Source: a virus. Taken from it: a stretch of 26,772 bases of DNA. The translations under genes were made by a program, and so were the position numbers. Shown here piece by piece: positions 1 to 26,772 of this stretch. How positions within the stretch are numbered: the stretch's first letter is position 1; every line of letters starts with the position of its first letter. The DNA is taken from positions 1 through 26,772 of IMG/VR virus record IMGVR_UViG_3300032316_000961. The stretch is one strand, 5' to 3'. The notes under the pieces are model-generated. The model ran no database searches. It saw nothing but the letters and a program-made list of their open reading frames with translations, and was not told the origin of the DNA.

Positions 1-172
1 GGATCCGGAAAATCTTATTTGTCAATCCCACCCAAACGCCAAGAATCTGCGCAATAATAAACATTAGGATTGAGTCGGTGTGCTGGATGCGGTTGCTGTA
101 ATACAGCCAGCCTACACCGACCATAAGGCCGACCAGGATCACGGTAGTCGCGGTGTAGGCGTAGGTTCTCAT
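1..172 (-). CDS. Holin-like two-helix membrane protein (truncated by window edge)
   Basis: Reading leftward from an ATG at 172-170, an open frame of at least 57 codons runs off the window. The visible protein has two hydrophobic segments, roughly residues 8-24 and 37-52, separated by a short polar loop (SNRIQHTDS). Small proteins of two or three helices next to lysis genes are commonly holins, which permeabilise the inner membrane at lysis. The start overlaps the stop of the upstream minus-strand gene in an ATGA arrangement, so the two are probably translationally coupled. The endolysin diverges 300 bases away, which supports a lysis role. There is no motif specific to a holin family and the C-terminus is not visible, so the function is inferred from topology and position only. 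Confidence 0.6.
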   Translation of the reverse strand, partial: MRTYAYTATTVILVGLMVGVGWLYYSNRIQHTDSILMFIIAQILGVWVGLTNKIFRI

Positions 173-486
173 AGTCCAGGAAAAAGACCTCTTAGGAGAC
201 CACCTACGAACCGGCCTCTTCGCTCTGCTCTGTCTGCTCTGGCTGTTCTGGCTTGTTGACATGAATCGAGATAGATTGAGGCACGGGCGAGTCTCTCCAG
301 CTTCAAATCGACTGAATCCAGCCGGTGCCTTGTACTATCAAATTTAGCACTATACAAAGAATCTTGTTGGATTCTGTTTAGACGAGTCTTTCGTTGTAAG
401 TTTATCTCACTTTTGCTTGACTCCCGAAAATCCAGCCAGTAGTTAATTGCGACTACCAGCACCAGTGCAGCGATTACTATTCTCAT
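169..486 (-). CDS. Small anchored helical protein, possible inner-membrane spanin
   Basis: This 105-residue protein begins with one hydrophobic segment (about residues 2-18, IVIAALVLVVAINYWL) followed by a long charged, probably helical region rich in R, K, E, D and S. It ends in a basic, glycine-containing tail. One N-terminal anchor plus a periplasmic helical domain is the topology of phage i-spanins (Rz-like), which help disrupt the outer membrane after endolysin action. It is followed by the holin-like gene with a 3-base overlap and lies 11 bases from the divergent endolysin start. A TAAATTTG box sits 4 bases upstream of its ATG. No o-spanin lipoprotein is visible in the window. It could equally be an unrelated membrane protein. 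Confidence 0.55.
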   Translation of the reverse strand: MRIVIAALVLVVAINYWLDFRESSKSEINLQRKTRLNRIQQDSLYSAKFDSTRHRLDSVDLKLERLARASIYLDSCQQARTARADRAERRGRFVGGLLRGLFPGL

Positions 487-490
487 AACT

Positions 491-498
491 CAAATTTA
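491..498 (-). promoter_or_regulatory. Putative -7 box of a leaderless minus-strand promoter
   Basis: On the minus strand TAAATTTG matches the Bacteroidota -7 consensus TAnnTTTG and is followed by 4 bases (AGTT) and then the ATG of the spanin-like gene. I see no clear TTG at the -33 distance. The same 4-base spacing recurs at several other genes in this window. Confidence 0.4.
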
Positions 499-947
499 TG
501 CTATCAGCCAAAGATTGCCTACGAAAATACGGACCCCCTGCCGCAGACAACCCATTTATGACCCTCTGGGATGTACCATTGGCCCTCGAAATCGGAGTAA
601 TCCCGAAAAAAATCTACTGCAACCGAGACCTGGTACAGCCACTCACGGCTGCATTTCAGGCTCTGATTCAGACCGGCCATTTTGCGGAACTGCTGACCTG
701 GGATGGCTGCTTCAATATCCGCAATGTGCGCGGCAAGTCCAGCCCGAGCCTGCACTCCTGGGGAGTAGCTATCGACATGAATGCCGCTAACAACCCTCTC
801 GGCCTGACACGGGAGCAAATCATTGCCCGTGGTCTGAAGCCCTTCTCTCCCGGCTTCCTCTCCTGCTTCCGCTCCAACGGATTCGACTGCGGTGCCGACT
901 GGACATCGCGGCCCGACTTTATGCACTTCCAACTTGCCCGAATATGA
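498..947 (+). CDS. Endolysin, M15-family D-Ala-D-Ala-type peptidase
   Basis: This 149-residue protein matches the Peptidase_M15_4 type (L-Ala-D-Glu or D-Ala-D-Ala peptidases), zinc enzymes that cut peptidoglycan stem peptides. The zinc-site pattern is visible: SLHSWGVAIDMN gives H86 and D93, and DFMHFQ near the C-terminus gives D140 and H143. The intervening NPLG and FSPGFLSCFRSNGF segments are also typical. No signal peptide is seen, so release would depend on a holin, and a holin-like gene lies on the opposite strand. Length is normal for a single-domain phage endolysin and there is no wall-binding domain. Its stop overlaps the next ATG (ATGA, 944-947). Confidence 0.9.
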   Translation: MLSAKDCLRKYGPPAADNPFMTLWDVPLALEIGVIPKKIYCNRDLVQPLTAAFQALIQTGHFAELLTWDGCFNIRNVRGKSSPSLHSWGVAIDMNAANNPLGLTREQIIARGLKPFSPGFLSCFRSNGFDCGADWTSRPDFMHFQLARI

Positions 948-1111
948 CCAATTACGAAGGCTACGCGATTTTCCCAAGTTGCAACTGCCCGGACATCGTG
1001 TGCGTCCAGAAGCACGGTGCCGGCTACAATGACATCATCTTTGTCGAGGACATAAAAAAGGCCATCGAGGTCATCGATTACCTGACCTTGCCGGACTTTC
1101 CGCAGAACTAG
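944..1111 (+). CDS. Small hypothetical protein downstream of endolysin
   Basis: This open frame of 55 residues starts with an ATG that overlaps the endolysin stop (ATGA), so it is likely translationally coupled. The protein begins MTNYEGYAIFPSCNCPD and has three cysteines in its first 20 residues, then an acidic/hydrophobic stretch (DIIFVEDIKKAIEVIDYL) that looks like one strand and one helix. Its compactness resembles a small regulatory or structural phage protein. I recognise no family. The overlap and sensible composition are the reasons to call it real. Confidence 0.6.
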   Translation: MTNYEGYAIFPSCNCPDIVCVQKHGAGYNDIIFVEDIKKAIEVIDYLTLPDFPQN

Positions 1112-1120
1112 TTATCTTTG
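1088..1120 (+). promoter_or_regulatory. Putative Bacteroidota promoter, leaderless
   Basis: TTG at 1088-1090, a 22-base spacer and TATCTTTG at 1113-1120 match the TTG / TAnnTTTG promoter pattern. Four bases separate the box from the ATG at 1125, so transcription would start at or next to the start codon. Confidence 0.55.
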
Positions 1121-1124
1121 GCTC

Positions 1125-1268
1125 ATGCTAAAAAAAGGATACTCCCAGAAAACCATCTCGAAAAACATATCCACCGAGATGAAAGCCGGACGGCCGCAGA
1201 AGCAGGCCGTTGCCATCGCTTTATCTGTCGCTAAAAAGGCCAAAAAGAAGGCGAAAAAGAAGATGTGA
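1125..1268 (+). CDS. Small basic protein, DUF6496-like
   Basis: This 47-residue, very lysine-rich protein contains the core QKQAVAIALSVAKKAKKK, resembling the short basic proteins with a K-Q-A-[VI]-A-I-A-L-S motif found in many phages (DUF6496-like). These are of unknown function; the charge suggests nucleic acid or virion association. The sequence shows a weak helix-forming N-terminal half and a poly-basic tail ending KKKM. It lies directly behind a promoter-like TATCTTTG with a 4-base gap and just upstream of the terminase genes. It is not coupled to its neighbours (13 bases after the preceding stop). Confidence 0.65.
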   Translation: MLKKGYSQKTISKNISTEMKAGRPQKQAVAIALSVAKKAKKKAKKKM

Positions 1269-1311
1269 TAGGTTATAGCAACAAAGCGCAGAAATCATAA
1301 CACGGCACTGC

Positions 1312-1319
1312 TAACTTTG
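1312..1319 (+). promoter_or_regulatory. Possible -7 box upstream of terminase operon
   Basis: TAACTTTG matches TAnnTTTG and lies 24 bases before the GTG start of the terminase small subunit. No TTG is present at the usual -33 distance, so this is weak support for a terminase promoter. Confidence 0.35.
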
Positions 1320-1343
1320 CCGTTGTAACATCGTTTATACATC

Positions 1344-1661
1344 GTGGGTAGTCTGACAAATAAAGGGCGCAACGGTGGCCGACTTTACCGACCTGATAAG
1401 GGCGAAACAGCCAACCCAAACGGCCGGCCAAAAAAGATTCCTGAACTCCGGGAACTGCTCGCCAACGTGCTGTCGGACGAGAAAAACGGTAAGACCGCTG
1501 CCGAGGCAATTTTGGATGCCCTGCGCAGTAAGGCTCTCCGGGGCGATGTCCGGGCTGCTGAACTGCTCCTCGACCGCGCCTACGGTAAGTCAGCCGTGAG
1601 CGTGGATCTGACCGGTGAGGTCAATGTCAACACCGTAATCCGGCCCAAGCCAGTCGAGTGA
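1344..1661 (+). CDS. Terminase small subunit-like protein (DUF5681 type)
   Basis: This 105-residue protein has the N-terminal NPNGRPKK motif followed by a helical region with AAEAILDALRSKALRGDVRAA and LLLDRAYGK, the arrangement of DUF5681-type proteins that commonly precede large terminases. Small terminases recognise packaging sites and deliver DNA to the motor. The only in-frame start I see is GTG at 1344, and there is no Shine-Dalgarno sequence. Its stop TGA overlaps the large-subunit start (GTGATG at 1658-1663), so the two are coupled. The role is inferred from family and position. Confidence 0.75.
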   Translation: MGSLTNKGRNGGRLYRPDKGETANPNGRPKKIPELRELLANVLSDEKNGKTAAEAILDALRSKALRGDVRAAELLLDRAYGKSAVSVDLTGEVNVNTVIRPKPVE

Positions 1662-3043
1662 TGCCATCACTTGACCTTTCCGACCACCGCCTCTGGACGG
1701 CCCAGTACTTGCCAGGCATTACCAATCCCAGAACCTACAACCTGCTGTGGGGTTCGGCCGGCTCCGGCAAGAGCCAGACCATGATCCAGTTTTTTCTCTC
1801 CGAAATCTTCGACACCCAGAGCAACCAAAACCAAACTTTTTTCGTGGTCCGCAAAGTCGCGACTACCATCCGGAACTCGGTCTTTGCGGACTTCAAAAAC
1901 AAGGTGAACGATTGGGGGCTGGAGAAATGGATTCATGCAAAAGCTGCGATGCTCGAGATTCAGTGCGGCACCAACCGCATCGTGTTCATCGGCTGCGACA
2001 ACCCGGAGAAACTCAAGTCGCTGGCCCAAGCTAAGTACATCTGGGTGGAGGAGGCCACCGAACTCAGCTTTGATGATTGGACCCAAATCACGCTCCGTCT
2101 CCGGGGTAAGAGTGTCAGCAAGAAGCGATTCTTCGTGACCTTTAACCCCATCAGCGACAGCCACTGGATTAAGCGTGTGTTCTTCGATGAGCGGCACAAG
2201 ATGGAGGCCGACTCGGTGCTGGATATTCACGGCACCTACCAGGACAACATCGACAAGCTGGATGCCGAGTATGTGGCCCGGATGGAAGCCCTCGAGGTCA
2301 TCAATCCAACGATGCACCAGATTTACGCTCTCGGCCAGTGGGGAGTGTGGGATCGGGAGTCGCTCTTCTGCCAGCACTTTGATGAGAAACACCACGTTGT
2401 GGATGGCGAAATCAAGGCTCATCCGGATTACGAACTCTACCTCAGCTTCGACTTCAACGTAACGAATACCTGCGTGCTATTCCAGTTCATCCGCAACACC
2501 GAAAAACACGCAACCCTCGCGCACATCAACGTGCTGAAATGCTACCGCATCGGTGACCTGGTGCAACTCTGCCAGACGGTGCGCATGGAGTACCCGGGCC
2601 TGCGCTACATCATCAACGGAGACCCGGCCGGCCGGAGTCGCTCGGCTCTGACCCATGGAAACCAGAGTGCTTACCAGATCATAAGCACCCAGCTGAACAT
2701 CGCAACCGAGCAGCTTCAGGTGATGGCCTCGGCACCGAGCCACTTTGCAACCAAGGTCATCAGCGACCTGGTGTTCCAGAAATGCGTGGTCCGAATCAGC
2801 AAGACATACTGCGGTGTGCCAAAGCAACTGGCCTACACGCCAACCGGGATGGCCTACGGTGACCTAATCAGCGATTTCAAGGAGGCCAAGGTAGACCGCA
2901 TCGTCAGCCTGGACCCGTGGAAGAAGAAGAACCCGGACAAGTCGCATGCTCTGGATGCCTACCGCTACTTCATCTTCACGAACTTTCGCGACATTGCTGC
3001 CGATTACAACCTCTCTAAATTCGGGGTTGATGGATTCGATTAG
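1661..3043 (+). CDS. terL: Terminase large subunit
   Basis: This 460-residue protein (from ATG 1661; a GTG at 1658 would add one residue) is the ATPase-nuclease that packages phage DNA. Walker A is GSAGSGKS at residues 31-38, Walker B is YIWVEEA at 126-132 ending in two glutamates, and the coupling motif FNP is at 161-163. The RNase H-like nuclease acids are visible as SFDFN (D264), INGDP (D321) and SHALDAYRY (D432). All expected motifs are present and length is normal. The start overlaps the small-subunit stop (TGATG). It is followed by a perfect-spacing promoter for the next block, overlapping its last codons. Confidence 0.96.
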   Translation: MPSLDLSDHRLWTAQYLPGITNPRTYNLLWGSAGSGKSQTMIQFFLSEIFDTQSNQNQTFFVVRKVATTIRNSVFADFKNKVNDWGLEKWIHAKAAMLEIQCGTNRIVFIGCDNPEKLKSLAQAKYIWVEEATELSFDDWTQITLRLRGKSVSKKRFFVTFNPISDSHWIKRVFFDERHKMEADSVLDIHGTYQDNIDKLDAEYVARMEALEVINPTMHQIYALGQWGVWDRESLFCQHFDEKHHVVDGEIKAHPDYELYLSFDFNVTNTCVLFQFIRNTEKHATLAHINVLKCYRIGDLVQLCQTVRMEYPGLRYIINGDPAGRSRSALTHGNQSAYQIISTQLNIATEQLQVMASAPSHFATKVISDLVFQKCVVRISKTYCGVPKQLAYTPTGMAYGDLISDFKEAKVDRIVSLDPWKKKNPDKSHALDAYRYFIFTNFRDIAADYNLSKFGVDGFD

Positions 3044-3056
3044 TTTCTTACTTTTG
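3027..3056 (+). promoter_or_regulatory. Strong putative Bacteroidota promoter, leaderless
   Basis: TTG at 3027-3029, a 19-base spacer and TACTTTTG at 3049-3056 fit the Bacteroidota consensus closely. The ATG follows after 4 bases (3061). The promoter overlaps the terL 3' end and would drive the tail block. Confidence 0.65.
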
Positions 3057-3060
3057 CGTT

Positions 3061-3465
3061 ATGGCATGCAATGACTGCTCCTCCTGCTACCCACTCTGCG
3101 ACCTGGTCATCAGTTGCGCTCAAGTGGTGTTCGTGACCGTGCCGCCAGCCTACACCGGAGAGACAATCAACCTGCGACTGGTCAACGGCCGCAATCACGT
3201 TGCCATCATCCCTGGGCTTTTTGTGACCTCGGGAGTGGTGGAGTTCAATGCCGTGGATGAGTTGCCGGAAGCCTTTCTGAACCCCTACGGTGGACCGTTC
3301 ACTCTCCAGTTCTTCGACCCGGTTCTCCTGAACCCGATTGAGTTCACCGCCAAGGATGCCAAGCCATACTCCTGCGTTACGTTCCACGTGGAACAGACTA
3401 CTGGGAGCGACACCACCGATGCCATTATCAACGCATTCAATGACACCATTGCGACACCTTACTGA
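3061..3465 (+). CDS. Hypothetical probable structural protein with Cys-rich N-terminus
   Basis: I do not recognise this 134-residue protein. Its N-terminus is unusually cysteine rich (C3, C6, C9, C13 and C19; spacing CxxCxxCxxxC), followed by strand-rich sequence such as QVVFVTVPPAY and INLRLVNGRNHVAII, which looks like a beta-sandwich. It lies between terL and the tail genes and has its own promoter, so a small virion component (head-tail joining or tail) is plausible. The gene contains a 14-base perfect palindrome resembling parS at 3381-3394. Its stop overlaps the next start (TGATG). Confidence 0.7.
   Translation: MACNDCSSCYPLCDLVISCAQVVFVTVPPAYTGETINLRLVNGRNHVAIIPGLFVTSGVVEFNAVDELPEAFLNPYGGPFTLQFFDPVLLNPIEFTAKDAKPYSCVTFHVEQTTGSDTTDAIINAFNDTIATPY
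3380..3395. promoter_or_regulatory. parS-like palindrome (copy 1)
   Basis: GTTCCACGTGGAAC (3381-3394) is a perfect 14-base palindrome matching the core of chromosomal parS sites (consensus near TGTTCCACGTGGAACA), the binding sequence of ParB partition proteins. The outer left base differs (C rather than T). It lies inside a coding region. A second, perfect 16-base copy is at 18382-18397. Confidence 0.5.
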
Positions 3466-3782
3466 TGAATTTACTACTAGTTGCGGTGGCAAGCGCAGAG
3501 GGTGCTGCCTCATTGTGCCTATTGTCACTGATGACGGCTGCGCTATCATTGTTCATCGATTACTGCCTGGATCATCACCCGATTGGAATCTGGTACTTGC
3601 GCTGGCTAAAAAGCCTGCCCGAAAACATCGCAAAGCCTCTCGGTGAGTGCATCTACTGCTCCGGCAGCTGGCTGCACCTGGGCATCGTCTTTCTTGTCTC
3701 TGATTATTCTCTATGCGATTCCTTGATTTCTTTAGGCGCAAACCACCTATTCCTCCGGCTGACCCGTATGCTGAAGCCATAG
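3465..3782 (+). CDS. Small membrane protein with CxxC
   Basis: This 105-residue protein starts at an ATG overlapping the previous stop. It has an N-terminal hydrophobic stretch (residues 1-30), a polar middle (HHPIGIWYLRWLKSLPENIAKPLG), then ECIYCSGSW with C62 and C65 leading into a second hydrophobic segment (about 69-80). The CxxC immediately before a membrane helix resembles small phage and bacterial membrane proteins of unknown role. The last 70 bases overlap the start of the following gene. The function is unknown; possible roles are membrane anchoring of assembly or superinfection exclusion, neither shown by the sequence. Confidence 0.65.
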   Translation: MNLLLVAVASAEGAASLCLLSLMTAALSLFIDYCLDHHPIGIWYLRWLKSLPENIAKPLGECIYCSGSWLHLGIVFLVSDYSLCDSLISLGANHLFLRLTRMLKP

Positions 3783-4462
3783 ACCCGGACAAGCAGTACT
3801 CCAACCCGGAGTATCGCAAGCACTGGGATAGCATCGTCTGGGCATTCAAGTCGGGCGATGTCAACTACTTCTGCTGGAATGATACCATCAAGCTGCCGAT
3901 CGAGCGGATGCACGCAGCCAAAGCCGTGTTTGAAGAGGTCGAGTACCGGCTGAACCCTGACCTGCTCCGTGCTGCTCTTACTAGCATTTATAAGCTGACC
4001 GTTGACCGGAAGCGGTCCGCAGAATCCAGCCTCATTGAGATTGGAAAGGTTGCGGCACTGACCTCGGAAAAGCTGGACATCGCGACCAGTCCGGCCATTG
4101 AATTGAAATTATCCAGCATTTATTACTTCGATGACCGCGAAAACCCATTTGGCTACGATTACCAGTATGCGGCCACTAAAATTGCCAACTGGATGCGAAA
4201 CCAGGATCTCCCTGCTTTTTTTTTGACAAGCCCCAACGCGAAATTTCTGCCGGGTGGGGCCGAATTGCGCAGGATTTCCCAAGACTTTTTCGCAATGATA
4301 AACGGGGAGGCAAACCTCGCGCTGCTGCTGGGGAGTTATCTTTCTACTCTCGACAATTCGGTTCTGCTCGACGCAGATACCGCGAGAACCTTATATTTGC
4401 AGAGGGAGTTGGAACAGACCTTGAGAGACTTGTCACTCAATCAGCCTACACCTACTATCTAG
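3713..4462 (+). CDS. Tail assembly chaperone-like protein, short form
   Basis: This 249-residue protein is read entirely in frame 0. It sits directly upstream of the tape measure gene, where siphoviruses encode tail-assembly chaperones (lambda G/GT type) that coat the tape measure during assembly. The protein is mostly helical in appearance, with no recognisable catalytic motif. At codons 169-170 the message has a run of nine T (4216-4224) followed by a GC-rich stem-loop, the signature of -1 frameshifting, and the -1 frame runs to 4518, just inside the tape measure gene. It starts at an ATG within the 3' end of the upstream membrane protein gene. The role is inferred from position and the frameshift signal rather than sequence similarity. 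Confidence 0.75.
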   Translation: MRFLDFFRRKPPIPPADPYAEAIDPDKQYSNPEYRKHWDSIVWAFKSGDVNYFCWNDTIKLPIERMHAAKAVFEEVEYRLNPDLLRAALTSIYKLTVDRKRSAESSLIEIGKVAALTSEKLDIATSPAIELKLSSIYYFDDRENPFGYDYQYAATKIANWMRNQDLPAFFLTSPNAKFLPGGAELRRISQDFFAMINGEANLALLLGSYLSTLDNSVLLDADTARTLYLQRELEQTLRDLSLNQPTPTI

Positions 4463-4518
4463 CCTACGATCACTGGCTAGAGGCGCAACGCAAAAAAGCC
4501 CAGCAAAGCCATGGCTAA
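3713..4518 (+). CDS. Tail assembly chaperone-like protein, -1 frameshifted long form (predicted)
   Basis: Slippage by -1 at T-TTT-TTT (4216-4222) would join residues 1-170 to 98 residues read in the -1 frame (4222-4518), giving 268 residues. The -1 frame has no ATG, GTG or TTG codon between its previous stop (4177-4179) and its end, so it cannot be started independently by a usual codon. Its last part (DLERLVTQSAYTYYLAYDHW, then LEAQRKKAQQSHG) has good protein character and continues past the frame-0 stop. It ends 8 bases inside the tape measure gene, as GT-type extensions do. The stretch just after the slip is arginine- and glycine-rich, less protein-like, so the exact slip site is not certain. 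Confidence 0.55.
4216..4260 (+). promoter_or_regulatory. Programmed -1 frameshift signal: T tract plus stem-loop
   Basis: The heptamer T-TTT-TTT (4216-4222) is in the correct reading phase for X-XXY-YYZ slippage, within nine consecutive T. After a 7-base spacer, GCCCCA (4230-4235) can pair with TGGGGC (4255-4260), a six-base-pair GC-rich stem at the standard distance for a stimulatory structure. Confidence 0.6.
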
Positions 4519-6934
4519 TTTATCGACCAATCAAATCACGGTTCAGTATGTCATCGATGACAGCCAGATTCGTGGTATTACTAACTCGTTCGGCACCCTT
4601 ACCAAAGAGGAGAAGGAAGCCATTCTGCAAGCCAAAAAGCTGAATGAAGAACTGAAGCGCACCTCATCGGAAGGCTCGAACAACATCAATAAAATGGGCC
4701 AGCAGATGAATGGCCTGGGAGGCGTTGCCAAGTCAGTTGGTGGCCTTATTGCCGGAGCATTCACACTAGGAGCGATAAAGCAGTTCACTCAAGAGGTCAT
4801 CAATACTACGGCCAAGTTTGAAAACTACCAGAGGGTGCTGAACTTCACGGCCGGATCGCAAAAGCAGGGTGCCATGTCGATGGCTTTCCTCCAGCAGACC
4901 AGCCAAAAACTCGGCATTTCTCTGGAGGCTTCTGTCGATGGATTCGTCAAGTTGAGCGGTGCGACAAAGCAGGCAGGTCTGAGCAATGACCAGACCCGGA
5001 AGATTTTTGAAAACGTATCCAAAGCGGTCTCTGCATTCGGGTTGAGTTCGGAAGATGCCAAGGGAGTGTTTTTGGCACTTGGACAAATCATGTCCAAAGG
5101 CACGGTGCAAGCCGAAGAATTGCGCGGCCAGATAGGTGAGCGCATACCGGGTGCTTTCGCAATCGCGGCCAAATCAATCGGAGTAACCGAGCGCGAACTA
5201 AACAAACTGCTGGAGGGTGGCAAAGTGGTATCGAAAGACTTCATTCTGCCGTTCACAGAGCAGTTAGCCAAAGCCACCGCAGAGGCAGGAGGCGCGAATG
5301 GTCTGGCTCAAAACATTGCGAGAATCGGAAATGCGTTTGATGTTTTGCAGACACGGTTGGGCCGTCAATTTCTGCCGCAAATCAACCAGATAGGAGGCGC
5401 ACTGGAGAAGGCTTTATTTTTCGCAAATCAATTCCTGGAGACCTCTGCCGACCGAGAGGCCACCGACAACATGAAAGCCTACGAGTCGGCAACTCGTCAA
5501 GCTGCCAAAGCATCCAACGATGCACTAAAGGCTTCCATCGTCAATGCCAACGCCAACATTCGCGCTCTAGAGGCCGATTATAAACTGCAAGCCGACATCA
5601 TTGCGGCCGATGGTAAGTTGACAGATGCCGAGAAAGAGCAAGCCGATTTACTCGCGGCTAAAATCCTAAAAACTCAGGCTTTCCGCGATGGCCTTTTCGC
5701 TGTTTACCAGCAGCGGCTCAAGGATGAGGAACTGAATAGTCAAAGTGTGGCTACCGCAGAGGAGCAAGCCAAGCTGGATAAGAAGGCTTACGATCAGCGG
5801 CTGAAAATGCTGGACCTGATTCGTCAGATTCAAATCACCGAAGCCGAGATGATTGGCAACCGTGCCGGAGAGTTCGCGGCTGAGCGGAGGTATGCGGAAG
5901 AGGTTTATAACCTTACGGTCGAATACAGCAAGAAAAACATCGGCATATTGGCTGAAGAGGTCAAGCTGAAGAAGTCTCTCCGGGATAGGGCGGTGCAGGA
6001 TTTCAAGACTGCCCAGGCTCTTGAGTTCATGGAAATCAAGGTCGGCTCTGAACGGACTAAAAAGCAGAAGGAGCAGGACGATAAAGAGATGGAAGAACTC
6101 CATAAGGCTGGCGTCGACCGGATGCTGGCATGGTCAAAGCAGTATGAGGCCGACCAAAAATTTCTGCGCGACAAGGCTGTGGAAGAAACTAAAAAGGCCG
6201 AGGAACTAAAGCAGGAGTATATCACGCAGAGTCTTGAACTGGCTCAGACTCTTTTTACCGGCTTTACCAACCTATATAAGCAAGGGCTGGATGCACAACT
6301 CAACAGCATTGAGAAAAGATACGATGAAGAAATAAGACTGGCCGGTGACAACGAGCAGAAGGTAATGGAGTTGAACGAGAAGAAGAGACAAGCGGAAAAG
6401 GAGATCAAGACCAAGCAATTCAGAGCCGACCAGATCAATGCCGTTGCCAACGTGCTTTTCCAATCGGCCCCTCAGATTGTCAAGTATTCAGTTACAGCAC
6501 CACCTCTGGCCGCGATAGTTGCCGCGATTGCAGCTGCACAGACCGGGTTCATATTGGCGCAGCCGGTGCCGGAGTTTGCGAAAGGTACCAGAGGCAAGGC
6601 CCACAAGGGTAAGGCGATAGTCGGTGAGGAGGGCCGCGAACTTGTGGTCACGGAGTCGGGGAAGACCTACCTCACTCCTGGCACTGCGAGTCTGGTGGAT
6701 TTCAAAGAGCGGTCGCACATTTTGCCGGCCGACATTACCGAAAGGATGATGGGCAGCTACTACGCCAACCGCACAGATGCATACAACACCAAGTCCAGCA
6801 ACCAACTGGAGCGCATTGCTGGGCTTCTCGAGAACATGCCGGTTCACGCTCTGGAGTTGAATGAGCGCGGATTTGAGAAATTCATACGGACTCCGAGGCG
6901 TAGCACCAAGATACTGAATGCCAGAAATGGTTAA
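4511..6934 (+). CDS. Tail tape measure protein
   Basis: This 807-residue protein sets tail length and is threaded through the tail tube. Residues about 100-260 match the tape-measure N-terminal domain, with the diagnostic LGQIMSKGTVQAEELRGQIG followed by ERIPGAFAIAAKSIGVTER and LLEGGKVVSKDFILPF. A hydrophobic GGLIAGAFTLGAI lies near residue 80. Residues about 330-640 are long charged coiled coil, and a hydrophobic alanine-rich segment (AAIVAAIAAAQTGFIL) follows. The C-terminal part has EFAKGTRG and GEEGRELVV, typical of these proteins. At roughly 0.15 nm per residue it suggests a tail near 120 nm (inference). A rho-independent terminator follows. Confidence 0.95.
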   Translation: MANLSTNQITVQYVIDDSQIRGITNSFGTLTKEEKEAILQAKKLNEELKRTSSEGSNNINKMGQQMNGLGGVAKSVGGLIAGAFTLGAIKQFTQEVINTTAKFENYQRVLNFTAGSQKQGAMSMAFLQQTSQKLGISLEASVDGFVKLSGATKQAGLSNDQTRKIFENVSKAVSAFGLSSEDAKGVFLALGQIMSKGTVQAEELRGQIGERIPGAFAIAAKSIGVTERELNKLLEGGKVVSKDFILPFTEQLAKATAEAGGANGLAQNIARIGNAFDVLQTRLGRQFLPQINQIGGALEKALFFANQFLETSADREATDNMKAYESATRQAAKASNDALKASIVNANANIRALEADYKLQADIIAADGKLTDAEKEQADLLAAKILKTQAFRDGLFAVYQQRLKDEELNSQSVATAEEQAKLDKKAYDQRLKMLDLIRQIQITEAEMIGNRAGEFAAERRYAEEVYNLTVEYSKKNIGILAEEVKLKKSLRDRAVQDFKTAQALEFMEIKVGSERTKKQKEQDDKEMEELHKAGVDRMLAWSKQYEADQKFLRDKAVEETKKAEELKQEYITQSLELAQTLFTGFTNLYKQGLDAQLNSIEKRYDEEIRLAGDNEQKVMELNEKKRQAEKEIKTKQFRADQINAVANVLFQSAPQIVKYSVTAPPLAAIVAAIAAAQTGFILAQPVPEFAKGTRGKAHKGKAIVGEEGRELVVTESGKTYLTPGTASLVDFKERSHILPADITERMMGSYYANRTDAYNTKSSNQLERIAGLLENMPVHALELNERGFEKFIRTPRRSTKILNARNG

Positions 6935-6974
6935 GTTTGAGCGATCATTATAGTAGGTAATCATGAAGAGCGAA

Positions 6975-7004
6975 AAGGCCGGAGCAATGCTTCGGTTTTT
7001 TTTT
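6975..7004 (+). terminator. Rho-independent terminator after tape measure gene
   Basis: CCGGAGC (6979-6985), loop AAT, and GCTTCGG (6989-6995) form a seven-pair stem with one G-T pair, followed by nine T (6996-7004). It closes the 3061-6934 block and sits just before the promoter of the next gene. Confidence 0.85.
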
Positions 7005-7007
7005 ACC

Positions 7008-7015
7008 TAAATTTG
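7008..7015 (+). promoter_or_regulatory. Putative -7 box, leaderless, for tail-tip operon
   Basis: TAAATTTG lies 4 bases before the ATG at 7020 and directly behind the terminator, so a new transcript is expected to begin here. No TTG is seen at -33. Confidence 0.5.
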
Positions 7016-7019
7016 ACAC

Positions 7020-9392
7020 ATGGCAAGCTGGCAATTCTTTCTGGGTGGCGTTCAAATCGATGAGCCAATAGGGTTCGATAAAATCGAATTTTCGGCCAAG
7101 CGGCTCGAGGGCCACGGCATCGACCAGGCATTCAGCACCGAGATTCAGTTCATTGGGAGTTCGGCAAAGATTCTAAAAAGCTATTTTGACCAGCACTACA
7201 TAAACCAGCCGCTGACCTTTGAAATCACCTCGGATGTCAACATCAACGGAAGCAACTACATTTTCTCGGGCTTCATCAACTTCGCCATCTACTCGGAGGA
7301 GCGCACGTGCGACCAGCCCGGGTGGATGGTTACGGTCGGGATCCTGGAGGACAACTTCCGCGAAAAGTTTCTGGCCCGGCAGGATGCTGAACTGGACCTG
7401 ACTCGTGAACTAGACCTCGAGGGCAATGCGATTCCGGCTCTGACTTATGATGTCATCAGGATGCACACGCAGCAGCTTTATCTGGTTGCCAAGGCTCGGA
7501 ATTACAGCCAGCAGGTCAGCAGTATATTTTACGACTTCGGAGTCGGCTGGACTCTGCCAGACTTCGCGACAACCGTGCCGGCTTACTACCAGAACACGGA
7601 CTTTCGGAGGCAGTTTGGCGATACCTTCAACCCGGTTCAGACCAAGTACAGCAGCACCAACGCGACCTTTGTTAATAACGGCAATTTTGCCCGGGATATA
7701 ACCTTCAACATTCAGATTGAGGGCGAGTTCGCGTGGAATCCATTGTCCGGGCCTCCGGTTATTGGGAATAGTGCCAACGTGGAACTATCATTTCAGAGGC
7801 TCAATAGTCTCGGAGTCGAGGTAGAGCGCACCTACCCTGCCGCATCGGGTATCAATGTCTGGAATGGCGTGGTTACCGGACTGAACTTTAACTTCGATGT
7901 AATCCAGACCTTTACCTGCCAACCCGGAGACCGAATTCTGGTGTTCATCCAGTGGGGCAGCGGTGGTAATGTGCAGGTCGGTGTCTGGAATACAGCCGAC
8001 CGAGCCTTATTTCTGATTGTGGACAAGTGCTGCCTCAACGTGACCGAACTTAACCAGGATCAGTTCGCCTCGGAGGTCAACGTGCTGAAGGTCGAGAATG
8101 CTTTCAGACGGATTCTGGAGCAAATGGTCGGTGATGCCAACACATTTGTAAGCGACACATTCAGCGAGGCCGGAGACGGGTGCTACTGGAATAACGCCAT
8201 TACCAACGGCCTCCTGATTCGTAATGCCCAGACCATCAACCGAGTGGAGGGTGGCTGCAATGACCTCATCGCAAGGCCAATCGGCTACAACACCACATTC
8301 AAAGACCTATTTGAAGGGTTGGATGGCATCTTCTGCCTGGGCTGGCAGTTTGAGCAGGACCAGTACGGGAGTTGGTACGTGAGGGTAGAGAGCCGCGATT
8401 ACTTTTATCAAAAAAACTTACAGATAGCTTCCTTTCAAAAAGTTTCTGAATTTCGCCAGACAGCATCATCGGACAAGCTGGTCAATCAGGTCAGCATCGG
8501 GTACTCGGATAATTGGAAAAACATCGCGCTCTCTGGTCAGTGGGCAATCCACACCAATCGCGAGTATTTCATCGACAACAAAGCCAAGCGCGATGGCTCC
8601 TCCGCTAAGCTGGACATCAAGTCGGACATCATTGCCGAGGGTTACGCGATCGAGTACAACCGGAGGCTGGCTTTTATCAAGGACGATTCCGGTTCCAGCG
8701 ACCAGGCGAATGACAACGTGCTGTTCATTGTCTGGCTGAATCGGTTTGAGTTGACCATTCCAGAAATCGAGAACTCACCATATGCGGTGGATGACAGCAC
8801 CGGGCCGTTTACCTTTGCTCCTGGTGAAGCCTCGGTCGCATCGGACTACATTGCAGAGAGCAACTCGATCATCGGCAACATCTACAACATCTACCACACA
8901 CCTGCCCGAGTGGCTTGCCGCTGGTGGAAGGTGCTGGGCATGCACACTTATGGCATGGCCAACCCACGGCTTCGGTACCAGTTCGGGGAGTACAACGTAG
9001 ACTACTCCAGCCGGGTTACTGGAACCGATGAGAAGGAAAGTTGCATTGAGGTGTTTGGTGGCGTGTATAGCCCACTCGAAGAGACTACCGACATTTATGC
9101 CGGGCTGCTGAATAGTGCTTATCAGGACTACCTCTTCCGGCCGATCACGATTGAGTCCACCGTGCCGCAGAGGCTCTGCGACTACATCGACATGGTGCGA
9201 CCGGGCAATGGAGTCGTAAAGATTCAGGCCGGTTCTTACACTTTTTTCGGATTCATAGAATCGGCCACAAATCGGCCGCAAGACCCGAACTCCGGCAATA
9301 CTGATTTTATCCTAACTTTGGCCAACATTGATGGCGGTGGTGGCCTCGGTGCCTTCTCGACCGGCTTCAGTAATGGATTTGATGTTTTCTAA
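7020..9392 (+). CDS. Probable distal tail / baseplate hub protein
   Basis: This 790-residue protein follows the tape measure, where siphoviruses encode distal tail and hub proteins. The N-terminal 130 residues (MASWQFFLGGVQIDEPIGFD onward) resemble a beta-rich distal-tail domain with alternating strands. The rest is a long strand-rich region with many aromatic and asparagine residues and no enzyme motif. The C-terminus is glycine rich and ends GAFSTGFSNGFDVF, a repeated AFSxGF motif. A similar motif appears in the -1 frame just after the capsid gene. The gene begins a fresh transcription unit after a terminator. The specific role is inferred from order. Confidence 0.75.
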   Translation: MASWQFFLGGVQIDEPIGFDKIEFSAKRLEGHGIDQAFSTEIQFIGSSAKILKSYFDQHYINQPLTFEITSDVNINGSNYIFSGFINFAIYSEERTCDQPGWMVTVGILEDNFREKFLARQDAELDLTRELDLEGNAIPALTYDVIRMHTQQLYLVAKARNYSQQVSSIFYDFGVGWTLPDFATTVPAYYQNTDFRRQFGDTFNPVQTKYSSTNATFVNNGNFARDITFNIQIEGEFAWNPLSGPPVIGNSANVELSFQRLNSLGVEVERTYPAASGINVWNGVVTGLNFNFDVIQTFTCQPGDRILVFIQWGSGGNVQVGVWNTADRALFLIVDKCCLNVTELNQDQFASEVNVLKVENAFRRILEQMVGDANTFVSDTFSEAGDGCYWNNAITNGLLIRNAQTINRVEGGCNDLIARPIGYNTTFKDLFEGLDGIFCLGWQFEQDQYGSWYVRVESRDYFYQKNLQIASFQKVSEFRQTASSDKLVNQVSIGYSDNWKNIALSGQWAIHTNREYFIDNKAKRDGSSAKLDIKSDIIAEGYAIEYNRRLAFIKDDSGSSDQANDNVLFIVWLNRFELTIPEIENSPYAVDDSTGPFTFAPGEASVASDYIAESNSIIGNIYNIYHTPARVACRWWKVLGMHTYGMANPRLRYQFGEYNVDYSSRVTGTDEKESCIEVFGGVYSPLEETTDIYAGLLNSAYQDYLFRPITIESTVPQRLCDYIDMVRPGNGVVKIQAGSYTFFGFIESATNRPQDPNSGNTDFILTLANIDGGGGLGAFSTGFSNGFDVF

Positions 9393-9405
9393 ACTCTAAA
9401 AAATA

Positions 9406-10653
9406 ATGCCTAATACCAGATCTCAACAAGCGACTCTGATTGCTAACAACCTGCCTGATAACACTACGCAGGACATCACACCGCAAGACCTGCGCGATGT
9501 GCTGAACGATGGAACCACCGCAGCTGCATTCGTGGATGACACCAACACCTTCACGGGTACCAACATCTTTGACAACCAAGTCCAAGTTCAGAGTGGTTAC
9601 ATCGATTGCAGCCCTGGCAACATCGAGTTGAATGACACCGCTGCCATTCTACCGGCAAATTCAAGCAGCGTTGCGATTGGAGTGGGGTTGACGGCTGTCA
9701 CTGGAACCCAGAACGTAATAATTGGCGATCAAGCTAATCAGAGCAGTGGAGATCAGAACGTGCTAATTGGCTATCAGGCCGGCAATGTAAACGCTGCCAA
9801 TAATGCGGTAAGCATCGGATATAGTGCTGGCGATAATAACATCGGTGATAAGTTGGTAGCCATAGGGTTCGGCCCGTCCAGTAGCAATCAAGGCGATAAT
9901 TGTGTGGCAATCGGCTACTCACCGCTTAATAGTAATACCAGTGACGAGTGCATAGGCATCGGCACTTTTGCCGGCCAAAGCAATAATGGAACCAACCTGA
10001 TTGCCATAGGTGAACTTGCCGGCCAAAATAATTCATCGGCCGACTGCGTTTTTATCGGAAAGCAAGCCGGCCAGGATAGTGCTGGTAGCAGTTCAGGTGT
10101 TATTGCCATCGGGCTAAATGCTGGATTTGAAAATGACGGGGAACTAAATGTCTACATCGGCCAAGATGCAGGCTTTTCGGCTACAACAGAACAAAGTGTA
10201 GGAGTCGGTTATAGTTCAGGTTCGGCCAATAGTGGCAATAACGTAACATTTATAGGTGCCGGATCAGGTGGTACTAATACGGGCAATGCCGTAGTTGGTG
10301 TTGGCAACTCCTCTGCTAATAACAACACCGGAGATGATGTAATTGGTATAGGTACCAATGCGGCCGGTGGTAACACAGCCGATAATTGCATAGCTATTGG
10401 CACTGCTGCCGGCCAGAATAATACTAGTCCATATGCGATTTTTTTAGGTTATCAGGCCGGGATTGGAGTAACGCAAAGCACTGAAACCGGCCTTGTTGGA
10501 ATAAGGACCGAGTATTTGCCAGTTTTTGCGAATCACAACCTTGCCGAAGCTGCCATTACAACTGGCAACGGTTATATTGCCGGAACCACGTATCTCTACC
10601 GCTGTGAATCATTTGGATCGCATACAAATTACATAGGCTGGGTTTCTCTGTAA
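9406..10653 (+). CDS. Trimeric tail fibre / adhesin with YadA-head-like repeats
   Basis: This 415-residue protein has an N-terminal segment of about 85 residues, probably attachment to the tail, then about 17 repeats of roughly 16 residues (residues 88-360) built on the pattern V-x-I-G-x-x-A-G-x-N-N-x-G. This is the left-handed beta-roll of YadA-head/Hep_Hag domains, which form trimers and bind surfaces. The last 55 residues form a capping domain with LYRCESFGSHTNYIGWVSL. It has no metal-binding motif. A role as a side or tip fibre contacting the host is likely. The repeat region uses more A/T-ending codons (GGT, AAT, ATA) than the flanking genes. Confidence 0.85.
   Translation: MPNTRSQQATLIANNLPDNTTQDITPQDLRDVLNDGTTAAAFVDDTNTFTGTNIFDNQVQVQSGYIDCSPGNIELNDTAAILPANSSSVAIGVGLTAVTGTQNVIIGDQANQSSGDQNVLIGYQAGNVNAANNAVSIGYSAGDNNIGDKLVAIGFGPSSSNQGDNCVAIGYSPLNSNTSDECIGIGTFAGQSNNGTNLIAIGELAGQNNSSADCVFIGKQAGQDSAGSSSGVIAIGLNAGFENDGELNVYIGQDAGFSATTEQSVGVGYSSGSANSGNNVTFIGAGSGGTNTGNAVVGVGNSSANNNTGDDVIGIGTNAAGGNTADNCIAIGTAAGQNNTSPYAIFLGYQAGIGVTQSTETGLVGIRTEYLPVFANHNLAEAAITTGNGYIAGTTYLYRCESFGSHTNYIGWVSL
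9667..10485 (+). repeat. Coding repeats, about 17 units of about 48 bases
   Basis: Degenerate tandem repeats encode the IGxxAGxNNxG beta-roll. The IG dipeptides fall at about residues 91, 106, 121, 137, 153, 169, 185, 201, 217, 235, 251, 283, 314, 331 and on, with the period close to 16 and occasional 15, 17 or 18. Confidence 0.8.
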
Positions 10654-10654
10654 T

Positions 10655-12724
10655 ATGCCGACTCTATCGCCATTTTACCGGTTTACTCCGGCATCGCTGA
10701 ATGCTGGGTTCGGGCCTGAAAATGGCCGAATCGATGACATACTTATTTACATCAACACGAACGTATTCACGATAGATGACCTGGTCGGGCTGAATATTCA
10801 GCAGGCCATCAACCTGATAAAGCTGAACTTCGCGTCCTACAACGTGCCACTGATTCAGGCCGGGCTTGAGTTGATTTACCCAAGTCCGTGGCCGACAATT
10901 ACCGGAATCCAGACTTTGAATTTTCAACTGAGAAACCTGCAATTTTCGGGATTCATCGACATATCCATCACGCTCAATGCCGGGGTGGTAGTTGGCAACT
11001 CTTACACCTACACGGCCAGCCTCGTCTCGACAACGGTAACGGAGCCGGCTTTGACCAACGTAGAAGCTGATGTCCAGTCGGCTCTCCGGGTGGTGGACTA
11101 CAACGGTGCGGCCTTCTTTCCGCTGGAGTACAACTACCAACAGAGCGTGGCTTACTCCAGCATTGCCAACGGGCGCAACTGGATTCTGGATGGCGATAAT
11201 CCGGTGCCAGACCCACTCCCGGTCTCACCTTACGCCACACCACGGAGACAGACTTTCCCGGCTCTGACGGCTAACCAGACCTACATGCTGACCATACTTG
11301 GTAAGATCATCGAGTTCAGTCGCATCGGCACACCGACAGACACTGACATCGTGAACTTTGTCAGTAATACTTTCCTGCCGAATGACTACGTTGGGGTAAT
11401 CTGGAACAACGGCAGCTTTGTGGAGTTCGGATTTTTCGCCAGCGACCATGCCTTCCGCATTGTGGGCGAGTTTATCTACGATTGGCAATGGCAGCGATTC
11501 TACCGACCGAGCGAGGACACCGTCCAAAACAGCTACATTCTAAGTCTATACTTAGGCGATAACTTGCCTTACCAGCCCAAGACAACCTTTGCCGGCTTTC
11601 TTTACGCCATCTGGGAGTTGGAATACTGGGATCTCGACTTCATCCACTTTGACAACTGCCCGGAGCCGAACGCTCAGTCCTACCTAATGCCAATTAAGCA
11701 GGGCGATGTCTACCAGTTCAACGTGCCGGTGGAAGACGGTAACCTGGTCGGCCTGACCGATGTGCTGGTCGGAATAATGACCGAAGACGAGGTGTTCATT
11801 CAGCAGATTGGCACCGCGACCACTGCCTGCCGCAGTTATGTCTGGCAGCTGGATGCCGAGTATGAATCCAACCCACCTTTTTTCCTATACATCACAACGG
11901 ACGGCAATTTCAGCATTGACGATTCGCTGTTTTTTTTCGAGCCTACCGGAGGGCCATTCGCGACCACGCTCGAGGCATTGCAGGCTATCGATGCCCAGCT
12001 GACGATAGGCAATTTCTCCTTTGTGCCGAATGGTACCGGCTGGACGGTAACCTGGAACATTCCTCCCGGCTATCCGGCCGATGCCATTGTGGGGAGTACC
12101 AGCTACTCCGAATCCGGGGAACCATTCCCGTTCGTCAATCAGATTGAAGCCGACCTATGCTGCGGCACCCAGTTCAGGGCATCGGTAACCATACCACCGC
12201 TGGCTGATGGCTGCTATAAATTCTGCCTCTACAACCTGAGCGAAGAGGTCAACCAACTCTACTCGGTCAGTCAACTTCTCCAAATGAAAAGCTGGGATTG
12301 CTTCTCGCAGATCCTGGAGTTTTGGGGAGCGATGCAGACCGTGACCGAGGGCTTCGATTACTACGGAGACTGGAAGCAACGCATCCGGGTGGACCTGCAA
12401 TCGGGTGGAGATCGTGTAAAAATTGAAGAAAGCATATATCGCAATTCGGATGGTACCTACCAGCGGCCATCCAACTTTAGCGATAAAACGGTAAGTTTGC
12501 ATACAGATTATATCGACTTGCCAACGCAGAATGCTCTGCTTGCTGCCACCAGGCACCCAGCATTCGTGCTAGCTGGTCAGTCGCTATTCGTCACCGGTGA
12601 TGTCGAGGTTGCCACGACTCAGGACAACACTACGGAGACATCCTTTTCGACCTTGGCCCAAGTCAAGTTCGAGGCGCAAATCCAAGGCTTCCAGCCTAAA
12701 AACAATCCCTGCGAAGGGTGCTAA
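10655..12724 (+). CDS. Large tail/baseplate structural protein
   Basis: This 689-residue protein begins one base after the fibre gene stop. It is strand rich with many aromatic residues and prolines, consistent with beta-sandwich baseplate or receptor-binding modules, and has no enzyme motif. The C-terminal third contains a pair of cysteine clusters (CCGTQF near residue 500 and CYKFC) and the protein ends NPCEGC. I do not recognise a named family; position between the fibre and the possible tail tube gene suggests tail tip or host contact. The T8 run at 11930-11937 is in frame and the gene continues normally past it. Confidence 0.7.
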   Translation: MPTLSPFYRFTPASLNAGFGPENGRIDDILIYINTNVFTIDDLVGLNIQQAINLIKLNFASYNVPLIQAGLELIYPSPWPTITGIQTLNFQLRNLQFSGFIDISITLNAGVVVGNSYTYTASLVSTTVTEPALTNVEADVQSALRVVDYNGAAFFPLEYNYQQSVAYSSIANGRNWILDGDNPVPDPLPVSPYATPRRQTFPALTANQTYMLTILGKIIEFSRIGTPTDTDIVNFVSNTFLPNDYVGVIWNNGSFVEFGFFASDHAFRIVGEFIYDWQWQRFYRPSEDTVQNSYILSLYLGDNLPYQPKTTFAGFLYAIWELEYWDLDFIHFDNCPEPNAQSYLMPIKQGDVYQFNVPVEDGNLVGLTDVLVGIMTEDEVFIQQIGTATTACRSYVWQLDAEYESNPPFFLYITTDGNFSIDDSLFFFEPTGGPFATTLEALQAIDAQLTIGNFSFVPNGTGWTVTWNIPPGYPADAIVGSTSYSESGEPFPFVNQIEADLCCGTQFRASVTIPPLADGCYKFCLYNLSEEVNQLYSVSQLLQMKSWDCFSQILEFWGAMQTVTEGFDYYGDWKQRIRVDLQSGGDRVKIEESIYRNSDGTYQRPSNFSDKTVSLHTDYIDLPTQNALLAATRHPAFVLAGQSLFVTGDVEVATTQDNTTETSFSTLAQVKFEAQIQGFQPKNNPCEGC

Positions 12725-12729
12725 ATCCA

Positions 12730-13572
12730 ATGAATTTACTACTGACTTGTCCTCCAGAGCCATGTTATTCTAACATCGCCTGCGACATCGAAAAAGAAGG
12801 CCGGGTGGTTGCGGTGGTTTTCGTTAAGAAATCATCGTCCAGCCTCGTCAATAAGACCTCACAAGCCGCATGGCTTAACTCGTTTTGGTCGCTGGCTCTT
12901 ACCGGTGATGCCATCCTGATTCTGAATATCAGCGGTGAAAAGCCTCGGCCTGAAACTGCGACTCTTCCCGGTCGCGGCCGTCAGCCAAACAAAATGGGCG
13001 CGAAGACTCACACTCTTAATCTATTTGATATGCAGATTGTCGGCAATGTTCAGTTCTACAATGACATGCTGAAATCCAGCATCAACTATGACCTCTACTA
13101 CATCACACCCGATCTGATCTGGGATGCAAGCGGTCAGGTTGTGACCGTCAACGGTGATGTGGTCATCCAGAATGACCTGACGCAGTACATCTCTGGCGAG
13201 GTGACGGTGATGTGGCAGCAGAATGGAACTCCGCTTCCTTATGACTTCCAAGACACCGTAATCAACGAGGGGCTGAACTACATCGTGAGCGGAGCCACAG
13301 CGGTTACCATTGGATGCGCAGGTGGTGAGACTGAGTCCTACACCGCAGCACTGAATCAGCCGGTATCGGCAGCACTGCCCAACATCGTCTGGTCTATTTC
13401 TGGCGATCAGGATGCTATCGATGCAACCGGTGCGGTGATGGATGCTACCACGGGAATAGTGGAATTTAATGCTATCGATGACGGCACTTATCAGCTTCAG
13501 GTGGTTGCAACTAGCGAGACCGGCTGCGTAATCGGCACTCTGCTTATTACCGTTACCTCTACCTGCGACTAA
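12730..13572 (+). CDS. Possible tail tube protein with Ig-like C-terminal domain
   Basis: From ATG 12730 this is 280 residues (GTG at 12718 would add four). The N-terminal ~175 residues include LNLFDMQIVGNVQFYNDML and strand-rich stretches; a tail tube role is possible but not shown. The C-terminal ~90 residues (VTIGCAGGETESYTA, then GTYQLQVVATSETGC) look like an Ig-like domain of the kind often appended to virion surface proteins. Cysteines cluster at the N-terminus (TCPPEPCYSNIAC). It is followed after two bases by the portal gene. An alternative is another baseplate component. Confidence 0.6.
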   Translation: MNLLLTCPPEPCYSNIACDIEKEGRVVAVVFVKKSSSSLVNKTSQAAWLNSFWSLALTGDAILILNISGEKPRPETATLPGRGRQPNKMGAKTHTLNLFDMQIVGNVQFYNDMLKSSINYDLYYITPDLIWDASGQVVTVNGDVVIQNDLTQYISGEVTVMWQQNGTPLPYDFQDTVINEGLNYIVSGATAVTIGCAGGETESYTAALNQPVSAALPNIVWSISGDQDAIDATGAVMDATTGIVEFNAIDDGTYQLQVVATSETGCVIGTLLITVTSTCD

Positions 13573-13574
13573 CC

Positions 13575-15392
13575 ATGAACGAAGAGTTAATCGGGGTAAT
13601 CCTTGACATCGTCAACGACCCGGAGTATCGCAACGGGGAGACTGAATTTCTCGAAAAGATTCGGGAGATTGCAGAGCAGCTTGCTCCGCACTTTGACGAG
13701 GAATACCCCGAGGAACTCTTACGCCATAATCACCCAGGTGAGGAAGAGTGGGCGAAAGCCTACCGGAAGCATCGCTGGACTGCCGTCTCCATGATGGTAA
13801 CCGGCCGGATTAAGACAACGTTGTCCAAGATTCAGCAGGCTGATGACTTTCGCATTAAGATTAATGATGACCCGGCAATGACCGGCATCATCGCGGAGAA
13901 CAGCTTTAAGAAATACCTTTTCGAGGATCAGCCTAAATTCAAGTCTCTCGAGGCTTGGGCATTTCAGATTTTTCTCGACACCTATCTGAAGGATGCCAAT
14001 GCGGTGGTTGTGGTTCTGCCTGACCTTTCCAAGTTCTGCTACTCCGGGAACCCGGAGGACATCGACTGGAGCCGGCCTTACCCTCAGATTTATGAATCTG
14101 AAGACATTCACTACCACACGGAGTCTGGGTGCATCGTCCGGGTGAAAGATTACAAAGGACCAGGTGCGGATGGATTCATAAAAAAGTGGGATCAGTTCCT
14201 GGCGATAAGTAAAGAGGGGCTGGTGTTGTGCCGGGCCTATCGGGAGTATGTGGCTGACGAAAATGCGTTTAAGGCTTTCCCGGTCGAGTATCAGTTCGAT
14301 AAGCTGCCGGTCTTCGTGGCCGGAAATGTGCTTTATGAACTGGAGCAGGGCCAGCCAGTGTATGAGTCGGTCCTTCAGCCATGCGTGCCGGCATTGAATG
14401 AGATGATCTACCGGCACTCGGAAATCATCGTCAACTGGGCATTACACGGTAATCCACAGCGGTGGCAGGTGGTCGGGAAGAGGTGCAAGACTTGCAACGG
14501 CACCGGCAAAATTGAAGACCGGAAGAGTTCTACCATTGCCACATGTCGGACCTGCAATGGCTCTGGCTGCGGTGAATCGGAAGGCTCACCATTTAAGGTC
14601 ATCGAGGTCAACATCCAGCAGCCCAATGCGCTGAATCCGAATGTTGCCAACGTTCCGGTGCCTCCGGCCGGCTATGTGGAGCGCGACACCAAGGCTCTCG
14701 AAGCGCAACAGAAGGACATCGATGAGCAGGCGTACAAGGCTCTGGCTGCGGTCGGGCTTGAGTTACTTGCCCAGGTGCCGGCTGCGCAAAGTGGCATTGC
14801 AAAGCAATACGACCGGAAGGAAATCAACACCTTCTTTTTCAAGGTCGCGGTTCAGATTGAGACTATCATGGTTCAGGTGGCCGAGGCCGAGTTCTACCAG
14901 CGATACAATGCGCTGGGCATCTACCCTCTGCTGACACCAGAGCGGAAAATGGAGGCCATGCCGAAAATCACGATACCATCGGATTTTGACATTTTGACCA
15001 TCGAGATTGTCGGAGAGCAGCTGAAGAAGGCCAAGGATGGCAAGTTTAGCCCGGTGATAACCTACGGCCTCGAGAGCGACTACGTGCAGAAACTATATGG
15101 CGAGGATTCGTACCAGCTGTACATCCTGAAAATGCTGAACATCCATGATCCTCTGCCCTTTTTGACCGTCAACGAAAAGACGGTGTTGAAAGAGTCGGGT
15201 GGCTGCACTGAGGAGGATTACATCCTCAGCAATTACCTACCATCGTTTATCGCAGAGTTGACCTATTCGGACCCGACATGGAAAAAGAAGCCGATGGAGG
15301 AGCAGAGGGCCGACCTGGTCCAGATGGCGAAGGATAAGCAGCAGCAGGTGCGAGCCGGATTAATACCCGTGTCTGAGCGATTATTGGTATGA
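13575..15392 (+). CDS. Portal protein with DnaJ-like zinc motifs
   Basis: This 605-residue protein is the probable portal, the dodecameric ring through which DNA enters the head. Support comes from length, an acidic helical N-terminus, a central RVKDYKGPGADGFIKKW-type region, the helical QQKDIDEQAYKALAAVGLEL segment and its place immediately before a MuF-like gene, overlapping it by ATGA. Between residues 304 and 331 it carries CKTCNGTG and CRTCNGSG, two CxxCxGxG motifs as in DnaJ zinc-binding domains, unexpected in a portal. No portal-family motif is diagnostic by eye, so the call combines content and position. Confidence 0.8.
   Translation: MNEELIGVILDIVNDPEYRNGETEFLEKIREIAEQLAPHFDEEYPEELLRHNHPGEEEWAKAYRKHRWTAVSMMVTGRIKTTLSKIQQADDFRIKINDDPAMTGIIAENSFKKYLFEDQPKFKSLEAWAFQIFLDTYLKDANAVVVVLPDLSKFCYSGNPEDIDWSRPYPQIYESEDIHYHTESGCIVRVKDYKGPGADGFIKKWDQFLAISKEGLVLCRAYREYVADENAFKAFPVEYQFDKLPVFVAGNVLYELEQGQPVYESVLQPCVPALNEMIYRHSEIIVNWALHGNPQRWQVVGKRCKTCNGTGKIEDRKSSTIATCRTCNGSGCGESEGSPFKVIEVNIQQPNALNPNVANVPVPPAGYVERDTKALEAQQKDIDEQAYKALAAVGLELLAQVPAAQSGIAKQYDRKEINTFFFKVAVQIETIMVQVAEAEFYQRYNALGIYPLLTPERKMEAMPKITIPSDFDILTIEIVGEQLKKAKDGKFSPVITYGLESDYVQKLYGEDSYQLYILKMLNIHDPLPFLTVNEKTVLKESGGCTEEDYILSNYLPSFIAELTYSDPTWKKKPMEEQRADLVQMAKDKQQQVRAGLIPVSERLLV
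14484..14567 (+). other. Paired CxxCxGxG motifs within the portal gene
   Basis: Residues 304-311 (CKTCNGTG, bases 14484-14507) and 324-331 (CRTCNGSG, bases 14544-14567) form one likely four-cysteine zinc site separated by 12 residues (KIEDRKSSTIAT). DnaJ proteins use four such motifs, so this is half a DnaJ-type set. Confidence 0.8.
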
Positions 15393-16255
15393 CCGACAAG
15401 CTGGATGCGATCATAAAAAGGATTCAGGAAAAGCAACTGGCCCTGGAGAATGGCATGGATGACAGCCTACCGAGAGTCTTCCGCGACCTGAGCAATCAGG
15501 TCATCGACATGGCGGCTGACTACCCAATCAATGCTGCCGACCGAGCCGAGCGCATCCGGGCAATCATTGACTTTAAGCGCACGGTAACCGCAGCCGTAGC
15601 CAATAACCCGGAGTACATCGACCAGGTGGCTCTGCTGACTGAAGGCTTTGCGGATTTGAAAAGTCTCTCGGACCAATACTTTAGCGAGTTGATTGACAAT
15701 TACAACGCCAAGGATGAATTGTACCGGGAGATCCTCCGGGCCAACATCGACCTGACCCGTAGCAACCTACTCGGTGCCGGCATCCAGGAGAACTTCGGAA
15801 ATGCGATTACCGAGGTGCTGAAAGCCAACGCGAGTGGCACTACCAGTCGCGCAAAGCTGAACGAGATCATGCGCCAGTTTATCACGGGAACCGACCAGCA
15901 GAAAGCCTACCTGGAGCGGTACGTTAAGCAAACCACGCAAGATGCCGTGATGACATTCAGCCGGGAGTACAATGATACCGTTGCTGCCGACCTCAACTTG
16001 CAATACTACTTTTACCAAGGTACCCTCATTCAAGACTCGCGGCCATTCTGCAAGGCCCGGGCCGGTCGCTATTACAAAAAGTCAGAGGTGCAAAGCTGGG
16101 CCAAACTCGGCAACTGGGATGGCCGGAAGCCGGGAACAAACGCGGTCACTATATTTACTTACGCAGGTGGCTATGGCTGCCGGCACGAACTTTACCCGGT
16201 CACCAAAACTATTTACGAACTTGCCAAAAAACGAGGCGATGCCGGAATGCGATGA
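15389..16255 (+). CDS. MuF-like minor head protein
   Basis: This 288-residue protein follows the portal and overlaps it (ATGA). A helical N-terminal two thirds leads to a C-terminal MuF-type motif: QGTLIQDSRPFCKARAGR, then W and GNWDGRKPG, then GYGCRHELYPV. MuF proteins ride with the portal and are often ejected or needed for head assembly. The conserved C and H residues of the C-terminal motif are all present and no toxin domain is fused. The stop overlaps the next start (ATGA). Confidence 0.85.
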   Translation: MTDKLDAIIKRIQEKQLALENGMDDSLPRVFRDLSNQVIDMAADYPINAADRAERIRAIIDFKRTVTAAVANNPEYIDQVALLTEGFADLKSLSDQYFSELIDNYNAKDELYREILRANIDLTRSNLLGAGIQENFGNAITEVLKANASGTTSRAKLNEIMRQFITGTDQQKAYLERYVKQTTQDAVMTFSREYNDTVAADLNLQYYFYQGTLIQDSRPFCKARAGRYYKKSEVQSWAKLGNWDGRKPGTNAVTIFTYAGGYGCRHELYPVTKTIYELAKKRGDAGMR

Positions 16256-16479
16256 ATAAGAAATTCAAAACCAAAGTCGGTGGCCGGACCATCAAGTTCG
16301 GGGCGAAAGGCTACTCCATTGCACCAGGCACTGCCAAGGGCGATGCCTACTGCGCGAGGTCGGCCTCCATCCCTAAATGCGCGAATCCCCCTTGCCCGAA
16401 TGACCTCAGCCGTCAGGCTTGGGGCTGTGTCGGCAAAAAGTCTGTAAAATCAAAAGCCAAGAAATTCAAACGAGCATAA
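16252..16479 (+). CDS. Small basic Cys-containing protein
   Basis: This 75-residue protein is basic at both ends (MNKKFKTK and KKSVKSKAKKFKRA) with a central region holding C34, C43, C48 and C59 (CARSASIPKC, NPPCPN, WGC). The four cysteines suggest a small zinc-binding or disulfide fold. It is translationally coupled to the MuF-like gene. The composition would fit a nucleic-acid-associated head component. I do not recognise an established function. Confidence 0.65.
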   Translation: MNKKFKTKVGGRTIKFGAKGYSIAPGTAKGDAYCARSASIPKCANPPCPNDLSRQAWGCVGKKSVKSKAKKFKRA

Positions 16480-16481
16480 CC

Positions 16482-17519
16482 ATGTCCTATACTTGCCTCC
16501 AAGACTTCATCGGAATGCCGCTCTGCGCCACGGAGGAGCCGGCCTCTGGCGTGTACATTACCGACTACCCGGGCATCAGCACCGAGTTGGCCGACAAGGT
16601 TGCCTCCGCTGACCAGATTACCTTTGCCGGTGTTTGGAAATCAGTCCAGCGGCAGGCTTATCAGAAGATGCTCACCGATGTCCAGAAGGCCATCCGGGAG
16701 TCGGCCAACGCGAGGATTGACCAGGTACTTTTTCAGACCCAGAAGCCCTTTGTCCAGCAATGGCAGCAGATTCAGACTCTGGCACCCGATACGGTGTTCC
16801 GAGGTGTGCTGGCATCGGTAAGCGGAACTAAGTACATGGGGCTGCGTGTCAAGTCTTTCTGGATTTACAATGCCGGCTCAAGTACGGTAAACGTGGATGT
16901 GAACATCTACCAAAGCCAAAACGCGGAACTGGTGTATACCAAAAACGTAGACCTGACTCCGGGCATGAACACCGTGCCGGTAAATCAGCTTTTTTATTCG
17001 GATTTTGACAAAATCAACCTGCTTCTTCTGGTGGACTGCACCAACCTGACCACGTTGGGCGGCAACTTTATCGACTGGGCCTTGCTGCCATTCGACATCG
17101 AGTGCGCGACTCAGTGGTCGCTGTGGAATGTCAACACCGTGAACATGCTTCCGGTTCAGGCTCCTCTGACATATGGCCTCGGTGATACTTGGACACAGCA
17201 GCAGCAGTCCGGCATTTATTGGGATGCAGAGTTGGTGTGCAGTCTGGATTTGTTCGTGTGTAGCCAGCGGTTCAACCTTCTGGATGCCTGGGCGAGGCTG
17301 CTCTGCTCTGAGTTGCTTCGATTCAAGCTGGCAAGCCAGAGGGTAAACTACTTCACGCAGAGCAACCGCGAAATCACCGAGCGCAATCAGGCTACCTTTC
17401 TCCAGGAGTATCAGGATGCCCTTTCCGGTTGGGCGCAGCAACTCAACCTGCGTGGCGAGGGCATGTGCTTTAACTGCGAGGACTCCGCAGTTATGGGTAC
17501 TCGGATGCGCTTACCTTGA
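16482..17519 (+). CDS. Hypothetical probable virion protein
   Basis: From ATG 16482, two bases after the preceding stop, this is 345 residues; an upstream start at 16419 lies inside the preceding gene and is unlikely. The N-terminus contains MSYTCLQDFIGMPLC. Residues about 70-130 look helical, then a beta-rich module (VKSFWIYNAGSSTVNVDVNI) with a carbohydrate-binding or beta-sandwich look, then a helical C-terminus. No family is recognised. Its place after the portal and MuF genes suggests a head, head-tail or decoration protein. It ends overlapping the minus-strand galactosyltransferase gene tail to tail by 29 bases. Confidence 0.7.
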   Translation: MSYTCLQDFIGMPLCATEEPASGVYITDYPGISTELADKVASADQITFAGVWKSVQRQAYQKMLTDVQKAIRESANARIDQVLFQTQKPFVQQWQQIQTLAPDTVFRGVLASVSGTKYMGLRVKSFWIYNAGSSTVNVDVNIYQSQNAELVYTKNVDLTPGMNTVPVNQLFYSDFDKINLLLLVDCTNLTTLGGNFIDWALLPFDIECATQWSLWNVNTVNMLPVQAPLTYGLGDTWTQQQQSGIYWDAELVCSLDLFVCSQRFNLLDAWARLLCSELLRFKLASQRVNYFTQSNREITERNQATFLQEYQDALSGWAQQLNLRGEGMCFNCEDSAVMGTRMRLP

Positions 17520-18120
17520 TGTGAATGTAGCCCTCCTGAGTGTTGGTGATGCTTATAATCTGGGCAATCGAATCTAAATTTGAAAGCCCGGACTCCCAGT
17601 TGATGCCGGATTTAAGTGTCTCTACGTTGCGGTGGTAGAGTTCATGGGTGCCATTGTGCTGATGCTTCAGGCTGCGGAAGCGGCCGTTAACCCGAGTGAT
17701 GGTGAGTTTCTTCTGCCGGCATCTGGCGAGTAGGTCATCGTCTTCGGCACCCCAGCCCCAGAACTCATTGCTGAATCCGTTGACTTGGTGAAAGGCCGAC
17801 CGGGTAAAACCGGTTACGCCACCAAAGTAATCCGGGTAAGGCCGCAGGTAGTTGAACTGACTGGCGGCACCGGCAAAGTGCGTGGCATCTGCGGTGATGG
17901 TGTAGTCGCAGTTTATCGGCACCATGTCTACATCGTGCATAATTAGGTAGTCCTCTTTAGCGTAATCGGCTCCGATGTTGCAGAGCAGCCCTCTATTGAA
18001 GGGCATGATGTCGGACTGCTCGACCAGAATCACCTTGCCCAGATTTTTGAGTCGCGGAAACAGCACCGTAAAGTGGTGCCAGCGGTTTCGGTATGGGATT
18101 ATGAATGCCGTGCTTTCCAT
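17491..18120 (-). CDS. GT7-family beta-1,4-galactosyltransferase-like enzyme
   Basis: This 209-residue protein has the ordered motifs of beta-1,4-galactosyltransferases: IPYRNR (8-13), FNRGLLCNIGA (41-51), the metal-binding HDVDMVP (DVD at 63-65), YFGGVTGFTR (98-107) and NGFSNEFWGWGAEDDDL (114-130), then LKHQHN near 151-156. These form a nucleotide-sugar binding GT-A fold with Mn2+. The family is best known from animals and also occurs in bacteria and viruses. The bacterial length is shorter than animal versions because no Golgi anchor is present. It is the last gene of the minus operon. The donor sugar cannot be told from sequence; UDP-Gal or UDP-GalNAc/GlcNAc are family donors. Confidence 0.88.
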   Translation of the reverse strand: MESTAFIIPYRNRWHHFTVLFPRLKNLGKVILVEQSDIMPFNRGLLCNIGADYAKEDYLIMHDVDMVPINCDYTITADATHFAGAASQFNYLRPYPDYFGGVTGFTRSAFHQVNGFSNEFWGWGAEDDDLLARCRQKKLTITRVNGRFRSLKHQHNGTHELYHRNVETLKSGINWESGLSNLDSIAQIISITNTQEGYIHIKVSASEYP

Positions 18121-18734
18121 CGCTCTTTGGCCTCGTAATAAACAGCATCGATGCGGTCGGTCTCTTCTTGGATGTTGCCGTACTCGCGGCTATACCAGGT
18201 GTGCATAGCAAAGCCGGTGTCGGTGGTGATACCATCCGGGTGAGTGGTGGTCCTGATGCCCAAGGCCGGGAGGCTTTCAAAAAGCTGGATGAAGAAATTA
18301 TTGAACGGCTCCTCAAAGTTGCAGTAAGGGTTGGGCGCGAGTAATTCGCCAACTACCATGCTACTGACTACTTTCCGGCATTGTTCCACGTGGAACACGT
18401 TGAAGAACGGATTCATCACCATGTCCGAGTTGTTGCGGTGGTCGCAGTAATCCAGCGAGTCGGGCATCCCGGTAAATGCGATGCCATCGCGTTGCATCTG
18501 GTCCACTATCTCCTCGACCTTTTGCCAGTCGTAGATGTAGCAGTCCTCGTCTACGTTGACCAGGTACTCGCACTCTGCGGTGTTGATGATGTGGACCAGG
18601 TACCAGAGTGCATCCGTGTAGTGGTTATGACCAGAGTGGCTCCGGCACTTGATGTGTTCAGGAATAAACTCGCGCATCCGCTTGTACAGCGTGACATTTG
18701 AAAACCGGGTGTGTACTTCAATTAAAACTCCCAT
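18099..18734 (-). CDS. Putative GT-A-type glycosyltransferase
   Basis: This 211-residue protein has the GT-A-like pattern of an early beta strand (MGVLIEVHTRF), a helix, and the acidic motif YLVNVDEDCYIYD (residues 58-69), where VDEDC could bind the divalent metal of a nucleotide sugar. Later conserved-looking residues include NPFFNVFHVEQ and TTDTGFAMHTW. It overlaps the GT7 gene by 22 bases and sits in an operon with two other glycosyltransferases. Family identity is unclear and the function is inferred. It contains the perfect parS-like palindrome at 18382-18397. Confidence 0.65.
   Translation of the reverse strand: MGVLIEVHTRFSNVTLYKRMREFIPEHIKCRSHSGHNHYTDALWYLVHIINTAECEYLVNVDEDCYIYDWQKVEEIVDQMQRDGIAFTGMPDSLDYCDHRNNSDMVMNPFFNVFHVEQCRKVVSSMVVGELLAPNPYCNFEEPFNNFFIQLFESLPALGIRTTTHPDGITTDTGFAMHTWYSREYGNIQEETDRIDAVYYEAKERWKARHS
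18382..18397. promoter_or_regulatory. parS-like perfect palindrome (copy 2)
   Basis: TGTTCCACGTGGAACA is a perfect 16-base palindrome, the sequence form reported for chromosomal parS sites bound by ParB. It lies inside the putative glycosyltransferase gene, encoding FHVEQ on the minus strand. Copy 1 is at 3380-3395. Confidence 0.55.
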
Positions 18735-18976
18735 GTATAATTGCTTGTTATATTTCTGCGTTGAATGTCCTGCTGGCTCTGGAGCGTGCTGATGGTCTTA
18801 ATCGTCTCGACCTTTAGGTTGTACTTGAGAGCGACTCGGCAGAAATCGCCATCGTACAGCCGGCCATTCTTTTGCCGGATTTTATAGACTTCCTGGACCG
18901 CTTTATGAACGCGGTCGGTCAGTATAATGCTGCTGACAACCGGTGATGGTTCAGCCTCCTTTCGATAATGCTTCAT
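18722..18976 (-). CDS. Small hypothetical protein in glycosyltransferase operon
   Basis: This 84-residue protein has overlapping boundaries with both neighbours, which supports that it is translated. It is helical and charged with no catalytic motif (segments such as VHKAVQEVYKIRQKNG and FCRVALKYNLKVETIKT). The middle resembles a small helix-turn-helix-like region, but this is weak. The function is unknown. Confidence 0.6.
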   Translation of the reverse strand: MKHYRKEAEPSPVVSSIILTDRVHKAVQEVYKIRQKNGRLYDGDFCRVALKYNLKVETIKTISTLQSQQDIQRRNITSNYTWEF

Positions 18977-19232
18977 AAATCGTCTCGTAAAATGATAACT
19001 CTAATTGTAACTCGCGCAGCTTGGCGGTGTGGTAATACTTGGCTTTGGCCCGGACCTGCTTTGGCGTATAGCGGTCATGGATGCTACCGAGTACCGCTAC
19101 CTTCTGGCCTGATTCGATGAGGTGAGATTCATCTATCATGGATTGCTTTTGCAGGTCGAGTTCGTGAATCCGACTCAGCAGCTTTTCCATTGATTTCTTG
19201 ACCCGATACTGGGCCGATTGGATGTTATACAT
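18951..19232 (-). CDS. Small coiled-coil hypothetical protein
   Basis: This 93-residue protein is dominated by helix (KKSMEKLLSRIHELDLQKQS and LRELQLELSFYETIYEALS). It overlaps the upstream glycosyltransferase stop by 8 bases and the downstream gene start by 26. I see no known family. It may be a binding partner or chaperone within the operon, which is only an inference from position. Confidence 0.6.
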   Translation of the reverse strand: MYNIQSAQYRVKKSMEKLLSRIHELDLQKQSMIDESHLIESGQKVAVLGSIHDRYTPKQVRAKAKYYHTAKLRELQLELSFYETIYEALSKGG

Positions 19233-19890
19233 GGCTTACGTGTCTGTTTTGGCCGATATGCCGGACATATCCGGCCGTGAGTGTTGCTGCCTTCATTCGC
19301 GCTCTGGCGTATATTTTTGCGATTTGCGACTCTGCGAGCCATGGCTCCTTCGGGTTCCAAGTGGTCACCGGACCGTAGCCATTGGGGAAGAGTCGCTGAT
19401 AGTCGCTGAGTCTCTTCAGGCCGGGGTTATGGCTGAATCCTGGCCATCGTCCACCTGCGTAGGTAGGTGAGAGAAACTGCCACATGACATTACCTTGAGT
19501 CTTGCGAATCGGCCCGGTAGCCGGGTGACCGTTACGGTCATTGGGAGACCGGAGCCACACCTGAATCACTTGTGGATTCTCGGCCAGCACTTGGAGAGAT
19601 GCCTTGCCAAACCCGGTGCGGAAGAACTCCCAATCGTCCTCAAGAAACATGATATACTCGTTCTGGACCTGGGAGTACAGAAAGTCTATACTTCCGACCT
19701 GACCGCGATGGGTGCCATCGAAAAAGGTTATCATCGGAAACTCCTGCCGGAAAGCATCTGGTATCGGATGGCCGGAGTCATCGTTGACAATGAATCGGTC
19801 ATAAGGCAGGTCATAATGCTCAAGGAAACTCTTGAGCGTTCGGGCCAGTAAATCCCAGCGACCGCAGCTGGTTAGGATGACATCAGTCAT
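19225..19890 (-). CDS. Family 2-like glycosyltransferase
   Basis: This 221-residue protein starts MTDVILTSCGRWDLLARTLK, the opening of a GT-A family 2 enzyme, with the nucleotide-binding NDDSG (36-40) and the metal-binding MFLEDDWEFF (EDD 84-86). Downstream NPGLKRLSDYQRLFPN is compatible with an acceptor region. It is short for GT2 and has no membrane helix. The gene is in the minus operon directly after a tiny membrane protein with an 8-base overlap. The sugar and acceptor are unknown. Confidence 0.8.
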   Translation of the reverse strand: MTDVILTSCGRWDLLARTLKSFLEHYDLPYDRFIVNDDSGHPIPDAFRQEFPMITFFDGTHRGQVGSIDFLYSQVQNEYIMFLEDDWEFFRTGFGKASLQVLAENPQVIQVWLRSPNDRNGHPATGPIRKTQGNVMWQFLSPTYAGGRWPGFSHNPGLKRLSDYQRLFPNGYGPVTTWNPKEPWLAESQIAKIYARARMKAATLTAGYVRHIGQNRHVSHV

Positions 19891-20023
19891 AGAGGTATTT
19901 CAGAAATTTATTGGCAACCTGGAGAACGATTGTCAGAGTTATGATGATAACTAGAATGCAACTTGCCTTTTCAAACCGCGACCACGGCTTCTGGGCCGGC
20001 CGGTAATCGATTTGTCGATTCAT
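19883..20023 (-). CDS. Tiny single-span membrane protein
   Basis: This open frame of 46 residues reads MNRQIDYRPAQKPWSRFEKA then a hydrophobic helix (about residues 21-37, SCILVIIITLTIVLQV) and a short NKFLKYLYD tail. Its start overlaps the upstream stop (ATGA) and its stop overlaps the glycosyltransferase start, so it is tightly coupled in both directions. It could tether the glycosyltransferase to the membrane or be a lysis-timing type microprotein; neither can be shown from sequence. Confidence 0.6.
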   Translation of the reverse strand: MNRQIDYRPAQKPWSRFEKASCILVIIITLTIVLQVANKFLKYLYD

Positions 20024-20382
20024 GGCACGATGAGGTTATCGATTAAGGCAACCTTATCGCCAACGAGAAAAGTCTGGCTTCCGCGAAACTTTTCGTTGGC
20101 CGCGATAAAGTAGCTGTACTGGTCGCAATACTGCTCGGGTGTAAGGTGATAATGGCCGGAGACCTTCAGCTTGCCGGTCTCCATCCGATAAAAAAGGGTG
20201 CAGTATGGATCGCAGCTGTCATCCATGAATCGGCCTTCAATGGAGACGGTGCCTCCAAGAAAGAAGATTAACTCCTGCACCAGTTCAGGTGTGAGTTTAA
20301 GTGTCAGGTTGGCCTCAATCGAGGCCTGACCGATGCAATGTACTCCCGTAGGCAACATAGCTTGCTTATCTGTTAATTCCAT
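20020..20382 (-). CDS. Hypothetical protein, first gene of glycosyltransferase operon
   Basis: From ATG 20382 this is 120 residues (MELTDKQAMLPTG onward); the longer open frame with a hydrophobic lead from 20457 crosses the divergent promoter region and is unlikely. The sequence is mixed alpha/beta with Cys-containing DDSCDPYCTLFY and no membrane segment or known motif. It is the head of the seven-gene minus operon and has an ATGA overlap with the tiny membrane protein. I do not recognise a family. Position suggests a partner of the decoration enzymes or a virion component. Confidence 0.65.
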   Translation of the reverse strand: MELTDKQAMLPTGVHCIGQASIEANLTLKLTPELVQELIFFLGGTVSIEGRFMDDSCDPYCTLFYRMETGKLKVSGHYHLTPEQYCDQYSYFIAANEKFRGSQTFLVGDKVALIDNLIVP

Positions 20383-20393
20383 GTTTATATTTG
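20362..20393 (+). promoter_or_regulatory. Putative promoter for connector/capsid operon
   Basis: TTG (20362-20364), a 21-base spacer and TATATTTG (20386-20393) match the Bacteroidota pattern, 57 bases before the first plus-strand gene at 20451. It lies within the first codons of the divergent minus gene. Confidence 0.5.
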
Positions 20394-20432
20394 TTATGTG
20401 GGTGCAATGTAGACTCTTTTTCTTAATTGCAA

Positions 20433-20440
20433 CAAAAATA
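20433..20440 (-). promoter_or_regulatory. Possible -7 box for the minus-strand glycosyltransferase operon
   Basis: On the minus strand TATTTTTG fits TAnnTTTG with a 50-base leader to ATG 20382. The nearest TTG lies only 14 bases upstream, too close for a typical -33, so this is a weak call. Confidence 0.3.
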
Positions 20441-20450
20441 AGAAAAATTA

Positions 20451-20969
20451 ATGCCAATTTATTCCAGCTTCTCTCAATTCGCGCGGCAGCAAGGCCGCAA
20501 CTGGCTCGATGCTACCGATGCCAATAAGGTAGTTCGCCAGGCGGTCGTTACCCTGGTACCGGTTATGAAAAATCGAATCCAGCAGAATGGAAAAAACTCT
20601 GCCGGTGGGCAGATAGGGCAGTATGGCGAAAAAAAGATAGCCCGTGCCTTTGGTGTCGCGCAAGGCTTCGCATCCAAAAAGAGGCTCAAAAAAGTAACCG
20701 GGCAGGAGGGCTACAAAGAACTACGGCAGAAGCTGGGATTGCAGACTGCATTTGTTGACCTCACCTTCAGCGGTGACATGATGCGCTCTTTCAAGCCCGG
20801 ACCTACCGGTTCAAATGGCTACGGCATTGGGTTTATCAGCGAGACTGAAATCAATAAAGCTGAGGAGAATGAGAAACGCTACGGCCGTGTCTTCGGACCT
20901 ACGGATCAGGAAAACAAACTAACTTTGGCCGAAATCAACCGGGCCAGCCTTAAACTACTCAGCCGATGA
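20451..20969 (+). CDS. Possible head-tail connector / tail completion protein (HK97 gp10-like)
   Basis: This 172-residue basic protein has a helical N-terminus (FSQFARQQGRNWLDA), a loop SAGGQIGQYGEKK, and a C-terminal part LTFSGDMMRSFKPGPTGSNG then YGRVFGPTD and LAEINRASLKLL, the style of HK97 gp10-like neck proteins that connect head and tail. It is followed, overlapping ATGA, by a second connector-type gene, and the pair precedes the capsid genes. I cannot confirm the family without comparison. Confidence 0.6.
   Translation: MPIYSSFSQFARQQGRNWLDATDANKVVRQAVVTLVPVMKNRIQQNGKNSAGGQIGQYGEKKIARAFGVAQGFASKKRLKKVTGQEGYKELRQKLGLQTAFVDLTFSGDMMRSFKPGPTGSNGYGIGFISETEINKAEENEKRYGRVFGPTDQENKLTLAEINRASLKLLSR
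20920..20927 (+). promoter_or_regulatory. Possible internal -7 box
   Basis: TAACTTTG occurs 39 bases before the ATG at 20966, inside the upstream gene. No TTG at -33 is present, so it is only a weak candidate. Confidence 0.2.
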
Positions 20970-21421
20970 CCTACTTTACGGACCTATGCGACCAGATCAA
21001 CGCCAACTTTGGCGGCAACGTGAAAATCTATGGCGAAGGTCACGAGGTTATCACTCCCGATGGCACCGCTTTTTGGTCCATCGCGGAAAACGAACCATGC
21101 GCAGTCGATGACAACTATGGTCTGGTACTTTTTTGGGTGCGCAACTCTGCCGATGCAACGGACCAGATATTGGGAGGACGCAAAACCCGGGTAGCCAGAC
21201 GGGTGCGGTTTACGCTGGCCGGGAATAGTAGCATAAGTAATGCAGAGCAGAGACTGGCGAGCATTGTGAACGGAATCAAAGAACTCGAGTATATCAGCAG
21301 CGACTTTGCGACCAAGGCAATCGCCAGCAATTATTTCGCTATCGAGGAGCAGAACTTTGAGACTTACTTTTTCACTATCGACTTTCTGGCTCAAGAAAAA
21401 ATAGACTGCCCTGAATGCTGA
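20966..21421 (+). CDS. Possible tail terminator / completion protein
   Basis: This 151-residue protein is compact alpha/beta with the sequence ARRVRFTLAGNSSISNAEQR and NYFAIEEQNFETYFFTIDFL. Position directly after a gp10-like gene is where head-tail joining or tail terminator proteins lie. Its C-terminus ends in DCPEC, a CxxC that recurs in other virion proteins here. It is coupled by ATGA at its start and its stop overlaps the GT25 start. The role is inferred from order. Confidence 0.5.
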   Translation: MTYFTDLCDQINANFGGNVKIYGEGHEVITPDGTAFWSIAENEPCAVDDNYGLVLFWVRNSADATDQILGGRKTRVARRVRFTLAGNSSISNAEQRLASIVNGIKELEYISSDFATKAIASNYFAIEEQNFETYFFTIDFLAQEKIDCPEC

Positions 21422-22080
21422 CACTACCAGTCGATTCAATCTATTGCATCACTCTGTCCGCACGGGGATTCGGTCGGAGGAAACTCATCGAGAAACACCT
21501 TGCCGAGGTTGGGGGCATGCAGGACAAGCACGGGAAGCCGTTGCACTATGTGTACGGCATAAATGGCACAAATGCCGATCACCGGGTGGACAACAGCGTG
21601 AAAATGGCGAATCGCAGGGGCAGGATGTCAGCCGGTGAGATTGGGTGCTTTGCCAGCCATCGGATTGTCTGGAAGCTATTTTTGGAAACCAAAGCCGAGA
21701 CATGCATGGTGTTGGAAGACGATTTCCGCTTCGGCCAGAAAGCCGAGCAGTTTTTCAGCTTGTGGAATCGATTCCCCAAAGACTGGGATTACGTTAATTT
21801 CGGGTATATCACAAATACAAAAAGCATTCACAATGACCTGACCCGAGTGCATGTGGAGCCGTTTATCAATCTGTTTACCGGATGCGGAATGTGGCTTACC
21901 CATGCCTATGCTATCAATCGCCATGCAGCCGAGGTGTTTCTCGTTAACACCGAGGTTCAGTACGGTGGCATCGATTGGCAACTGACCGGCATCCAGAATA
22001 AGGTCAAGAGTTATGGTTTCTCCGGCAATGCCGTCATCTCGCAAGCCAAAATACCAAGTCAAATAATTCACACTCAATAA
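21415..22080 (+). CDS. Glycosyltransferase family 25
   Basis: This 221-residue protein has the GT25 hallmark SAGEIGCFASH (residues 72-82) followed by the metal-binding MVLEDDFRFG (LEDD 100-103) and an N-terminal strand IYCITLSARGFGRRKLIEKHL. GT25 enzymes transfer galactose or related sugars to lipooligosaccharide or protein. It is on the plus strand in the connector-capsid operon, overlapping the previous gene by 7 bases, and not in the minus glycosyltransferase operon. This placement suggests coexpression with capsid proteins. Donor and acceptor cannot be told from sequence. Confidence 0.9.
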   Translation: MLTLPVDSIYCITLSARGFGRRKLIEKHLAEVGGMQDKHGKPLHYVYGINGTNADHRVDNSVKMANRRGRMSAGEIGCFASHRIVWKLFLETKAETCMVLEDDFRFGQKAEQFFSLWNRFPKDWDYVNFGYITNTKSIHNDLTRVHVEPFINLFTGCGMWLTHAYAINRHAAEVFLVNTEVQYGGIDWQLTGIQNKVKSYGFSGNAVISQAKIPSQIIHTQ

Positions 22081-22081
22081 A

Positions 22082-22666
22082 ATGAAGTACATCAGTAATG
22101 AGCAGCGCAAGCTGCCGGTGCAAGTGGCTCCCGTCACGGAGCCTATCGTTGTAAAAGACGAGGCGCACCTATTATCAATCTACCACACCAACCCGTTTCA
22201 GGAGGTAATCCTAGTGCGCACGGAGACCAACCCGATGACCGGAGAGGTGCTATCCATGCGCGAGATTGTTGTCTCGGTGACAGCAGCCGCACGTGGGTTT
22301 TTCAACAACGTTTCGCCGAGCAAAAAAGGCCGGGAAGAACTGCGGTCAAAGGCGCAACGCAGTTATGTGTACCAAAAAATCGGATTTGTCGGCCAACAGA
22401 AGGGCATCTATCAGGCTCTGAGCGGTCAGGTGAACACCGGGCCGCAGAACCCACTCTCGGCTGCCGAGTTGTTTGCATTGCTTCCCGATGCGGAGAAAGC
22501 CAAGTTGCAGGTTATGCTGGCTGCTCCTCCGGCACCCAGTCCAGAGACCATGTTGGTGGACACTCCTCTGTTCATAGATGACGAGCAGCCGGCCGCACCG
22601 AAGCGGACCAGGAGAAAGCCGAATACACCAGAACCTGATACTACCAATCCACTAGCCAATCTATAA
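22082..22666 (+). CDS. Hypothetical protein upstream of scaffold
   Basis: This 194-residue protein has an ordered N-terminal ~125 residues (EVILVRTETNP, GREELRSKAQRSYVYQKIGF) and a low-complexity proline/alanine-rich C-terminus (PPAPSPE, then APKRTRRKPNTPEPD). A disordered tail of this kind is common in scaffold-associated or head decoration proteins. It is one base from the GT25 stop and one base from the scaffold gene, so it belongs to the capsid operon. The function is unknown. Confidence 0.6.
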   Translation: MKYISNEQRKLPVQVAPVTEPIVVKDEAHLLSIYHTNPFQEVILVRTETNPMTGEVLSMREIVVSVTAAARGFFNNVSPSKKGREELRSKAQRSYVYQKIGFVGQQKGIYQALSGQVNTGPQNPLSAAELFALLPDAEKAKLQVMLAAPPAPSPETMLVDTPLFIDDEQPAAPKRTRRKPNTPEPDTTNPLANL

Positions 22667-22667
22667 A

Positions 22668-23549
22668 ATGGAACTGATTGAATTTTTAGATAAACTGGCC
22701 GAGAAGACCGGTTTGAAGGATAACCCGGACTTTCAAATGATGCGGAGTGCATCGGCACTCAAGGAGGTCCAGGTACCTGATGATCTCGGTCTCCGGCTTT
22801 CTGGATTGCTATCCGAGAAAGAGGCTATCGAGTCCGCGAAGAACAATCTGGCCGTAAAGACTCACTACCAGGGAGTGTTGTTCTCCGGTCTCCGGGAAAA
22901 GATGGTCGAACTACTCTCATCCAAAGGTTTCTCATCGGATGAGATCGCGGAGGTCAATGGCCTGAAAAATGTGACGGAAATCTACCAGAAGGCACTTGAC
23001 CTGGCTAACACCCGGAAGGGCCGGCCGAGTCAGGAAGCCGAGCGCATGATTGCCGAGTTGCAGACTCAGCTGAAGGACACCCAGAATCTGGTGGATCAGC
23101 GAGTTGGTGAGACCAAAGCGCAGTACAATGCCCGACTGAAGGCCATGCGGCTGAAAGACTACGCCAACTCGTTTAAGTGGCAAGATGGCTACAACGAGTC
23201 GCTGCGTGGCACCGTGTATGAATCGGCCATCCACCAGACGATGCAGGAACTAGGAGCCGATGCCGAATTTGATGACAACTCCATGCAGTTTCGGCTCGTT
23301 CAGAAAGCAGACCCTACACTCAAATTCACCAAGGAAGGTAAAGAGTTGAGTTTTGATGACTTACATTCACTAACTTTGCAGAAGTTTAATCTTTTGGCTT
23401 CAGCTAATCCCGGAGGTGGCAATCCGGCAAGCGGCCAAGGCGCATTTCAGAGGCCGGCATCTACTGCTGGCGGTGACAATCAATCTATCGACAAGGTGAC
23501 AGCAATGCGCCTCTCGCAGATTGATAAATTCCTTCCTAAATCCGACTAA
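22668..23549 (+). CDS. Capsid scaffolding protein
   Basis: This 293-residue protein is largely helical (about residues 60-190 charged coil: LVDQRVGETKAQYNARLKAM and MQELGADAEFDD), with a disordered glycine/proline-rich stretch (NPGGGNPASGQGAFQRP, about 247-263) and a short C-terminal helix. It lies 4 bases before the major capsid gene, the usual place of a scaffold that directs shell assembly. No protease domain is seen, so any maturation protease would be elsewhere. It contains a possible internal promoter near its 3' end. Confidence 0.8.
   Translation: MELIEFLDKLAEKTGLKDNPDFQMMRSASALKEVQVPDDLGLRLSGLLSEKEAIESAKNNLAVKTHYQGVLFSGLREKMVELLSSKGFSSDEIAEVNGLKNVTEIYQKALDLANTRKGRPSQEAERMIAELQTQLKDTQNLVDQRVGETKAQYNARLKAMRLKDYANSFKWQDGYNESLRGTVYESAIHQTMQELGADAEFDDNSMQFRLVQKADPTLKFTKEGKELSFDDLHSLTLQKFNLLASANPGGGNPASGQGAFQRPASTAGGDNQSIDKVTAMRLSQIDKFLPKSD
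23346..23378 (+). promoter_or_regulatory. Possible internal promoter for the capsid gene
   Basis: TTG (23346-23348), a 22-base spacer and TAACTTTG (23371-23378) match the Bacteroidota consensus inside the scaffold gene, 175 bases before the capsid ATG. This would allow extra capsid mRNA. Confidence 0.35.
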
Positions 23550-23553
23550 TACA

Positions 23554-24672
23554 ATGTCTGTTTCAACAGCAAATGTCTGTCCGGCTATACTTACTAGCTT
23601 GGCAATCAATGAGATATTCAATCCGTCCAATGCCGCACAATTCAATGGCACTCTGGGCGCACTCCACCATCCCGAAAACTTGGCCCGTGGTCAGGTGATT
23701 CGCGGAGCCAACAACGATGGTACCGGCCATAAAAAGTCTGTGCGCGTTGTTTACAAGCGCAGGCAGGTTGCCGATGATGCGGTAAGTACCAAAAACTGCG
23801 ACCTCGGACCCGAACTGCCGTACATCGAAGAGGAGGTGTCCATCAACAATTACAAGGGCATCAACTATCTGGTGACCGAAGACAAGCTGCGGACATTCTG
23901 CGAAGCCTACTCTTCGCTGGTTCAGATTACCGGTGCCTCTACTCCTGGTCAGATTGCCGGCCGTGCCGTTCAGATTGGTGCCGCTCAAGGTGCTGTATCG
24001 GTAGCACTTGAAATCTTTAATGACATGCAGCTGTCCATCTACGGATTGAAGCAGTCAATCAACCAGGATCTTCTCGGTACCTTGGCCTCTGGTGCCGGTA
24101 CTTGGGTTGGCGGTAACGCGACAAATGCCTATCAGGTTCAGGCTTCTGACGGTGGTCCTTACCTCGATGGATTGTGGGATATGAAGCAGGATTACACCAT
24201 CGCTGGTCAGACCTCTGCTCCCATCATCATCACTGGTGCCAACGCTCTGCACCGCATCTGGATGAACGACAGCCGGTTTTTCGGTCAGGCTGCGAACGGC
24301 ATCAACTTTGCCGAGGTTCGCGCACGGACCGGAATTGCCGACCTCTACTATGACGAGAACGTAGCTGCTGAACTTGGCAACCAGACTAAGTCTATCATCT
24401 TTGCTCCAGGTTCTGCTCTGTTTCTGCCATTTCCCCAGTATGTGGGTAATTTCGGCCAGATTGGAACGATGACTCGCTTCACCATGCCGATGCCTGGCAT
24501 CGATGGCATGACGATGGATGTGCGCATTCTGCCCAACGAGTGCGACGAGAACTACGCAATCTGGATGGAGGTGTTCTACGAACTCTACGTTCCTCCGACC
24601 GACATGTTCTCGAACACGGACAACCTCGATGGCGTGAACGGAGTCTTCCAAGCGACTTTTACTCAGGCGTAA
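23554..24672 (+). CDS. Major capsid protein
   Basis: From ATG 23554, four bases after the scaffold stop, this is 372 residues; an in-frame TTG at 23521 lies inside the scaffold gene and is unlikely. The predicted fold is that of HK97-type shells: N-arm, RGQVIRGANNDG and KKSVRVVYKRRQ in an E-loop-like segment, and a beta-rich peripheral domain with ILPNECDENYAIWMEVFYELY near the C-terminus. Position after a scaffold and before a terminator, and length, fit. No cleavage signal is obvious. The short -1 frame extension after it is treated in the findings. Confidence 0.85.
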   Translation: MSVSTANVCPAILTSLAINEIFNPSNAAQFNGTLGALHHPENLARGQVIRGANNDGTGHKKSVRVVYKRRQVADDAVSTKNCDLGPELPYIEEEVSINNYKGINYLVTEDKLRTFCEAYSSLVQITGASTPGQIAGRAVQIGAAQGAVSVALEIFNDMQLSIYGLKQSINQDLLGTLASGAGTWVGGNATNAYQVQASDGGPYLDGLWDMKQDYTIAGQTSAPIIITGANALHRIWMNDSRFFGQAANGINFAEVRARTGIADLYYDENVAAELGNQTKSIIFAPGSALFLPFPQYVGNFGQIGTMTRFTMPMPGIDGMTMDVRILPNECDENYAIWMEVFYELYVPPTDMFSNTDNLDGVNGVFQATFTQA

Positions 24673-24730
24673 TCGGCACAACCGCGTTCTCAGACGGCTA
24701 CACTGACGGGTTCGCATAGCGGTTACGCAA

Positions 24731-24762
24731 AAAAAAGGCCACGGCAAAACCGTGGCTTTTTT
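24731..24762. terminator. Bidirectional terminator between capsid and recombination genes
   Basis: GCCACGG (24738-24744), loop CAAAA, and CCGTGGC (24750-24756) form a perfect seven-pair stem, with A residues before it and six T after (24757-24762). It closes the capsid operon and the convergent minus operon. Confidence 0.9.
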
Positions 24763-24791
24763 CATGTTTACACCAAATTAAAAACAAATCC

Positions 24792-25322
24792 CTATTTGAT
24801 GCTGATCGCGTAATTCTCGCGCAAGATAACTCCGGGAATCAATACACCATCCTGCAATGCTTTCTTGAGCGCGACCTTATCCGGCTCCGGTGGCGGTGCT
24901 GGCTTGATGCGGAAAAACTCTGCTGGTATCTCGGTCTGGTCCTCGATTGCGACTACCTGCGACCGTCTGGTGGAGAGCGACACAATGCCATCGCTGTCGG
25001 CAGATTCGTACCGGTAAATGCCCTTGCTGTCCTGCGACCCGAAGGTCATCAGGCCATTCAGCAGGGCTTGCTCCAGCCTCTCCAGCAGCACGGACTTGCG
25101 CTTTTTGAATGCCTGAACTCTCTTGAGTTCAGCATCGGCTGCGGCTATGTCGGCTTCCAGCTTCTGGATGAACTTAGCGTAGCCTTTGGCCTTGCTCTGC
25201 CAGGCATCGCTGGTTATGGTGAGCAGTTCGGCCAGATCCTCGGTGAGTTCGCCTTCTTGGGCCTCGACCTGGTCCATTATGGCCTCGTATGAGGCGATGA
25301 TGTTAAAAAGGGATTGACTCAT
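24792..25322 (-). CDS. Siphovirus Gp157-family protein
   Basis: This 176-residue protein, from ATG 25322 (upstream in-frame codons lie inside the ATPase gene), matches the Siphovirus Gp157 pattern: helical coiled-coil start with QVEAQEGELTEDL, DAWQSKAKGYAKFIQKLEAD, then AFKKRKSVLLERLEQALL, and the C-terminal strand region with DQTEIPAEFFRIKP and KVALKKALQDGVLIPGV. These proteins accompany phage recombination genes and have been linked to resistance, with unclear mechanism. It overlaps the upstream ATPase by 20 bases, so the two are co-translated. Confidence 0.85.
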   Translation of the reverse strand: MSQSLFNIIASYEAIMDQVEAQEGELTEDLAELLTITSDAWQSKAKGYAKFIQKLEADIAAADAELKRVQAFKKRKSVLLERLEQALLNGLMTFGSQDSKGIYRYESADSDGIVSLSTRRSQVVAIEDQTEIPAEFFRIKPAPPPEPDKVALKKALQDGVLIPGVILRENYAISIK

Positions 25323-26232
25323 TGTCTTGCTGAATAATTTGTTCGAGTTTCTCTGTAATGCGGTTAAGGTAGACCGTGGCCTTCTGCGCATCCAATCCGG
25401 GTGCGGTGATAAACGGCTCCCACTTGGCGCGATCCTCATCGGTGAAGGCTGGATTGGCAAGTGCTTCCCGGATTTCAATAATTACCGGATTCTTCACGGG
25501 TGCTGGTTGTGCAACCTGCGGCTCCGGCTTTGGCGCGATGCCCTTCTCGCACCACTCTTTAATCTCTTTTCCGGTGTCCTCGGTAATGATGAAGGGTGGC
25601 CGACCCTCGAAGAGATTGGTACGGTCTTTCGACACGATCGCCATGTGGGTATCGCGGTCGATGTTTAGCGATACGGTCAGTTCGTACTCCCAACCCTCGC
25701 GCTGGATGTCTTTCATCCCTACCTTATGAACCTTCTTACCCTCGCCCATAACCGTCTCCATTTTTGACCGGGTGCATGTTATAATGTGCGCATCAGCTTG
25801 CAGCACTTTCTGGACGAACTGATCGTGCCTTGGCGTGGTCTCATTCCACGCTGACCAGGTATTGCCTTTATACTTGGCCGCTGCCAGCGCATCATTGCTC
25901 TCCAGGCATCCACCCGGGCCGGACCATTCGTGGCTGCTGGAGTCAAGAATGATGACCTGCATGCCGGCCTTCAGGCAGAGGTCGATTGCCTGAATGTACC
26001 GCTCCGGGCTGAATGGAGCGGAGAGGTCTATTGTATTAAACTCTCCGAGGTGAGAGTAAAGGCTGGCCGACCCGTTCTCGGTATCGATGACAGCTATTTT
26101 AGCCCAGTCTCCGCAGAGGCCGTAAGCCATCCGGAGTGCGGAGTAGGTTTTCCCGGCACCGGAGGGTGCTGAGAGGTTAAGCCGAAGGAAGACCCTCTTG
26201 CGTTCGGCTCTTTGGAGTGATAATTGATTCAT
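25303..26232 (-). CDS. Sak4-like phage ATPase (RecA-fold)
   Basis: From ATG 26232 this is 309 residues; a longer frame to 26316 crosses the terminator and promoter and is unlikely. Walker A is SAPSGAGKTYSAL (21-33), IAVIDTENGSASLY lies at 46-59 and Walker B is VIILDSSSHEW (93-103), the order of AAA_24/Sak4-type phage RecA-like proteins that act in single-strand annealing recombination. A C-terminal proline-rich linker (PKPEPQVAQPAPVKNP) and a helical tail follow. It is paired with a Gp157 gene. It has its own promoter and is first in a two-gene minus operon. Confidence 0.85.
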   Translation of the reverse strand: MNQLSLQRAERKRVFLRLNLSAPSGAGKTYSALRMAYGLCGDWAKIAVIDTENGSASLYSHLGEFNTIDLSAPFSPERYIQAIDLCLKAGMQVIILDSSSHEWSGPGGCLESNDALAAAKYKGNTWSAWNETTPRHDQFVQKVLQADAHIITCTRSKMETVMGEGKKVHKVGMKDIQREGWEYELTVSLNIDRDTHMAIVSKDRTNLFEGRPPFIITEDTGKEIKEWCEKGIAPKPEPQVAQPAPVKNPVIIEIREALANPAFTDEDRAKWEPFITAPGLDAQKATVYLNRITEKLEQIIQQDNESIPF

Positions 26233-26239
26233 AACGCAA

Positions 26240-26270
26240 CAAAAGTAAGCAACGAAAGTAAGAACACAAA
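26240..26270 (-). promoter_or_regulatory. Strong putative minus-strand promoter for recombination genes
   Basis: On the minus strand TTTG (26270-26267), a 19-base spacer and TACTTTTG (26247-26240) match the Bacteroidota consensus, seven bases before the ATG of the ATPase gene. The -33 lies in the A-run of the adjacent terminator. Confidence 0.7.
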
Positions 26271-26294
26271 AAAACCGACAAAAAATCTGCCGGT
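26268..26294 (-). terminator. Rho-independent terminator of the 126-residue protein gene
   Basis: On the minus strand ACCGGCA (26294-26288), a seven-base loop and TGTCGGT (26280-26274) form a seven-pair stem with one G-T pair, followed by a run of T. It lies directly upstream of, and overlaps, the ATPase promoter. Confidence 0.7.
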
Positions 26295-26327
26295 CTTTCT
26301 TTCCAAAACATAACAAAGTGAAACTAT

Positions 26328-26708
26328 CTAGCTGTTCTTCTGTGGCTTGTACAACTGTTTTGCAGCCTCAATATTTTTTTCAGTCAGGTAAAGTTTGAAA
26401 GGCCGGCCGAATCCTGGCACTCGGTCGAGGTGTTGGTGGTGGTATTTCAGCACGTGATCCGGCACTCCTGATACTCGCTGAAACTCCCGTGTAGTAACTA
26501 GGTGAACTACCTCACCTTCGCCATACTGACCCGGTGATCCTCCCATTTTTAGAACCTCGAGATGGTTCCTCCTATTAAGGAGAAAGCGTTCGCGGCTTGC
26601 CGAATCAAGTTCTGGTGCCTTGTCAAACCGGTCGCGGTTGCGTGTAATCACGAACTTACTCAGGCCGGCCCAGGTGGCGAAATCGGTCGAATGCACTGCT
26701 AATATCAT
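26328..26708 (-). CDS. Hypothetical protein, possible DNA-binding early protein
   Basis: This 126-residue basic protein begins MILAVHSTDFATWAGLSKFV. The second half, VTTREFQRVSGVPDHVLKYH then GRPFKLYLTEKNIEAAKQLY, has the cadence of a small winged-helix excisionase-like fold, but the family is not clear. It ends just before a terminator and lies upstream of the recombination pair, so it may be an early regulator. A near-consensus promoter with 4 bases to its ATG is present at 26713-26744. Confidence 0.6.
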   Translation of the reverse strand: MILAVHSTDFATWAGLSKFVITRNRDRFDKAPELDSASRERFLLNRRNHLEVLKMGGSPGQYGEGEVVHLVTTREFQRVSGVPDHVLKYHHQHLDRVPGFGRPFKLYLTEKNIEAAKQLYKPQKNS

Positions 26709-26712
26709 GGCG

Positions 26713-26744
26713 CAAAAGTCTACCTTTTATTGCAAGGTTGCAAA
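26713..26744 (-). promoter_or_regulatory. Possible leaderless minus-strand promoter (one mismatch)
   Basis: TTTG (26744-26741), a 20-base spacer and GACTTTTG (26720-26713, one mismatch from TAnnTTTG) lie 4 bases before the ATG at 26708-26706. Confidence 0.4.
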
Positions 26745-26772
26745 TCGGGCTGCAATGCGGTGGTTTTCAGCA

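Follow-up and report, generated by a model that had tools for sequence, protein, structure and literature searches.

A conserved nine-base run and an open -1 frame before the tape-measure gene point to a slippage-made, G/GT-type tail assembly chaperone in a family of uncultured phages

A stretch of viral DNA of 26,772 nucleotides (IMG/VR virus record IMGVR_UViG_3300032316_000961, positions 1 to 26,772; henceforth referred to as the window) very probably encodes a G/GT-type tail assembly chaperone whose second product is made by slippage. As far as sequences can establish it, both frames of the gene encode protein and are conserved, the -1 frame lacks its own start codon, the slip run is kept and the gene adjoins the tape-measure gene, and from these features we infer that GT is produced, in what amount and for what job. 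In the proposed scheme the gene would give rise to two proteins: ordinary expression would yield G (249 aa), and one slip at a run of nine T, in a minority of events, would yield GT, a predicted fusion of 268 aa in which 170 aa of G are followed by 98 aa read from the -1 frame. If phage lambda is a guide, the role of G would be to cover the tape-measure protein, and the tail-tube protein would be brought in by the -1 domain of GT. Overall, we regard the transition as real, conserved and programmed, and as belonging to a system of known kind in which the slip signal is a new variant.

In the window, the frame-0 (G-like) gene occupies positions 3713-4462 of the plus strand, and residues 171-249 of its product are dual-coded. 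The slip run lies at 4216-4224 (plus strand), where T_TTT_TTT (4216-4222) matches the reading phase of the frame-0 gene, as a reading of the letters alone (henceforth referred to as the sequence-only reading) had pointed out, and is overlapped by a second heptamer, T_TTT_TTG, at 4219-4225. Since 0.41 T9 runs are expected per shuffled window on both strands, such a run is not rare by itself. The open -1 frame spans 4180-4518, stop included, and holds no ATG, GTG or TTG, which bears out the view that it can be reached only by slippage; its C-terminal, T-like domain (4222-4518, plus strand) comprises 98 aa and the stop codon, and its predicted product includes the segment SAYTYYLAYDHWLEAQR. The adjoining gene (4511-6934, plus strand) encodes the tape-measure protein (Pfam PF20155 TMP_3, E 2.3e-35; PHROG tail length tape measure), so that the -1 frame ends 8 nt inside it. 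The same overlap, to which the sequence-only reading had drawn attention, is found in lambda, where the annotated T runs to 10549 and H begins at 10542. A small gene at 3465-3782 (105 aa, with the motif ECIYCSGSW) shares ~70 nt, in another frame, with the beginning of the chaperone gene, and similar ORFs overlap the chaperone start in distant relatives (L008-L016).

Relatives were collected by scanning IMG/VR and one genome set; after removal of duplicates, 184 unique loci remained, which were clustered at 50% identity into 40 lineages. The relatives are thus numerous and uncultured, and in the alignment used for fold prediction the other 51 members are 18-35% identical to the window protein. 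The few cellular matches were all to metagenome-assembled genomes (MAGs) of Bacteroidota, and a search of 395 Bacteroidota genomes returned nothing beyond the MAG already found; Bacteroidota are likely hosts of the family, and presumptive ones for the window itself. In every one of the 40 lineages the -1 frame stays open across the last part of frame 0 and a canonical slippery heptamer lies in frame, and this, together with the coding selection described below, upholds the earlier proposal of a programmed -1 transition before the tape-measure gene. The run is exactly nine bases long in 36 lineages, nine or ten in 37 and below nine in three. It is a T9 in the main phase (xxT TTT TTT TTx) in 32 lineages, a T9 in another phase (e.g. 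GAG TTT TTT TTT ATG) in two and an A9 in two, in one of which (L145) it lies about nine codons upstream; the exceptions are T10 in one lineage, T8 in one and T6 in two, the last reading T_TTT_TTC in the L109 clade and T_TTT_TTA in L339. Within the window's clade and within the large clades the run length is invariant. The comparison of T tracts among relatives that had been suggested does not refute the transition: some slippery run is kept throughout, and its loss with both frames retained was not seen. Sequencing error is an unlikely source of the constant T9, which has equal length in many independent contigs and also occurs between genes. In one locus (L056, positions 411-1250) the G and T domains are joined in one frame after an internal junction, which represents either a natural recombinant or an assembly chimera.

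Frameshifting in tail chaperones is a standard example of ribosomal recoding, and a ribosomal heptamer requires 7 bases. The reading that we tentatively prefer is a shared mechanism, in which the ribosome would slip by -1 on the T_TTT_TTT and T_TTT_TTG heptamers and RNA polymerase would slip on the nine-base run, where one extra U would lead to the identical 268-aa protein and so add to the ribosomal share. With a probability slightly below even, polymerase slippage supplies a substantial part of GT in this large and unnamed family, probably of Bacteroidota phages. If true, the ratio of a tail assembly chaperone would be fixed partly or wholly by transcription and not by ribosomal frameshifting only, and a family that keeps its run length, and not the heptamer alone, at nine would let one ask directly whether phages of some hosts set G:GT via RNA polymerase.

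The evidence for a contribution of RNA polymerase comes from run length, which is exactly nine in 36 of the 40 lineages across three settings of base and phase. Two T follow the heptamer in 33 of the 36 main-phase lineages, and where the codon after the heptamer encodes Leu it is TTR in every case (29 of 29 lineages), the TTR share of Leu codons being 41% in these phages and 18% in the window. We then took the other genes of these loci (262 after redundancy was removed, 225 kb) and compared their runs with 100 shuffles. A-runs of at least nine were absent from these genes against ~16-17 expected (the lowest of the 100 shuffles had 8), while A8 occurred 17 times against 23 expected and A7 70 times against 70. 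In-frame heptamers in 7-base runs were not avoided (A, 32 against 27 expected; T, 8 against 9). Because runs of at least nine A are missing and 7-base heptamers are not avoided, the pattern points to run length, and hence to RNA-polymerase slippage as a possible partner of the ribosome. The corresponding figures for T, 0 runs of at least nine against ~1.5 expected, are too few to carry weight, and T8 was found once against 6.5 expected. T9 was found five times between genes, so assembly bias is not the cause of the missing runs. Across the coding sequence of loci L002-L261 the depletion of A-runs takes the form of a sharp step between eight and nine. Together, the near-constant length of nine and the avoidance of long runs elsewhere hint at slippage by RNA polymerase as well.

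Several features of the data limit this claim. Every T9 holds an in-frame heptamer, and where a heptamer falls within Phe-Phe-Phe or Lys-Lys-Lys codons, the run is bound to be nine bases long; the extra TT can equally be explained by the second overlapping heptamer. The loss of long A-runs could have other causes, such as replication slippage or the sliding of ribosomes on poly-A, which one published paper reportedly treats. Early stops in the +1 frame, which are expected with polymerase slippage, gave no significant signal by mean distance (p 0.15).

It is quite possible, if not our preferred reading, that the ribosome acts alone. All of the GT would then come from tRNA-Phe slipping in tandem by -1 on T_TTT_TTT, as well as on T_TTT_TTG a codon further on, and the run would reach nine bases only because two heptamers overlap or because codons for Phe-Phe-Phe or Lys-Lys-Lys adjoin. 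The presence of the canonical heptamer in all lineages, including the three whose runs fall below nine (T_TTT_TTC and T_TTT_TTA with six T in two of them, T8 in the third), speaks for the ribosome, and known tail chaperones use ribosomal frameshifting, some of them without stimulators (PMC5009743). Ribosomal slippage by itself, however, leaves unexplained why 37 of the 40 runs are nine or longer and why the other genes lack long runs yet hold in-frame heptamers.

Programmed transcriptional slippage, as in Shigella mxiE/spa13, Thermus dnaX, Citrobacter tssM1 and IS elements, resembles the present case in that an A or T run of at least nine stands at a conserved frame transition (PMC1088944, PMC4256274, PMC5009743) and in that long runs are avoided in other genes, a likeness which holds here for A-runs, T-runs being too few to tell. 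It was for runs of 9A/9T that Baranov 2005 studied slippage (PMC1088944), and runs of nine are known to yield transcripts carrying additional bases (PMC5009743). Our runs differ in that all of them hold a ribosomal heptamer and that a few lineages fall below nine, and no report of transcriptional slippage for a tail chaperone was found in the literature searched. We consider it improbable that RNA polymerase acts alone, such that a fixed share of transcripts with an extra U would give GT by ordinary translation, as in mxiE, dnaX and tssM. The exact nine in most lineages, the avoidance of such runs elsewhere and the absence of downstream RNA structure would fit this explanation, but the T6 lineages (the L109 clade and L339) keep the -1 frame and the heptamer, and polymerase slippage would not serve them; the T8 lineage also counts against it.

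The absence of downstream structure bears on a stem-loop that the sequence-only reading had made part of the signal. The complementary segments GCCCCA (4230-4235) and TGGGGC (4255-4260; plus strand) are indeed present, but a role in the signal is unsupported. The 60 nt downstream of the run fold no better than their shuffles (z +0.48), one stem pair is broken in two (L003 and L004) of the three relatives at 96% identity, and over 27 lineages the mean z of the downstream region was 0.06, with no value below -2. The stem does not belong to the conserved signal, and the stem-loop was rejected as a stimulator. An Rfam scan of 4000-4700 gave no match.

We also considered whether the -1 domain could be expressed without any slip, either as a gene in its own right that begins at an unusual start codon or through a phase-variable genomic switch in which length variants of the run fuse the frames. 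Homopolymers are hypervariable in some genomes, and both domains are fused in L056. However, several lineages have a -1 stop codon directly adjoining the run; in those the -1 frame opens exactly there and leaves no upstream start possible, and the run length is constant within the window's clade and the large clades; we therefore regard both versions as very unlikely.

Substitution patterns indicate that the -1 frame is under coding selection. In the large clade, rates at frame-0 codon positions 1/2/3 changed from 0.065/0.028/0.254 upstream of the run to 0.040/0.084/0.148 where the frames overlap, and the same kind of shift was seen among the close relatives of the window; at the level of sequence, this is the signature of two coding frames. 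With the frame-0 protein held fixed, the -1 frame of the window stays open in 1.3% of synonymous recodings, and the product over 27 lineages is ~10^-44, a nominal value as the lineages are not fully independent. The -1 domain can be aligned across divergent lineages and is recognisably homologous in most of them, most weakly in a few of the most distant. The caveat that the R/G-rich start of the -1 frame looks less protein-like, raised at the outset, is answered by this selection, and the notion that the frame is open by chance, with the 249-aa protein as sole product, can be set aside as scarcely credible given an open frame in every lineage, a conserved domain and dual-coding substitutions, the R/G-rich start being a point in its favour.

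With respect to identity, the frame-0 protein had no Pfam or PDB-sequence match and only single weak matches to unknowns in PHROG; tblastn of isolate phages with three family members and hhalign against lambda gpG gave no match. A first fold from nine sequences was poor and was replaced by one from a 52-sequence alignment, for which the AlphaFold2 model reached a mean pLDDT of 85.7; no match better than E 0.1 was found for it in PDB and BFVD. The suggestion of a divergent, tail-chaperone-like family is supported. In 24 of 25 lineages tested, a large ORF has its start no more than 210 nt from the -1 stop, and in four of ten lineages scanned the downstream ORF has Pfam tape-measure or minor-tail matches. 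A gene for a major tail protein was not recognised beside the chaperone gene, where the upstream ORFs at 3061-3465 and 3465-3782 have no convincing family match in Pfam or PHROG.

The likeness to lambda G/GT, itself made by ribosomal -1 frameshift, lies in the position before the tape-measure gene, the start-less -1 extension, the slippery heptamer and the lack of an evident stimulator. Sequence similarity, by contrast, is undetectable, the run is here nearly always nine bases long, and the distance from the slip to the frame-0 stop is 237 nt in the window (~190-250 nt in the relatives compared) compared with 26-36 nt on average in sets of annotated cases (PMC10885494). This long distance implies that G and GT carry alternative C-terminal domains rather than differing by a simple extension. 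Position, architecture and the -1 fusion are the anatomy from which a protein working like G/GT is read, a likeness of anatomy and not of demonstrated descent. Among known tail chaperones, too, those of different phages resemble one another little (PMC5009743), so the missing family match weakens the claim of descent and not that of function. Overall, the proteins seem to form a new family of G/GT-type chaperones, known from uncultured phages, with a long dual-coded overlap and no Pfam, PHROG, isolate, PDB or BFVD match; it is an example of two frames coding together over a long stretch and giving alternative C-termini. Its markers (YFDE..., FF[LF] and the slip run) and its alignment can help to annotate tail chaperones in uncultured phages, whose second product is missed by gene callers.

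Some further features of the window were recorded. A second T9 lies at 6996-7004, between the end of the tape-measure gene (6934) and the start of the next gene (7020), with no hairpin by a simple terminator scan. The gene order over 1658-24672 seems unusual, with terminase, chaperone and tape-measure genes first and a weak portal match at 13575-15392. Finally, three glycosyltransferase genes lie inside the virion gene region, at 17491-18120, 19225-19890 (minus strand) and 21415-22080 (plus strand), the Pfam families represented there being Glyco_transf_7C, Glycos_transf_2 and Glyco_transf_25.
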